This document shows, piece by piece, positions 1 through 64,000 of a stretch of 64,000 nt of DNA. How positions within the stretch are numbered: the first letter of the stretch is position 1; each line of letters begins with the position of its first letter. Source of the stretch: Acidobacteriota bacterium (GTDB lineage: Bacteria; Acidobacteriota; Vicinamibacteria; Vicinamibacterales; UBA2999); the NCBI GenBank assembly GCA_947482665.1, contig CANKJK010000007.1:124001-188000 (forward strand), read 5' to 3'. Below the pieces are notes generated by a model that was not told the DNA's origin, ran no database searches, and saw only the letters and a list, made by a program, of their open reading frames with translations. The position numbers were made by a program, and so were the translations under genes.

Positions 1-909
1 GGCCGTGAGCGCGCGGAGCGAACCGGCCAGCGCGGACAGGTTATAGCCGCCCTCGGTCACGGCCACGATCCGGCCGCCACAGATCTCTCCAGCCACGGCG
101 GCCAGGCGCCTGGCCAATGAGCCAAATCCCTCCGTGCTGACCTGCATCCCGGCCAATGGGTCCGCCGCATGCGCATCAAACCCGGCCGAGAGCAGAAGCA
201 GGTCCGGACGGTACTGGCGGACGACAGGCAGCACGGCCCGGTCAAAGACCACCGCGTAGTCCGCATCGCCGCAGCCGGCCTCCATCGGCAGATTCACGGT
301 GTATCCCTCGCCCGCCCCACGCCCGCACTCTCCAGCCGCGCCCGTGCCGGGGTAACAGGGGAACTGGTGCATGGACACGAACAACACCGAAGGGTCTGCC
401 TCGAAGCTGTGCTGCGTGCCATTGCCGTGATGCACATCGAAGTCAATGATCGCGACCCGCTCGGCGCCACGTGCCCGCGCATGCGCCGCCGCCACCGCGA
501 CGTTATTGAACAGGCAAAATCCCATTGCGCGGTCGGCCTCGGCATGATGCCCGGGAGGGCGCACGAACGCGACGGCGGTCCGCGCGCGCCCGTCGAGGAC
601 CAGGTCCACGCCGTGGCAGGCCGCGCCTGCGGCAAGACGGGCCAGTTCCACGGACTCCCGTGAGGTCACCGTATCCGGGTCGAAGGCCACCGGACGGCCG
701 GCGGTGGCCATCACCTCACGCAGATAGCGCTCGGTGTGAATGCGACGCAGTTCTTCATCGGTGGCGGTCCGCGGCTCAACGACCGACCACCCGGCCGCGT
801 GCGCCTCCGCCGCCACAACCTGCATCACTTCGGCACGCTCAAACCGCTCGGGATGCCCGGGCGGTGTCAGGTGGCCTGCAAAGCGATCGGAGGTTACGAG
901 TGTCAGCAC
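1..909 (-). CDS. Histone deacetylase family (AcuC/HDAC-like) amidohydrolase, 3' end cut by window edge
   Basis: Zinc-dependent deacetylase of the arginase/deacetylase fold; in bacteria such enzymes act on acetylated lysines or polyamine-like small molecules. The 303 visible codons show PPGHHAE (about residues 118-124), GFCLFNNVA (130-138), DFDVHHGNGTQH (156-167, containing the Asp and His metal ligands) and SAGFDAH (241-247, the second metal Asp). The catalytic His pair is therefore present. I chose GTG at 909 because GGAG lies 6 nt upstream and because the terminator of the preceding gene ends just before it. The C-terminus lies beyond the left edge. Substrate cannot be read from sequence. 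Confidence 0.88.
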   Translation of the reverse strand, partial: MLTLVTSDRFAGHLTPPGHPERFERAEVMQVVAAEAHAAGWSVVEPRTATDEELRRIHTERYLREVMATAGRPVAFDPDTVTSRESVELARLAAGAACHGVDLVLDGRARTAVAFVRPPGHHAEADRAMGFCLFNNVAVAAAHARARGAERVAIIDFDVHHGNGTQHSFEADPSVLFVSMHQFPCYPGTGAAGECGRGAGEGYTVNLPMEAGCGDADYAVVFDRAVLPVVRQYRPDLLLLSAGFDAHAADPLAGMQVSTEGFGSLARRLAAVAGEICGGRIVAVTEGGYNLSALAGSLRALTA

Positions 910-939
910 GGGTATCTCCGGCAGGGTCGATGTCTGGAC

Positions 940-974
940 AAAAAAAGGGCGGAACGCCTTGTGGCGCTCCGCCC
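940..974 (-). terminator. Rho-independent terminator after the VOC gene
   Basis: On the minus strand a 7-bp GGGCGGA/TCCGCCC stem continues through one A/C mismatch into CGCC/GGCG with a 4-nt loop (947-974). It is followed directly by seven T residues (plus-strand A-tract 940-946). It lies 24 bp after the VOC stop codon and ends transcription before the deacetylase gene. Confidence 0.85.
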
Positions 975-997
975 TGATCTTCGCAGATTCCGTCGCC

Positions 998-1975
998 TTA
1001 CTCGATGACGATCCCGAGCGTCTCGGTCCAGTCGAGATAGGCAAAGCTGCCTTCGGGCGGCGGGCCACCGTTGGTCCACTTGCCGCCCTTCTGCTGCCCC
1101 ATCTTCAACCACTCCTCACGGCCCATTTTCCCGCGACCGACCGCAATGTGCATCAAAGAGACGCCCTGCTGCTTCTTAATCTGATGTGACCACGGATTCG
1201 GTTCCCCCACGCCCTGGATGACCTCCAGGCCGATCTTGTTCTGGAACAGCATCGCCGTCTGCACGGACCCATCTTTGGTCCACATATCCGGCGGATATGG
1301 GAACGGCCCCTGCGGCGGGAAACGGCGTGGCTCAATGGGCTTCATGCCGAAGATGTCGGCGATCATCTTCGCGGACGCGGCCGCATCAGTGTTCGCAAAG
1401 CCGACATGGCTGATCGGCAACCCTCCGAACAGGCTCGACTGTGCGGTGGGTGCAGCGGGCATCGCGGGCCTGGCTGTGGGTCCGACGATCAGCGTCGCGC
1501 CAAGCGGCGTCTGACGCAGGTCGACCCACGCAAACTTTCCGCCCTTCGTCCCACCCGTCCACTTGCCACCCTTGGCTTCAAGCTGCGCGCGGACCGCATC
1601 GACATCGGAATCCTTGCCGACGCCCAGCGCCCAGAGACCGAGACCGTACTTCTTCAGATGCTCACGCATCGGCCCCTTCCCGGTGGGCTGCACGATGGCG
1701 ATGTAGAAGTTCGGCATCGGGACGTAGGCAATCTTGGCCTTCTCCTTCTTGCCGTTGGGCAAGTCGTATTCGACCGGCTGCACCTCGGGCACGGGGATAC
1801 CGAAGATGTCGCCATAGCCGGCTGCGGTCTTGGCAATGTCCGGCGTAATGACCACCAGGTGTGTCAGGGGCGCGCCCATCAGGAGCGGGCCCGACTGGGC
1901 GTGCGAGGCGGCTGGCGCCCCCAGAAGACCCGTCAGGGCCAGTAGCCACGACATCATCACGAACAATCGACGCAT
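998..1975 (-). CDS. Exported protein with two glyoxalase/VOC-type domains
   Basis: 325-residue protein. The N-terminus has basic residues, a hydrophobic stretch and an AHAQ-type cleavage region at about residues 23-28, so it is probably exported. Two repeats of the vicinal-oxygen-chelate fold follow: the first begins near LTHLVVITPDIAKTA, the second near ISHVGFANTDAAASA, which contains a DIFGMKP segment typical of VOC helices. The function of exported VOC proteins is not established; the family covers lyases, dioxygenases and binding proteins. ATG at 1975 is preferred over an upstream Met because GGAGG lies 5 nt before it. It stands alone, ends at a clear terminator and diverges from the cupredoxin gene. 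Confidence 0.75.
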   Translation of the reverse strand: MRRLFVMMSWLLALTGLLGAPAASHAQSGPLLMGAPLTHLVVITPDIAKTAAGYGDIFGIPVPEVQPVEYDLPNGKKEKAKIAYVPMPNFYIAIVQPTGKGPMREHLKKYGLGLWALGVGKDSDVDAVRAQLEAKGGKWTGGTKGGKFAWVDLRQTPLGATLIVGPTARPAMPAAPTAQSSLFGGLPISHVGFANTDAAASAKMIADIFGMKPIEPRRFPPQGPFPYPPDMWTKDGSVQTAMLFQNKIGLEVIQGVGEPNPWSHQIKKQQGVSLMHIAVGRGKMGREEWLKMGQQKGGKWTNGGPPPEGSFAYLDWTETLGIVIE

Positions 1976-2070
1976 GTATTCCTCCCGTCCGCACACATGG
2001 CCGGCGGACGACACACTATACCTGCCCGGCCATCACTGTGGGCCCCCGGCCTGACCACCCCGGTAAGTGA

Positions 2071-2123
2071 GGTTTCGCACCACGAAACCATTTCGCCCAA
2101 TTCGAGAGAATTCCTCAGGAATT
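2071..2123. repeat. Two short perfect inverted repeats upstream of the cupredoxin promoter
   Basis: GGTTTCG/CGAAACC with a 5-nt loop (2071-2089) and AATTCC/GGAATT with a 3-nt loop (2109-2123) lie 5' of the sigma-54-like element. They could be protein-binding sites or RNA hairpins; sequence alone does not decide. Confidence 0.5.
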
Positions 2124-2126
2124 TTG

Positions 2127-2142
2127 CGGCACCCCTCTTGCT
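2127..2142 (+). promoter_or_regulatory. Sigma-54 (RpoN)-type -24/-12 promoter
   Basis: CGGCACCCCTCTTGCT matches the GGCAC-N5-TTGCW consensus: GG (2128-2129) and GC (2140-2141) are separated by exactly 10 bases. Initiation about 12 nt downstream would give a leader of roughly a dozen bases carrying the GGAGGA ribosome site of the gene starting at 2165. Confidence 0.6.
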
Positions 2143-2164
2143 CTATGAGGGGATGGAGGAATCA

Positions 2165-2935
2165 ATGTTTCAGAGCACTTCAGCCGCCCTTGCGGGAGGC
2201 GTGACCGCGCTGCTTCTCACCGCGGGCTGCGCCGGGCCCTCGACGCCCCTGGCCCCGTCATCCACGCCGCGGGCGACCGCGCCGACGGGCAGCTTCTCGG
2301 TCGTGCGACCCTCGGTGATCCACGCCACGGAAGAGTTGCCGGCTACGCCGGGGACGACTCCCGCTCCCGGGACTGACTCAACCATTCCAGCGCTCGGCGT
2401 CTCGACGCCGTGCACACCGGCTCCGGCCTCCACGAGTCAGGGCGGCGGCACCACCGCCGACCCGGCCGCCCCACCCGCTCCAGTGAACCCCAGCATTTCG
2501 TACTACGCGGTCCGGCGGGGTGGTGTCAGGGCACTCGAAGAAGCCGCCGCCATCCCCTGCGCGACTGTGCAAATCACCATCGCGGGCGCCGTCGGCACCG
2601 GCGCCTTCACGCCGAATCCGTCAGCCGCACAGGTCGGCGACCAGATCGTCTGGATGAACACTGATCTTCGGCCGCACCGCATCGTGATTGACGATGGCAC
2701 GCTCACGGGCACCGCGATCGGGGACATTCAGCCTGGCGGATCGAGCCTGCCCTTCACGCTGACAACGCCCACGGCGAACTATCACTGCGAATTCCATCCG
2801 TCGATGGTCGGCACCATCAACGCACCACTGCCGACGTCGGCAGCCGCCACGCCCGCCTCGGAGAGCACGGACACCAGCGGCGCTGGCGCGCCAGACTCTG
2901 GTGGCGGTTACTACTCTGCCTACCGCGTGAAATAG
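2165..2935 (+). CDS. Predicted lipoprotein with C-terminal cupredoxin (blue copper) domain
   Basis: 256 residues. The N-terminus has a signal segment ending TAGC, with lipid-modifiable Cys22 (slightly atypical lipobox, Thr at -3). Residues 23-110 are a Pro/Thr/Ser/Ala-rich linker, and a plastocyanin-like domain occupies about 133-220. The type 1 copper ligands are visible: His171 (LRPHRI) and the C-x2-H-x2-M cluster Cys208, His211, Met214 (YHCEFHPSM). It is probably a surface- or periplasm-anchored single-electron carrier or copper-binding protein. ATG at 2165 is chosen over the one at 2153 because GGAGG lies 5 nt before it. The tail after 222 is low complexity. Its likely RpoN-type promoter makes it a regulated gene; the electron partner is unknown. 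Confidence 0.8.
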   Translation: MFQSTSAALAGGVTALLLTAGCAGPSTPLAPSSTPRATAPTGSFSVVRPSVIHATEELPATPGTTPAPGTDSTIPALGVSTPCTPAPASTSQGGGTTADPAAPPAPVNPSISYYAVRRGGVRALEEAAAIPCATVQITIAGAVGTGAFTPNPSAAQVGDQIVWMNTDLRPHRIVIDDGTLTGTAIGDIQPGGSSLPFTLTTPTANYHCEFHPSMVGTINAPLPTSAAATPASESTDTSGAGAPDSGGGYYSAYRVK

Positions 2936-2976
2936 ACGCAGGCACACCGCGACGCGCAGCCGCCCCAAGGAGGACT

Positions 2977-3651
2977 TCAGACCGTGAGGGCGCGCTGCGC
3001 GCGCTCTGCCAGGGCCCCAAGGCGCACTTGGAGTTCGTCCCGCGCTGCATCAAGTCCCGTCTGATCCAGACCCGCTGCCACCTCAAGGGGCTCCCCCACC
3101 ACCAGCGACACCACACTGAACGGCTTCGGAATCTGCGTCTGATCCCAGCTGCGCACCGTCCACTGGCGCGACGCCTCCAGATGAAACGGCAGGATCGGAT
3201 TGCCCGTCGCACCCGCCAGCCACACCGCGCCAGGCTGCGCCACCCGCGCCGGCCCCTTCGGCCCATCCAGCGTCACGCCAACGGGGCGACCCGCCCGCAT
3301 CGCACGGACCAGTTGCCGCGTGGCGCGCCGGGCACCGCGCGTCGTCGATCCGCGCGCCGTGCCGTAGCCGAACCGCTCGATGATGCGCGCGATCCACTCG
3401 CCGTCGAAGTTCTCACTGGTGATGACGACGATGCCGCGCCGGCGGAAGAAGTACGTCGCCGGCAGGATGCGGCCGTGCCAGAAGGCCATCACGGGCTGAC
3501 GGCCTGAGCGGATGATGTCGTCGTAGTGATGGAGCCCCTCCACTTTCCAGCGGAGGGTCAGGCCAAGCAGGGCGATAAGCGGATAGCCGATGGCGGCGAT
3601 CACCGCCACCTGCAGCCGCTTCCACGGCGACGCCTGCCACTGCTCAGCCAT
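2977..3651 (-). CDS. DUF374/LPLAT-family lysophospholipid acyltransferase-like protein
   Basis: 224 residues. One N-terminal hydrophobic helix (about 15-30) is followed by AFWHGRILPA (about residues 53-62) and TLDGPKGPA (about 127-135), the paired signatures of the DUF374 branch of the LPLAT superfamily. The FWHGR block replaces the classical HX4D block, and the GPKGP block binds the acceptor. Such proteins are thought to acylate lipid A precursors or lysophospholipids at the inner membrane; which acceptor is used here is unknown. The start at ATG 3651 lacks a clear ribosome site. An upstream extension would run into the ETF-QO coding region (from 3707), so the shorter form is more likely. 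Confidence 0.78.
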   Translation of the reverse strand: MAEQWQASPWKRLQVAVIAAIGYPLIALLGLTLRWKVEGLHHYDDIIRSGRQPVMAFWHGRILPATYFFRRRGIVVITSENFDGEWIARIIERFGYGTARGSTTRGARRATRQLVRAMRAGRPVGVTLDGPKGPARVAQPGAVWLAGATGNPILPFHLEASRQWTVRSWDQTQIPKPFSVVSLVVGEPLEVAAGLDQTGLDAARDELQVRLGALAERAQRALTV

Positions 3652-3706
3652 CGTGTGGTGCCGATTCTGACACGGAGCCGCGGCGGCGCGGATGCCGCCG
3701 GCCGAA

Positions 3707-5374
3707 CTACATGCCGTTGTACTGCGGGCCGCCGCCACCTTCGGGTGGCACCCAGGTAATCACCTGGTAGGGGTCCATGATGTCGCACGTCTTGCAGTGC
3801 ACGCAGTTGGCGGCGTTGATCTGCAACTTCTTGCCACCGCTGCCGTTATCGACCATCTCATAGACCGAGGCCGGACAAAAACGCACGCAGGGGTAGCCGT
3901 ACTCCGTACCGCACTTCGAATGGCACACGTCCGTCTGCACCAGCAGGTGAGACGGCTGATCCTCCTCGTGGGACGTGGCCGAGTAGTGGACGTTGGTCAG
4001 CTTGTCGAAGGCCAGCGTCTTGTCGGTTGCCGTGGTGTTACTCGCGGCGGGCACGGAGGCGGGGTTTCCGGCCGCGCCGTGATACCGCTTGAGCGTCTGC
4101 ATCTGCTCATGCCCGGCGTGACCCGTGATCTTCTCGGGCGAGAGCATCCCGCCTGAGAACATCGTCAGACCGGCGTGCAGCATCCCTGGCACGAAGCCCA
4201 ATCCGAAGGCCTGGTGCACGTTCCGCACCGGGTAGAGCTCCTTCTTGATCGGCCCCTCGTCGATGCGGCGCTTGTAGGCCGAGAGCGCCGCCGCCGAGGT
4301 ATCTCCCGACGTCACCGCCTCGAAGGCCGTCTCCCCGGCGAGCATGCCCGACCGCATGGCCAGATGCACACCCTTGAGCCGCATCGAGTTCAGAAAGCCG
4401 CCCGCATCGCCAGCAATCAAGCCGCCGTCCATGTAGACACGGGGGATGGTGTGCCACCCGCCCTCGGGCAGCGCCTTCGCCCCATAGCGGATCATCTTGC
4501 CGCCGGCCAGCAGGTCGCGCACGAGCGCGTGCTGCTTGAGCCGGTTGAAGGCCTGATGCGGCTCGAAGAGCGGGTCCTTGTAGTCGAGGCCAACCACCAA
4601 GCCGATGAACGCCTGGTTGTCCGGCAAGCCATAGATGAAGGCGCCGCCGAACTCTTCCGGCCTGAGCGGATAGCCCAGCGTGTGGATGACGGTGCCCGCC
4701 TCCAGGCGGCCGGCCGGAAGTTCCCAGAGCTCCTTGATGCCCACCGCGTACTGCTCGGGCCCCGATTCAGCATCGAGGTGCAAACGGCTGATGAGCGTCT
4801 TCGTGAGGTTGCCGCGAACGCCGTCGCAGAAGATCGTGACCTTCGCGTGGATGTCCACGCCGGGCTCGAAATTCGGCCGCTGCTCGCCGTGCTTGCCGAT
4901 GCCACGGTCGCCGGTGCGTACGCCGATGACGCGGTCCCCGTCGTAGAGCACTTCCTGCCCAGGGAAACCGGAGAAGAAGTCGATGCCCCCGGCCTCGACC
5001 TGCTCACCCAGCCAGGCGACGAACTTGTTGAGCGAGATGACGTAGTTGCCGTGATTCTGGAACGGCGGAGGGATGATCGGCGCCGGCAGCTTGGCGGCTG
5101 CCGTCAGAAAGTAGACGTGGTCCTTGTGGACCTCGGCCGCCAGCGGTGCCCCCTTCTCCTTGAAGTCGGGAATCAGGTCCTTCAGCGTCGAGGGATCGAG
5201 CACCGCGCCCGACATCATGTGGGCGCCGGCCTCCCGTGCCTTCTCCAGTACGGCAATGGAGAGTGCGTCACCGCCCCTGGCCTTCTGGAGCTGCGACAGG
5301 CGAATCGCGGCGGACATCCCCGCAGGGCCGCCTCCGACGATCAGAACGTCAACGTCGAGGACCTCGCGCTCCAT
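3707..5374 (-). CDS. Electron transfer flavoprotein-ubiquinone oxidoreductase (ETF-QO)
   Basis: 555-residue membrane-associated flavoprotein that reoxidises ETF and reduces the quinone pool. The FAD-binding GGGPAGM motif sits at about residues 14-20. The central region has the FAD/ubiquinone-fold block with IAGDAGGFLN and the C-terminus a ferredoxin-like [4Fe-4S] domain. Its cysteines fall in CHSKCGTEYGYPCVRFC and NCVHCKTCD. Length matches the mitochondrial-type family. GGAG lies 7 nt before ATG 5374. EtfA ends 12 bp upstream, so etfB-etfA-ETF-QO form one unit serving acyl-CoA dehydrogenases. Menaquinone is the likely acceptor given the futalosine genes nearby. Confidence 0.95.
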   Translation of the reverse strand: MEREVLDVDVLIVGGGPAGMSAAIRLSQLQKARGGDALSIAVLEKAREAGAHMMSGAVLDPSTLKDLIPDFKEKGAPLAAEVHKDHVYFLTAAAKLPAPIIPPPFQNHGNYVISLNKFVAWLGEQVEAGGIDFFSGFPGQEVLYDGDRVIGVRTGDRGIGKHGEQRPNFEPGVDIHAKVTIFCDGVRGNLTKTLISRLHLDAESGPEQYAVGIKELWELPAGRLEAGTVIHTLGYPLRPEEFGGAFIYGLPDNQAFIGLVVGLDYKDPLFEPHQAFNRLKQHALVRDLLAGGKMIRYGAKALPEGGWHTIPRVYMDGGLIAGDAGGFLNSMRLKGVHLAMRSGMLAGETAFEAVTSGDTSAAALSAYKRRIDEGPIKKELYPVRNVHQAFGLGFVPGMLHAGLTMFSGGMLSPEKITGHAGHEQMQTLKRYHGAAGNPASVPAASNTTATDKTLAFDKLTNVHYSATSHEEDQPSHLLVQTDVCHSKCGTEYGYPCVRFCPASVYEMVDNGSGGKKLQINAANCVHCKTCDIMDPYQVITWVPPEGGGGPQYNGM

Positions 5375-5386
5375 GTGCCGTCTCCG

Positions 5387-6348
5387 CTACTTCGCCAGTT
5401 CGGCTGCCAGCGCCGGCGCGATTTCAAACAGGTCGCCGACGATGCCGTAGTCCGCTACCTCGAAAATCGGCGCCTCAGCATCCTTGTTGATCGCGACGAT
5501 CGTCCGGGCGCCCTTCATGCCGACCACGTGCTGGATGGCGCCTGAGATGCCGACGGCGACATAGAGCTTCGGCGCGACGGTCTGACCGGAACTGCCGATC
5601 TGCCGCTCCATCGGAAGCCAGCCGCTGTCGCAGATGGGCCGCGATGCCGCCACTTCGGCGCCAAACGCCTTGGCCAGGGCTTCGACGACACCGATGTTTT
5701 CCTGCGCCTTGATCCCGCGGCCCACGGCCACGATGCGCTCGGCCTGACTCAGGTCCACGGCCGCCTTCGCTTCCTGGAACGGCGCGTCAGGCTTCTGCCG
5801 GATCGCACCCGCATCCACGGTCACACCAGACGCCGTCACAGGCGCCGGCGCGGCGCCCTTCTGCGCGGCGTCCGCACGGAACGCGCCGATCTGGAACGAC
5901 AGCAGGTGCGGGGCCGCGCCCTGCGGCTTGACCTCCGCCGCGAGCTTGCCTTGGAACATCGGCCGCGTGAAGGTCGCCGACTCGCCGGTCCCCTTGAGAC
6001 CGGTGATGTCCGTCACCAGCGCCCGGCGCAGACGCGCCGCGAGCATCGGCGCGAAATCGCGCGTCTGATAGGTGTGGGCGAAGATCACCGCCTGCGGCGC
6101 CTGCGCCTCGACGAGCGCCTTCAGCGCGAGGACGTACCCGTCGGGCGTGTACGTCTCGAGCGCCGGTGCCTCGACCGTCAGCACCTCGGACACCGCTGCG
6201 GTCGCGAGTTCTCCTGCCACCGCGCCGATGCCAGCCCCCAGCACGGCCACCTTGACCGGCGCGCCCGCCGCCAGTTGCTGCGCGGCGGCGATGGCTTCCC
6301 ACGATGCGCGATTGAGCTTGCCCGCGCGCTGTTCGGCAACAACCAGAA

Positions 6349-6352
<4 letters not shown>
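5387..6352 (-). CDS. etfA: Electron transfer flavoprotein subunit alpha
   Basis: 321-residue FAD-binding alpha subunit of the soluble ETF heterodimer. N-terminal Rossmann-like domain ([18 protein letters not shown]), then the C-terminal FAD domain with [11 protein letters not shown] and the conserved [13 protein letters not shown] and [21 protein letters not shown] segments. The start GTG at 6352 overlaps the etfB stop by 4 bp (GTGA), giving translational coupling and a normal EtfA length. The open frame upstream of this GTG is shadow of etfB. Confidence 0.95.
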
Positions 6353-7116
<764 letters not shown>

Positions 7117-7178
7117 AATGTAAATAGGACCTTGAGGCGAGTCTTCAGCAATTCTCGCACAGGAGAGACGACCAGATC

Positions 7179-7195
7179 GACGCCTGCATGGCGTC
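7179..7195 (-). terminator. Hairpin after fabF (possible weak terminator)
   Basis: GACGCC-TGCAT-GGCGTC, a perfect 6-bp stem extendable by CCA/TGG around a bulge, lies 12 bp after the fabF stop. No T-run follows on the minus strand, so termination is uncertain and it may only protect RNA ends. Confidence 0.35.
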
Positions 7196-7207
7196 TGGCC
7201 TCCCGCG

Positions 7208-8449
7208 CTACCCCTCGTAGCGCTTGAACAGCAGGGCAGCGTTGGTGCCGCCAAAGCCGAACGAGTTGGACAGGGCGTAGCGGATGGGCATCGACCGCTT
7301 CGTGTGAGGCACGTAGTCGAGGTCGCAGTCCGGATCCGGCGTCTCCAGGTTGATCGTGGGTGGCGCCAGCTGGTTATGCACCGCCAGGGCCGTGATGCCG
7401 GCCTCCAGGCCGCCCGCGCCACCGAGCAAGTGGCCCGTCATCGACTTGGTCGAGGAAATGGCCAGCTTGGCCGCATGGTCGCCGAAGCACCGCTTGATGG
7501 CCAGCGTCTCCAGGCGATCATTGTGCGGTGTCGAGGTGCCGTGGGCGTTGATGTAGTCCACATCCTCCGGTTGGACGCCAGCCTTCCGCAGCGCCATCGC
7601 CATCACGCGGCGGCCGCCGTCGCCGTCCTCAGACGGGGCGGTGATGTGGTACGCATCGCCGGACAGCCCGTAGCCCACGAGCTCGGCGTAGATCGGCGCG
7701 CCGCGATTGACGGCGTGCTCCAACTCCTCAAGCACCACCACACCGGCGCCCTCGCCGATGATGAAGCCGTCGCGCTCCTTGTCAAAGGGACGACAGGCCT
7801 TCTCGGGTGCATCGTTGCGCGTCGAGAGCGCCCGCAGGGACGCAAATCCGCCCACGCTCATCGGCGTGATGGCCGCCTCCGAACCGCCCGCGATCATGGC
7901 GATGGCGTCGCCGCGCCTGATGATCTCGAACGACTCGCCCACCGCATGCGCCGAGGCTGAGCACGCCGTGCAGGTCGCCAGGTTCGGACCCTTGGCGCCA
8001 AACCGGATGGAGACCTGACCGGCCGCGAGGTTGATGATGGAGGACGGAATGAAAAACGGGGAGATCTTGCGCGGGCCACCATTGAGCAAGGCGATGTGTT
8101 CATGCTCGATGGTGCTGAACCCGCCGATGCCGGAGCCGATGAAGGCGCCGACCTCGGTATCGTTCGCGCTGGTGATCGGCAGCTTGGAGTCATCCATCGC
8201 GAACTGCGCCGCTGCCAGCGCGTACTGGATGAAGAGGTCCATCTTCTTGACCTCTTTCTTCTCGACCCAGTTGAGCGGGTCGAATCCCTTGACCTCCGCC
8301 GCGATCTGCGCCGGGTAGGCGCTGACGTCGAAACGGGAAATACGGGAGACGCCGCTGGTACCTGATACCAGCGCGTCCCAATTCTGACGGGTGCCGATGC
8401 CCAATGCGGACACCAGCCCGATGCCTGTAACTACAACCCGCCTCTGCAC
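7208..8449 (-). CDS. fabF: 3-oxoacyl-ACP synthase II (beta-ketoacyl-ACP synthase)
   Basis: 413 residues, the usual FabF length. Condenses malonyl-ACP with growing acyl-ACP in type II fatty-acid synthesis. The nucleophile lies in TCTACSASAHA, and the catalytic histidines in NAHGTSTPHND and KSMTGHLLGGAGG. RRVVVTGIGLVSALG opens the thiolase fold and NSFGFGGTN closes it. GTG at 8449 is preceded by GGAGG 4 nt away. Last gene of the yceD-rpmF-fabD-fabG-acpP-fabF run, 31 bp after acpP. Confidence 0.96.
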   Translation of the reverse strand: MQRRVVVTGIGLVSALGIGTRQNWDALVSGTSGVSRISRFDVSAYPAQIAAEVKGFDPLNWVEKKEVKKMDLFIQYALAAAQFAMDDSKLPITSANDTEVGAFIGSGIGGFSTIEHEHIALLNGGPRKISPFFIPSSIINLAAGQVSIRFGAKGPNLATCTACSASAHAVGESFEIIRRGDAIAMIAGGSEAAITPMSVGGFASLRALSTRNDAPEKACRPFDKERDGFIIGEGAGVVVLEELEHAVNRGAPIYAELVGYGLSGDAYHITAPSEDGDGGRRVMAMALRKAGVQPEDVDYINAHGTSTPHNDRLETLAIKRCFGDHAAKLAISSTKSMTGHLLGGAGGLEAGITALAVHNQLAPPTINLETPDPDCDLDYVPHTKRSMPIRYALSNSFGFGGTNAALLFKRYEG

Positions 8450-8480
8450 GCCCCCTCCGGTCCGCCGCCTGACGCGACGC

Positions 8481-8723
8481 CTACTTCTTGCCCTTGGCGT
8501 GAGCCTCGATATAGTCGACGGCTTCCTTGACGCGCGTGATCTTCTCGGCGTCCTCGTCGGGAATCTCAATCCCGAACTCCTCTTCGAACGCCATCACCAG
8601 TTCCACGGTGTCGAGCGAGTCCGCACCCAGATCGTCCACAAAGGACGCATCCGCGGTCACTTCTTCCTCGTCCACGCCGAGCTGCTCCACGATGATGCCC
8701 TTGACTTTTTCTGCTACCGCCAT
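8481..8723 (-). CDS. acpP: Acyl carrier protein
   Basis: 80-residue acidic four-helix carrier. The phosphopantetheine serine lies in [18 protein letters not shown], the canonical DSL motif at helix II. AGGAGG sits 4-5 nt before ATG 8723. Placed between fabG and fabF as in many bacteria; it supplies acyl chains for FabD/FabG/FabF and also for the lipid A acyltransferase encoded at 23.4-24.6 kb. Confidence 0.98.
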
Positions 8724-8732
8724 CCGGCCCTC

Positions 8733-9473
8733 CTACATGTACATGCCGCCGTTGACGGCGAGTACGTGCCCTGTAATATACGACGCCTCATCCGACGCCA
8801 GGAAACACACCGCGGCGGCCACGTCGGCCGCCGTCCCAATCCGCCCCAGCGGAATCTGCCCGGACCAGTCGTCCTGGGCCTTGTCCGTGATGGCCCTGGT
8901 CATGTCCGTTTCAATCAACCCGGGCGTCACGCAGTTCACCGTGATCCCCCGTGAGGCCACTTCCCTGGCCAGCGCCTTCGACATGCCAATCAGGCCCGCC
9001 TTCGACGCCGCGTAGTTCACCTGCCCGGCATTGCCCATCTGCCCGACGACCGAGCTGATGTTGATGATGCGCCCGCTCCGCTGCCGAAGCATGGTCTTGA
9101 CCACCGCCTGCGAGGCCACGAAGGCCCCCGTCAGGTTGGCGGCGATGACCGCATCCCAGTCATCACGCTTCATACGCAGGACCAGCTGATCCCGCGCCAC
9201 GCCGGCATTATTCACCAGCACGTCAATTCGCCCGTGACGCTCGACGACACCCGCCACCAGCGCCGTCACGCTTTCCGCGTCGGTCACATCCACCGAGGCG
9301 ACTTCGGCCTTACCACCCGCGGCGACAATCTCCGCCACTGTGGCCGCCGCGTTCTCGGCCCGGGCGGCCGCCACGACCGTCGCGCCCCGCGCGGCCAGCG
9401 TCAGCGCGATCCCACGACCGATGCCGCGCGATGCCCCAGTGACGATGGCCACCTTGCCGGTCAGTTCAAACAT
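8733..9473 (-). CDS. fabG: 3-oxoacyl-ACP reductase
   Basis: 246-residue short-chain dehydrogenase catalysing the NADPH-dependent reduction step of fatty-acid elongation. Cofactor motif GASRGIGRG near residue 13, NNAGVARD, catalytic Ser in INISSVVGQMGN and YxxxK in NYAASKAGLIG. C-terminal ITGHVLAVNGGMYM is typical of FabG tetramers. It lies 9 bp before acpP and 8 bp after fabD. Confidence 0.96.
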   Translation of the reverse strand: MFELTGKVAIVTGASRGIGRGIALTLAARGATVVAAARAENAAATVAEIVAAGGKAEVASVDVTDAESVTALVAGVVERHGRIDVLVNNAGVARDQLVLRMKRDDWDAVIAANLTGAFVASQAVVKTMLRQRSGRIINISSVVGQMGNAGQVNYAASKAGLIGMSKALAREVASRGITVNCVTPGLIETDMTRAITDKAQDDWSGQIPLGRIGTAADVAAAVCFLASDEASYITGHVLAVNGGMYM

Positions 9474-9481
9474 CCCACGCC

Positions 9482-10408
9482 TCAGGCCCCGAGCAGGGCA
9501 TCGATCGCCGCAACATCACCAGGCTCGCACACACTGGCGACCACGGCGCCCGGGAGAATCTTGCGCACGAGACCCGCCAGGACCGTCCCAGGGCCGACTT
9601 CGATGAACGTCGTGACACCGAGGGCACCCAGACGGCGCACCACGGCCTCCCAACGCACAGGGGCCACCACCTGGCGCACCAGCGCATCAATGACACCAGC
9701 CGCATCGTCCCGGGGAGCCGCATCGACATTGACGACGACCGGCACCGCGGGGTTCACCACCGCCACCGCCCGCAGTTCGGGTTCCAGGCGATCCGAGGCC
9801 GGCTGCATGAGCGCACAGTGAAACGGCGCGCTCACCGGCAGCGGCAGCACCCGACGTGCACCGCGGGCCTTCGCCGCCTCGCCCGCTCGCGCCACTGCCG
9901 CCGTGGCACCAGCGATGACGACCTGCCCGCCGCCATTGATATTGGCCGGAGACACCACCTCGCCCTGCGACGCTTCGGCACACGCCGCCGAGACGCCGTC
10001 TTCATCCAGACCAAGTACCGCGGCCATCGCGCCCTCACCAACGGGCACGGCTTCCTGCATATACCGCCCACGGTTTCTGACAAGCCGCACGGCATCACCG
10101 AAAGCCAGCGACCCGGCTGCGACGTTGGCTGAGTATTCACCCAGGCTGTGGCCCGCCACGAATGAGGGCCGCAGCCCCCTGGCCGCCAACACGCGAAACG
10201 CCGCCGTGCTGACCGTCAGAATGGCCGGCTGGGTGTTCTCCGTCAGTGTCAGAGCCTCTGCCGGTCCGTCGAAAATCACCCGGCGCAGCCCCGGCAGGGC
10301 CGCATCGGCTTCATCGAAAACCGCCCGCGCTTCAGGAAACGCGTCAGCAAGGGCCCGCCCCATCCCGACCTTCTGCGACCCCTGGCCGGGGAATACGCAC
10401 GCAATCAT
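9482..10408 (-). CDS. fabD: Malonyl-CoA-ACP transacylase
   Basis: 308 residues, standard FabD length. Loads malonyl groups from CoA to ACP. GQGSQKVGMG opens the protein, the nucleophilic serine lies in GHSLGEYSA (about residues 90-98), and the catalytic His in SAPFHCALM. C-terminal EVGPGTVLAGLVRKI is characteristic. It directly follows rpmF; plsX and fabH, which often intervene, are absent here. Confidence 0.95.
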   Translation of the reverse strand: MIACVFPGQGSQKVGMGRALADAFPEARAVFDEADAALPGLRRVIFDGPAEALTLTENTQPAILTVSTAAFRVLAARGLRPSFVAGHSLGEYSANVAAGSLAFGDAVRLVRNRGRYMQEAVPVGEGAMAAVLGLDEDGVSAACAEASQGEVVSPANINGGGQVVIAGATAAVARAGEAAKARGARRVLPLPVSAPFHCALMQPASDRLEPELRAVAVVNPAVPVVVNVDAAPRDDAAGVIDALVRQVVAPVRWEAVVRRLGALGVTTFIEVGPGTVLAGLVRKILPGAVVASVCEPGDVAAIDALLGA

Positions 10409-10421
10409 GCAGTGCGGATGT

Positions 10422-10604
10422 CTACTCTTCGTCGACCGGGCGGACCTGGCGCGCGCGGTAGAAACCGCAGTGCGGGCACACCTGGTGCGGGGCCTTCGGC
10501 TCCTTGCACTGGGGGCAGATATTGGTCGTCGCCGGCGTCAGCGCGTCGTGGGTGCGCCGCTTGGCGGTACGGGTCTTCGAATGGCGTCGTTTTGGATTAG
10601 GCAT
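10422..10604 (-). CDS. rpmF: 50S ribosomal protein L32
   Basis: 60 residues, basic N-terminus MPNPKRRHSKTRTAKRR and a zinc ribbon formed by CPQC (about residues 35-38) and CPHC (48-51), the Zn-binding form of L32. Its ATG overlaps the yceD stop codon by 8 bp, the usual coupled yceD-rpmF arrangement. Confidence 0.96.
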   Translation of the reverse strand: MPNPKRRHSKTRTAKRRTHDALTPATTNICPQCKEPKAPHQVCPHCGFYRARQVRPVDEE

Positions 10605-11121
10605 CGTGGGTACTCATCGACTTCAGCGCGGCCAGTCGGGGATCCTCCCAAACCTGCTTGCAGCCGCAAACTGACAGGTTCAGGTTCGTGCCGCACTGGG
10701 GGCACAGTCCTTTGCAGTCCTCTATGCAGAGAGGCTTCATCGGGAGCGCCAGGTAGAACTGCTCCCGGACCAGCTCGCCCAGGTCGATCTGATCGTCCTG
10801 GTAGTAGCTCGTTTCAAGATCGTCATCCTCGACCTCCTGCTCGACCACCGCGGAGGCTTCCGTGTGCGGAAGATACAGATGGTCGAACCGCAGGTCCACC
10901 GGCACGCGAAAGGGTTCCAGGCACCGGCTGCAGTCCAGTTCCATCTCACCCTTGACCGTGCCGGTCAACCGGAACCGCGTGTGGTCCTTGTGGACGCCGC
11001 AGATCAGCCGCACTGGCGCCACCACCCGATAGGCCTCTCCCTCCTGGGACAGGTCCGCGGGCTGTAGCGTGCGATCGAGGTCGTCGTTCGACTTCCGGAT
11101 GCGGGTTAGGTCCAGCAACAT
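10597..11121 (-). CDS. YceD/DUF177 family protein
   Basis: 174 residues. DUF177 proteins accompany L32 and fatty-acid genes and have been linked to 23S rRNA accumulation in some bacteria and plants. Visible are the CSRCLEPF block (about residues 65-72) and the C-terminal CPQCGTNLN with CIEDCKG and CGC, forming a cysteine-rich metal-binding tail. Acidic residues are concentrated at 85-110. The end overlaps rpmF by 8 bp, so translation is coupled. First gene of the fab operon. Confidence 0.9.
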   Translation of the reverse strand: MLLDLTRIRKSNDDLDRTLQPADLSQEGEAYRVVAPVRLICGVHKDHTRFRLTGTVKGEMELDCSRCLEPFRVPVDLRFDHLYLPHTEASAVVEQEVEDDDLETSYYQDDQIDLGELVREQFYLALPMKPLCIEDCKGLCPQCGTNLNLSVCGCKQVWEDPRLAALKSMSTHDA

Positions 11122-11166
11122 GAGGATTTGCCCTGCACCGCCCCACTCGGGGAAGGCAGACTGGAC

Positions 11167-11172
11167 ATTATA
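11167..11172 (-). promoter_or_regulatory. Candidate -10 box for the yceD-rpmF-fab operon
   Basis: A perfect TATAAT on the minus strand lies 45 bp before the yceD start in the only sizeable gap upstream. No good -35 hexamer is seen 16-18 bp further up (best CTGTCC/ACTGTC), so the site may depend on an activator. The rest of the 11122-11305 gap shows no gene. Confidence 0.45.
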
Positions 11173-11305
11173 GCGTGGGAATGGCGCCGGACAGTAGCGC
11201 CAACCCCTTGCGAGCCTTGGACATGGGTGGCGACGGCGCCGCTAGCGGGTCCTGTCCGCGAACAGCCCCGGAGGCGCAGCCCTGGCGCCCCACCCCAGAG
11301 CGGGG

Positions 11306-12361
11306 CTACGAGAGATCGGCCACCGGCCCGACCCACGGCTTCGGGATGAACAACCGCTCGAACAGGCCGACGGCATACCGATCCGTCATTCCGGCCAGAA
11401 AGTCCTTCGTGGCGACATCCAACCCGTCGGCCTCGATCGCTCGGGCCTCCAGAAACGCCTCCGGCCGCTCCTGGACCTTCTCCCACAGGCCACCGAGAAT
11501 CCCGGCGGCCTTCCGGAACTCCGACGTCCCCTCCTCGTTCTCGTAGACCGCTTCAAACAGAAACCGCCGCATGTCGAGCGTGGCCCGCAGCACGGGCGGG
11601 CTCATCCGGATCTCGGTCATGCCCCCGGCCTGGGTCTCGTGCACCACATCCCGGACCATCTGGCCGATCCGGGCCGAGGAGGTGTCACCCAACACTCCGA
11701 CGGCATCCATGGGCAGGTCGGCTTCCCGGAGTAGTCCCGCGCGCACGGCGTCTTCGATGTCGTGGTTCACATACGCCACCAGGTCCGCCACCCGCATGAT
11801 CTGGCCTTCCAATGTTTTGGACTGCTTGGATGCGGGCAGGCCAACCGGGGCGCCATCCTTCCCCTTGGAGTGGTGCGCAATCCCGTCCAGCACCTCCCAG
11901 GTCAGGTTGAGGCCCCGCCCCCCGTGCTCGAGTTTCTGGACCACCCGAAGGCTCTGCACGTAATGGTTGAATCCCCCCGGCATCAGATCGCCGAGGACCC
12001 GCTCTCCCGCGTGGCCGAAGGGCGGATGCCCAAGGTCGTGGCCAAGTGCAATCGCCTCGGTCAATTCCTCGTGGAGCCACAGCGCCTTGGCGATCGTGCG
12101 GGCGATCTGTGAGACCTCCAGCGTGTGCGTCAGGCGCGTGCGGTAGTGGTCCCCTGTCGGCGCAAAGAAGACCTGCGTCTTGTGCTTGAGCCGGCGGAAC
12201 GCCTTGCAGTGGATGATCCGGTCGCGATCATGCTGGAACGCGGGACGCACGTCGTCTTCGGCCTCGGGATGCACGCGGCCACGGGACTCGGCACTCTTGG
12301 CCGCCTGCGGCGCGAGCACGTCCCGCTCACGCGCTTCCAGCGCTTCACGAATGGTGGGCAT
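11306..12361 (-). CDS. dgt: Deoxyguanosinetriphosphate triphosphohydrolase-like HD protein
   Basis: 351 residues. HD-superfamily dNTPase that splits dGTP to deoxyguanosine and triphosphate. Metal-binding residues are visible in RLTHTLEVSQIAR and GHDLGHPPFGHAGE, with a further HD-type Asp in YVNHDIEDA. FNHYVQSLRVVQKLE and HHSKGKDG also fit the family. ATG 12361 lies within the end of deoB (17-bp overlap), with only a distant GGAG. Last gene of the tonB-like to dgt run. dGTPase beside phosphopentomutase suggests deoxynucleoside turnover. Confidence 0.88.
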   Translation of the reverse strand: MPTIREALEARERDVLAPQAAKSAESRGRVHPEAEDDVRPAFQHDRDRIIHCKAFRRLKHKTQVFFAPTGDHYRTRLTHTLEVSQIARTIAKALWLHEELTEAIALGHDLGHPPFGHAGERVLGDLMPGGFNHYVQSLRVVQKLEHGGRGLNLTWEVLDGIAHHSKGKDGAPVGLPASKQSKTLEGQIMRVADLVAYVNHDIEDAVRAGLLREADLPMDAVGVLGDTSSARIGQMVRDVVHETQAGGMTEIRMSPPVLRATLDMRRFLFEAVYENEEGTSEFRKAAGILGGLWEKVQERPEAFLEARAIEADGLDVATKDFLAGMTDRYAVGLFERLFIPKPWVGPVADLS

Positions 12362-13526
12362 GGGACACCAAGCTCTCCAGGAAACTCTCTCCGTGGGCCA
12401 TCGGCCCCACGGAAAAGATCTCGGCCACCGTCTGACCGAGATCGGCAAAGGTTGAGCGGGTGCCGAGGTCGACACCTGCCGGAACACGGGGACCGACCGC
12501 CAGCACCGGCACGTATTCCCGCGAGTGATCTGTGCTGGGCGTTGTGGGGTCGTTTCCGTGGTCGGCCGTGATCACCAGCAGGTCATCCTGCCGCAACTGG
12601 CCAAGCACCGGCCCGAGCCAGGCATCGAACAGTTCGAGGTTCGCGGCGTAGCCTGACGGGTCGTTCCGGTGTCCGTACTGCGTGTCGAAATCCACAAGGT
12701 TCGCGAACACCAACCCCCGCTCGACCTCCGCCATGGCGCGGCTCAGATGCGCCATGCCTTCCGCATCGTTCGCCTGATGCCACGCGTGGGGGATCGCCCG
12801 CCCGGCAAAGAGATCCTGTACCTTGCCGATGGCCAGCACCGGTACGGCCGCGGCACTCAGGCGATCGAGCACGGTTTCCTGAAACGGCTGCAAGGCATAG
12901 TCATGACGGTTCGCCGTGCGGGTAAAGGCGCCTGGCTCTCCGACAAACGGGCGGGCAATGACCCGGCCCACGCCCATGCCGAGTCCTACGAGTTCGAACG
13001 CCGTTTCACAGATTCGGTACTGCTCCGCAATCGGGATCACCCCTTCATGCGCGGCAATCTGAAAGACGCTGTCGGCCGACGTGTAGACGATTGGCCGGCC
13101 CGTCCGGATGTGTTCGGACCCCAGCGCGTCGATGATGGCCGTCCCCGACGCCACGACATTGCCGATCGTGCCACGCCCGATCCGGCGCTCAAACTCCGCG
13201 ATGACCTCCGGCGGGAAGCCGGCCGAAAAGGTCGGGAACGGACGCTCCAGCACGACGCCCATCATCTCCCAGTGGCCGGTGACCGAGTCCTTGCCCGGCG
13301 ACCGCTCCGCCATGCGTCCGAACGCACCGCGCGGGACCGACGTGGGTGCCCCACCGATAGCCGCCACCCGGTCAAGACCCAATGATCGCAGCGCCGGAAT
13401 CCGCAGTGGAATCCGCGCGGCGATGTTGCCGAGCGTGTCGCTGCCGTCGTCGCCGTAGACAGCGGCGTCCGGGAGCGCCCCCGCGCCGACGCTGTCGAGC
13501 ACAATCACGATGACGCGGGCAAACAC
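12345..13526 (-). CDS. deoB: Phosphopentomutase
   Basis: 393 residues, alkaline-phosphatase-fold enzyme interconverting (deoxy)ribose 1- and 5-phosphate. Metal and phospho-residue motifs: VIVIVLDSVGAGALPDA at the N-terminus, the DTLGNIA segment bearing the phosphorylated Thr, TGHWEMMG, DTQYGHRNDP and the two-metal site ITADHGNDP with STDHSREYVP. GTG at 13526 begins 14 bp after the hfq stop and has no strong ribosome site, so coupling to hfq is likely. Confidence 0.95.
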   Translation of the reverse strand: MFARVIVIVLDSVGAGALPDAAVYGDDGSDTLGNIAARIPLRIPALRSLGLDRVAAIGGAPTSVPRGAFGRMAERSPGKDSVTGHWEMMGVVLERPFPTFSAGFPPEVIAEFERRIGRGTIGNVVASGTAIIDALGSEHIRTGRPIVYTSADSVFQIAAHEGVIPIAEQYRICETAFELVGLGMGVGRVIARPFVGEPGAFTRTANRHDYALQPFQETVLDRLSAAAVPVLAIGKVQDLFAGRAIPHAWHQANDAEGMAHLSRAMAEVERGLVFANLVDFDTQYGHRNDPSGYAANLELFDAWLGPVLGQLRQDDLLVITADHGNDPTTPSTDHSREYVPVLAVGPRVPAGVDLGTRSTFADLGQTVAEIFSVGPMAHGESFLESLVSHAHHS

Positions 13527-13540
13527 CGACAGGTCCGTGC

Positions 13541-13801
13541 TCAGGCGTGATGGGTCGAGAAGTAGTTGGCGACGGAGCGCTGCGAATCGATGGTCGCGAT
13601 CGCGTGTTTGAAGAGCAGCTGATCCGCGCCGTTGGTCTCGACGATGATCGCAAACCGATCAAAATTCTTGATGCGAGCTTCGAATGACCGCCCGTCCAGG
13701 AGATGGAGCACGACCGGCAGCCGTTCACGGCGCGCATAGTTCAGGAAGACATCCTGAATATTGGGCTGCCCGGCGGCTTTGGTATCAGGTGCGTTCGCCA
13801 T
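13541..13801 (-). CDS. hfq: RNA chaperone Hfq
   Basis: 86 residues. Sm-fold hexameric RNA chaperone for small-RNA regulation. Sm1 includes NIQDVFLNYARRERLPV with the LDGRSFEARIKNFD strand region, and Sm2 is LFKHAIATI (KH motif present). The C-terminal tail is short, unlike that of gamma-proteobacteria. Its ATG directly abuts the miaA stop (TAAATG). The miaA-hfq pairing is the classical arrangement. Confidence 0.97.
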   Translation of the reverse strand: MANAPDTKAAGQPNIQDVFLNYARRERLPVVLHLLDGRSFEARIKNFDRFAIIVETNGADQLLFKHAIATIDSQRSVANYFSTHHA

Positions 13802-14752
13802 TTAGTGAGACTGCCCTTCCAGAGAAATCCCGCGTGCGCGAAGCGCGCTCAGCGCGGCGTGAAGTGTAGGCTCTGACTCACCAGGGCCGTCCAGCCAGAC
13901 CAGAGTAGGCTCTTTGCGGAACCAGATCAACTGACGGCGCGCGTAGCGCCGGTTCTCCTGCACGATGAGCGCGCGCGTGGCTGGCTCATCTCGCACGCCG
14001 GCACGCAGCTCCATCACCTGGCGGTACACGAGCCCGCCAAAGGGTCGTGCATCGGCTGGCACGCCCGACGCCAGAAGACCCTCGACCTCGCCCATGATTC
14101 CGCGCGCGAACTGTGCCTCGACCCGGCGGGTGATCCGCTCCTCGGCGAGCGCCATCGGGATGCGCACACCCAAGGCCACGACGTGGCAGTCCGTGATGAG
14201 CGACGCCGTCTCCGCGAAGTGCTCCGACAGGACCCGCCCCGTCAGCCTGTAGACCTCGAGCGCCCGCACCAGCCGCAGCCGATCGCGGGGCATGATGCGC
14301 GCGGCCGAGACGGGATCAACGCGGCCCAGCCAGCGATGGAGGGCCTCAGGGCCTCGCCGCTTGGCCACGCGGACCAGGCGTGCGCGGAGTGCCTCGTCGG
14401 CGGCCGGCCCAGGAAAGAGTCCCCGCGTCAGCGCCCGGAAGTAGAACCCCGTTCCGCCGACAAGCACAGGAAGCCGCCCACGCGCGTGCATGTCTCGGAT
14501 CAGAGCGGCCGCGTCACGGGCATAGCGCGCTGCCGAGTAGACCTCGCGCGGGTCGGCCACATCGATCAGGTGATGTGGAATGCCCTGCTGTTCGGAGACG
14601 GCCACTTTGTCGGTGCCGATATCAAAGCCGCGATACACCGCCGTCGAGTCGCAGTTGATGATTTCGCCACCCAGGCGCGCAGCCAGCGCCATCCCGAGCG
14701 CACTCTTCCCGCAGGCCGTTGGACCCAGCACCGCGACCACCGGACCGGCCAC
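13802..14752 (-). CDS. miaA: tRNA dimethylallyltransferase
   Basis: 316 residues; adds the isopentenyl group to A37 of tRNAs reading UNN codons. Walker-type GPTACGKSALGMALA near the N-terminus, INCDSTAVYRGFDIGTDK with the substrate-binding Asp, GGTGFYFRAL, and the tRNA-binding YARRQLIWFRKEP. GTG 14752 starts 2 nt after the stop of the 25-codon ORF, and an AGGAG inside that ORF serves as its ribosome site. Confidence 0.96.
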   Translation of the reverse strand: MAGPVVAVLGPTACGKSALGMALAARLGGEIINCDSTAVYRGFDIGTDKVAVSEQQGIPHHLIDVADPREVYSAARYARDAAALIRDMHARGRLPVLVGGTGFYFRALTRGLFPGPAADEALRARLVRVAKRRGPEALHRWLGRVDPVSAARIMPRDRLRLVRALEVYRLTGRVLSEHFAETASLITDCHVVALGVRIPMALAEERITRRVEAQFARGIMGEVEGLLASGVPADARPFGGLVYRQVMELRAGVRDEPATRALIVQENRRYARRQLIWFRKEPTLVWLDGPGESEPTLHAALSALRARGISLEGQSH

Positions 14753-14754
14753 GT

Positions 14755-14832
14755 TCAGCTCCTGATGAGGACGTAGACGGCCAGCACCGTGAGCAACACA
14801 AGCAGACCGAGCTGCTGGGCGCGGGTGGGCAT
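14755..14832 (-). CDS. 25-residue predicted single-pass membrane peptide between tonB-like gene and miaA
   Basis: Short frame of 25 codons. Residues 1-7 are polar with Arg4, about 8-23 form one strongly hydrophobic helix rich in Leu and Val, and Arg-Ser ends the chain. Its ATG overlaps the stop of the tonB-like gene (TGATG), and its stop lies 2 nt before the miaA GTG, so it fills the 79-bp gap exactly. It may be a real microprotein, or a reinitiation relay that couples miaA translation. I recognise no family. Confidence 0.45.
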   Translation of the reverse strand: MPTRAQQLGLLVLLTVLAVYVLIRS

Positions 14833-15776
14833 CAGTTTCCCGGGTCTTCGTTGTAGTAGAAGGTCACGGTAAAGAGCGCCTTCTCGGTTGGGTATTCCGG
14901 CGGCAAGGGTTCGGTGGGGTTCGACGTCAGGACGGCGTTGTACGCAGCCTTGTTGAAGGCGTCCACAGGAGACGGCGCCACGATGGAGATATCCGTAATC
15001 CGTCCGTCCTTATGGATATTGAACTGCAGCACCACGCGGCCCTTGAGCAGCCACGCCGCATTCGGGACAAACCAGTTGCGCTTCACCTGGGACACGAAGC
15101 GCCGGATCCACGGTCCGAACTCCACGCCCTTCGTATCGAACTGAATCGCCGCACCGGGTTGACCCGCGCCGCCCTGCGGATTGTCGAACGTCCCGTTCTG
15201 GACGTATTTCTCCAGATTCTTGAGTGCGTCACCGAGGGGGCTCCCGCCCGAGAGCTTGCCCAGTGTGCGGGGCCGTGTGTAGCCGGTATCGGCCTGCGGC
15301 AGCGGCTTCATCGTGTCCTGCTGCGCACTGGGGTTCGGCGACACCTCAGGCTGAGGCGGTTCGTTGGGGACACCGCGCGCAATCCTGGATTCCTCATGCC
15401 GCTCGGGAGTCGTGCCCTTCGCATAGGGCATCGGATTGGTCGCCTTCGGTGGCGCGGCCGGGGCCTGCGCGACCCGATCCTTATCGGAGAGTTCGCCGCG
15501 CTCCGGCGCCTTCTTGGCCTGCATGTCGACCTTGGGCCGGACGAAGACGAAGGTGCGGTTCTCGCGCTGCCGCTCCCGCGCGGCTTGTAGTTCCGCCTGC
15601 CGGCGCTGGAGATCCTCCGGACTCGGCTGGAAAAACGGCAACTTCGGGCCGAAGATCATCGCCAGCACGAGCACCACGTGCGCGATGACCGACATCATCA
15701 CGCCCTCGCGCTTGGAGATGGCGGAACCCACCTCCACTTCGTCTTGGAAGCGCTCGTCGATGTCGAATCTGATCAC
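14832..15776 (-). CDS. TonB-family energy-transducing protein
   Basis: 314 residues. A cytosolic N-terminus of about 27 residues precedes one transmembrane helix (SVIAHVVLVLAMIFGP, about 29-44). A charged, Pro-rich periplasmic spacer spans about 50-200. The C-terminal TonB-like domain has VVLQFNIHKDGRITDISI and FNKAAYNAVL. Similar proteins occur in Acidobacteriota with Oar-type TonB receptors such as the one at 37.5-40.4 kb. Start is GTG 15776 with no Shine-Dalgarno; a TATACT at 15792-15797 would give a leader of only about 9 nt. ExbB/ExbD are not in the window. Confidence 0.82.
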   Translation of the reverse strand: MIRFDIDERFQDEVEVGSAISKREGVMMSVIAHVVLVLAMIFGPKLPFFQPSPEDLQRRQAELQAARERQRENRTFVFVRPKVDMQAKKAPERGELSDKDRVAQAPAAPPKATNPMPYAKGTTPERHEESRIARGVPNEPPQPEVSPNPSAQQDTMKPLPQADTGYTRPRTLGKLSGGSPLGDALKNLEKYVQNGTFDNPQGGAGQPGAAIQFDTKGVEFGPWIRRFVSQVKRNWFVPNAAWLLKGRVVLQFNIHKDGRITDISIVAPSPVDAFNKAAYNAVLTSNPTEPLPPEYPTEKALFTVTFYYNEDPGN

Positions 15777-15815
15777 GGAGGGGACGGGAAAAGTATAGAC
15801 GGCGGGGCCGCCGGC

Positions 15816-16568
15816 CTACCGTGACACATCCGTGACAACGGCAGGGGGCGCGGTGGCCATGTAGAGATAGACGATGCCGAGGGTCAAAGGGACTGCCCTG
15901 ACGTCAAGAAACCCCGCCGCCCGCAATGTCTGGCAGAACACCTCAGGCGGTGGAAAGTTCGACACCGACGCCGGCAGATACGAGTACGCCACGCCGTGCC
16001 CTGAAATCAGCCGCCCCACCCGGGGCAGCACATGCCGGAAGTACCACCGGTAGAGCACGGCCAGACCCGGCAGCCGGGGTTCTCCGAATTCCAGAATCGC
16101 AAGCCGACCGCCGGGCCGAAGCACCCGGACCATCTCGTGGCAGGCCACTTCCGGACGCTCCACATTCCGGATGCCGAATGCCACCGTCACGCCGTCCACC
16201 GTGCCCGAAGCCGCCGGCAGCGACGTCGCGTCGCCGCGTAGGAGCGTAATCCGCCCGGCTTCTCCGGCCTGCGCGATCTTGCCGTGCCCGATCGCCAGCA
16301 TCGCCCCGGCGAAATCAACCCCGACCACCCTCCCAACAGCATCGGCCGCCCGCGCCTGCAAGGCCACATCCGCCGTGCCGCAGCAGACATCAAGCAGGAC
16401 CGCATCGCTGCGCAGGCCCAGTGACCGGATCGCGCGGCTCCGCCAGTACCGATCGATCCCTGCGCTCAGTACGCGATTGAGCAGGTCATAGCGCGGAGCA
16501 ATCGCATCGAACATGCCGGAGATCCGGTCCGGCGACTTCTCCACGGAAACAGGGGGCACTGCGGACAT
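15816..16568 (-). CDS. menG: Demethylmenaquinone/ubiquinone methyltransferase
   Basis: 250-residue UbiE/MenG class I SAM methyltransferase acting in the last step of menaquinone synthesis. FDAIAPRYDLLNRVLSAG near the N-terminus, LLDVCCGTADVALQA as SAM motif I, GVTVAFGIRNVERPE, and VLRPGGRLAILEFGEP are diagnostic. Futalosine genes lie upstream in the same direction, so the product should be menaquinone. It is 16 bp after the prenyltransferase gene. Confidence 0.94.
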   Translation of the reverse strand: MSAVPPVSVEKSPDRISGMFDAIAPRYDLLNRVLSAGIDRYWRSRAIRSLGLRSDAVLLDVCCGTADVALQARAADAVGRVVGVDFAGAMLAIGHGKIAQAGEAGRITLLRGDATSLPAASGTVDGVTVAFGIRNVERPEVACHEMVRVLRPGGRLAILEFGEPRLPGLAVLYRWYFRHVLPRVGRLISGHGVAYSYLPASVSNFPPPEVFCQTLRAAGFLDVRAVPLTLGIVYLYMATAPPAVVTDVSR

Positions 16569-16584
16569 GGCGTCTCGAACCCAA

Positions 16585-17439
16585 TCAGCTGACGAACCAG
16601 AGCGCGCCAGCGGTGCTGAGGAAATAGGCGATCCCGACCCACCCGTTGAGATCGAACGCGCGCTTCACCTGCGACAGGTCGTCTGCGCTCACCAGAGACT
16701 GCTCGTACACGAGCAGGAGGGCGACCAGACCGACGCCGGCGAGATAGCCGATCGGCAGGCCGGCCACCGGTTGCAGCGCGGCCATCACCATGACGGTCGC
16801 CACGTGCATGACGCGGGAGAGCGCAATCGCCCCCGCGACACCAAAACGGGTGGGCATGGATCGCAAGCCCTGGGCGCGGTCGAATTCCACATCCTGACAG
16901 GCGTAGAGGATGTCAAAGCCGCCCACCCACAGGCCGATGGCCAGCGCGAGCAGCCACGGCTCCCAGCCCGCTCCTCCGCCGGCGGCCAGCCAGCCCCCGA
17001 CCGGGGCCACGGCCATCGCCAGCCCCAGGAACAATTGCGTGTACGCCGTGTAGCGCTTCGCGAGTGAGTACCAGAACACAATCCCAAGCGCCACCGGCGA
17101 GAGCCACCCGCACAGCGCGCTCAGGCGGAACGCCACAGCCACAAACCCAGCGCTCGCGACGAGGACAAACGCCACCGCTTCACCCGCAGTCATGGCCCCG
17201 CGCGGCAACTCCCGCCCGGCCGTGCGGGGATTCAGCGCATCGAACCGCGCATCGACCAGCCGGTTGAACCCCATCGCCGCGCTGCGCGCCGCCACCATCG
17301 CCAGCACGATCCACACGCCCTGCATCGGGCTGAACGGGCGAGTCCGCCAGGCGAGCAGCGCGCCGGTGAGCGCAAACGGCAGGGCAAACACGGTATGGCT
17401 GACCCGGACGAACGACAGGTAGGTTCGCAGTTTACCCAT
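16585..17439 (-). CDS. mqnP: UbiA-family prenyltransferase, probably MqnP (1,4-dihydroxy-6-naphthoate polyprenyltransferase)
   Basis: 284-residue integral membrane prenyltransferase with about eight hydrophobic helices. The first Asp-rich motif is visible in AMGFNRLVDARFDALNPRT (NxxxDxxxD type), the second in DILYACQDVEFDRAQGL. Sequence alone resembles 4-hydroxybenzoate prenyltransferase UbiA; the futalosine neighbours argue for the naphthoate substrate. Overlaps the deaminase gene by 8 bp and precedes menG, so prenylation and methylation are co-expressed. Confidence 0.85.
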   Translation of the reverse strand: MGKLRTYLSFVRVSHTVFALPFALTGALLAWRTRPFSPMQGVWIVLAMVAARSAAMGFNRLVDARFDALNPRTAGRELPRGAMTAGEAVAFVLVASAGFVAVAFRLSALCGWLSPVALGIVFWYSLAKRYTAYTQLFLGLAMAVAPVGGWLAAGGGAGWEPWLLALAIGLWVGGFDILYACQDVEFDRAQGLRSMPTRFGVAGAIALSRVMHVATVMVMAALQPVAGLPIGYLAGVGLVALLLVYEQSLVSADDLSQVKRAFDLNGWVGIAYFLSTAGALWFVS

Positions 17440-18643
17440 GCACAGGCACCCAACTGATCGCAGACGGATCGATCCCGCTGACCAGATACTCCTCGGGGTC
17501 GGTCACGCCCTCAGGCACCCGCACGGCGAGAACCGCTGCCTGCTTCCCCACATCCAGTGACCCGAACATCCCGCCCAGGCCGAGCGCATCTGCGCCCACC
17601 TGCGTCGCACTCTCGAGCAGCCAGCGCGCCGGCACCCGCGGTGCGAGCCGCCGCGCCTGAGCCAACTCGCTGAAGAGATTCAGATCAGGTGCTGACGCGA
17701 GGCTGTCGGTGCCGAAGGCCACCGGCACATGCGAGGCGTAAAAGGCGTCGATCGGCGGAGACCCGGCGCCGACCCACCGATTACTCCGAGGGCACGCCGC
17801 CAGCGTCGTGCCACTTGCGCGCAGCCGCGCCAGATCGGGCCCGTCTACGTGCACCCCATGTACGGCCAGCACCCGACCATCAAACAGTCCGAGGTCATCG
17901 AGATACGCGATGGGCGAGGTCCGCGGCGGCTCCCACTCCGGATTCCAGACGCCAAGCGCGTGGAGAGTCTCCCGCCACGGGCCTTCACCCGTCCGCAGGA
18001 ACTCACACTCCTCGGGACCCTCGGCCACATGCACGGTGGACACGGCGCCGGGATGCGCCCCGAGATCCTCTCTGATGGCGGCGAACAGCGCCGGCGACAC
18101 GGAATAGGGCGCGTGCGCAGCCACGCTGACTCGCACGGTGTCGGTGGCAAGGGCTTCAGCCCGGGCGCGCGCATCCCTGACCTGCGCCACGCGGTCTCCC
18201 GGACCGAAACCCAGGAGTTCATGGAACACCACGCCTGCCAGCCCGTGGGACTGCAGCAAGGGTGGCGTGATCAGCGTATTCGAGACGTCACCGACGACAG
18301 CCGTGCCGGACGCGCGGAGCGCGCCAATCGCCCGTTCCGCCGCGCGCGACACCTCGGGCGCCGCCAATTCGTCCACGGCCCTGCGAGCGGCCATCAGTTG
18401 CGCCACCCACGATGCGAAGGAGTCCGAGGGCGGCACGGCCCCAGCCAGATACGAGAGTTCGAGATGGGTGTGGACGTTCACGAGGCCCGGCAGCAGCGCC
18501 ATCCCGTCCAACCGGAGGTCCGGCTCCCGATCCGCCAGCGCCTCGCCGACCGCGACGATGCGGCCATCGGCCACAGCGACGCGTCCGCCACGAACGGGCT
18601 CCCCCGCCATAGTGAGCAGCCACGCGCCTTCCACTACGGTCAT
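17432..18643 (-). CDS. mqnX: Amidohydrolase, probable aminodeoxyfutalosine deaminase
   Basis: 403-residue metal-dependent TIM-barrel hydrolase. Metal ligands: VNVHTHLELSYL (HxH), AAHAPYSVS, TVHVAEGPEECEF, and FGTDSLASAPDLN with the catalytic Asp. A small composite beta-domain flanks the barrel (residues 1-55 and the C-terminus). In the futalosine route such enzymes deaminate 6-amino-6-deoxyfutalosine. The position, overlapping mqnC by 4 bp and mqnP by 8 bp, supports that role over a generic cytosine/atrazine-type deaminase. Confidence 0.75.
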   Translation of the reverse strand: MTVVEGAWLLTMAGEPVRGGRVAVADGRIVAVGEALADREPDLRLDGMALLPGLVNVHTHLELSYLAGAVPPSDSFASWVAQLMAARRAVDELAAPEVSRAAERAIGALRASGTAVVGDVSNTLITPPLLQSHGLAGVVFHELLGFGPGDRVAQVRDARARAEALATDTVRVSVAAHAPYSVSPALFAAIREDLGAHPGAVSTVHVAEGPEECEFLRTGEGPWRETLHALGVWNPEWEPPRTSPIAYLDDLGLFDGRVLAVHGVHVDGPDLARLRASGTTLAACPRSNRWVGAGSPPIDAFYASHVPVAFGTDSLASAPDLNLFSELAQARRLAPRVPARWLLESATQVGADALGLGGMFGSLDVGKQAAVLAVRVPEGVTDPEEYLVSGIDPSAISWVPVHG

Positions 18644-19851
18644 GAGGGCCGGGACGCGGCGCGGCGCTCCTTCTCCTGTCGGCTGCGAGCTTCGTACTGC
18701 GACAGCTCCTCCGGGCGGGAGTCGTCTCCCTCCGCCCTGGCCGTGGCCAGCGTCAGCATCCGGGGTACGTCGCGCTCACGCACAATCGGGTCGCCGAGCA
18801 CCTCGTAGTGCATGTTGCGGCGTTTTGGAACAAACCCCGCGCCTTCGACGTTCAGCACGATCTCGAGCTCGTCCATGCAGTAGGACGCGCCCGCGGCACG
18901 CACGACGTTCTCTTCGATCATCACGCTGCCCATGTCATTGGCGCCGAAGGCCAGGCTCAACTGCCCCACCTTCCCGCCCTGCGTCACCCAGGACGCCTGC
19001 AGGTTGTCGAAGTTGTCCAGCACCAGCCGGGCAACCGCGAGCGTGCGGAGATACTCCACACCGGTCGCTTCCATTCCACCCCGCTCGGTGTGCTCGGGCT
19101 GGAAGCTCCACGTAATGAAGGCCGTGAAGCCGCCCGTCTCATCCTGCAGATCCCGCAGACGCATCATGTGGGTAATGCGGTCTTCCAGCGTATCGACGGT
19201 GCCGTACATCATCGTGGCCGTCGTGCGCAGGCCCGCCAGGTGCGCGTCCCGCATCACGCCGATCCACTCGTCCGCGGTGGCCTTCGTGTGACAGTGCAGG
19301 TGCTCCCGCACACGATCCACCAGAATCTCGGCGCCGCCGCCGGGAATGCTGTCCAGCCCCGCCGCGATCAACCGCTCGATGACCACAGGTACCGGCAACT
19401 TGGAGAGCCGCGAGATATGCAGCACCTCCGGCGGAGAGAGCGCGTGCAGCTTGAACGATGGATACCGGGCCTTCACGGCCCGGAAGAGATCCTCGTACCA
19501 CGCGAGTGGCAGATCCGGATTGTGCCCACCCTGCAGCAGCAGCTGCTCCCCACCCACCGCGAGGGTCTCGTCAATCTTGCGAAAGATCTCTTCGAAACCG
19601 AGGACGTAGCCATCGGCGGCGCCCACCTCGCGATAGAACGCGCAGAAGTTGCACTTCGCCACGCACACGTTCGTGTAGTTGACGTTGCGGTCGATGATGT
19701 AGGTCACGATGGGCTCTGGGTGACGCCGCTGGCGCACGGTGTGCGCCAGCTGGCCGAGCAGATGCAGCGGCGCCTCCCGATACAGCAGGAGCGCCTCGTC
19801 CGCGTTCAGTCGCCCCCCGGCGAGCACTTTCCCGGCCAGCGCGTCGATCAT
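18640..19851 (-). CDS. mqnC: Cyclic dehypoxanthinyl futalosine synthase (radical SAM)
   Basis: 403 residues. Radical SAM enzyme that cyclises dehypoxanthine futalosine. YIIDRNVNYTNVCVAKCNF contains the start of the CX3CX2C cluster motif (Cys in NVCVAKCNFC). GGEQLLLQGGHNPDLP, LHALSPPEVLHISRLS and DSIPGGGAEILVDRVR are close to the MqnC signature rather than MqnE. The C-terminal CofH/MqnC-like domain carries ASWVTQGGKVGQLSLAFGAND. It starts 2 nt after mqnA stops. Confidence 0.92.
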   Translation of the reverse strand: MIDALAGKVLAGGRLNADEALLLYREAPLHLLGQLAHTVRQRRHPEPIVTYIIDRNVNYTNVCVAKCNFCAFYREVGAADGYVLGFEEIFRKIDETLAVGGEQLLLQGGHNPDLPLAWYEDLFRAVKARYPSFKLHALSPPEVLHISRLSKLPVPVVIERLIAAGLDSIPGGGAEILVDRVREHLHCHTKATADEWIGVMRDAHLAGLRTTATMMYGTVDTLEDRITHMMRLRDLQDETGGFTAFITWSFQPEHTERGGMEATGVEYLRTLAVARLVLDNFDNLQASWVTQGGKVGQLSLAFGANDMGSVMIEENVVRAAGASYCMDELEIVLNVEGAGFVPKRRNMHYEVLGDPIVRERDVPRMLTLATARAEGDDSRPEELSQYEARSRQEKERRAASRPS

Positions 19852-19853
19852 GA

Positions 19854-20663
19854 TCAGTAGAAGGTCACGGCCCGGCGAGCCGTCCCGGCCCCCAGGTCCG
19901 CCGCCCAGTCGAGAAAGAGCTGCAGACCCGCGATTTCCTCCGGGCCCATCCCGTAGCGAACATTATCTCTGAGATAGGCCTCGGCGAGCGGCCTGGCGGC
20001 TACCCGGGTCCCGGCGTACTCCGCGGCAATGGCCGCCACGGCCTGCACGCCCTCCGCCTGCGCGCGCTGGAGCGCGGCAACATCCGTCTGCTCCACCGCA
20101 CCCGGCCTCCCGGTCCACGCGGCGTAGACGAACGGCAACCCAGTCAACGCCGTCCACTCATCCCCCAGGTCTATCTTCCGGACACCCAGGGCCACGGGGT
20201 CGATTTCAAGCGCCGGGTCACCGATCACCAGTGCCGCATCCGCTCCAGCCAACATGGCCTCGAGCGAGGGTGCATGGGGTGTGAAGATCGGCGCGATCCC
20301 GAAACGCCGTGCGCACAACACCTTGACCAACGCCACCGATGTGCGAGAACTCGTATCGAGCGCGATCGACCGGATGTCCTGCGTCTCGCGCCGTGTGTAG
20401 ATCGCGACGGATGCGATCGGTCCGCGCGACCCGATGCCGACGCCAGGTACGAACCGATAGTCCGGCCGTTCGAGGTACTCCACCGACGGAATCAGCCCCA
20501 GGTCCACATCGCCAGCATGGAGCAGGCGGGCGCAGGCCGATGGCAGGTCGTACCGGACCTGCCAGTGCGCCGGCTGCCGATCCAGCGCCCAGGTGAGTGG
20601 CCGAGCATTCAGAAAGCAGACAGCGCCGACGCGGATCGGCAACCGCCGGCCAGCGCTCGTCAT
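19854..20663 (-). CDS. mqnA: Chorismate dehydratase
   Basis: 269 residues, periplasmic-binding-protein fold enzyme turning chorismate into 3-enolpyruvylbenzoate, the first futalosine step. VGAVCFLNARPLTWALD at the N-terminus, DVDLGLIPSVEYLER, ALDTSSRTSVALVKVL and LVIGDPALEID are family blocks. C-terminal NVRYGMGPEEIAGLQLFLDW is also typical. It overlaps the preceding cysteine-free paralogue gene by 4 bp. Confidence 0.93.
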   Translation of the reverse strand: MTSAGRRLPIRVGAVCFLNARPLTWALDRQPAHWQVRYDLPSACARLLHAGDVDLGLIPSVEYLERPDYRFVPGVGIGSRGPIASVAIYTRRETQDIRSIALDTSSRTSVALVKVLCARRFGIAPIFTPHAPSLEAMLAGADAALVIGDPALEIDPVALGVRKIDLGDEWTALTGLPFVYAAWTGRPGAVEQTDVAALQRAQAEGVQAVAAIAAEYAGTRVAARPLAEAYLRDNVRYGMGPEEIAGLQLFLDWAADLGAGTARRAVTFY

Positions 20664-21556
20664 ACGGCCTGAGACGCGGACCGCGCGAACGACCCGTCCC
20701 GCTCGACCGCCTCGAAACCGGCCGCTTCGATGTTCCGCCGGACCTCCAGCAGCAGCCCTCGACGAGGCCCGTCAGGCGCCGCGTCCACGGCAGGCACACC
20801 GTAGATGTCATCCGCACCGAAGGTCAGCGCCACCTGCGCGAGCTTCGGTCCATAGCGCGGCCAGTCCACCTGCACCGCCACCGACGCCGGCATGGCCAGC
20901 CTGGCCAGCGCGATCGTCCGTACATCCTCGTAACCGGTCGTGGGCCTGAACGGATTGAGCACCAGCGGCAGTGGATGCACCGCCGTCACCGGACCGGCAG
21001 CCGCCGCAGCCTGCAGGGCCTCCAACAGCGGGAGCCGACTCTCACCCCCGGCCTTCTCCACCGTGACGCGGATGGCCAGAAAGCCCGCCTCGACCAACGC
21101 CGCCACGGCCGCGCCTGGTGACTTCAGCCGGTCCACGGGAACCTCCGCCACGCCATCCAGTCCCGCCGCGCGCAGCCGTGCGAGCACACCAGGCAGCGCA
21201 CCTTCACCTGCCGCCTCGATATCCGCCAGGGACCACGCCGTGACCATGCGCCCGACGGCCTCGCGGCGCACCCTCGCCAACTGGGCCTCGGCGGCCTCCC
21301 GGCCGGGATAGGCCCCCGTCACTCGCACTTCCCCGGCCGCAGCCACGGCCGCCGCATCGATCCCCTGGTCCGGGTCGACGGAAGCGACGCGCAGATACGT
21401 GACGACACGTCCCCGCTGCGCGCGGCGAGCGGTGTCCGCGAGCATGCCGAGCGCAAGAATCTCAGGCGACGCCGCAGCGAGCTGAAGTTCCTCGTTGGTC
21501 AGGGTTCCGCCGGCCGCCACGCGTGCCGTCCATGTCTCCCACTGTGCTGCCATCAC
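20660..21556 (-). CDS. Cysteine-free, radical-SAM-like protein of the MqnE/MqnC/CofH family (degenerate)
   Basis: 298 residues. The whole translation contains no cysteine, so the CX3CX2C cluster is absent and it cannot be a radical SAM enzyme. Homology shows in barrel-like repeats (LPGVLARLRAAGLDGVAEVP corresponds to the DSIPGGGAE region of MqnC). The C-terminus has PKLAQVALTFGADDIYGVP and RNIEAAGFEAVERDGSF, matching the MqnC/MqnE tail seen in the neighbouring mqnC. It is coupled to mqnA (4-bp overlap) and to the Gfo/Idh gene (4-bp overlap). Possible roles are scaffold, partner of a true MqnE encoded elsewhere, or a different chemistry. No function is assigned. Confidence 0.7.
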   Translation of the reverse strand: MMAAQWETWTARVAAGGTLTNEELQLAAASPEILALGMLADTARRAQRGRVVTYLRVASVDPDQGIDAAAVAAAGEVRVTGAYPGREAAEAQLARVRREAVGRMVTAWSLADIEAAGEGALPGVLARLRAAGLDGVAEVPVDRLKSPGAAVAALVEAGFLAIRVTVEKAGGESRLPLLEALQAAAAAGPVTAVHPLPLVLNPFRPTTGYEDVRTIALARLAMPASVAVQVDWPRYGPKLAQVALTFGADDIYGVPAVDAAPDGPRRGLLLEVRRNIEAAGFEAVERDGSFARSASQAV

Positions 21557-22488
21557 CGTCCCCGTTCCATCTCCGCATTCACTCGCTCGGCGAGTGCCAG
21601 CGCCCGGAGGCCATCCTCGCCGCTGACGCGCGGCTGCCCGCCCGTCCGTACCGCCGCCACGAAATCTTCGAGTTCCACACGCAGCGGCTCCGCATCCTGC
21701 ACATCGATTGCTCCACCGCGGATGACCCGACGCCCGTCCTGCATCTCCAGCCGGTAGACCTCGACTTCCCGCGCCGCGCAGTCCACCGACACATACGCAT
21801 CCTGCTGGAAGAACCGGATCTTTCGCACGCGGTCCCGGCTGATCCGGCTCGCCGTCAGGTTCGCGATGCAGCCGGACGCAAACCGCAATCGGACGTTCGC
21901 AATATCCGTGCGGTCCGTCAGCACGGCCACACCGACCGCCTCGATGGACACCACCTCGGAGCGCACCGTCGCCAGGAGCAGATCCAGGTCGTGAATCATC
22001 AGATCGAAGATCACGTCGATGTCGAGGCTGCGATCAGGAAATACGCCGAGCCGGTGCACCTCCACGAAACGCGGGGCCTGCACGAGCGGCCATGCCGCGG
22101 TGACCGCGGGGTTGAACCGTTCGGTGTGCCCCGCCGCCAACACGGCGCCGCCTTCAGCGGCCAGACGTAGCAGGCGCTCGGCCTCCGGGAGCGACGACGC
22201 CAGCGGCTTCTCGACGAGCACGCCCACGCCGCGGCGCAGGAACGGCTCGGCAGCGGCCAGATGCGCCAGCGTCGGTGTCGCCACCGTCACGGCATCGACC
22301 TGTCCGACGAGCGACTCGGCCTCTGTGAAGGCCTTCGTCCCGCATCGTTCCGCGATGAGCGCACCACGCGCCGCGTCCTGATCCACAACACCCACCAACT
22401 CCACGTCCGGCATCGCCGCCAACAGGCGCGCATGGTGCTGTCCCAGGTGCCCGACGCCAATCACGCCGACGCGTAACCGCGGTGTCAC
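21553..22488 (-). CDS. Gfo/Idh/MocA family oxidoreductase of the lipid A gene neighbourhood
   Basis: 311 residues. N-terminal NAD(P) Rossmann motif VGVIGVGHLGQHHARLL, the family EKP motif (VLVEKPLASSLPEAERL), GHTERFNPAV and the catalytic-region DVIFDLMIHDLDLLL. Genes of this family often sit beside lpxA/lpxI; some (GnnA) oxidise UDP-GlcNAc to make diamino-sugar lipid A, but the partner aminotransferase gnnB is not adjacent, so that role is unproven. It begins 9 bp after lpxI. Confidence 0.82.
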   Translation of the reverse strand: MTPRLRVGVIGVGHLGQHHARLLAAMPDVELVGVVDQDAARGALIAERCGTKAFTEAESLVGQVDAVTVATPTLAHLAAAEPFLRRGVGVLVEKPLASSLPEAERLLRLAAEGGAVLAAGHTERFNPAVTAAWPLVQAPRFVEVHRLGVFPDRSLDIDVIFDLMIHDLDLLLATVRSEVVSIEAVGVAVLTDRTDIANVRLRFASGCIANLTASRISRDRVRKIRFFQQDAYVSVDCAAREVEVYRLEMQDGRRVIRGGAIDVQDAEPLRVELEDFVAAVRTGGQPRVSGEDGLRALALAERVNAEMERGR

Positions 22489-22497
22489 CGGCGCGCC

Positions 22498-23373
22498 TCA
22501 GTATTCATACGTCCGATCCTGAGTGCGCGCCACGGGCGCCTCGCCAGCAGGCATGGCCACCTCACGGCCGACGATGGCAATCCCGGCCGCATCTGCCGCC
22601 GTCATGATCGCCGGCCCGTCAATCATCAGTGTTCGGCCGGCATCGACCGACAGTGCGGTGGCCCCCGCCGCACGCATGGCTTCGATCGTGGCCACACCGA
22701 CCACGGGCACATCGAACCGCATGTCCTGCTTCGGCTTCGCAACCTTGATGACCCGCGTGCCCGCACCGGCCAGCTGGCCTGCTCGTGCAATCACGACGTC
22801 GGTGCCTTCCATCGCCTCGACGGCCACGACCGCGCGGTCCTTCACGACCAGCGTCTGGCCGATATCCGCACCGGCCAACACATCCGCGCGTGCGCAGCCA
22901 AACTCCAGGTCCTTCCGCTCCTCGGACGAAGGGGCGCGGAACGTCAGCACACCAGCCTTCGCGAGGAGCGGCGTCAGGAGCGCCGTTGAATTCGCCAGGG
23001 CGATTCCGTGATCGGCGAGCACGGCAGCCACGGCACCGATGATCCCATCGGTGTTCCGGCTCGTCAGCTTCGCCAACAGCGAGAGCATCGTCAGGTCAGG
23101 AACGATCCCGCCCGAGAAGATCTTGGTGTGCTTGACCTGCCCGGCCATGATGGCCTCGGTCACCCCTGCCGCCTTCAGCACCTTGATGCACTTGCCGAGT
23201 TGCCCGAGCGACACCCAGTGAAACTCGGCGGAGAGCCGCGCCGCCAGCGCCTCGAGCTCGGGAAAGGCCTCTTCGCGCGCAGCGACGACCGTCACCTCAT
23301 GCCCCTGCGACCTTGCGGCCTCCAGCACGAGAAACGGGAACCGGCCATTGCCGGCGATGAGGCCGAGCCGCAT
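22498..23373 (-). CDS. lpxI: UDP-2,3-diacylglucosamine pyrophosphatase LpxI
   Basis: 291 residues of the DUF1009/LpxI family, which hydrolyses UDP-2,3-diacylglucosamine to lipid X in organisms lacking Lpx[19 protein letters not shown] at the start, [12 protein letters not shown], and the C-terminal [17 protein letters not shown] with [16 protein letters not shown] are the conserved blocks. It starts 4 bp after the fabZ-lpxA fusion gene, consistent with one lipid A transcription unit. Confidence 0.93.
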
Positions 23374-23377
23374 AGCG

Positions 23378-24634
23378 CTACTCGTCGGCGACGATCTCTT
23401 CAGCCCGGCGGCTGGGACGGCGCAGGATCACGCCGCGGCCGGACGAACGGATGAAATCGAGGAGATACGCCACTTCGGGATCGTTGAGTGTCGGATCGCT
23501 GGCGATCGCATCCAGCGCCCTGGTGGTGTTGAGCTTGGACTGCATCAGATAGCGGTAGGCCCGCTTGAGCTGCGCGATCCGATCCTGGGTGAAGCCCCGG
23601 CGCGACAGCCCGATCCCGTTCACGCCAAAGATGCGGGCCGGGCGGCTTCCAATCGTGCGGGCAAACGGCAGGGCATCCTTCGTCACCACCGAATACCCGC
23701 CGATGAAGGCATGACGCCCCACGCGACAGAACTGGTGCACGGCCGTGCCGGCGCTGATATTCGCGTAGTCCTCGACGGTGACATGCCCGCCCAGCGTTGC
23801 ATGGGGCCCGAAGATCGTCTGGTTGCCGACGTGGCAATCGTGCGCGACGTGGACGTAGGCCATGAACAGATTTCCGTCCCCGATGCGCGTCTCTCCCCCG
23901 CCGCCCTTTGTGCCGCGGTTGATGGTGACGAACTCACGGAACGTGTTGTCCTTGCCTACGACGAGCCGGGTACGCTCGCCCTGGTATTTCAAGTCCTGCG
24001 GCGCCATCCCGATAGAGGCCATCGGGAAGACGTGCGAACCATCACCGATCTCGGTCCACCCTCCGATGACTGCCGAGGCTCCGATGCGGCAGTTGCGGCC
24101 CACGGTGACCTCAGGGCCGATCACCGCATGTGCCTCAATCACCGATCCGGAGCCGATCTTCGCGCTGGGATGCACGGAGGCCATCGGGTGCACCGAGGCG
24201 GCACCCGGGTCAATGGCCAGGAGCAGTTCAGCCTCCGCCACCACCTGATCGCCCACGAGCGCCCGGGCGTTCGCCTTGAAGAGCCGGGACCGGCTGCGCC
24301 CGGCGGTGACTTCGAGCCTGAGCTGATCCCCTGGAATCACCTGGCGGCGGAACCGCGCGCCATTGACGCCCCGCAACCAGACTCTGGCATTGGGCGGCGC
24401 ATCCTCGCGATCGAGCCACAGCATCGCCGCCACCTGGGTCAGCGTCTCGATCATGAGTACAGCCGGCATCAGCGGCTGTCCCGGATAGTGCCCGGGAAAG
24501 AAGTCTTCGTTGATCGTGACGTTCTTGATCGCGACCGCGCGGACGCCGGGCTCAAGCTCGGCGACCGCGTCGATCAGCGCGGAGGGATAACGGTGGACAA
24601 CGCGATCAAGCAGGGGCTGGAGGTCGGCCTGCAC
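23378..24634 (-). CDS. Bifunctional 3-hydroxyacyl-ACP dehydratase / UDP-GlcNAc O-acyltransferase (FabZ-LpxA fusion)
   Basis: 418 residues in one uninterrupted frame. Residues about 1-145 are a FabZ hot-dog domain with [19 protein letters not shown] (catalytic His) and [19 protein letters not shown] (catalytic Glu). About 150-418 is LpxA: hexapeptide repeats ([19 protein letters not shown]), AHDCHVGNQ with the catalytic-region His, and the C-terminal helical part with [17 protein letters not shown]. Joining them puts dehydration of 3-hydroxyacyl-ACP and its use in lipid A on one chain, competing for the same substrate. GTG 24634 lies 5 nt after the ompH stop. lpxD, often between ompH and fabZ, is absent. 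Confidence 0.92.
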
Positions 24635-24639
24635 CCTGC

Positions 24640-25308
24640 CTACTTCTTCGCGTCGAACTTCTTGATCACGTCCGCAGTGATGTCCAGGCCAGCGTGGGCC
24701 CACGCCAGGCCCGCGTCACCAGCCGAAAACACCAGCTGCAGCCCCTTCTCCTGTGCCACTTCAGCCAGGATGGGATTCAGCCGCCGCTGGAACTCCAGCT
24801 GCAGTGACTGCTGCAGGTCCTGCAGTTCCTTCTGCGCGTCCTGTGTTGCACGTTCGATGTCGGTGTTCTGACGCTCGATCTTGCGCTGCAGGTCCTCGCG
24901 GGCAGCGTCACTGAGGATCGCGGCACCCGACTGCAGCTTCTGCTGATCCGCCTGAAGGGACTTGTTCTTCTCGTTGAGATCGTTGACCTTGCGGTCGTTG
25001 AGCGCCTTCACCTTATTGGAGGCGTTCTGCCCTTCCTTCGACTCGCCGATGATGCGCTGGATGTCGATGAAGGCCACCTTTGCCCCATCCGGGAACGGCA
25101 CCACCGGTGCAGGAGCCGCATCCGGAGCCGCGGCAGGCTTCGGGGCCGCAGGAGCTGCGGGCCGCGGGGCCGCAGGAGCCGCCGGCCGCGGGGCCGCAGG
25201 AGCCGCCGGCTTGGGCGCAGTCTGGGCAAAGGCCGGCGCCACGAGCACGGCGCTCAGCACGGTCACGGACAGGACCCGGCGGAGGCCGGTGAGCGTCACA
25301 ACAGTCAT
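24640..25308 (-). CDS. OmpH/Skp-family periplasmic chaperone
   Basis: 222 residues: signal peptide ending FAQ near residue 30, then a Pro/Ala tandem-repeat spacer (about 31-65), then the Skp domain starting KVAFIDIQRIIGES. Long coiled-coil arms span about 90-180, and the LVFSAGDAGLAWAHAGLDIT cap follows. Skp escorts outer-membrane proteins to BamA, encoded upstream in the same unit. ATG 25308 is favoured over an ATG 33 bp upstream because AAAGGA precedes it at suitable distance. Confidence 0.88.
   Translation of the reverse strand: MTVVTLTGLRRVLSVTVLSAVLVAPAFAQTAPKPAAPAAPRPAAPAAPRPAAPAAPKPAAAPDAAPAPVVPFPDGAKVAFIDIQRIIGESKEGQNASNKVKALNDRKVNDLNEKNKSLQADQQKLQSGAAILSDAAREDLQRKIERQNTDIERATQDAQKELQDLQQSLQLEFQRRLNPILAEVAQEKGLQLVFSAGDAGLAWAHAGLDITADVIKKFDAKK
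25141..25212 (-). repeat. 24-bp tandem repeat, three copies, inside ompH/skp
   Basis: Units at 25141-25164, 25165-25188 and 25189-25212 differ at only a few bases. They encode the 8-residue Pro/Ala spacer unit three times and are prone to slippage length variation. Confidence 0.85.
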
Positions 25309-25344
25309 TCCAATAAATCCTTTCGTTGTCGAGGAAAACATACA

Positions 25345-25374
25345 ATTTTACCGCAGAACCCGCCTGGCGCCCAA
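25345..25374 (-). promoter_or_regulatory. Candidate sigma-70-type promoter for ompH-fabZ/lpxA-lpxI
   Basis: TTGGGC (25369-25374) and TAAAAT (25345-25350) are spaced 18 bp on the minus strand, 36 bp before the chosen ompH start. It lies just after the upstream lipoprotein gene. Confidence 0.45.
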
Positions 25375-25377
25375 GCC

Positions 25378-25809
25378 TTAGGGGTGGAAGACAGACAGCG
25401 TGTACTCCGTGGGCTCGGTCACCAACCCCACGTCATAGACCCGGGCACACAGGTTCCCAATGGCCGAGGCGGTCCCAGTCACCACAGTGCCCACCACCGC
25501 GGTGTCATTCGCAATAATCACCTGGCACGCGATGCCGTTCCAGGTCCCGAGGCTGACCCCGAGCGAGACCGCGGGAGAAACGGCCGTCAGCGACGCCGTC
25601 ACCGTGCCCCCCGCCAGAGCCGTGAACGGATAGGTGAACGCCCCGTTCTTCTCGATGACCTGCGTATAGGTCTCCGTGACAGGAATCGGCGTCGCCCCGA
25701 CGGCCGGAGCGACGTTCGCCGTCCCGCCGCAGCCCGCCATCATCAGAGGGGCCCCCAGGACCAGGCTGACGCCTGCCATCGAGAGCCACCGGGTTACACA
25801 CGCGCGCAT
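25378..25809 (-). CDS. Small lipoprotein of unknown function between bamA and ompH
   Basis: 143 residues. MRACVTRWLSMAGVSLVLG leads to a lipobox MAGC at about residue 26, so it is probably lipid-anchored. The remainder is rich in beta-forming residues with two Cys (ACQVII and LCARVYDVG), possibly a disulfide, and a C-terminal YTLSVFHP strand. AGGAG lies 7 nt before ATG 25809. I do not recognise the family. Its place 10 bp after bamA hints at an outer-membrane role, perhaps an accessory lipoprotein, but no Bam lipoprotein motif is visible. Confidence 0.65.
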   Translation of the reverse strand: MRACVTRWLSMAGVSLVLGAPLMMAGCGGTANVAPAVGATPIPVTETYTQVIEKNGAFTYPFTALAGGTVTASLTAVSPAVSLGVSLGTWNGIACQVIIANDTAVVGTVVTGTASAIGNLCARVYDVGLVTEPTEYTLSVFHP

Positions 25810-25819
25810 CACGTCGCTC

Positions 25820-28597
25820 CTAGAAGGTTGAACCGACCGAGAACCGGAACACGACATCCTTGGCGGGCCGGAGGCTGTTGCTCAGCACGCCAGCCCGTTG
25901 AGGGTTGGCCGCAAAAATCAGGCGGAAGGGCACGTTCAGTACCGGCATGAAGAACCGGATCTCCGCGCCCGTTGACGTCTTGAACGCGCTCGTCTGCCCA
26001 ATCACCACGGTCCTGGCGCCGGGTGCATTCGGGTCCACCAGGCTCGAGGTCGCGAACGGGTCAAACAGGAGCGGCGCCGACGGATAGATCAGCTTCGTCA
26101 GGTCTTCCTTCATCGCGAAGCCCTGCCCGATATCCCGCACCTGACCCGTGTCGTAGAAGAGCACCAGGCGGACCGGCCCGGCAATGTTGATCAGGTACTC
26201 CGCGTTGAACACGATGCTCTTGTTGCCGCCCAGAATCAGGTTCGGATTATTCGGCGCCGTGGGTCCGATGGTGCGCAAGTCGAACCCGCGGATGGTGTAG
26301 TCGCCACCAAGCACGATCCGCTCGAAGATCGGCAGTGGGCTGTAGGGCCGGATGTACTGCAACTGCACGCGCCCACCGTACGAGGTACGGCGGGTATGTT
26401 GCTTGAAGAACACGCCCTCCACCGTCGGCTTCAAGTACTTCGTGTTGCCCCCGACGCCCGCCATATCGAGCGACATCGTGAGGCGCTTCCCTTTGTTCGG
26501 GAAGATCGGGTTATCGATCGTGTTGTGGACGAAGCTCGGCGTGATCTTGCTGACCGTCCGCTGGCCGGACTGCCCCACCAGGAGCGAGTCATACAGAAAG
26601 GGATTCCGCTGCAGGATGAGCGCCTGCGCGGTGGTCAGGTTGCTGAGCGAGACTTCCGTGCAACCACGCGTGAGCAGGAGGCAGCTCTGGTCGAAGAACG
26701 CCTCATTCAGGTCCTGCACCTTCACCTGTTCGTAGCCATAGCCGACGAACATGCGACTGAAGGCGCCGACCGGGAAACCCAAGCTCGTCGTCCCGCCGGT
26801 GGACGCCTGCGTGAACTGCGAGATGTACTGCAGGGTCCGCTTGTAGATGTCGAACCCGGCCGTCAGGTTGCGATCAAACAGGAATGGCTCAGTGAAACCG
26901 AGCTGGTAGTTCTTCGACCGCGACCCGGCCGTCATCGAGACCGTCAGGCTCTCGCCGCGGCCCAGGAAGTTGGCCGTCTGGAACGAGAGCTGACCGAAGA
27001 ACCCCTCGAACTGGGACAGGCCAGCGCCAAAGGAGATCTGGTTCCGGTTCTGCTCTTCCAGCTTCAGTGTGAGGTCAACCGTATTCTCTTTGCCAGGCGT
27101 CTTCTGAACGTCAATCGCCTTCTGCTCATCGAGCTGCTTGAAGTAGCCGAGCTGATTGAGCCGGCGCACGCTGTACTTGAGCGACTCCGTATTGAACACC
27201 CCGCCTTCGCCGAGCTGAATCTCTCGGCGGACGACGTTGTCTCGGGTCGTCGTATTGCCCGTGAAGGTGATCTTGTTGACGAAGTACTGCTTCCCTTCCT
27301 GCATCCGCATCGTCACGTCCACGATGGGATTTGTCGTCGGCGGGACGAGCGACAACACAGCGGGCACCTGACCTGGCAGATCACCGATCCCCGTGTCGCG
27401 CGGCGTCGTGTCGGGGTAGCCGGTGAATTCCCAGTAGCCGACCGACCCGTAAATCTCGCGGGCCTTCTCCAGCCCCTTCCGGACGGCCTCTTCGTTGTAG
27501 TACTCGCCCTTGGTGAGCTTGAAGAGCGGCCGGAGACCTTCGGTTTTGACGATGGTGTTGCCGTCAAAGCCGACCTCACCAACGCGGAACCTGGGCCCTT
27601 CTGTGACGGGAATCCGCAACTCGATCCAGCGGGTCTTCTTGTCGGCGCTCTCCGCGAGCGTCTTCATCTCGGGCGCCCCGATCCTGGCCTGCACGAAGCC
27701 CTGATTCCGGTAGTACTGCCCCACGCGCTCGGCGTCCTCTTCGTACTTGTCAGCCTTGAAGGTGCCTTTGCCGGAGATGAACGACCACCACTGCTTGCCC
27801 TTGTTGGTCTTCATCCGCTTGCGCAAGGCGCCGTCCGACACCGCGGAGTTGCCGACAAACTCCACCTTGCGAATCTTCACCTTCGGCCCCTCGGTCACCA
27901 TGAAGACAACCTTGACGAGCTTGGGGCCGCCCTCGATGGGCACGACCTTATGGGAGACTTCGGCGTTGTTGTGCCCCTTGTCCGCCATGAAGCTGCGGAT
28001 CACGCTCTCCGCTCTGCGGATCTTGGCGTCGTCGCGGAAGGAATCCGTCGGAATCGCGACATTCAGCTCCCGGAGCTTCTCGTCAATCTTCGTGCGCTCA
28101 ACCAGCTTCGACCCCTCGTAGTCGATCAGCTTGACCCGCTCACGCTCCTCCATCTGGTAGGTGATGAGCTTGCCGACGACACCATTGCTGAACACGTAGT
28201 CGTCCGTCTCGATCGACAGGTCCTCGAGGAAGCTGGTGGCCCAGAGGCGCTTGAAATCCTCCTGCAGGGCCTGCTGCGCCGCCTCGTCGTAGGGCTGCCA
28301 GAGATCCTGCGACGGCAGACTCGGCTTGGTGTGGATGTAATAGAGATACGTCTGCGGCTCGACGGCCGAGACATTGCCCTGCTTCTCAAAGCAGGGCGCG
28401 ATGTAGAAGATCACCGGCCCCGAGCCGTCCGGCGGGAGCTTCGCGGGCGGCGGCACGGGCACCCCGCAGATCCGGGTCGCGGCACCAGGGGCGTCGGGCG
28501 TTTGTGCCATGGCCGGAACCGCCACCAGGCCGAGCCCCAGCAGGGCTCCCGCGACGACCCGGTACACGGACGGCAAGAATGTCTGACCCACGATCAT
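25820..28597 (-). CDS. bamA: Outer-membrane protein assembly factor BamA
   Basis: 925 residues. Signal peptide to about residue 33, then several POTRA domains in the periplasmic half (for example VKIRKVEFVGNSAVSDGAL and YFVNKITFTGNTTTRDNV). A C-terminal Omp85 beta-barrel follows with VLGGDYTIRGFDLRTIGP, the VRGF-type L6 motif written IRGF, and ends in Phe. It is somewhat longer than the E. coli protein. ATG 28597 has no ribosome site; a TATACA at 28603-28608 ends only 5 nt before it, suggesting a very short leader. Upstream clpC and downstream ompH and lipid A genes make an envelope-biogenesis block. Confidence 0.96.
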   Translation of the reverse strand: MIVGQTFLPSVYRVVAGALLGLGLVAVPAMAQTPDAPGAATRICGVPVPPPAKLPPDGSGPVIFYIAPCFEKQGNVSAVEPQTYLYYIHTKPSLPSQDLWQPYDEAAQQALQEDFKRLWATSFLEDLSIETDDYVFSNGVVGKLITYQMEERERVKLIDYEGSKLVERTKIDEKLRELNVAIPTDSFRDDAKIRRAESVIRSFMADKGHNNAEVSHKVVPIEGGPKLVKVVFMVTEGPKVKIRKVEFVGNSAVSDGALRKRMKTNKGKQWWSFISGKGTFKADKYEEDAERVGQYYRNQGFVQARIGAPEMKTLAESADKKTRWIELRIPVTEGPRFRVGEVGFDGNTIVKTEGLRPLFKLTKGEYYNEEAVRKGLEKAREIYGSVGYWEFTGYPDTTPRDTGIGDLPGQVPAVLSLVPPTTNPIVDVTMRMQEGKQYFVNKITFTGNTTTRDNVVRREIQLGEGGVFNTESLKYSVRRLNQLGYFKQLDEQKAIDVQKTPGKENTVDLTLKLEEQNRNQISFGAGLSQFEGFFGQLSFQTANFLGRGESLTVSMTAGSRSKNYQLGFTEPFLFDRNLTAGFDIYKRTLQYISQFTQASTGGTTSLGFPVGAFSRMFVGYGYEQVKVQDLNEAFFDQSCLLLTRGCTEVSLSNLTTAQALILQRNPFLYDSLLVGQSGQRTVSKITPSFVHNTIDNPIFPNKGKRLTMSLDMAGVGGNTKYLKPTVEGVFFKQHTRRTSYGGRVQLQYIRPYSPLPIFERIVLGGDYTIRGFDLRTIGPTAPNNPNLILGGNKSIVFNAEYLINIAGPVRLVLFYDTGQVRDIGQGFAMKEDLTKLIYPSAPLLFDPFATSSLVDPNAPGARTVVIGQTSAFKTSTGAEIRFFMPVLNVPFRLIFAANPQRAGVLSNSLRPAKDVVFRFSVGSTF

Positions 28598-28619
28598 CAA
28601 AGTGTATAGGAATTAGACG

Positions 28620-28646
28620 CCGGGACGACGCGAACGGCCGTCCCGG
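28620..28646 (-). terminator. Hairpin between clpC and bamA
   Basis: CCGGGACG/CGTCCCGG, an 8-bp perfect stem with an 11-nt loop, lies 18 bp after the clpC stop. No T-run follows, so it may attenuate rather than stop transcription into bamA. Confidence 0.4.
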
Positions 28647-28664
28647 TGACCAGAAGGCGGTCTG

Positions 28665-31100
<2,436 letters not shown>

Positions 31101-31151
31101 CCGGGCCGCCTTGGGAGAGGATGCGCGAGGCAGCGCACGCTCTTGGACCTG

Positions 31152-31157
31152 AGTATA
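31152..31157 (-). promoter_or_regulatory. Candidate -10 box upstream of clpC
   Basis: TATACT on the minus strand 52 bp before the clpC start, in the 120-bp lolD-clpC gap; no convincing -35 is visible. Nothing else is seen in this gap. Confidence 0.3.
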
Positions 31158-31220
31158 CCGCCAGCCGCGCCGCGGGGTCGGGCAGTTACCCGCAGGCTGC
31201 GCGCCCTCGGAGCGCCGCGC

Positions 31221-31892
31221 TCAGGCCAGGCGGCCGTCCCGCAGCGTCAGGACGCGGTCACAGGCCGCGGCCAGGCGCGGGTTGTGGGTCGCGATAAGCG
31301 AGGTCAGGCCATGCTCGGCGTGCATCTCCCGGAGCAGGCCATGGAGCCGCTCGGCCGTGTCCTCATCCAGATCGCCGGTCGGCTCGTCGGCCAGCAGCAG
31401 CGCCGGCTGCATCACCAGGGCCCGCGCGACCGCCACGCGCTGCTGCTCCCCACCCGAGAGCATCGAGGGCCGATGGTGCAGCCGTTCGCCCAGCCCCACC
31501 CGTGTCAGGAGACGCGCCGCCACTGCGTGCGCCTCGCCAGCCGACCGCCTGGCGATACGCATCGGCATGCCGGCATTCTCAAGCGCCGTGAACTCGGGCA
31601 GCAGATGGTGGAACTGAAAGACGAAGCCGACGCGGCTGTTCCGGTACGCCACCATAGCTGCGTCTGAAATGGACGTCAGCTCCACGCCGCCTGCGACGAT
31701 GCGGCCGGCATCGGGCCGATCCAGCCCGCCGAGCAGATGCAGCAGCGTGCTCTTGCCAACGCCGGACGCACCGACCACGGCGACCATCTCACCCTCCGCG
31801 ACCTCAAGATCCACGTCGCGGAGCACCTGGAGGCGCTGGCCCGCCACCGTATAGCCCTTCGACAGACCCGTCACGGAGAGATAGGCGGCCAT
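31221..31892 (-). CDS. lolD: Lipoprotein-releasing ABC transporter ATPase LolD
   Basis: 223 residues. Walker A VVGASGVGKSTLL, signature MLSGGEQQRVAVARAL, Walker B LLADEPTGDLDE and the His-loop LIATHNPRLA. It belongs to the MacB/LolD/FtsE ABC family. The adjacent LolC-type permease (6 bp gap) and the outer-membrane assembly neighbours favour lipoprotein release over other exports. Confidence 0.9.
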   Translation of the reverse strand: MAAYLSVTGLSKGYTVAGQRLQVLRDVDLEVAEGEMVAVVGASGVGKSTLLHLLGGLDRPDAGRIVAGGVELTSISDAAMVAYRNSRVGFVFQFHHLLPEFTALENAGMPMRIARRSAGEAHAVAARLLTRVGLGERLHHRPSMLSGGEQQRVAVARALVMQPALLLADEPTGDLDEDTAERLHGLLREMHAEHGLTSLIATHNPRLAAACDRVLTLRDGRLA

Positions 31893-31898
31893 CGCGAC

Positions 31899-33119
31899 TT
31901 ACTCGTAGCGGAGTGCCTGCACGGGATCGAGCCGGGCGGCTTGCCGCGAAGGATACAAGGTGGCCACGAAGCAGATCACGACCGCAGACAGAATGACGAG
32001 GGTGAGATCCAGCGGTTGCACGACAAAGGGCACGTAGGACACCTGATACACGTCTGCCGGAATTCGGATGAGACGGTACCGATCCGCCACCGTTGCCAGC
32101 GCCAGCCCACCGGCAGCACCCACGGCCGTCCCGACCAGGCCGATGACGAGCCCCTGCAACATGAAGATGCGCATCACGACGCCCGACGAGGTGCCCATCG
32201 TCTTCAGGATGGCGATGTCCCGGCTCTTCTCCATCACCAGCAGCACCAGGGACGCCACGATATTGAGCGCAGCCACCATGACGATGAGACCGATGGTGAC
32301 GGAGATGGCCATCTTCTCCAGACCCAGCGCGGAGAAGAGCGAGCGGTTCATCTCCGTCCAGTCCTGCGCCACGTACTCGGGACCGAGCTTCGCGCCGATC
32401 TCGGCCGCCACGCGAGGCGCCGCATAGATATCGGCCACGCGCAACTGCACCAGGTCCACGCCCGACTTGCCGGTCAGCCGCCGGGCAAACTCCAGCGAGA
32501 CGAAGCCGTAGTTCGAGTCGAACTCAAAGATGCCGAGACGATAGATGCCCGCCACGCGCGCACGCCGCGGGCGCGGCATCATGCCCATGGGCGAGAGCGT
32601 CCCGCTCGGCGTGAGCAGGGTCACACTGCCGCCGACCTTCACATTGAGCGACGCCGCCAGTTCCTGACCGAGCACGATGCCCGGACCCTCGTCCCCGGTG
32701 CCGGCTATCGCCTCGAGCGAACCGGCCTTGATCGACCGGCCGAGATCGGTGACGCCGCGCTCCAGCGCCGGGTCAATCCCTTTAATCGTGATGAACTGCG
32801 AACCGGCATCGGTCGTCACCAACGCCTTGTCCAGAATGGCCGGGGCCGCGCCGGACACACCGGGCACGCTGGTCATCTTCGTGACCTCGGCGGCGTAGTC
32901 GGGCAGCCCTCCCGACTTGAGGACGTAGACGTGGGCCGTCGCACCCAGGAGCCGGTCGCGCAGTTCCCCCTGGAGCCCGGTCATCAAGGCCAGCGCGATC
33001 ACGAGCGCCATGACGCCGACCGCGACCCCAAGCATCGAGATGAGCGAGATCAGCGAAATGAAGGCCTGGCGGCGGCGCGCCAGCAGGTACCGGAGGGCGA
33101 TGAACAGTTCGAAGGACAT
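31899..33119 (-). CDS. Lipoprotein-releasing system permease (LolC/LolE type)
   Basis: 406 residues. ALRYLLARRRQAFISLISLIS precedes helix 1 at the N-terminus; a large periplasmic domain (about 50-260) follows, and three C-terminal helices (about 270-390) form the FtsX-like permease. C-terminal LYPSRQAARLDPVQALRYE is the classical ending. With a single permease gene the complex is probably a homodimer (LolF-like), as in many non-enterobacteria. Confidence 0.9.
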   Translation of the reverse strand: MSFELFIALRYLLARRRQAFISLISLISMLGVAVGVMALVIALALMTGLQGELRDRLLGATAHVYVLKSGGLPDYAAEVTKMTSVPGVSGAAPAILDKALVTTDAGSQFITIKGIDPALERGVTDLGRSIKAGSLEAIAGTGDEGPGIVLGQELAASLNVKVGGSVTLLTPSGTLSPMGMMPRPRRARVAGIYRLGIFEFDSNYGFVSLEFARRLTGKSGVDLVQLRVADIYAAPRVAAEIGAKLGPEYVAQDWTEMNRSLFSALGLEKMAISVTIGLIVMVAALNIVASLVLLVMEKSRDIAILKTMGTSSGVVMRIFMLQGLVIGLVGTAVGAAGGLALATVADRYRLIRIPADVYQVSYVPFVVQPLDLTLVILSAVVICFVATLYPSRQAARLDPVQALRYE

Positions 33120-33138
33120 GCGCCTCGCCCTGTCGGCT

Positions 33139-34644
33139 CTACCGGGGCCGCATCAGCGGGAACAGAATGACGTCGCGGATCGACAGGCTGTTGGTGAGCA
33201 CCATCACCAGCCGGTCGATGCCGACACCCTCGCCGCCGGCTGGCGGCATCCCATGCTCCAGCGCGCGGATGTAGTCCTCGTCCATCGCATGGGCCTCGTC
33301 GTCGCCACCGGCGCGGCTCGCCAGCTGCTCCTCGAATCGCCGCCGCTGCTCCACCGGATCGTTGAGTTCCGAGAAGGCGTTGGCGACTTCAAAGCCGGCG
33401 ATATAGAGCTCAAAGCGCTCGACGGTGTCCGGGTCGTCCGGCTTCTGCTTGGAGAGGGGTGAGACTTCTGTCGGAAAGTCGTGGACAAAGGTCGGCTGGA
33501 TGAGCGCATCCTCGCACAGCGCCTCGAAGATCTCGGCGGCGATTTTGCCGGCCCCCATCGACGGAGCGACGTCGATCCCGAGCCGCGCGGCCAGCGCCGC
33601 GGCGGAGGCCCGATCACGCAGCGCTTCGGCCGGAATCGGTTCACCCAGCTTCGCGGACGCCGCTTCGCGCGCCGCCTCGCGGAGCGACAACCGGCGGAAC
33701 GGCGCGGCAAAGCTGATGGCGTGCTCGCCGAAGGTGACCTCCGTGCCGCCAGTCGCCGCCACGGCGACCTCCGCCAGCATCTGCTCGGTCAGCGTCATCA
33801 ACCCCTGATACTCGGCATAGGCCCAGTAGAACTCGAGCATCGTGAACTCGGGATTGTGCTGGGTGGAGATGCCCTCGTTGCGGAAGTTGCGATTGATTTC
33901 AAACACCCGCTCCATGCCGCCGACCGTGAGCCGCTTCAAGTACAGCTCCGGCGCGATGCGCATGTAGAGCCGCATGTCGAGCGTGTTGTGATGCGTCACA
34001 AACGGCCGTGCGATCGCGCCGCCGGCAATCGGATGCATCATCGGCGTCTCGACTTCGAGGAACCCGCGCGCGATGAGGAAGGCCCGGATCGCCGTGACCA
34101 CACGGCTACGGATCTCGAACACCCGGCGCGAATCAGGATTCACCGTCAGGTCAAGGTAGCGCTGCCGGTAGCGGGTCTCGATGTCCTGGAGACCATGCCA
34201 CTTCTCCGGCAGGGGCAGGAGGCACTTCGACAGAAAGGTCAGCGACGAGGCCCAGACGGACAGTTCGTTTGTCTTGGTGCGGAACAGCCGGCCGTCGACT
34301 CCGATCCAGTCGCCGAAATCGAGCAGCTTGAACACCTGAAAGTCCCGCTCGGAGAGCGCGTCCTGGCGGACGTAAATCTGCAACCGGGCCTTGCCGTCGG
34401 AGATCACCAGGAAGTTCGCCTTCCCGAAACTCCTGATGCTCAGGATGCGCCCCGCGGTGCGCGCCCGCGGCTGCTCGGCCTCCAGGGCCTCTCCGGTCGA
34501 CGGACTATGTGCCGCCACCACGGCCTCGACGGTGGCCTGCTGGTCAAAGCCGTGGGGGTAGACGTCGACTCCGAGCGCACGGAGCGCGTCGAGATTGGCG
34601 CGGCGCTGCTGAATCTGATCCGATTCCTCTGTCGTGCTGCTCAT
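33139..34644 (-). CDS. lysS: Lysyl-tRNA synthetase, class II
   Basis: 501 residues. OB-fold anticodon domain (about 50-150: AGRILSIRSFGKANFLVISD) followed by the class IIb catalytic core. Motif 2 is seen in FEINRNFRNEGISTQHNPEFTM (part shown) and motif 3 in GGEGVGIDRLVMVLTNS. ATG 34644 is selected because the longer upstream frame overlaps nusB and lacks family similarity. It follows nusB by 10 bp. Confidence 0.96.
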   Translation of the reverse strand: MSSTTEESDQIQQRRANLDALRALGVDVYPHGFDQQATVEAVVAAHSPSTGEALEAEQPRARTAGRILSIRSFGKANFLVISDGKARLQIYVRQDALSERDFQVFKLLDFGDWIGVDGRLFRTKTNELSVWASSLTFLSKCLLPLPEKWHGLQDIETRYRQRYLDLTVNPDSRRVFEIRSRVVTAIRAFLIARGFLEVETPMMHPIAGGAIARPFVTHHNTLDMRLYMRIAPELYLKRLTVGGMERVFEINRNFRNEGISTQHNPEFTMLEFYWAYAEYQGLMTLTEQMLAEVAVAATGGTEVTFGEHAISFAAPFRRLSLREAAREAASAKLGEPIPAEALRDRASAAALAARLGIDVAPSMGAGKIAAEIFEALCEDALIQPTFVHDFPTEVSPLSKQKPDDPDTVERFELYIAGFEVANAFSELNDPVEQRRRFEEQLASRAGGDDEAHAMDEDYIRALEHGMPPAGGEGVGIDRLVMVLTNSLSIRDVILFPLMRPR

Positions 34645-34654
34645 CGGCGTCTCT

Positions 34655-35149
34655 CTAGGTTCGGTCGAGCGTCTTGCGGACGCCGTCCAGCAGTCCGTTG
34701 ATGAAACGGACGGCGTCTTCCGTACTGAAGGTCCGCGCCAGCTCAAGCGCCTCGTTGATCACCACGCGCGCCGGCGTCTCCGGCCGGTGCTGAAACTCAT
34801 AGACCGCGAGACGGAGGATCAGCCGGTCGACGACCGCCATCCGCTCAAGGCGCCAGTGTTGGGCCGCCGCGGCAATCACGGGATCAATGTCGCCGGCGTG
34901 GGCGGCCACGCCCCGCACCAGTTCCTCAGCGAAGGTTTCCTGGGCCGCGGACAACGGCGGCACCTCTTCCTCTTCGTGGCCCTCATCGCCGGGTCCGGGC
35001 GCGGTCCGCTCCGCGAAGAAGCGCGTCACCACCTCCTGCACCGGTGTCCGCCCGACCTCCCACTGGTAGAGCATCTGCACAGCAGCCTCGCGCGCGCGCC
35101 GGCGGCCGTCCGCGTGCTCCCCCGCGGTTCCGGATTCCGTCCCGCTCAC
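34655..35149 (-). CDS. nusB: Transcription antitermination factor NusB
   Basis: 164 residues, all-helical RNA-binding factor of the rRNA antitermination complex. AREAAVQMLYQWEVG near residue 20 and the C-terminal FSTEDAVRFINGLLDGVRK are diagnostic. A charged insert (about 50-65, rich in Glu) is slightly unusual. GTG 35149 overlaps the ribH stop by 4 bp; ribH-nusB is a common pairing. Confidence 0.94.
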   Translation of the reverse strand: MSGTESGTAGEHADGRRRAREAAVQMLYQWEVGRTPVQEVVTRFFAERTAPGPGDEGHEEEEVPPLSAAQETFAEELVRGVAAHAGDIDPVIAAAAQHWRLERMAVVDRLILRLAVYEFQHRPETPARVVINEALELARTFSTEDAVRFINGLLDGVRKTLDRT

Positions 35150-35634
35150 AGCGACGCCCCACCGCGGAGGGACCGCAGGAGTGTCACCATCTCAATCGCC
35201 GCCAGTGCCGCCTCGCGCCCTTTGTTCTCCGGTCCCGGCTGCGACCGAATCAGGGCCTGCTCATCCGTCAGCGTCGTCAGCACGCCGAACGAGACGGGCA
35301 CGCCCGTCGCCTCCGACGCCGCTGCGATGCCGGCCGTCGCCGCCTCGGCGATGTACTCGAAGTGCATCGTGTCGCCCTTGATGAGGCACCCGAGGCAAAT
35401 GACGGCGTCATAGCGGCCGGAGGCAGCCGCGGTACGGGCCACAAGGGGGATTTCGAACGCGCCCGGCACTCGAATCACCACCCGCTGATTGTCGGGCACG
35501 CCGGCCTCGGCCAGCGCCTGGCAGGCGCCATCGAGGAGGCCTGACGTGATTTCAGGATTGAATCGTGCCACGACGACCGCGTAGCGGCCGCCCGGGTCGT
35601 GATGGATTCCGGCGATCTCGGCTGGTGCGGTCAT
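35146..35634 (-). CDS. ribH: 6,7-dimethyl-8-ribityllumazine synthase
   Basis: 162 residues; makes the riboflavin precursor lumazine. VVVARFNPEITSGLLDGA at the N-terminus, the substrate motif VPGAFEIPLVA, CLGCLIKGDTMHFEYIA with the catalytic His, and SFGVLTTLTDEQA. ATG 35634 gives the normal family length; the open frame upstream belongs to shadow of the next gene. Flavin supply fits the ETF and ETF-QO enzymes encoded in the window. Confidence 0.95.
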   Translation of the reverse strand: MTAPAEIAGIHHDPGGRYAVVVARFNPEITSGLLDGACQALAEAGVPDNQRVVIRVPGAFEIPLVARTAAASGRYDAVICLGCLIKGDTMHFEYIAEAATAGIAAASEATGVPVSFGVLTTLTDEQALIRSQPGPENKGREAALAAIEMVTLLRSLRGGASL

Positions 35635-35675
35635 CGGCTGTGTCGCCCGGAGTGAAACGCCCCGGGCTCTCGTGT

Positions 35676-36458
35676 CTATCGCCCGGTGAAGGTCGCCTGG
35701 CGCTTCTCGAGGAAGGCGCTGGTGCCCTCGCGCATGTCCGTGGTCGACGACACCACGCCAAAGAGCGCGGCTTCGAGGTCCGTGCCCGCCTCGAGCGAGA
35801 GGTCGCCACCCCGGTTGACGGCGTTGAGGATGTATTCGAGCGAGCGCGGCGGCTTGCCGGCCAGCTCCGCGGCCAGCGCACGCGCGGCCGTCATGAGCTC
35901 GGCACCCGGCACGACGCGGTTCACGAGCCCAATGGCCAGCGCTTCGTCCGCCTTGACCATGCGGCCCGTGAGCAGGAGGTCGAGGGCCACGCCCTTCCCC
36001 ACCAGACGCGGGAGGCGCTGGGTGCCGGCGTACCCGGGAATCAGGCCCAGGTTCACCTCGGGCTGACCGAACCGGGCCGTATCCGCAGCCAGACGAAGGG
36101 AGCAGGACATCGCCAGCTCGCATCCGCCACCGAGCGCAAAGCCATTCACCGCCGCGATGACCGGCTTGCCAAGCTGCTCGATCTGGGCGAACGCGGCCTG
36201 ACCCGCCTGAGCCGTCGCCTGCGCGCTGGCACCCGTCTGGGCCGCCAGTTCACTGATGTCGGCGCCCGCGACGAAGGATTTCTCCCCCGCGCCGGTGACG
36301 ATGACGACGCGAATGGCGTCGTCGGCCTTCAGCTCCGCGAACGCGCGGCTGATCTCGGCGATGGTCGCCGCATTCAGCGCGTTCAGAACCTTGGGACGGT
36401 TGAGAGTGACGACGGCGACCGCGCCATCGCGTTCAAGCAGGAGGTTTTCAAAAGCCAT
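35676..36458 (-). CDS. Enoyl-CoA hydratase/isomerase family protein
   Basis: 260-residue crotonase-fold enzyme. Oxyanion-hole residues lie in SFVAGADISEL and FALGGGCELAMSC, and the two catalytic Glu are present in GGGCELAMS and FGQPEVNLGLIPGYAGTQRL, as in true enoyl-CoA hydratases. It likely hydrates trans-2-enoyl-CoA in beta-oxidation, feeding the ETF chain. Short-chain and 3-hydroxybutyryl variants cannot be separated from sequence. Confidence 0.88.
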   Translation of the reverse strand: MAFENLLLERDGAVAVVTLNRPKVLNALNAATIAEISRAFAELKADDAIRVVIVTGAGEKSFVAGADISELAAQTGASAQATAQAGQAAFAQIEQLGKPVIAAVNGFALGGGCELAMSCSLRLAADTARFGQPEVNLGLIPGYAGTQRLPRLVGKGVALDLLLTGRMVKADEALAIGLVNRVVPGAELMTAARALAAELAGKPPRSLEYILNAVNRGGDLSLEAGTDLEAALFGVVSSTTDMREGTSAFLEKRQATFTGR

Positions 36459-36881
36459 TCAGCGTATCCGGGAAGTGACGAGTATACCCCACGCCGTGAC
36501 GCTGGATGCGCCCAGGAGCCCTCCGACGGTGTCCGCGTACCAGTCGAGAACATCGCGCGTCCGCTCGGGCACGAACCCCTGGTGGAACTCGTCAGTGATG
36601 CCGTAGCCAGAGGTCAGTGCCACGGCCAGCAGCGCTGCGCCCAGACTGACCCGCCGGCCCAGCCCGCCAGCCGTGGCCCGCGCGGCCAGCAGCCCCAGAA
36701 GCCCGTAGCCCACCAGATGCTCCACCTTGTCATTGACGCCAGGTGGCGAGGGCGGCGAGGAGAGCGATTGAATGTAGAAGATCGCCGCCATGTAGAGCAC
36801 CACCGGCACCCACAGACTGGCGAGACGCATCCACGACACAGGCTGGCGGGGCGCCGCGGCCCTCGCGCCAGATACGGTCAC
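36459..36881 (-). CDS. VanZ-like membrane protein
   Basis: 140 residues with about four membrane helices. NDKVEHLVGYGLLGLLAARA and GYGITDEFHQGFVPERTRD are the conserved VanZ-family blocks (the His-Glu motifs). Function of stand-alone VanZ-like proteins is unclear. It begins in a 4-bp overlap with the small membrane gene upstream and ends directly before the hydratase gene. Confidence 0.82.
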   Translation of the reverse strand: MTVSGARAAAPRQPVSWMRLASLWVPVVLYMAAIFYIQSLSSPPSPPGVNDKVEHLVGYGLLGLLAARATAGGLGRRVSLGAALLAVALTSGYGITDEFHQGFVPERTRDVLDWYADTVGGLLGASSVTAWGILVTSRIR

Positions 36882-37051
36882 AACGGAAACAGACGCAGCA
36901 CCCAGCCGAGCGCCAGTCCCGCGAGGAGGAAGCCGCCGAACATCCGCCCGCCCGCCCGGACCTGGGCTGCGGTCTCATCCGCGGCCATCGCGCCAAAGAC
37001 GACGGAGACCAGAGCCGAGAACAGCACCAGCAGACCGACGTGACTCGCCAT
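36878..37051 (-). CDS. 57-residue two-helix membrane protein
   Basis: Short protein with two hydrophobic segments (about 5-20 and 38-54) separated by a polar AADETAAQVRAGG linker. Start ATG 37051 lies 2 nt after the preceding stop and its end overlaps the VanZ-like gene by 4 bp, so it is translated as part of that operon. Small size and a two-helix layout are all that can be said; no family recognised. Confidence 0.65.
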   Translation of the reverse strand: MASHVGLLVLFSALVSVVFGAMAADETAAQVRAGGRMFGGFLLAGLALGWVLRLFPL

Positions 37052-37053
37052 GC

Positions 37054-37440
37054 CTACTTCCGTCCCTGGGCGATGTCGAACGCGTCCAGCACCACGAGCA
37101 TGTTCAACAGCCCGGCCACCAGGATGAACGTGTTGCCGTATTCGTAGGTCACGGCCACGACCCGGCCGGCACCGAGGCCCAACGCGGCCGCCCCCGCGTA
37201 CGGCAGGCCGATCCCGAGATCGGCAATGGCCTCGAGGAACACCAGCGGCTGTGAGAGATCGAACGAAAAGATCTGGCCGTCGAGCCAGAGACCTGTCGCA
37301 AACATCACGGTCAGCGTGGCCAGAAACACCAGGCCTTTGCCCGTTCGCCCCAGCAGGAGATGGCCGGCGCCGGGAATGACCCATCCGGCCACGCACACCG
37401 CGACCGGGTGCACGGACCGAACCGTGGAAGAGGATGCCAT
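37054..37440 (-). CDS. Small polytopic membrane protein with GW-x-PGAGH motif
   Basis: 128 residues. Three to four hydrophobic helices with AGWVIPGAGHLLLGRTGKG at about 17-35, a motif shared with TM2-like and uncharacterised acidobacterial membrane proteins. YEYGNTFILVAGLLNMLVVLD near the C-terminus also looks membrane-embedded. No enzyme motif. ATG 37440 has no strong ribosome site, so the start is provisional. Confidence 0.65.
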   Translation of the reverse strand: MASSSTVRSVHPVAVCVAGWVIPGAGHLLLGRTGKGLVFLATLTVMFATGLWLDGQIFSFDLSQPLVFLEAIADLGIGLPYAGAAALGLGAGRVVAVTYEYGNTFILVAGLLNMLVVLDAFDIAQGRK

Positions 37441-37512
37441 GGAGGGGTTAGTGTAGCAGGCCCACGCCGCGGCTTCCCACGCGGAGCGGACGCCGGGCAT
37501 GCCGTGCGAGGC

Positions 37513-37540
37513 CGGGCCGGAGCATGGCTGCCCCGGCCCG
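37513..37540 (-). terminator. GC-rich hairpin after the TonB receptor gene
   Basis: CGGGCCGG/CCGGCCCG, 8-bp stem and 12-nt loop, begins 9 bp after the receptor stop codon. No T-run, so a weak terminator or RNA-stability hairpin. Confidence 0.4.
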
Positions 37541-37549
37541 TGTCACGAA

Positions 37550-40399
37550 CTAGAAGTCGATCATCGCGCCCAGTCGCATGAGGCGCGGATTCAGGACCGC
37601 GGTGGGCCGGCCCAGCGCCGACCCGACCGTGAGCGTCTCCGCGGTCACCGGGTTCGCGTTCAGCGAGTTGAAGATGTCGAGCTTCGGCGAGATACGGAGC
37701 CGGCCCGTCTTGAACACGCGCGCCACGCTGAAGTCGAGCGTGCTCACGCGGTCGTAGTACTTGCTGCCCGGATCGTTGACGCGGACATTCACCGTCGCCA
37801 CGGTCAGCGTCGGCACCAACGCGCGACCCACCGGGTAGGAGATCAGCTTCTCGTCCCCGGGCTGGTTCTGATAGACGCTGCTCAGCTTGAAGCCATACGG
37901 CAGCGGGTAGGTGCCCGACAGCTTGAACGTCGTCAACAGCGGAATGTGGAACTTGCTGTCGTCGCAGTAGGCCAGGCTCGGGGCCGTCACGGCCACTGCG
38001 GCGCCGCCGTTGGGATTGTCCAGCTCGCAGAGGTTCTGGATCGATCGGCCGGTCGAGGTGCCGCCGGTCAGCGTGGCGCCATTGCGGAACCGGGCATTCA
38101 CGCCGATGTCCAGACCGTTGTAGTGGCGGCCATTCTTCGACGACGTATTGTCGAGCAGGTCCTGCAGCGGCACCTTCGCCGCCGCCAGGTTGTAGAGCGT
38201 CAGCGTCTTGGTGCTGTCAAGGGGATTGGCAATCGTCACGGCCGTGTAATCCGACAGTGACGTGGCGAGGTTGTCCGTCCAGCCAATGTCGTAATAGTCG
38301 CGCCGGTTGTACGCCATGGTGACGCCGACACCCGGCCGCAGCTCATGCTGCAACGTCAGGTTGTAGAGCATCTGCCAGGCACGCTGGATGTCCGGATTCG
38401 GATTACGGAACCGCGCCACGCCGAAGCTGGCGTTGGTGGACGGACCGAGTTCGTTTTCCTCCGCGACGTCGTTGCCGTTCAGGTCACGCCAGGTACGGGT
38501 GTCCGTGACCCGGCCAGCCGTCGCGCTGCCTGCCAGCTGCGGATTGAAGTTCTCGATGAACCCGAGCGCCTCCTGCTGCATGTAGCGACCGACGCTCCCC
38601 TTGAGGGCCGTCTTGCCGTTGCCGAACAGGTCAAACGACGCACCCAGACGCGGAGAGATGTTGAGCCACGTCGGAATGTTCGTCAGCGCCGAGAAGGTCC
38701 GCGCCCCCAGGAACCGCCCGGCGGGCGCGTTCTGGTCGGGCACATGGCCCGCGAAGTAATCGATGCGCAGGCCGGGGTTCAGCGTCAGGCGCTTCATCGT
38801 CCACGAGTCCTGCGCATACACGCCCATGTCCCAATCCAGATTGGTGGTAGCGTCGATGTCCGCGGCGCGGATCGTCACGGAGTCCGGCACACCATTGCGA
38901 TAGAGCTGCGTCAGGCTGCCGTTCAGCGCCTCCTCGACGACGTGCGACTTCCCGCTCCGCTGCTGCACGCCGAACTTCATGGCGTGGGAGCCGGTCACAT
39001 AGGCGAGCGACCCCATCGTGTAGTAGTTCCACCACTCGACCAGGCTCTGCGCCCCCGCATTCCAAGTGCGCCCGGTGATGAGGTCGCGCTTCGGGATATC
39101 GGAGGCATAGATGTCACGGCTGACCCGGACGCCCGGCTGGTACTTGTTCGGCAGGTCATGGCGGGTGAAGGAATGCCCGACTTCGAGGAGCGCACGGTTC
39201 GACAGCGTCGAGGTGAACTTGCCCTGGGCGTAATAGTGATTCCGCAGGGCCTGCCAGCCGGCCGCGGCCAGCTCCGTGGTCCCGTTCTCAATTCCGCTGT
39301 ACTTCCGCTCCTTGCCGGTGCGCTCCAGCACGCCGGTCAACTTGTTCTTGGGCGAGAGCTGGGCCGTCAGACGGATGGGATACGCGTGGCTCTGATTCGT
39401 ATCCGTAAAGAGAGACCCGTCCGGGTTCTTCACCGAGAGGATGTAGTTGTTGTAGGCCCACTTGCGATAGGAGGTGAAGAACCACAGGCGGTCCTTCACG
39501 AGCGGGCCGCCGATGCTGGGGTTGATGTCGTACTGCCGGTAGAGACCAGCCGTGCCGTTGAACCCGCGCGCGATCAGGGCGTCCGTCAGATTCTTGCTCT
39601 GGGTATGCTCGTTCGCGAACAGCCCAAGCACCTGGCCCTTGATCTGATTCCCACCTTGCTTCGGGATGAGGTTGGTCTTGATACCCGGTGTCGAGACCTC
39701 GGCTGTCCCCGCGTTCACGATATAGACCGACTCCTCGAACCCGCCGTCGTTGACATAGAGACCCGGCCGATCACCCTGGCCGATCGGCGTCGACACGGTC
39801 ATGTTGTCAATCATCAGGACGAAGTCACCCGCCTGTCCGCCGTAGGCCGCGCCGGAACCCTGCTGCATCACCGTCGAGCCGCCCACGTCGAACCGCACAT
39901 TGCCCTGGGCGCTCACCGCCGGCAGCGTCTGCATGACCGTCTGATAGGACCGCCCGGTCGGCAACGCCTCAATCAATTCCCGCGACAGGACGTCTCGGCG
40001 GGTCGTGCTCTGCACATCGACAATCGGCGACGCTCCGGAGACGGTAATCGTCTCTTCGACGCCGCCCACTTTGAGTTGGGCGCTGATGTTCGCGGTGAAA
40101 TCCGCTTCGAGCCGCACCCCCTCGCGCTTGACGACCGCGAAGCCTGGCAGCGTGAACGTCACGACGTAGGTGCCGGGCCGCAGGTCGGTCACTCTGTAGT
40201 TGCCCTGACCATCGGTCACGGCGCTCCGCACCTTCTCGATGAGCACCGGACTCGCCGCCTCAACCGTCACGCCCGGCAGCACCGCGCCGGTCGCATCCGT
40301 CACGACGCCGCCGATGGCGCTCTGCGCGCGCGCGGCTGCGGGAACCACCAGACAGAACAACGCGACACACACCGCGCGACACCATGTCGACTTGGACAT
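37550..40399 (-). CDS. TonB-dependent receptor with carboxypeptidase-regulatory-like N-domain (Oar-like)
   Basis: 949 residues. Signal peptide ending ARAQ near residue 26, then a beta-sandwich carboxypeptidase-regulatory domain (about 28-115: GVVTDATGAVLPGVTVEA). The plug (about 115-240) has ISRELIEALPTGR-like and GGSTVMQQGSG segments, and a long outer-membrane barrel follows, ending in Phe. Oar-like receptors are expanded in Acidobacteriota and import or sense polymer breakdown products or peptides; the ligand is unknown. GGAGGG lies about 8 nt before ATG 40399. Energy would come from a TonB protein such as that at 14.8-15.8 kb. Confidence 0.92.
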   Translation of the reverse strand: MSKSTWCRAVCVALFCLVVPAAARAQSAIGGVVTDATGAVLPGVTVEAASPVLIEKVRSAVTDGQGNYRVTDLRPGTYVVTFTLPGFAVVKREGVRLEADFTANISAQLKVGGVEETITVSGASPIVDVQSTTRRDVLSRELIEALPTGRSYQTVMQTLPAVSAQGNVRFDVGGSTVMQQGSGAAYGGQAGDFVLMIDNMTVSTPIGQGDRPGLYVNDGGFEESVYIVNAGTAEVSTPGIKTNLIPKQGGNQIKGQVLGLFANEHTQSKNLTDALIARGFNGTAGLYRQYDINPSIGGPLVKDRLWFFTSYRKWAYNNYILSVKNPDGSLFTDTNQSHAYPIRLTAQLSPKNKLTGVLERTGKERKYSGIENGTTELAAAGWQALRNHYYAQGKFTSTLSNRALLEVGHSFTRHDLPNKYQPGVRVSRDIYASDIPKRDLITGRTWNAGAQSLVEWWNYYTMGSLAYVTGSHAMKFGVQQRSGKSHVVEEALNGSLTQLYRNGVPDSVTIRAADIDATTNLDWDMGVYAQDSWTMKRLTLNPGLRIDYFAGHVPDQNAPAGRFLGARTFSALTNIPTWLNISPRLGASFDLFGNGKTALKGSVGRYMQQEALGFIENFNPQLAGSATAGRVTDTRTWRDLNGNDVAEENELGPSTNASFGVARFRNPNPDIQRAWQMLYNLTLQHELRPGVGVTMAYNRRDYYDIGWTDNLATSLSDYTAVTIANPLDSTKTLTLYNLAAAKVPLQDLLDNTSSKNGRHYNGLDIGVNARFRNGATLTGGTSTGRSIQNLCELDNPNGGAAVAVTAPSLAYCDDSKFHIPLLTTFKLSGTYPLPYGFKLSSVYQNQPGDEKLISYPVGRALVPTLTVATVNVRVNDPGSKYYDRVSTLDFSVARVFKTGRLRISPKLDIFNSLNANPVTAETLTVGSALGRPTAVLNPRLMRLGAMIDF

Positions 40400-40507
40400 A
40401 CCTGCACCCTCCCTCACTCACACCCTGATGCGTACATGCCGGCAGGCCAGACCTCGACCCCGCCGCTGTCAATGCGGACGCCACAGGGCGTCCATTCGAT
40501 CACACCG

Positions 40508-41455
40508 TCACGCCAGAACAGCCGCGTCGAGCGGGCCGAAGTGCGCCTCATACCGGTCGCGGAACTCCGCGGGCGCATAGGCATGGCTGGTGCCCCCCAG
40601 GTGCTCGAGCGCATAGGTCGCAGCCACGCTACCGATCCGCGCCGCCTCCGCGCAGCTGAGTCCCAGACTCATCCCCTTCATCAGGCCTCCGCGGAAGGCG
40701 TCACCCACGCCCGTCGGGTCGACAATCCGGTGGGGCGTCACGGCCGCCACTTCGGCGCGCTGGTCGTCCTGATACACCCACGAGCCGTGCTCCCCGCGAG
40801 TCACCACCAGGATGTCGGCCTGTTCCAGCACCTGGCCCTCGTCCAGGCCCGTCTTCTGGCGAATCAGCTCGAACTCATAGTCGTTGCAGATGAGCACCCG
40901 GGCGCCTTCGATCCCCGCGCGGAGATCGTCGCCACTCATGCGCGCGCACTGCTGGCCAGGGTCAAAGATGAAGGGAATGTCCAGGGCGCGGCATTCCTCC
41001 GCGTACTGCACCATGGCCGCCGGGTCGTTCGGCGAAATGATAACGAGCCCGCAGTCCTCCACCGTGCGGAAGGAGAGCTCGGCGGCGTTGGCCATCGCCC
41101 CGGTGTAGAAGGAGGCGATCTGGTTGTTCTCCGTGTCGGTGCTGCAGAAGAAGGAGGCCGTGAACTTGTCCGGCACCTGCAGGACGAGCGAGGTATCCAC
41201 CCCGGCCGCCTCCAGCCACGCGCGGTAGTCGCCGAAGTCCTGTCCCGCGGTCGCCATCAGATACGGCCGCTCGCCGAGCAATGCAAGCGTGTAGGCGATG
41301 TTCGGCGCGCAACCACCCCGTCGCTTATCCATCGAGTCCACGAGGAAGCTGAGGCTGACCCGCTGCAGATGTTCCGGAAGGATGTGTTCCGTGAACTTGC
41401 CCGGAAAGGACATCAGATAGTCGAACGCGATCGAGCCCGTGACGATGAGTTTCAT
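40508..41455 (-). CDS. PfkB-family kinase, adenosine-kinase-like
   Basis: 315-residue ribokinase-fold kinase. [15 protein letters not shown] (substrate region) and the C-terminal [17 protein letters not shown] (anion hole and catalytic Asp) are clear. It overlaps MTA phosphorylase by 4 bp, suggesting a nucleoside substrate (adenosine or a related product of methylthioadenosine salvage) rather than a sugar. Sequence alone does not fix the substrate. Confidence 0.85.
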
Positions 41456-42315
41456 GAGAGGTACTTGTCCACCAGAGGGCCGAGGTTCCGCCGCGTGTCG
41501 GCTGGAATGGCCTCAGGCCGGGTAATCAGAGAGAACTTCAACGCCGACGCGCATTCGCACGTCCGTTCAAAGGGCAGGGCATCCACCGCGCCCGCAATGA
41601 TGCGCTGGGCCGTCACGGCGTTCTGCCCGAGATTGGCGATGATCATGTCGACGGTGACCGAATCGTGGTCCGGATGCCAGCAGTCGTAGTCCGTCACCAG
41701 GGCGATGGTCGTGTAACAGATCTCCGCCTCGCGGGCGAGCTTGGCCTCCTGGAGGTTGGTCATCCCGATGATGTCCATGCCCCAGGACCGGTACAGCTTC
41801 GACTCCGCCAGCGTCGAGAACTGTGGCCCTTCCATGCAGACGTACGTGCCGCCCTTGTGAATCGTGGCGCCTGACGCGACGCCGCTTGCGTGCGCGAACG
41901 CGCTCAAGTGCGTGCAGAACGGGTGCGCGAAGGTCACGTGCGCCACGAGGCCCTGCCCGAAGAACGTGCTGACGCGTCCCTTCGTCCGATCGAAGAACTG
42001 ATCCGGGATGACGATGTCGAGCGGCTTGTACTCCTGCTTCAGGCTGCCGACCGCGCTCGCGGAGAGCAGATACTCGACGCCCAGTGTCTTGAAGCCGAAG
42101 ATGTTTGCCCGAAAGTTCAGCTCCGACGGCGAAATGCGGTGCCCCTTGCCGTGCCGCGCGAGGAAGGCGACGCGCTTCCCTCTCAGCGTGCCGACCACAT
42201 AGGGACCCGAGGGATCGCCAAACGGCGTCGTGACCGTCACCTCACGGCGATCGGTGACCTCCGCCATGTCGTACAACCCACTACCGCCGATGATGCCAAT
42301 CCGTACCTGTTCCAT
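41452..42315 (-). CDS. mtnP: S-methyl-5'-thioadenosine phosphorylase
   Basis: 287-residue purine nucleoside phosphorylase family member splitting MTA to adenine and methylthioribose-1-[52 protein letters not shown] and [18 protein letters not shown] include the phosphate and purine sites. ATG 42315 matches the family N-terminus; the longer upstream frame is not homologous. Paired with the PfkB kinase for purine salvage. Confidence 0.93.
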
Positions 42316-42340
42316 GTGACTGCTCTGGCTCCTGGTCCAC

Positions 42341-43606
42341 TCAACCCCTGAGCGGTTCAACGAAGCGCCGGCCATCCTTCTCACGGATATAGCCGGCCGG
42401 CACGAGGGGATCGTGCTCGAAGAAGATGAGGTATTCGCGGTCGATGGCCTCACGGATGAAGCGGCGCTTGAAGTTCAGCGTCTCCATCGGAAAGAGGTCA
42501 TAGCCCATGATCCACGGGTCATCAATGTGTGCCGTCGTCGGGATGAGATCCGCCGTAAAGACCGCCGTGCGTCCACCGGACTCCACGTAGATCACCGTGT
42601 GCTGCCCGGTATGCCCGCCCGTCCGCACCACGCGGACACCCGGGCGAATCTCCTGGTCGTTCTCGTAGAACGAGGCCACGCCCGCGGCCTTCAACGGCAC
42701 GAAGTCGTCCGCGATGTAGGACGCCCGGTTCCGCTCGTGCGGGTGCGTGGCGTCTTCCCACTCGGCCGCGCGGATGACGTACTCCGCCTTCGGGAAGCGC
42801 GGCACGAGCGCGCCTGACCCCGTCCGCATCGTGGCGCCGCCGAAGTGGTCGAAGTGGAGGTGGGAGGCCAGGACGACGTCGAACGCGTCGAGACCCAGGC
42901 CCGCCGCTTCAAGCGACCGATCCAGCCGCCCGCTGCCTTCGATGCCGTAGATGTCGGCCTGCTTGGGCGCCATCTTGTCGCCGCAGCCACAATCAATCAG
43001 CATGCGGCCCCAGTCGGCCTCCACGACGAGGGGGCGCGACGAGAGGCCGATCCGGTGACGGTCATCGGCGGGAATCCGCTTCTCCCACATCACGCGCGGC
43101 ACAGTGCCAAACATCGCGCCGCCATCCAGCTTGAGCGCGCCATCGTTCACGCTGATCAGCTGGAACCCGCCGAGCGAGGTCCGCAACGGCCGGATCTCGG
43201 TGTGCTCGGGCTTCTGCTTCAATTCGACGAGCACCCCGTGAGCGGCGGCGGGATGAATGAAGGCGACCAGCGCGCCCTCCGCTCCCGGCCGCGGGGCTTC
43301 GTCAATCAGTCGGACGCCGCGCGCTTTCAACTGGTCCAGCGCGGCCTGGATGTTCTCGACGCGCAGGGTGACATGGTGGACACCGGGTCCGCGCTTCTCG
43401 ACGAACTTCGCGATGGTGGAATCGGGCGAGGTCGGCTCAAGCAGTTCAAGCGCGGAGCGGCCCACGGGAATGAAGTGCGCCCGGACCTTCTGGCTCGGCA
43501 CCTCCTCCGGAGGCTCAACCTCAAGCCCAAGCGCATCCAGATAGAAGGCCGTGGCCTTCTGGAGATCGCCCACGGCGATCCCAATGTGATCGAGCACAGC
43601 CCGCAT
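42341..43606 (-). CDS. Methylmalonyl-CoA epimerase domain fused to an MBL-fold metallohydrolase
   Basis: 421 residues in one frame. Residues 1 to about 140 are a VOC-fold methylmalonyl-CoA epimerase: [44 protein letters not shown] and GVLVELKQK supply metal ligands His and Glu. Residues about 150-421 are a metallo-beta-lactamase-fold hydrolase with [12 protein letters not shown] (HxHxDH), GGHTGQH and the late FFEHDPL His. The MBL half resembles broad hydrolases such as lactonases or thioesterases; its substrate is unknown. It lies 40 bp after meaB, so a methylmalonyl-CoA context is supported. Confidence 0.85.
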
Positions 43607-43646
43607 CGTGCGTGTCCTTGGAAAGTTGTCTACCCGAGTCGAACGA

Positions 43647-44627
43647 TCATATGGCACCGACCGCCTGTTCGACGATCCGCGCGGCCGCCGTATAGGGGTC
43701 GAGGGTGCGCGCCGTCACGGCCTGCACCAGGCGATCAAACTCCCCAGTCGGCAGCACCCGCTCAAGATGGCGGGCGAAGGCCGCGGCCACCAGTTCCCGC
43801 AACCGCCATTCATGACGCGCCTGCCGGCGGGTGCTCCCCTGCTGCGACGGATGGGCACGGAACGCCTGAATCGAGGCCCACAGTTCCGGGACGCCATCAC
43901 CAGAGGACGCCACCGTCTTCAGGACCGGTGGATGCCAGTCCTCCGGTCCGAAGGCCTGGAGCGAGAGGTTGGCGGCGATGGATTCCACGGCCCGGTTCGC
44001 GCCATCCCGGTCAGCCTTGTTGACGACGAAGATATCGGCAATCTCCATGACCCCGGCCTTGATGGCCTGCACGTCATCACCGGTTCCCGGCACCAGGGTC
44101 ACAATCGAGATGTCCGCCGAGCGGACGATATCCACCTCGTCCTGCCCGACGCCGACCGTTTCGATGACCACGATGTCACGACCCGCCGCATCCATCACCA
44201 GGGCGACGTCACTGGTGGCGCGGGCGAGGCCCCCCAGATGGCCACGCGTGGCCATGCTGCGGATGAAGACGCCGGGATCGCCGAAATGGCTCGCCATCCG
44301 CAGGCGGTCCCCGAGAATGGCGCCGCCGGTGAACGGGCTTGTCGGGTCCACGGCAATCACGCCAACGGACAGGCCGCCACTGCGAATTTCAGCCACCAAC
44401 CGGTCCACCAGCGTGCTCTTCCCCGCGCCCGGCGGTCCGGTGACACCGATGAGATACGCGCGGCCGGTGTGCGGAAACAGATCGTGGATGAGGGAGGCCG
44501 CCACCGGAGACTCATCTTCGACGAGGGAGATCGCTCGCGCGAGGGCGCGGGGGTCGCCCGTGAGTACCCGGTCGGCCAGCGGCGCAGGAGTCCCGGCTGG
44601 CGACGTCACGGTGGCTGACTGTATCAC
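43647..44627 (-). CDS. meaB: MeaB/ArgK-type GTPase, methylmalonyl-CoA mutase chaperone
   Basis: 326 residues, G3E family P-loop GTPase that protects and reloads the cobalamin of methylmalonyl-CoA mutase. Walker A GVTGPPGAGKSTLVDRL, the switch region VGVIAVDPTSPFTGGAILGD, ETVGVGQDEVD and the NKAD base motif (FVVNKADRDG) are present. Begins with GTG 44627. The mutase subunits are not in the window; the fused epimerase downstream belongs to the same pathway. Confidence 0.92.
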   Translation of the reverse strand: MIQSATVTSPAGTPAPLADRVLTGDPRALARAISLVEDESPVAASLIHDLFPHTGRAYLIGVTGPPGAGKSTLVDRLVAEIRSGGLSVGVIAVDPTSPFTGGAILGDRLRMASHFGDPGVFIRSMATRGHLGGLARATSDVALVMDAAGRDIVVIETVGVGQDEVDIVRSADISIVTLVPGTGDDVQAIKAGVMEIADIFVVNKADRDGANRAVESIAANLSLQAFGPEDWHPPVLKTVASSGDGVPELWASIQAFRAHPSQQGSTRRQARHEWRLRELVAAAFARHLERVLPTGEFDRLVQAVTARTLDPYTAAARIVEQAVGAI

Positions 44628-44656
44628 GCGGATTTTGGGGGGAGTATCATGCGGCC

Positions 44657-45133
44657 ATGCAGTTCAGACTGACGGCTTTCGTGCTGGTGGCCCTGGCGCT
44701 GCTGGCAACCCCGGCCCACGCCGACATCACCCTGTTCACGGGCTCGGCGTCTTCGCCATCAAACCGGCAGACCAAAGGCGCCGCCCTTGGCATGACCCTG
44801 TTGGTGGTCGGATTCGAATTCGAATACGCCACGGTCAACGATGACCCTGTCACTGGCGCCCCCAGAGTGCGCACCGGCATGGCCAACGCGTTTGTCCAGC
44901 CTCCCATGGCGTTCATGGGCATTCGGCCCTATGCGACCACCGGCATCGGCATCTATCAGGAACAACTGCCCGGAGCCACCACACGTAGCGTGGCGTTCAA
45001 TTCCGGCGGCGGCGTCAAGGTGAGCCTCGTCGGCCCGCTGCGTGCGCGGCTCGACTATCGGGTCTTCAAGCTGCGGAACTCATCGACGTCGCTCTTTCAC
45101 CGCGTCTACGTCGGCGCCAACCTGTCGTTCTGA
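44657..45133 (+). CDS. Small outer-membrane beta-barrel-like protein
   Basis: 158 residues with a signal peptide cleaved near AHA-D (residue 23), then alternating hydrophobic/polar strands such as ALGMTLLVVGFEFEYATV, GIRPYATTGIGIYQEQ and ARLDYRVFKLR, ending in VYVGANLSF with terminal Phe. The layout suggests an 8-stranded OmpA/OmpW-type barrel with uncertain role. It diverges from meaB across a 29-bp gap, where GGGGGGAG lies about 10 nt before the start. Confidence 0.72.
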   Translation: MQFRLTAFVLVALALLATPAHADITLFTGSASSPSNRQTKGAALGMTLLVVGFEFEYATVNDDPVTGAPRVRTGMANAFVQPPMAFMGIRPYATTGIGIYQEQLPGATTRSVAFNSGGGVKVSLVGPLRARLDYRVFKLRNSSTSLFHRVYVGANLSF

Positions 45134-45145
45134 CCGCGGCCCGCG

Positions 45146-45766
45146 CTACTTGCGCGAGGGCACTGCGGGCGTCCAGGGCTGGGCAAAGTCCACGGCGAGG
45201 CGGAGGTTCAGCAACGTCTGCGTCCCGGCAAACGCGGCGAGATACTGCTCGAACAGTTCCTGCGCGTCCTCGAGTGGAAAGGCCTCCAGCAGGATCTTGC
45301 CGAGCGAATAGTCCGCGCCCTTCACGGAGGGTGACATGACGGAGACGAACAGCACGCTCCCGGCGGGGCCGGGCTCGGCCGCACGATAGACCTTCCACCC
45401 TTCGGCCTGCTTCAGGCGCACGGCATCCGTGGAGCGCGAAAGTGCCTCATGAATCCGCGCGATCACCAGCTCGAAGTCCTTGACCTTATCGGCGCGGATC
45501 GGGCTCAGAATCGCGCCGGTCTCTGCGGCGAAGAGACGGCCGGCCTGCGGCGTACCGAGGGATGTCCCGACATCAGGAATCGCAGACGGATCCGAAGGCT
45601 CACCCGCCGTATCCGGCGCCCCGGCTGGCGCCGGCGCGCCCGGCTCTGGCGTCTGCGCACGGGCCTCAACGGCCTGCGTCAGCCCGGACGCAAAAAAGAC
45701 GCTGGCCGCGAGTACCGCGGCCAGCGTCCCACCGGCTCTGGCGAGTCGGCGAATCTTTCCTGACAA
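45146..45766 (-). CDS. Exported protein, longer member of a tandem paralogue pair
   Basis: 206 residues with a signal peptide (to about residue 38), a Pro/Ala/Gly-rich linker (40-65) and a conserved domain. DKVKDFELVIARIHEAL, EGWKVYRAAEPGPAGSV and SPSVKGADYSLGKIL align closely with the neighbouring gene, so they arose by duplication. Start is TTG 45766, 4 nt after the preceding stop. I recognise no family; the domain looks like a small alpha/beta fold of exported proteins. Confidence 0.7.
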   Translation of the reverse strand: MSGKIRRLARAGGTLAAVLAASVFFASGLTQAVEARAQTPEPGAPAPAGAPDTAGEPSDPSAIPDVGTSLGTPQAGRLFAAETGAILSPIRADKVKDFELVIARIHEALSRSTDAVRLKQAEGWKVYRAAEPGPAGSVLFVSVMSPSVKGADYSLGKILLEAFPLEDAQELFEQYLAAFAGTQTLLNLRLAVDFAQPWTPAVPSRK

Positions 45767-45770
45767 GGAC

Positions 45771-46238
45771 CTACTTCCCGAACGCCGACGTCAGCTGCCC
45801 CTGGATCACGAACAACGGGGCCTTGAGCGCCGCGCGATACGTGTCATAGAGCGCCCGCTGTTCGGCGGCCGGCACGGCCTCGTAGGCGTTGTTCAGGATC
45901 GAGTAGTCGGCATCCTTCACCACGGGGTCGATGATGTGCACGTAGACGATCGACCCATCGGGGTTTGGCACGGCATTCTTGTAGACCTTCCAGCCGGCCG
46001 CCTGCGCCTTCGCTTCGGGACGAGCCGACTTGCCAAGCGCTTCCTTCAGCTTGGCCATCACCATCTCGTAGTCCGCGACCTTGTCGGGATTCACGGAGAA
46101 CGCCTGCACGACGGCGTCACCACTGAAGGTCGTCTTTTGGGGAGCCGCGGCCTGCTCTGCGGCATAGGCGTAACTCTGAGAAAACACCGGCAGCATCATC
46201 AGAGCGCCAGCCAGCAGCAGTCCGGACAGTCGTCGCAT
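45771..46238 (-). CDS. Exported protein, shorter member of a tandem paralogue pair
   Basis: 155 residues, signal peptide to about residue 25 (ending AYAAEQ). Shared blocks with the downstream paralogue: PDKVADYEMVMAKLKEAL, AGWKVYKNAVPNPDGSIV, DPVVKDADYSILNNAY. AGGAGGA is 5 nt before ATG 46238, the strongest ribosome site of the pair, so this gene probably leads translation. No known family recognised. Confidence 0.75.
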   Translation of the reverse strand: MRRLSGLLLAGALMMLPVFSQSYAYAAEQAAAPQKTTFSGDAVVQAFSVNPDKVADYEMVMAKLKEALGKSARPEAKAQAAGWKVYKNAVPNPDGSIVYVHIIDPVVKDADYSILNNAYEAVPAAEQRALYDTYRAALKAPLFVIQGQLTSAFGK

Positions 46239-46265
46239 CGGAATCCTCCTGAGAACCAAAGGGGC

Positions 46266-47402
46266 CTACTCTAACACTGATGAGCCAAGCAGGGCCGCCA
46301 TCACTTCATTCGCCAGCAGCATCCCCCGGCGGGAGAGCTGCAAGCGGCGGCCATCATACGACAGGATCCCCGCGTCCACGAATCGCTCAAGTTCGTGACG
46401 CCGCTCGTCCCAGAGGTCGACGGCGTAGCGGAGCCGGATTGCCTCGAGATCCACGCCGGCCGACAGCCGCAATCCCGTAAACGCCGCCTCCTCTGCCCGC
46501 TCCCGCGGCGACAGCGTGCGCACCTCTGTCGCCAGCGGCGCCCCGGCCCCAATGGCCTCGATGTAGTCCACCGTGGCCGACCGATTCTTCCAGCGCACGC
46601 CGCCACGGGTCGAGTGGGCCCCGCAGCCGAAGCCCAGCCATTCCTCGTCCTGCCAGTACTTCAGATTGTGGCGTGACTCCCGGCCAGGCCGGGCGACGTT
46701 TGAGATTTCGTACTGCGTATATCCGGCCGCGTCGAGCCGTTCCATCGCGGCCAGATACATGTCAGCCGCGTCGTCATCCGGCGCCAGCGACCAGTGCTCG
46801 CGCGCCATCGTGTCCTTGAGCGGCGCATTGGGATACAGCTCCAGCAGATAGAGCGAGGCGTGATCCGGGCCCACACCAATCAAGGCATCCACCGACACGA
46901 GCCACTGCGCCAGCGTCTGCTGCGGGAGCCACATCATCAGGTCCAGGCTCACGTTGTCGAATCCCGCCGTGCGCGCTTCGGCCACGGCGGCGGACGCCCG
47001 ATGGGCCGAGTGTAGCCGGCTGAGGCGGATGAGTTCCTCGTCACGGAACGACTGCGCGCCGAAGCTGACACGCGTCACCCCAGCCTCCCGATACGCCGCC
47101 AACCGGGCGGCGGTGACGGTCTCAGGATTGGCCTCCAGCGTGACCTCGGCGCCTGGCGTCACCGCAAAGGATCGCCGTAGCGCGTCCAATACTGCCCTGA
47201 TCTCCGCGGGTTCGAGCAGCGACGGCGTGCCGCCTCCAAAGAAGATCGTGTCAGCTGGAGTGCCGTCTCGGGCCCGCGCGATCTCGTCGAGCAGGGCCGC
47301 GACATAGCGCAGCTTCAGGCCCTCGTCGTACAGCCCCCGGTTGAAGTTGCAGTAGTTGCAGATGGCCGCGCAGAACGGGACGTGGACGTACAGCCCGAGC
47401 AC
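46266..47402 (-). CDS. hemW: HemW-like radical SAM heme chaperone
   Basis: 378 residues. HVPFCAAICNYCNFNR contains the CX3CX2C cluster motif at about residues 10-17. IFFGGGTPSLLEPAEI, EANPETVTAARL, VSFGAQSFRDEELIRLSRLH and YEISNVARPGRESRHN are HemW signatures. These proteins resemble coproporphyrinogen dehydrogenase HemN but carry heme and lack its N-terminal residues, so HemW is preferred. GTG start at 47402, 13 bp after the ATPase gene. Confidence 0.9.
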   Translation of the reverse strand: MLGLYVHVPFCAAICNYCNFNRGLYDEGLKLRYVAALLDEIARARDGTPADTIFFGGGTPSLLEPAEIRAVLDALRRSFAVTPGAEVTLEANPETVTAARLAAYREAGVTRVSFGAQSFRDEELIRLSRLHSAHRASAAVAEARTAGFDNVSLDLMMWLPQQTLAQWLVSVDALIGVGPDHASLYLLELYPNAPLKDTMAREHWSLAPDDDAADMYLAAMERLDAAGYTQYEISNVARPGRESRHNLKYWQDEEWLGFGCGAHSTRGGVRWKNRSATVDYIEAIGAGAPLATEVRTLSPRERAEEAAFTGLRLSAGVDLEAIRLRYAVDLWDERRHELERFVDAGILSYDGRRLQLSRRGMLLANEVMAALLGSSVLE

Positions 47403-47415
47403 GGCAGGACGCCTG

Positions 47416-48270
47416 CTAGGAACCGGCGCGACCGCCGGGCCACTTCAGGTCCAGCTGTTCGCCATGCTTCGGCGCTCGGGGGCCACGCAGCTGCGCGCGC
47501 ATCTGGCCGCTCGCCTTTGCCGGAAGCGTCCGGCGCGGCCGGCCCTTCCAGAGGCGGTAGAGGTCTTCGGCGCCGCTGTTCGGCTCGAGGTTCCGGTAGT
47601 CCGGACCGTCGTACTCCAGAAATTCGCACATTTCCCTGAGGCGGGAGTGCAGCCGGAACCCGACGCGGACCACCAGCGAGTTCAGATCGCCCTCGTCGGG
47701 GGTGTCTTCCCAGTTCGAGGTGAAGATCGTCGGTCGCCGTTCGTTGTACCGGGTGTTGACGATGAGGCTCATCGTCTCCTCCACCCAGTCCGTCATCCGC
47801 TCGGCCCCGAGGTCGTCCAGTACCAGCAGCTCCGCCTCCATCACCGGCCCGATCACATCGAGCTCGACGCGGTTGGAGGTGGAATCGTACGTGCTGCGGA
47901 TTTCCTTCAGGAGTTCGCGTGTGTCGTAGTACAGCGCCTTCGCGCCCGTCGCCTTGATGACCTGCCGAAGCACGGACACGGCGATGTGCGTCTTGCCGAT
48001 CCCGGGCGGGCCGATGAGCAGGAGCCCCTTCTCGCAGGCGGGAAAACTCTCGGCGAACTTCTTCGCCCGCTCGATGGCCTTCAGCAACCGTTCGTTCGGA
48101 TAGGTGACGAAGTTCTCGAGGTCGCAGCGCTGATATCGGGGCGGGATGCGGGCCTCGCGGAGACGCCGTTCGACCAGCGGGCCTCGGCGACAATCACAGC
48201 GCATGACACGGCTGACGCCTTCGGTCGTTACGGTCTTCCAACCGGAGTCGTCACACGCTGCGCAGGCCAC
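47416..48270 (-). CDS. DnaC/IstB-like AAA+ ATPase with N-terminal zinc-binding motif
   Basis: 284 residues. N-terminal CAACDDSGWK and MRCDCRR give a CxxC...CxC pattern that may bind zinc. The AAA+ core has Walker A LLIGPPGIGKTHIAVSVL, Walker B ELLVLDDLGAE and IFTSNW sensor segments typical of DnaC/DnaI loaders. A basic C-terminal tail of about 40 residues follows. It is probably a helicase-loader-type protein; no transposase is adjacent, so IstB is unlikely. GTG 48270 begins before the zinc motif; longer starts are possible. Confidence 0.75.
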   Translation of the reverse strand: MACAACDDSGWKTVTTEGVSRVMRCDCRRGPLVERRLREARIPPRYQRCDLENFVTYPNERLLKAIERAKKFAESFPACEKGLLLIGPPGIGKTHIAVSVLRQVIKATGAKALYYDTRELLKEIRSTYDSTSNRVELDVIGPVMEAELLVLDDLGAERMTDWVEETMSLIVNTRYNERRPTIFTSNWEDTPDEGDLNSLVVRVGFRLHSRLREMCEFLEYDGPDYRNLEPNSGAEDLYRLWKGRPRRTLPAKASGQMRAQLRGPRAPKHGEQLDLKWPGGRAGS

Positions 48271-48316
48271 GCGGAATGGTAACGCAGATCGCGCAACACA
48301 CGATCCGCGAACCGCG

Positions 48317-48724
48317 CTACAAATTTTTCTTGACGCCTTCGTGTCGCACGAGATCAGTCGGCGACGACTTGACGAGCGCAGTTGACAACCGCTGCTCCCA
48401 GTCATCCAGTCCGCGCGCCATTTCTTTTTTCACGTAATCCATGAACTCGTTGACTTCGCCCTGCATCGCTTCGATCTTGCGGCGCATGTTCAGGATGATT
48501 TCGACACCGGCGAGATTGACGCCGAGGTCGCGCGTGAGCGTGAGGATCGTCTCGAGCTGCTCGAGGTCCTCGTCCGTGTAGGTCCGCGTATTGCCGTCGG
48601 TTCGCGACGGCTTCAGCAATCCCTCGCGTTCATAGAGGCGGAGCGTCTGCGGATGGATGTTGTACTTCTCCGCCACGGCGCTGATCATGTAGTAGCCCTT
48701 GCCCGCTGCGCGCTTGGCCATCAT
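48317..48724 (-). CDS. hspR: HspR-type MerR-family heat-shock repressor
   Basis: About 135 residues. N-terminal winged helix YYMISAVAEKYNIHPQTL with RLYEREGLLKPSRT, the MerR-like DNA-binding part, followed by a coiled-coil region. It autoregulates dnaK-dnaJ-hspR operons by binding HAIR inverted repeats together with DnaK. The first ATG overlaps the dnaJ stop (ATGA); AGGAG fits the second ATG at 48721 better, so translation may start one codon later. No HAIR repeat was found upstream of dnaK. Confidence 0.88.
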   Translation of the reverse strand: MMAKRAAGKGYYMISAVAEKYNIHPQTLRLYEREGLLKPSRTDGNTRTYTDEDLEQLETILTLTRDLGVNLAGVEIILNMRRKIEAMQGEVNEFMDYVKKEMARGLDDWEQRLSTALVKSSPTDLVRHEGVKKNL

Positions 48725-49836
48725 GCTCCTGCCTTGCTGGCCGCGTCTGTACGCGGACCGCCAAGTCCTTCGCGGATGCTGGCGCCCTGGATGCGCCCCA
48801 GCTCACGGAGGAGTTCCTTCGAGCGTTCGTCGAGCACGGCCGGCAACATCAACCGCGCTTCCACGACCAGATCCCCTTGTGGCCCCCCGCGCGTTGAGGG
48901 CGCGCCGCGCCCACGCAGCCGGAACCGCTGCCCGGATTGCGTTCCAGGCGGAATCCGGAGCCGCACCGGGCCATCCAGCGCGTCAAATTCGATGCGCGCG
49001 CCCAGCGCAGCCTCGTGCACGGCCACCGGCAGCGACATGACCAGATCGTCCCCGTCACGTCGCACGGCCGGATGCGGTTCCACCTGCACGGTGATGTAGA
49101 GATCGCCAGGGTCGCCACCGTGCACACCGGCATGCCCACCGCCCGGCACGCGGACACGGTCCCCATCGGCTACGCCAGCCGGCAACCGGACGTGCGTGTT
49201 GTCCGTCCGTGTCTCGAGCCCCAGGCCACCGCAGGCCTCACACGCCCGCGGCGCCTGCTGCCCCGCACCGGCACACGCCGGGCACGTCCGCGAGAACACC
49301 ATGTGCCCCCGCATGGAGCGGACGGCGCCCGCGCCGTCGCACGTCAGACACGCCTGACCCGCCACGCGGAAGCGGCCTGCGCCGCTACATCGGCGGCACC
49401 TGTCGCGCCGGGTGACCGTCACAGTCCGCTCGGCCCCGCCCAGCGCCTCTTCGAACGGGAGCACGAGCGTCTGATGCAGGTCAGCCCCGCGCTCGGCCGG
49501 CATGGGCCGCCTCGCGTGTCGCTCGGTCAGCACCTCGGCCACCAGATCCCCGAAGGTGCCGCTGTGATCCGTACCCGCTGTCGTGAAGTCGAAGCCCTGG
49601 AAGCCGGAAGCCTGCGTCGCCTGGACCGGCTCGGTTCCGCCGCGATCGTAACGGCCACGCCGGTCAGGGTCGACCAGCGTTTCGTACGCCTCCAGGATCT
49701 CGCGAAACCGGTACTCGGCGGCGCGGTCACCCGGATTGATATCCGGGTGATACCGCCGGGCCAGCCTCCGATAGGCGCGCTTGATCTCCGCCTCGCTGGC
49801 TGCTGTCCCCACGCCGAGCAGTACGTAGAAGTCCAT
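48721..49836 (-). CDS. dnaJ: Chaperone DnaJ
   Basis: 371 residues. J-domain with RRYHPDINPGD (HPD motif, about 29-40), a Gly-containing linker, and a zinc domain with four CxxCxGxG repeats: CRRCSGAG, CLTCDGAG, CPACAGAG and CEACGGLG. The C-terminal substrate domain completes the type I layout. It starts 12 bp after the dnaK stop; grpE, often between them, is absent. Overlaps hspR by 4 bp. Confidence 0.94.
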   Translation of the reverse strand: MDFYVLLGVGTAASEAEIKRAYRRLARRYHPDINPGDRAAEYRFREILEAYETLVDPDRRGRYDRGGTEPVQATQASGFQGFDFTTAGTDHSGTFGDLVAEVLTERHARRPMPAERGADLHQTLVLPFEEALGGAERTVTVTRRDRCRRCSGAGRFRVAGQACLTCDGAGAVRSMRGHMVFSRTCPACAGAGQQAPRACEACGGLGLETRTDNTHVRLPAGVADGDRVRVPGGGHAGVHGGDPGDLYITVQVEPHPAVRRDGDDLVMSLPVAVHEAALGARIEFDALDGPVRLRIPPGTQSGQRFRLRGRGAPSTRGGPQGDLVVEARLMLPAVLDERSKELLRELGRIQGASIREGLGGPRTDAASKAGA

Positions 49837-49848
49837 GCGTGGTACGCG

Positions 49849-51762
<1,914 letters not shown>

Positions 51763-51768
51763 GACACC

Positions 51769-51797
51769 ATTATGAAATATGAGCGTCTCGTAGTCAA
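51769..51797 (-). promoter_or_regulatory. Promoter of dnaK-dnaJ-hspR
   Basis: On the minus strand TTGACT (51792-51797) and CATAAT (51769-51774) are separated by exactly 17 bp, each 5/6 to consensus. Six bases separate the -10 from the dnaK ATG, so transcription would begin at or near the A of the start codon. Confidence 0.6.
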
Positions 51798-51812
51798 CTA
51801 AGCAGCATTCTT

Positions 51813-51826
51813 CGGTCATCCGACCG
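51813..51826. repeat. Inverted repeat between the divergent dnaK and PBP promoters
   Basis: CGGTC-ATCC-GACCG, a perfect 5-bp inverted repeat centred between the two -10 boxes. Could be an operator shared by both directions; too short to be sure. Confidence 0.3.
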
Positions 51827-51830
51827 CCCG

Positions 51831-51836
51831 TATACT
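51831..51836 (+). promoter_or_regulatory. Candidate -10 box of the PBP gene
   Basis: TATACT ends 1 nt before the ATG at 51838. Transcription would start near 51843, so the GTG at 51844, in the same frame, would be the real (leaderless) start. Confidence 0.35.
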
Positions 51837-51837
51837 G

Positions 51838-54195
51838 ATGCCGGTGAAACCCCAGACGGAGCCGCCACCCCGACGGCCGCGATCGTTTGTCCGCTGGTTC
51901 TTGCTCGCGGGGCTCTTTCTTCTCACGGCGGCCCTCGGCCTGGCCACGGGCGCGCTGTACGCCTTCGCCGACGACCTCCCCGCCATCTCCGCCATCGACG
52001 ACTACCGGCCGGGTGCCATCACCCGGGTGCTGGCTGCGGACGGACAGGTGCTGGGCGACTTCGCCACCGAACGCCGCTATGCCATCGGGTACGACCAGGT
52101 GGCGCCGGCGCTGCGCAACGCCATCATTGCGACGGAGGACGCCGGCTTCGATCAACACGTCGGCCTGAGCGTGTCGCGCATCATCGTCACAGCCGCACGG
52201 GATGCGCTGAGCGGCAGCCGTGCCGGCGCCAGTACGCTCACCCAGCAGCTGGCGCGAGACCTGTTCCTGCGCGACTACCGGCGCAACGGCATCTTCGAGC
52301 GGTCCCTGGAGCGCAAGATCCGCGAAGTGCTCGTCGCCGTACAGCTCGAAAAGCGGTACACGAAGCGGGAAATCTTCACCCTCTACGCCAACCAGATCTA
52401 TTTCGGGCACGGCGCCTATGGCGTGGAGGCCGCCTCGCGCCTCTATTTCCGTAAGACCGCGAAGGACCTCGCCGTCGAAGAAGCTGCGCTCCTGGCCGCC
52501 ATCATCCAGTCGCCCGAGCGCCTGAGCCCCTATGTGAACCGGGCCCGCGCGCGCGAGCGCCGCAACTACGTGCTGCAGCGCATGGCGGAAGAGCACATGC
52601 TGCCCGTCGACGAGGCGGCACGCGCCTCCGCGCTGCCGGTCGTCACGCAGGGTCAGCCCGCCCAGGATCGCTCCGCCGCGCCCTATCTCGTGGAGGAAGT
52701 CCGCAAGGGACTTGAGGGGCAGTACGGCGCCGCGGCGATTTACGACGGCGGCCTCACCGTCCAGTCCACCATCGACGCCGGTCTGCAGGCGGTCGTCAAC
52801 CGGGCACTCGACCGTGGGTTGCGCGCACTCGACAAACGCCACTCCGCCTATCGAAAGCCCGCCCGCAATCTTGCCGCTGAGGGCCGGTCGCTGGAGAAGG
52901 TGAGCTTCGACCGCTGGGCGCTCCCCATCCACGAGGGCGACGTCGTGCCCGCCATCGTGATCGATGTCATCGAGGCGCGCGGCGCCAAGGCCGGAGCCCG
53001 CCTGCGCGTGGGGCCCACCGAGCTCTTCATGCCACCTGCCGCCTTTGCGTGGGCCCGGAAGTCCGCGGGTGACCTCTTCACACGCGGCGACGTGATCGAC
53101 GTCCGCGTCACCGCACTCACCGGCGGTGCCCCCTCGGCCGCCACCCTCGAACAGGCGCCCATCGTGGAGGGCGCGGTGCTGGCGATCGACAATCGAACGG
53201 GCCGCGTGCTGGCCATGGCGGGCGGCTTCAACTTCCTGCGCAGCCAGTTCAACCGGGCCATCCAGGCGCGCCGGCAGATGGGCTCGGCCTTCAAGCCGAT
53301 CGTGTACGCCACCGCCATCGATCACGGCGCGACCCCGCTCACGCAGTTCCTCGACCAACCGGTCTCCTACGAAGCCGGCCCCAACCAGCCTCCCTACGAG
53401 CCGCTGAACTACGACCGCAAGTTTGAGGGACCGGTCACGCTGCGCCGCGCACTCGAACAGTCGCGCAACATCCCGGCCGTGAAGGCGATGATCGACGCCG
53501 GGCCCGCGCACGTCGTCGAGTACGCGAAGCGTTTCGGCTTCTCGTTCGCCAACACGTCGCAGCCCTATCTCTCGCTCGCCCTGGGCGCCGCCGAGGCCAC
53601 GCTGGTGGAAGTGACCAGCGCCTACTCCGCCTTCCCGAACCAGGGCGTGCGCATGGCCCCGTACTTCGTGGCCGGCGTCCGCGACCGCGACGGAAACATC
53701 CTCGAAGAACACCACGCCTCTCCGCAGGAAGCCATCAGCGCCAGCACCGCGTACGTGATGACGAACCTGCTGCGCGGCGTCGTGCTCCGCGGCACCGCCG
53801 CATCAGCCGCGCCGCTCAACTGGCCGCTTGGGGGCAAGACCGGCACGATGGACGAATACACCGACGCGTGGTTCATCGGCTTCGACCCGAACATCACCAT
53901 CGGCGTGTGGATTGGACACGACGAGAAGAAGCCGCTCGGCCGGAACGAAACCGGCGCGCAGGCCGCGCTGCCCGTCTGGATCGAGGCCATGCGGTGGGTG
54001 ATCGCCAACCGGCGCGACCAGAGCCATCGGCCATCCTTCGAGATTCCGCCCGGTGTGGACCTCGCGCGGCTCCCCTCGGGTGAGGTGGAGGCCTTCCTCT
54101 CAGGCTCCGTGCCCGAGGGCCTGCCACTCGTCAGCGTGGAAGACGCCCTCGCCGCGCAAGCCGCCGAGCGCCCGTCTCCCCCACCCGCGCACTAG
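51838..54195 (+). CDS. Class A penicillin-binding protein (PBP1A family)
   Basis: 785 residues as ATG; 783 if GTG 51844 is used. Cytosolic Pro-rich tip, one membrane helix (about 19-41), glycosyltransferase domain with [13 protein letters not shown] (catalytic Glu) and [16 protein letters not shown]. The transpeptidase domain has [12 protein letters not shown] (SxxK serine), the [12 protein letters not shown] SxN motif and [10 protein letters not shown] (KTG). It builds and cross-links peptidoglycan. Divergent from dnaK across a 75-bp shared promoter region. Confidence 0.94.
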
Positions 54196-54230
54196 CGCGG
54201 CACCAGTAGGCTCACTCGCCTCGCGCCGCA

Positions 54231-54247
54231 CTCCGGCAGCCCCGGAG
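54231..54247. terminator. Hairpin in the convergent PBP / M1 peptidase gap
   Basis: CTCCGG-CAGCC-CCGGAG lies in the 87-bp gap between two convergent genes. It could end transcripts from both sides; no T-run is present. Confidence 0.3.
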
Positions 54248-54282
54248 ACATTCGGCCACTGGGGCGCCGCGGCGAACCGCCC

Positions 54283-55938
54283 TCAGTGCGTGTCGACGTT
54301 CACGTAGAAGAGATCCGTCGCCACCGCGAAGCTCTCCTTCGTCAGCGGCGTCTGCAGCGTTTGCCACGTAGTCCGCGGCTGCACGCGTTCCCACGCATCC
54401 TTCCGGCCCACCAGGACCGGCATGTCGAAGGCGGGCTCATCCGCCTTCCAGCGATAGCGCACCGCGCCAGGCGTATCGAAAGCCAGTTCCAGCGTCGGCA
54501 GCGCCGCGTGGCGCAGATACTGGTTGAAGATCGGCGTGAGGTCGCGCTGCGTCTCACGGTTGAAGTAGCCCACCACATCCTCCGTCAGGATGTTGCGATA
54601 GCGGAAGGTGGCGAAGTAGCCCCGCAGCAGGCGGAACCAGGCGTCGTCATCCCCCACCACGGACCGCAGCGTGTTCAGGAAGAGTGAGCCCTTGAAGTAC
54701 TGATCGTCCGTCGGCGGCGACTGGTGCACCCCGCGCGGCTGGAGGATGGGCTGCGTGTTCTTGACTTTGGCTTTGTAGCCATTCGTGTAGGCCAGCATGT
54801 CGGCCTTGCCCCAGCGGTGCTCCACGTAGAGGCTCTCGAGATAGGTGCCCCACGATTCGTGGAGCCACATATCGGCCACATCCGCGGCCGACACCGCATT
54901 GCCGAAGTATTCGTGCGCGCTCTCGTGGACGATGATGAAGTCGAAGCGCGGACTGATGCCCACGCCGGTGAAATCCCGCTGGCGGTAGCCGTTCGCAAAG
55001 CCATTCCCATAGGCCACCGCGCTCTGGTGCTCCATGCCCGCATAGGGCACCTGGATCAGCTTGTAGCCATCACGCGGGAATGGATACGGCCCGATGAAGC
55101 GCTCGAAGGCCGCCAGCATCTCCGGCACCTGCGCGAACTGCACCCGTGCCCGCGCCTGGTCTTCCGGCAGCGTGAAAAAGTCCAGCGGCAGATCCTTGTA
55201 GCGCTCCTGATACTGCACATAGCGCCCAATGTTCAGCGCCACGCCGTAGTTGTTGATCGGATAGTGCACCTTCCAGTTCCAGCGCGTGTAGCCACCGGGC
55301 AGGTCCTCCTTCCCCTCGAAGTGGCCGTTGGAAACCGCCACCAGCGGCGACGGCACCTCCACCGCAATCGACATCCACTCCACTTCGTCTTTCCACTGGT
55401 CCTTGTTGGGCCACCAGAGCGCCGCGCCTTCGTCTTCGCACGCCGTAAAGATCCACGGCGCGCCCGTCGGGTCCTTGTCGAAGACAAACCCGCCGAAGCG
55501 ACCCGTCTGCAGTGGTGCGCCTGAATAGGCCACGTCGATCGCGTAGACCCGCCCCTTCTTGAACGCGCGCTTCCCGCTCACCAGGATGCGGTTCTCGTCG
55601 CGCACATAGGTCAGCGGGCGCCCGTCCATCGTGATGGCGTCGATGGCCAGGTTTGCGTAGAGCTCAAGCTGAATGCGCGCGCCCTCGGCCAGCATGCGGA
55701 ACCGAATCCGGTTCGCGCCGCGGATGGTGCGCGCCACCGGGTCCACCCGGACGGTCAGTTCATAGGAGAGGAGATCGTTGTTCGCCCGCCCGGGACTATA
55801 GGCCCCGCGCAGCGCGCCGCTCCAGACCGGCGGCTTGTTGCCAGGGTCCGCCGGGCGCTGCTGGGCGAGGAGGAGGGAGGGGCTCAGGAGCGCGACGCAG
55901 AGGAGCGTCCACAACGCCCACGGGCAGGCACGGCGCAT
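54283..55938 (-). CDS. M1-family zinc metallopeptidase, secreted
   Basis: 551 residues. Signal peptide to about residue 25 (ending LLLAQ), aminopeptidase N-type N-domain, and catalytic IIVHESAHEYFGNAVSAAD with HExxH plus the downstream Glu ligand in MWLHESWGTYLES. The substrate-binding GAMEN motif is replaced by AGMEHQS. The protein lacks the long C-terminal helical domain of PepN, resembling the shorter leukotriene A4 hydrolase-like bacterial forms. Probably periplasmic peptide trimming. Confidence 0.88.
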   Translation of the reverse strand: MRRACPWALWTLLCVALLSPSLLLAQQRPADPGNKPPVWSGALRGAYSPGRANNDLLSYELTVRVDPVARTIRGANRIRFRMLAEGARIQLELYANLAIDAITMDGRPLTYVRDENRILVSGKRAFKKGRVYAIDVAYSGAPLQTGRFGGFVFDKDPTGAPWIFTACEDEGAALWWPNKDQWKDEVEWMSIAVEVPSPLVAVSNGHFEGKEDLPGGYTRWNWKVHYPINNYGVALNIGRYVQYQERYKDLPLDFFTLPEDQARARVQFAQVPEMLAAFERFIGPYPFPRDGYKLIQVPYAGMEHQSAVAYGNGFANGYRQRDFTGVGISPRFDFIIVHESAHEYFGNAVSAADVADMWLHESWGTYLESLYVEHRWGKADMLAYTNGYKAKVKNTQPILQPRGVHQSPPTDDQYFKGSLFLNTLRSVVGDDDAWFRLLRGYFATFRYRNILTEDVVGYFNRETQRDLTPIFNQYLRHAALPTLELAFDTPGAVRYRWKADEPAFDMPVLVGRKDAWERVQPRTTWQTLQTPLTKESFAVATDLFYVNVDTH

Positions 55939-55981
55939 CGACCGATGCTACCGCGACAGGTGGCCGGGCGACGCTGCGCGG

Positions 55982-56407
55982 CTACTTCCCCGCTTCAACG
56001 TGGGCGCGAAAGCGCTCGAGGATGGCCTGCCAACCCTGCCGCTGCATTTCCGCGGAGTTCACGTCCTCCGCATCAAACGCCTCAACCACCTTGATGCCGC
56101 CATCCGCCGGCTCAAAGGTGACCGACACCGTGCGCCCATCCCCGAGGACGTAGTCAATCCGCTTCCCGTGCTCGACGTGGGTGTAGGTGCCCCCGAAGTC
56201 GAACCCGAAGCTGCCGTCCCTGGCTTCCATGCGGTAGGAGAACGTGCCGCCCACGCGAAGGTCGTTCGTGCTTCTGGGGGTGTGCCAGTCGTCGCTGGCG
56301 GCATTCCACTGGTTGATGTCGTCCGGCGTGGTCCAGGCCGCCCAGACCCTATCGATGGTCGACTTAACGGTTGTCTCAATGACGATCTTCAGGATGCGTA
56401 TCTCCAA
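55982..56407 (-). CDS. SRPBCC/AHSA1-domain protein
   Basis: About 141 residues. The START-like fold shows KIVIETTVKSTIDRVWAAW near the N-terminus, GGTFSYRMEARDGSFGFDFG, and the C-terminal GWQAILERFRAHVEAG helix of Activator-of-Hsp90-homology 1-like proteins. Small-molecule binding is likely; role unknown. No ATG fits: TTG 56407 or CTG 56392 (GGAG 9 nt upstream of the latter) are the candidates. The gap to 56580 shows no gene. Confidence 0.75.
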   Translation of the reverse strand: MEIRILKIVIETTVKSTIDRVWAAWTTPDDINQWNAASDDWHTPRSTNDLRVGGTFSYRMEARDGSFGFDFGGTYTHVEHGKRIDYVLGDGRTVSVTFEPADGGIKVVEAFDAEDVNSAEMQRQGWQAILERFRAHVEAGK

Positions 56408-56579
56408 TGGCGTCCTCGTTCCAATGGGCGACTGGGAGCGCGGCGCAGAGGAGCGCCAGGCGGGCCGCCGCGAAACGACCAATGCTACCGCCACAGCCGT
56501 TCGCTCATCACGCGGTCCGACCCTGGCCTTGCCAGCCGTGTTTCGGGAGCCTCGCAGCCCTCCACACTGCGCGCCGAGA

Positions 56580-56972
56580 CTACTGCCTCAAGGAGCCGCC
56601 CTCCAGCACCAAGTAGGCCCAGCCTGCGATGACCATCGAGAGAAACAAAGCGGATACTGCGATGAACATGTAGAAGGGGCCGACGCTTATCGGTCGGCTA
56701 CCTGTGAGGGCCCCTAGTCGGGCGAAGTCACGGGCGAACCGCCGGGCGTGGGCAACTCCATAGAGCAATGGAACGACGACACTTAAACTAGAACCGAGTC
56801 CGGCGTAGGCGAAGATTCGCCCACCGTGTGGACTGTCCACGGCGAACTTCAGCAGGGCGCCTGCGATCGCGAGAAACAGCGCGATGCCCTTCAGATAACA
56901 GTCGAGGTAGAACTTGTAGAGGCCTACTTGAAGTTCCAGCTCCAGACGGGCTGGTGTCGGCGGTGTGTCCAT
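56580..56972 (-). CDS. Small membrane protein of the low-GC accessory segment
   Basis: 130 residues with about four hydrophobic helices (about 28-45, 50-70, 95-112, 113-125) and a short polar N-terminus. No known motif. It starts soon after a GTTAGGG box, as the first gene of an integron cassette would, although that site is poorly formed. I do not recognise the family. Membrane proteins of this size occur in cassettes and in defence loci, but nothing here proves a role. Confidence 0.65.
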   Translation of the reverse strand: MDTPPTPARLELELQVGLYKFYLDCYLKGIALFLAIAGALLKFAVDSPHGGRIFAYAGLGSSLSVVVPLLYGVAHARRFARDFARLGALTGSRPISVGPFYMFIAVSALFLSMVIAGWAYLVLEGGSLRQ

Positions 56973-57078
56973 CTACTGCCCCTTCTCGCAATCCATCCTG
57001 CGCGATCCCTGCGCCGCCCTAACGGTAGTGCTCGCCAGGGACAGCGCGTATCGCGCGACCCGCGGAAACCGGAGTGGC

Positions 57079-57966
57079 CTAAGACCCTCCTGAAGCCAGT
57101 TGCTGCTCTTCCCATGCCTTATACGTAAGGCCCTGCCCCTTCACCTTCCAATGGGCGCGACCGTTCAGGCCCGTACCGCTCACCACAGATGCGGCAGCCG
57201 AGGGCGAGTCGAAAGCGTAATCCTGTTCGAAACGAAGAAGCTGCACATTGCCTGCGACAGGCACGAGCACAGCGTTGTCCCGCAGCGCCTGGCGTGTCCG
57301 ACGGCCGGCGTCATTGAGGGACGGGACCTCGGTCACTCGTGCGGTTGAGCCCCGTTGCACAATGAAACTGCCGTCGCGGACCATGCACTCTGCCCGACAG
57401 CCCTCCCACCTCAGTTCCAGCACGAGATCGCCTGTCTTGGCTCCAGCACTCTTTGACGGTGCGGTCGACATGAACACGTCCGCGCCGAGCGTTGGTAGCA
57501 GCAGGCGCACGTGTTCGAGGAATGCCTCCATGTCTGCTACGTCTGCTTCTGGCAAGATGCCGCCGAACGGTTCGTTCAAGTTCTTGATCTCGACGCGCTT
57601 GGCGGCTGACACATCCCTTACGAGCGCTGCCTCAAGCCATCGGACATGGGCCTTGGTAAGGTTGTCGTCCTTCGAAATGAAGATCGCCACCCAGGTCCAA
57701 AAGTCCTTCGAGTCATCGTGGCTGCGGAGGCGAGCCCAGACGTCGTCACCTTCCCCCACGTAGATGGCCAGCCCGGACGCTGAGAGGTCGGACGGCCCCA
57801 GCAGAATGTAGACGCCCGTGCGGCGAACCTCTTTCCGTTGACTGAGTCGCGAGAGCTCGGTACGCGGCGACACAAGCGCGATGCCCGTCCAGTTACCGAC
57901 TTCAGCCGAACGCATTCCTTGAGGCACGCCGTCCACGAGAAAGATGCGTATAGACTTCCCGGCCAT
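57079..57966 (-). CDS. GIY-YIG nuclease family protein with DUF4357 C-terminal region
   Basis: 295 residues. An N-terminal preamble (1 to about 45) precedes a GIY-YIG-type core: RRTGVYILLG (GVY in place of GIY), LAIYVGEGDDVWARLRSH (YVG) and KAHVRWLEAALVRD, whose Glu is the likely metal ligand. The C-terminus (about 185-295) matches DUF4357, ending GLTYKAWEEQQLASGG. The catalytic Arg and Glu pattern seems intact. Its cellular target is unknown; such proteins turn up near restriction or defence genes. The preceding attC-like site lies 37 bp before its start. Confidence 0.78.
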   Translation of the reverse strand: MAGKSIRIFLVDGVPQGMRSAEVGNWTGIALVSPRTELSRLSQRKEVRRTGVYILLGPSDLSASGLAIYVGEGDDVWARLRSHDDSKDFWTWVAIFISKDDNLTKAHVRWLEAALVRDVSAAKRVEIKNLNEPFGGILPEADVADMEAFLEHVRLLLPTLGADVFMSTAPSKSAGAKTGDLVLELRWEGCRAECMVRDGSFIVQRGSTARVTEVPSLNDAGRRTRQALRDNAVLVPVAGNVQLLRFEQDYAFDSPSAAASVVSGTGLNGRAHWKVKGQGLTYKAWEEQQLASGGS

Positions 57967-58002
57967 CAGTCGATTCCTCTTGTTCTACGGGACGTGTCGT
58001 CC

Positions 58003-58072
58003 GCCCGACGTCGGGCATCAGCCGCGGCGCGCTCGATCGCGCTCGCGCCGTCGGCTGCATGCCGTGTTAGCC
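58003..58072 (-). other. attC-like integron recombination site
   Basis: Read on the minus strand: GGCTAAC (R'' box, 6/7), then arms GGCATGCAGCCGACGGCGCG and CGCGCCGCGGCTGATGCC. These pair fully except for two single extra bases (G and A), the extrahelical-base hallmark of attC, with a 12-nt loop at 58032-58043. A 3' GTCGGGC box (6/7 to GTTRRRY) follows. The stop TAA of the DUF4062 gene lies inside GCTAAC, as is common in cassettes. The 3' box is slightly degenerate, so recombination activity is uncertain. Confidence 0.75.
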
Positions 58073-59140
58073 TTCCGGCTCGCTTTCGGCATTGTGGTCA
58101 CCATCGCCCTTGTCTCTACCAATGGCGCGCAACCCCGTTAGGACTTGGTCACCATACGGAGTCAGCGTCCAATAAGTGTGCGTGTCCTTGATGCTTCTGG
58201 GTCTCTGACTTTTCGTGATCAGGCCTAGAGCCCGAAGTTGCACTTTGATAGTTTGAAAATCGTGGTCGCTAATTGAGAACTCGCGGAGCCTGGCGTGATC
58301 CTTTAGGCGCTTATCACCCCGGCGCGAGTTAGCGGAACGATGCTCGACGGTCGCATTCAGGGCTCGGCGAAGTTGGTAGTCGTCCGCCTCGTTGATCATG
58401 AGGGGACCCACGTCATAGAAGATCTCGTCCCAGCTGACATTGACGCTGCGAGTCCATTTCCACGACACCGCCTCCGCGTCAGTTGATGAGAACGTGAAGT
58501 CGAGAGAGAACTCATCATCCCCCTGAGCTAGCCTCTCACTTCCAGCCGGGGCCGACGAGCGAGCCTCCTCGAGTCGGCTCTCAAGTTCTTCGATCCGTTT
58601 ACGCAGCCGAAGCACTTCTGGCGCTGCGAGGGACTCTGTCGCATCGTCGGCCCTGATCCAGCCCACTGCGGGTGCTGTCTTTGTGAGACGCACGAGGCTC
58701 CTGCTCACCACCGAACCGAGCTCGGCTGGTGTTTCCCAGTACTTGCACATCTTCTGTTGAAGCAACTCGCGAAAGGCCGAGAGCTTCTCCCTGCCGGCAT
58801 CCGTCTGCTCGACTGCCCCCGCCTGTAGCTTGAGGGGATCCTTGTGGAGGAACGCGATCACTGGTTTCGCAGCTTCGGTGGCGTACCGATACTCCATCTC
58901 GGTATAACTCTGCCCGTTTGGCCCGAGCGAACCGTAGCGCCCAGCTGAGACAACGATGTAGTAGTCGCATTCGTCAATCACCTTCTTGATCAACGACCAC
59001 TGGTCCTCATTGGCCGCAGGAAACAGTTCCATGCCGGCCGGCATGCAGTCGAGTTCTAGTAGGGCGTGCATGATTTCTTGACGCTCGACTCGGAGGTCCT
59101 CGTACGTTGAACTGACGAAGACTTGATATCGCTTTTCCAT
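58067..59140 (-). CDS. DUF4062-domain protein with C-terminal winged-helix-like region
   Basis: 357 residues. N-terminal DUF4062: YQVFVSSTYEDLRVERQEI, DECDYYIVVSAGRYGSLG and SYTEMEYRYATEA (about 4-95). A coiled coil follows (LRKRIEELESRLEEAR, about 180-200). The C-terminal third, with FQTIKVQLRALGLITKSQ and TYWTLTPYGDQVLTGL, looks like a winged-helix reader. The DUF4062 block is reminiscent of TIR-like Rossmannoid domains used in bacterial immunity; that fold link is inference. ATG 59140 has no ribosome site. An attC-like site overlaps its stop, so it is a likely integron cassette. Confidence 0.78.
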   Translation of the reverse strand: MEKRYQVFVSSTYEDLRVERQEIMHALLELDCMPAGMELFPAANEDQWSLIKKVIDECDYYIVVSAGRYGSLGPNGQSYTEMEYRYATEAAKPVIAFLHKDPLKLQAGAVEQTDAGREKLSAFRELLQQKMCKYWETPAELGSVVSRSLVRLTKTAPAVGWIRADDATESLAAPEVLRLRKRIEELESRLEEARSSAPAGSERLAQGDDEFSLDFTFSSTDAEAVSWKWTRSVNVSWDEIFYDVGPLMINEADDYQLRRALNATVEHRSANSRRGDKRLKDHARLREFSISDHDFQTIKVQLRALGLITKSQRPRSIKDTHTYWTLTPYGDQVLTGLRAIGRDKGDGDHNAESEPEG

Positions 59141-59177
59141 CAACAGGCTTTTCCTGAAGGCTAACGTTGTTTATCTG

Positions 59178-59254
59178 GAATGCGCCAATCCCCGGTTCTG
59201 AGCGCCTTCTGGCCCGCAGCGCCCATCCACCCCGCCCACCATTCCGGCGCATTC
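59178..59254. repeat. Inverted repeat with internal direct repeat in the 59141-59411 gap
   Basis: GAATGCGCC (59178-59186) and GGCGCATTC (59246-59254) form a 9-bp perfect inverted repeat. AGCGCCTTCTG occurs twice, at 59201-59211 and 59279-59289. Minus-strand GTTAGCC (59159-59165) and GTTAGGC (59307-59313) boxes flank. Could be another attC-like structure; the 5' box is not recognisable. No gene is seen in this 271-bp gap. Confidence 0.45.
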
Positions 59255-59411
59255 TGCCCCCTGCCAAACGAAAGGACAAGCGCCTTCTGCGGTATTGCCC
59301 CATGCGGCCTAACCCCACAATCCGCGGTTTAGACCGCACGCAGGCTTTCACTCCCCCGTCACACCCCGTGCGCTAAAATCACGGCCTCGACTTCCCTTTC
59401 AGGAGACACAC

Positions 59412-60050
59412 ATGACCCGACGACTCGCGATCGCCCTTCTGGCGGCACTCTGCATCACGCCGCTGGCCGCCCAGGGCACCAAGGGCTGGAAGCTGCGCGT
59501 GGACAAGAGCACCAGCGCTTCAGACCCGGATGGTTCCGGCGCCATTCAGTTCATGGCGATGGGCGGCGGCTTCCACGCCGTGAATCCGCAGGCGGCGGTC
59601 TACTGGAACCCGGCCAACACGGCCTCGGGCACCTACACGCTCAAGGGCAGCTTCAAGCTGCTGAAGCCCTCGGGCCACACCAACTACTACGGGCTGGTGT
59701 TCGGCGGCGCGGAACTCGAAGGCGCCAAGCAGGCCTACACCTACTTCCTCGTGGCGCAGGACGGCACGTGGCTGATCAAGACGCGCAATGGGGACGAAGT
59801 GGTCCGCGGCTCGAACCCGGCGGACGTGGCGCCGAAGACGATGAATGAGGCAGTGGCCAAGCCCGGTGCGGATGGCTCCTCGGTGAACAAGCTCGAGGTC
59901 CGTGTGGGCGCCGACAAGGTGGACTACGTGGTCAACGGCACGGTGGTGCACTCGACGCCGAAGAGCGCGGTCCGCACGGACGGCGTGTACGGCTTCCGCA
60001 TCAACCACCTGCTCGAAGTGATGGTCGAAGACGTAGCGGTTTCGAAGTAA
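59412..60050 (+). CDS. Secreted protein with lectin/glucanase-like beta-sandwich features
   Basis: 212 residues: signal peptide cleaved near LAAQG (residue 21). The rest is rich in beta-strands, with GTYTLKGSFKLLKPSGHTN, YYGLVFGGAELEG, NKLEVRVGADKVDYVVNG and a terminal VMVEDVAVSK. This pattern is typical of concanavalin-like/DUF1080-type folds, but catalytic residues cannot be placed. AGGAG is 6 nt before ATG 59412. Role unknown; isolated on the plus strand next to the accessory segment. Confidence 0.7.
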   Translation: MTRRLAIALLAALCITPLAAQGTKGWKLRVDKSTSASDPDGSGAIQFMAMGGGFHAVNPQAAVYWNPANTASGTYTLKGSFKLLKPSGHTNYYGLVFGGAELEGAKQAYTYFLVAQDGTWLIKTRNGDEVVRGSNPADVAPKTMNEAVAKPGADGSSVNKLEVRVGADKVDYVVNGTVVHSTPKSAVRTDGVYGFRINHLLEVMVEDVAVSK

Positions 60051-60101
60051 TGCTGCAGGGCCGGTTCCGCCAGGGACCGGCCCGCCTTCCGCACTCCCCC
60101 G

Positions 60102-61242
<1,141 letters not shown>

Positions 61243-61294
61243 GGTCACTCCCTTGTGTATCGAACGGACCCCTCAACGATAAACGAAAAGGGTC

Positions 61295-62005
61295 CTACTT
61301 CTTCACCGTGGAGGGCAGGTGCGGCGGCAGCATCTGGCCGGGCACGGCGTTAGGCGCCCCGCTGGCGTCGCGCGTCAGGCCCTTCTTGAGCATGTCCTGA
61401 ATCACCTCTTCCTGGTTGGTCTTCCAGGTGGCGGGGTTGGCGAGCACGGGCGAGGGCGCAATCTTCTGGTAGGAGCCGACGTGCTCGTCCGTGGTCCAGA
61501 TGCGCTCCTTCATGCGCCAGCCCTCGGGCGTCTTCACGTAGACGTCCTCGTACTTGCCCATCAGGTCGATGGTGGGCTTGCCGCCCGGCTCCTTCACCGA
61601 GATGCCCATCATCATGGACGACCCACGCGCGGTGCCGTCGGGCAGGCCGATGATCACGGGCGACGTGTTGAAGTGGCGGTTGCCACCCTTCGTGGCCTGG
61701 CCGTCTGGCGCGACGAGCGCGCCGTAGAAGTTCTCGAAGTCCTCGGGCTTGAGCATGGGGTGGCCGGCAATCACGGACCGCGCCCCCGGCATGAACATCC
61801 ACGAGGCATTGCGCACGGAGCCCGGGTCCACGTCGCGTGGATACTCGGACTGGAGCTGCAGGATCTCGATGTAATCCTCGGGCGCCAGGTTCACGTGCGT
61901 GCCCTTCATGATCTGGGGCTTCGCGTCGAGCACGTGCGTCGCATAGGAGGAGATGGTCGCCACGAGGGCGCCGGCAAAGAAGTAGGCGAACTTGGATGGC
62001 GTCAT
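61295..62005 (-). CDS. SnoaL-like (NTF2 fold) exported protein, tandem copy 1
   Basis: 236 residues with one N-terminal hydrophobic helix (about 6-22, probable membrane anchor or signal). The NTF2-like domain begins at PEDYIEILQLQSEYPRDVD and runs through HVGSYQKIAPSPVLANP. It is nearly identical in layout to the following gene, with a Pro-rich C-terminal extension of about 12 residues. SnoaL-like proteins include hydroxynitrile or polyketide cyclases and structural dimers; no active-site claim is made. GGGAG is 4 nt before ATG 62005. Confidence 0.75.
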   Translation of the reverse strand: MTPSKFAYFFAGALVATISSYATHVLDAKPQIMKGTHVNLAPEDYIEILQLQSEYPRDVDPGSVRNASWMFMPGARSVIAGHPMLKPEDFENFYGALVAPDGQATKGGNRHFNTSPVIIGLPDGTARGSSMMMGISVKEPGGKPTIDLMGKYEDVYVKTPEGWRMKERIWTTDEHVGSYQKIAPSPVLANPATWKTNQEEVIQDMLKKGLTRDASGAPNAVPGQMLPPHLPSTVKK

Positions 62006-62015
62006 GGCTCTCCCG

Positions 62016-62690
62016 TCAGCGTCCGGCCGGCACGGGCGCCGGCACGCCCTGGGAATCGCGCGTCAGGCCCTTCTTGAGCAGGTCCTGAATCACTTCCTCC
62101 TGGTTGGTCTTCCACGTGGCGGGGTTTGCGAGCACGGGCGAAGGCGCCACCTTCTGATAGGAGCCGACGTGCTGGTCGGCAGTCCAGATGCGCTCCTTCA
62201 TCCGCCAGCCGTCCGGCGTCCGCACGTACACATCTTCATACTTCCCCATCAGGTCGATGGTGGGCTTGCCGCCGGGCTCCTTCACGGAGACGCCCATCAT
62301 CAGCGACGACCCGCGCGCGGTGCCGTCGGGCAACCCGATGATCACGGGCGACATGTTGAAGTGGCGATTCCCACCCTTGCTGGCCTGCCCTTCGGCCGCC
62401 ACGAGCCCCCCGTAGAAGTTCTCGAAGTCGGCGGGCTTGAGCATCGGGTGACCGGAGATCACGGACCGGGCGTCCTTCGTGAACATCCAGCCCGCGTTGC
62501 GGACGGAGCCTGGGTCCACGTCGCGCGGATACTCGGTCTGCAGCTGCAGAATCTCGAGGTAATCCGCGGGCGAGAGATTCACGTGGGTGCCCTTCGGGAT
62601 GGCCGGCTTCGCGCCCAACTGGTGGGTCGTGTAGCTGACGATCATCGCGACGAGGGCACCGGCAAAGAAGTGGGCGAACTTTGAAGACAT
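62016..62690 (-). CDS. SnoaL-like (NTF2 fold) exported protein, tandem copy 2
   Basis: 224 residues, clearly homologous to copy 1 over the whole length: KGTHVNLSPADYLEILQLQ, GNRHFNMSPVIIGLPDGTAR, DLMGKYEDVYVRTPDGWRM and EEVIQDLLKKGLTRD match almost residue for residue. The hydrophobic N-terminal anchor is retained. The 10-bp gap to copy 1 implies co-expression and a recent duplication. Same caution on function. Confidence 0.75.
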   Translation of the reverse strand: MSSKFAHFFAGALVAMIVSYTTHQLGAKPAIPKGTHVNLSPADYLEILQLQTEYPRDVDPGSVRNAGWMFTKDARSVISGHPMLKPADFENFYGGLVAAEGQASKGGNRHFNMSPVIIGLPDGTARGSSLMMGVSVKEPGGKPTIDLMGKYEDVYVRTPDGWRMKERIWTADQHVGSYQKVAPSPVLANPATWKTNQEEVIQDLLKKGLTRDSQGVPAPVPAGR

Positions 62691-62748
62691 CGGCGGCGAG
62701 TCTAGGACCCACCTCCGGCTGAGTCAAACGGATTCTCGGAGGATACCG

Positions 62749-64000
62749 TCAGGCCTGTGACCGCGACCCGAGGGCTGCGAGCAACGCGACGATCGTGGCG
62801 GCCAGGCACAGCCACGGCACCACGTCGCCACACCTGCCATATACGGTCCGCTCCTGAATCAGCCGCACCTCACCCACGAGCGCCACACGCTCAAAGAGGC
62901 CCGAGCGCAGCGTCACCCGGCCGTACGGGTCCACGATGCCGGAGATGCCCGTGTTGGCCGACCGGGCGAGATAGCGCCCCTGCTCGATGGCGCGCAGCAT
63001 CGCGGACTCAAAGTGCTGGTAGGGCGCGGAGGTGCGGCCATACCAGGCGTCGTTGGTGATGGTGGTCAGGAGTTCGCTGCCGCGGAGCACCGCATCGCGC
63101 ACGAGCTCCGGGTAGACAACCTCGTAGCAGATGGACGTGCTCGTGGGGTGCCCGTTCACGGGCAGCATCACCGTTTCGGTGCCGGGCACGAACTCGGCGA
63201 GGCTCTCCACAATCGGCGTCACGAACGAGAGCAGGCCCTTGAGCGGAATGAACTCGCCGAAGGGCACGAGGTGCATCTTGCGGTAGATGGCTTCCGTCGA
63301 GCCGGTCGGCCCGATGAGGTGGGCGGCGTTGTAGAGCCGCAGCGGCAGCCGCTTCACTTCGTCGCTCCCGATGAGGAGCGGCACGTGGAGCTCCCGCGCC
63401 AGGGCGTGCACGCGCTGGCCCTCCGGGTCCTCTTCCAGCATGAAGGGCGTGGAGGATTCCGGCCAGAGCACGTAGGCCGCTCCGCGCGAGACGGCGTCCC
63501 GAGTCAGCGCGAGATGGTCCGAGAGGATCGCGTCGGCCAGGCGCGGGTCCCACTTCGCAGTCTGCTCGATGTTGCCCTGCACGAGGCCCACCGTGAGCGG
63601 CGTGCCCGTCCGTGTGAGGCGACCGTCGGCGATGCGCGCTGAGCCCCAGGCCCACACGCCACCACCGAGCACCGCCGTCGCCACCAGCATCAGCAGCGCC
63701 TGCCGTCCGCGCCGTAGCAGCGCCGCGCCAAGGAGCACGTTCACCATCACCACGAGCAGGCTCAGGCCATAGACGCCGGTGAGGCTCGCGAGCTGCGCCA
63801 CTGGCAGCACCGTGGCCTGGCTGCCGCCCAGGGGCGTCCACGGAAAACCGCCGAAGAACCAGCCGCGCAGATACTCCCCCGCCACCCAGGCCGCAGGCAG
63901 CACGGCCAGCCCGCGCAGACCGACCTTCTGTGCGAGGAGTCCCGTCGCGGCCGTCGCCGCGCCCGTGTAGAGCGCCATGTAGAGCGCGAGGAGCAGCATC
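62749..64000 (-). CDS. lnt: Apolipoprotein N-acyltransferase (5' end beyond window edge)
   Basis: 416 visible residues, N-terminus missing. Several transmembrane helices precede a nitrilase-like periplasmic domain with the catalytic triad: Glu in VLWPESSTPF, Lys in IYRKMHLVPFGEF, Cys in STSICYEVVYPE. C-terminal membrane helix LCLAATIVALLAALGS. It adds the third acyl chain to lipoproteins, which LolCD-type machinery (31.2-33.1 kb) then exports. Confidence 0.93.
   Translation of the reverse strand, partial: MLLLALYMALYTGAATAATGLLAQKVGLRGLAVLPAAWVAGEYLRGWFFGGFPWTPLGGSQATVLPVAQLASLTGVYGLSLLVVMVNVLLGAALLRRGRQALLMLVATAVLGGGVWAWGSARIADGRLTRTGTPLTVGLVQGNIEQTAKWDPRLADAILSDHLALTRDAVSRGAAYVLWPESSTPFMLEEDPEGQRVHALARELHVPLLIGSDEVKRLPLRLYNAAHLIGPTGSTEAIYRKMHLVPFGEFIPLKGLLSFVTPIVESLAEFVPGTETVMLPVNGHPTSTSICYEVVYPELVRDAVLRGSELLTTITNDAWYGRTSAPYQHFESAMLRAIEQGRYLARSANTGISGIVDPYGRVTLRSGLFERVALVGEVRLIQERTVYGRCGDVVPWLCLAATIVALLAALGSRSQA

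Follow-up and report, generated by a model that had tools for sequence, protein, structure and literature searches.

A lone attC site at the end of a predicted Swarozyc-type gene cassette in an acidobacterial genome with an integron integrase remnant

In a 64,000-nucleotide stretch of a contig from an Acidobacteriota bacterium (order Vicinamibacterales), which we call the window, the 3' end of a gene for a DUF4062 protein runs into a hairpin that resembles the attC recombination site of integrons. This raises the question of whether the hairpin is an attC site and, if it is, how a gene cassette came to lie in a chromosomal region where no integrase is in view.

The site occupies 58003-58072, and its top strand is the minus strand, as indicated by a covariance model (R1, see below), a heuristic scan and folding. 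Read in this direction, it consists of an R'' box GGCTAAC (58072-58066, one mismatch against the consensus RYYYAAC), a left arm (58063-58045) containing the extrahelical bases G58058 and A58051, a 14-nt loop (58044-58031), a right arm (58030-58014) and an R' box GTCGGGC (58009-58003, one mismatch against the consensus GTTRRRY). The arms pair at 17 of 17 positions when both extrahelical bases, which lie on the gene-side arm, are omitted, and the stop codon TAA of the DUF4062 gene (58069-58067) is located inside R''. The sequence-only reading had described the site in the same way: its coordinates were exact, and the arms perfect save for two single extrahelical bases, the R boxes at 6/7 each and the TAA within R'' were all recovered. 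The two-base extrahelical pattern is common to this site and the attC sites of relatives, among which the R'' GGCTAAC (6/7) also occurs, and R', with GTC for GTT, is one transition away from GTTGGGC. In an unconstrained fold the inner part of the stem was recovered (z = -3.25, equalled by 1 of 200 shuffles). In addition, when the 64-kb window was scanned heuristically for R''/R' boxes with pairing arms, this place ranked top with a score of 14, and the next place scored 10.

The covariance model was built from integron integrase (IntI) loci of relatives. The integron integrase family TIGR02249 was found over its cut-off in 45 of 149 genomes of the order vs none of 14 control genomes, and 20 IntI stretches from the order were taken as the source, in which many attC-like sites were collected heuristically and 32 were aligned. 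Model R1 (alignment A2) contains 18 attC sites from relatives' IntI loci and none from the window's genome. The 14 sites left out of R1 were 13 rows that MAFFT had shifted by one column in R'', together with L054:12744, a near-copy of an R1 member; L053:6348, seven L054 near-copies and one chance-looking L051 pair had been dropped prior to modelling. The attC structure is supported by covariation in A2, in which 93.0% of cells were paired vs 31-38% when slid, and the covariation score was 0.448 vs a shuffled mean of 0.118. R1 recovered all 14 left-out sites at 38.4-74.6 bits, where the top score is that of the near-copy L054:12744 and the remaining sites reach 61.4 bits. Note that no R1 attC was found in 5 of the 20 relatives' IntI stretches. 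Among the other 15 (within loci L048-L066), the array lies 3' of IntI and in the same direction in 11, and the divergent layout is seen in 4.

When the 64-kb window was searched with R1 with filters off, 58003-58072 on the minus strand scored 48.8 bits (E 5e-9), so that the attC-type reading also passed a covariance check with a model made from relatives' IntI loci, and the runner-up place in the window scored 17.8 bits (E 0.074). The plus strand at the same place scored 12.1 bits, indicating that the attC strand is defined and matches the direction of the DUF4062 gene. The site is thus a genuine attC by sequence, structure, strand and position.

A cassette starts with the bases that remain from the cut in R', and these are expected to pair with the cassette's own R''. 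When this rule was checked on 26 attC sites from arrays at four loci, an exact complement of R'' was present at most 2.5 kb away on the 5' side in 21, and on the 3' side in 6 by the same search. In the window, GTTAGCC at 59165-59159 (minus strand) is the exact complement (7/7) of the R'' GGCTAAC; it is a single copy on the window's minus strand and lies 15 nt ahead of the listed DUF4062 ORF, and the cut is expected between G59165 and T59164. This boundary and the attC site together make 59164-58009, a stretch of 1156 bp on the minus strand from T59164 to G58009, a complete gene cassette, and the view of the hairpin as the end of an integron cassette is supported with both cassette ends present.

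The cassette gene (58067-59143, minus strand) has a listed start TTG at 59143 and a likelier start ATG at 59140-59138. Its protein matches DUF4062 (PF13271, E 7.3e-28) and the structure of the anti-phage NADase KpSwz (10wc_A) with E 2.2e-54 over residues 2-338, and Glu82 of the listed ORF aligns gap-free with residue 82 of the 10wc_A chain. Given a chain start at residue 16, to which a construct name in the preprint points, Glu82 would be the counterpart of the catalytic E97 of KpSwz. Of 162 genomes of the order, three, this one among them, have a DUF4062 homologue at E <= 1e-15, and the catalytic Glu is kept in both further homologues. With the DUF4062 domain, the catalytic Glu and a KpSwz-like C-terminal part, the protein is, as judged from its sequence, a full-length homologue of KpSwz (Swarozyc), and it would presumably act against phages as well. 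In viral contigs, the best match of a search for DUF4062 homologues was 17.5 bits; plasmid homologues of this protein and of the neighbouring DUF4357 protein (see below) were all less than 60% identical.

We compared the chromosomal setting with that of relatives. The PBP gene of the window (51838-54195) tends to adjoin prfB in relatives. A PBP match was present in 39 relatives, and 29 loci were compared with flanks of at most 1.5 kb, some of which were ended by contig ends; prfB lay inside the PBP flank in 18 of the 29. The order PBP, homologue of the gene at 59412, prfB was seen in some of them (loci L190 and L192; genomes G151 and G036). Neither the M1 peptidase and AHSA1 genes nor the DUF4357 and DUF4062 genes of the window were present in the PBP flanks of the 29 loci, indicating that 54196-59411 is 5.2 kb of extra DNA relative to the family order. 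The M1 peptidase and AHSA1 genes lie within it at 54283-56410; since they do not look like cassettes, the junction must have taken more than one insertion. Among the relatives of the M1 peptidase, 73 of 80 named loci have titles that we read as Acidobacteria, so that the acidobacterial chromosome proposed by the sequence-only reading is plausible; as this gene lies in the inserted stretch, however, it is a weak witness of kinship. The spacers of G036 and G151 were compared by eye for an empty site, and nothing alignable was found in them. Outside the extra DNA, a cross-match gave 84% over 69 aa for two adjoining ORFs of 236 and 224 aa at 61295-62690, which resemble tandem paralogues.

The assembly (3.53 Mb, 38 contigs, 97.46% complete) contains further integron parts. 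With R1 at E <= 0.0065, 11 attC sites were found in the genome, seven on contig C2, three on contig C11 and one in the window, and two weaker sites (31.4 and 25.0 bits) appeared when the C11 stretch was searched alone. The window indeed shows no integrase, as the sequence-only reading remarked. No locus in the whole assembly reaches the TIGR02249 cut-off, and a look for IntI elsewhere gave a C-terminal remnant on C11, beside further attC sites. Specifically, the remnant (L007, G000:C11:137175-140396, 1504-1722) covers TIGR02249 positions 242-315 at 125.2 bits and shares 81% identity over 62 aa with the IntI of relative G113. It starts a few bases past the stop codon of another ORF, indicating that the first 241 IntI positions are gone. 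The next-best IntI-like locus (83.2 bits) is of a kind also seen below the cut-off in control genomes. Note that the assembly is incomplete, and an intact IntI could therefore be absent from it.

An attI-like sequence, GCGGTCTACT....AGTAGTT, was found with 0 mismatches on C11 and 1 on C2, and this motif also precedes the first cassette of G113; a third match has 3 mismatches, a level at which a reversed-pattern control also gives 2 matches. On C11, the IntI remnant is followed by the attI-like sequence and then by an array with toxin-antitoxin-type cassettes, which carry ParE- and Gp49-type genes with antitoxin-type partners. C2 (L235, G000:C2:270000-287000) has seven attC sites and the attI-like sequence without any IntI match, and its cassettes encode an Mrr-type endonuclease and a HepT/nucleotidyltransferase pair, besides a DUF2971 protein and a weak SieB-like protein (below cut-off). 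The endonuclease and HepT/nucleotidyltransferase genes of C2 and the toxin-antitoxin-type genes of C11 are of defence type, like the cargo of the window cassette. The window cassette is a third, isolated integron place of this genome. One attC site without an integrase is called a SALIN (PMC12690207), and a cluster of at least two attC sites is a CALIN (IntegronFinder 2 default). As neither attI nor IntI lies nearby, the cassette is a SALIN; the window, with one attC, holds no CALIN, and the attC groups on C2 and C11 are CALINs. The locus is not a complete integron either, as no IntI over the cut-off was found in the genome and no attI-like copy near the window in the genome scan.

One place near the cassette was considered as an attI and rejected. 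At 59304-59337, where the DUF4062 and 59412 genes diverge, an R'-like GTTAGGC (59313-59307) and an attI-like GCGGTCTA (59337-59330) fall in the two arms, of about 12 bp, of one predicted hairpin and were not taken for an attI. The whole stretch is no more stable than its shuffles (z -0.32). The word TTAGGCYGC was seen once in the window vs 0.63 expected and GCGGTCTA four times vs 1.24 expected (a count attained by 2 of 100 shuffles), indicating that neither word marks this spot. TTAGGCYGC words are also found on either side of the attI regions of C2 and C11.

Taken together, we consider it very probable (roughly 0.93) that attC 58003-58072 closes a Swarozyc-type cassette (59164-58009) that was inserted at the junction of PBP and the 59412 gene/prfB, and that the integrases of the genome have since decayed. 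An integron integrase would have joined the circular cassette, through its folded bottom strand, to a non-attI target in the intergenic region at that junction; alternatively, the DUF4062 cassette may have arrived together with a neighbouring cassette that still abuts it. Decay of the genome's integrases would have followed, with the C-terminal fragment on another contig as the only piece found, and on this ground the cassette is probably fixed now. In addition, its R' is GTCGGGC and not GTTRRRY, so that present-day activity would be doubtful even given an integrase.

The neighbour in question is the DUF4357 gene at 57079-57966 (minus strand; DUF4357 47.6 bits). Its protein matches PADLOC PDC-S14 at 1e-103 (residues 1-291, profile positions 21-315 of 320), an assignment that makes it a member of a candidate defence family only; by eye it is GIY-YIG-like, and homologues in plasmid records carry that name. 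We consider it likely that this gene is a second cassette, with TCGGGC at 58003-58008 (minus strand) as its probable 5' end, mutated from TTGGGC. The competing account, which we find rather unlikely, is that the DUF4062 cassette stands alone and the PDC-S14 gene came by another route. After insertion at a non-attI place, the bases past the G belong to the target, and TCGGGC could thus be target DNA. It also fits the cassette standing alone that there is no significant attC behind the PDC-S14 gene: 57000-57056 (minus strand), a possible decayed attC with GTTAGGG at 57023-57017 that is suggestive only, scores 7.0 bits (E 1.9), and a decayed attC was not among the best 14 of 182 right-half and 77 left-half matches to half-site profiles.

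Relatives speak on both sides of this question. A DUF4357 homologue at E <= 1e-15 is present in just three of 162 genomes searched in the order, counting the window's own, which argues against another route. In relative G142, a homologue of the C-terminal 71 residues (72%) stops 20 nt short of a 45.4-bit attC, which lies between two more (49.0 and 28.2 bits), and from the R'' of this attC, GCCCAAC, a cassette beginning with GTTGGGC would be expected, which differs by a single base from the GTCGGGC of the window; both points argue for a cassette origin. On the window's minus strand, 128 of 22,306 G's precede TTGGGC or a sequence one mismatch away from it. However, the G142 homologue is a 5'-truncated piece (a 67-aa ORF), so that G142 shows the 3' end of a cassette, and the present G142 cassette does not start with GTTGGGC; near the other homologue of the order, in G138, no attC scores above 12.6 bits. 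The R' of the G142 attC (L242:1409-1477) is off the GTT consensus too, reading GTCTAGC or TCTAGCC depending on the cut position.

A second alternative concerns the DUF4062 cassette itself, which might be what is left of a local array whose attI, IntI and further cassettes were deleted, leaving one or two cassettes behind. The neighbour gene that looks like a second cassette and the integron decay elsewhere (the C2 array without IntI and the IntI remnant on C11) are compatible with such a history. We nevertheless regard it as improbable, because the attI-like copies are confined to C11 and C2 apart from the control-level third match, because nothing in 54190-59420 exceeds 9 bits with R1 except the other strand of attC 58003-58072, and because PBP and prfB are close together in so many of the relatives' loci. 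Finally, it is extremely improbable that the site is an ordinary intergenic hairpin, a terminator or repeat that resembles an attC by chance, since, although it follows a stop codon in a window of 66% GC where hairpins are frequent, it stands far above the runner-up, is strand-asymmetric, has extrahelical bases at the right arm positions and a matching 5' cassette end, no Rfam family matches at gathering score anywhere in the 64-kb window, and 5 of 43 family genomes lack an R1 match at 1e-3, meaning that such scores are not ubiquitous.

Isolated attC sites are frequent in the family. R1 was built from one order and its attC counts are valid for that group only; within it, 38 of the 43 family genomes, counting the window's own, have an attC at E <= 1e-3. 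The 103 matches in 11 chosen genomes formed 55 clusters (same strand, gaps of at most 4 kb), 10 of which lay within 6 kb of an IntI, 14 had at least two sites without IntI and 31 were singles. The singles were more than 5 kb from the contig start in 24 cases of 31; L251 and L253 are within 200 bp of a contig end, and some singles may therefore be cut arrays. Outside the own genome there were 30 singles, of which a sample of 20 (L246-L265) was analysed. An exact 5' complement at most 2.5 kb away was found for 8 of these 20 (9 of 21 with the window) vs 1 of 21 on the 3' side, and by the rule above several of them carry a complete cassette. R', as the model cuts it, did not start with GTT in 10 of the 20 singles vs 3 of 26 array sites, as expected where target DNA follows the cut, a pattern that weak matches with misplaced ends would mimic. 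A further apparently broken integron integrase was seen in a Blastocatellia bacterium MAG (L124, G164:C6:448-1711), where IntI is in two pieces (positions 1-156 and 151-314) with 192.9 and 236.9 bits.

We tentatively suggest, with the odds slightly against it, that single cassettes are routinely inserted outside integrons in this family and that defence genes such as the Swarozyc-type NADase and PDC-S14 became fixed after integrase loss. If this is true, integrons would be feeders of dispersed immune genes. An integron-rich family with many lone attC sites is well suited to tests of the frequency with which integrases place cassettes in chromosomes. In addition, the window cassette would link integron cassettes with a newly described family of defence NADases, and this link would account for some of that family's patchy distribution.

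An attC model for Acidobacteria has already been published (PMC8352920), and integrons in that phylum are hence not new. In the literature on integrons in Vicinamibacter and on attC in Acidobacteriota, titles and abstract starts gave nothing on stranded cassettes. Among full-text literature on DUF4062, the Swarozyc preprint (PMC13174449) was, by titles and abstract starts, the sole item on bacterial anti-phage defence, and the word 'integron' is absent from its main text. No description of the cargo and setting of the window cassette was found in the literature searched. The kind of object is already known, and its cargo and the apparent frequency of isolated cassettes in the family look new.

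One close known object is the SALIN, with which the locus shares one attC, a cassette gene ahead of it and neither integrase nor attI nearby. It differs in that both cassette ends are identified, the IntI of the genome is a remnant and there is probably a second cassette behind it, with no recognisable attC of its own. In the chromosomal integrons of Treponema, for which attC without intI has been reported in T. phagedenis (PMC3607928), integrase and cassettes are described as running in the same direction, as in the C11 remnant and most of the relatives' loci; however, the group is a different one, and the remaining loci here show the usual divergent layout. Insertion at a non-attI chromosomal place and an R' off consensus resemble the integration of cassettes at attG sites (Loot et al. 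2024), whereas insertion is deduced here from anatomy alone, with no empty site recognised. Swarozyc proteins (KpSwz; PDB 10wc, 11cq, 11cv) are described in the preprint as depleting NAD+ when triggered by the phage portal and as spread by horizontal transfer (PMC13174449); the window protein shares homology with KpSwz along nearly its whole length and the aligned catalytic Glu, and differs in that its gene sits on an integron cassette. Lastly, integrons have been described as libraries of anti-phage defence (Darracq 2025; Getz 2025; Kieffer 2025), and the window cassette is similar in carrying a putative defence gene; to judge by their titles, those reports concern sedentary, Vibrio and mobile integrons, whereas the cassette here belongs to another group and is stranded outside an integron.
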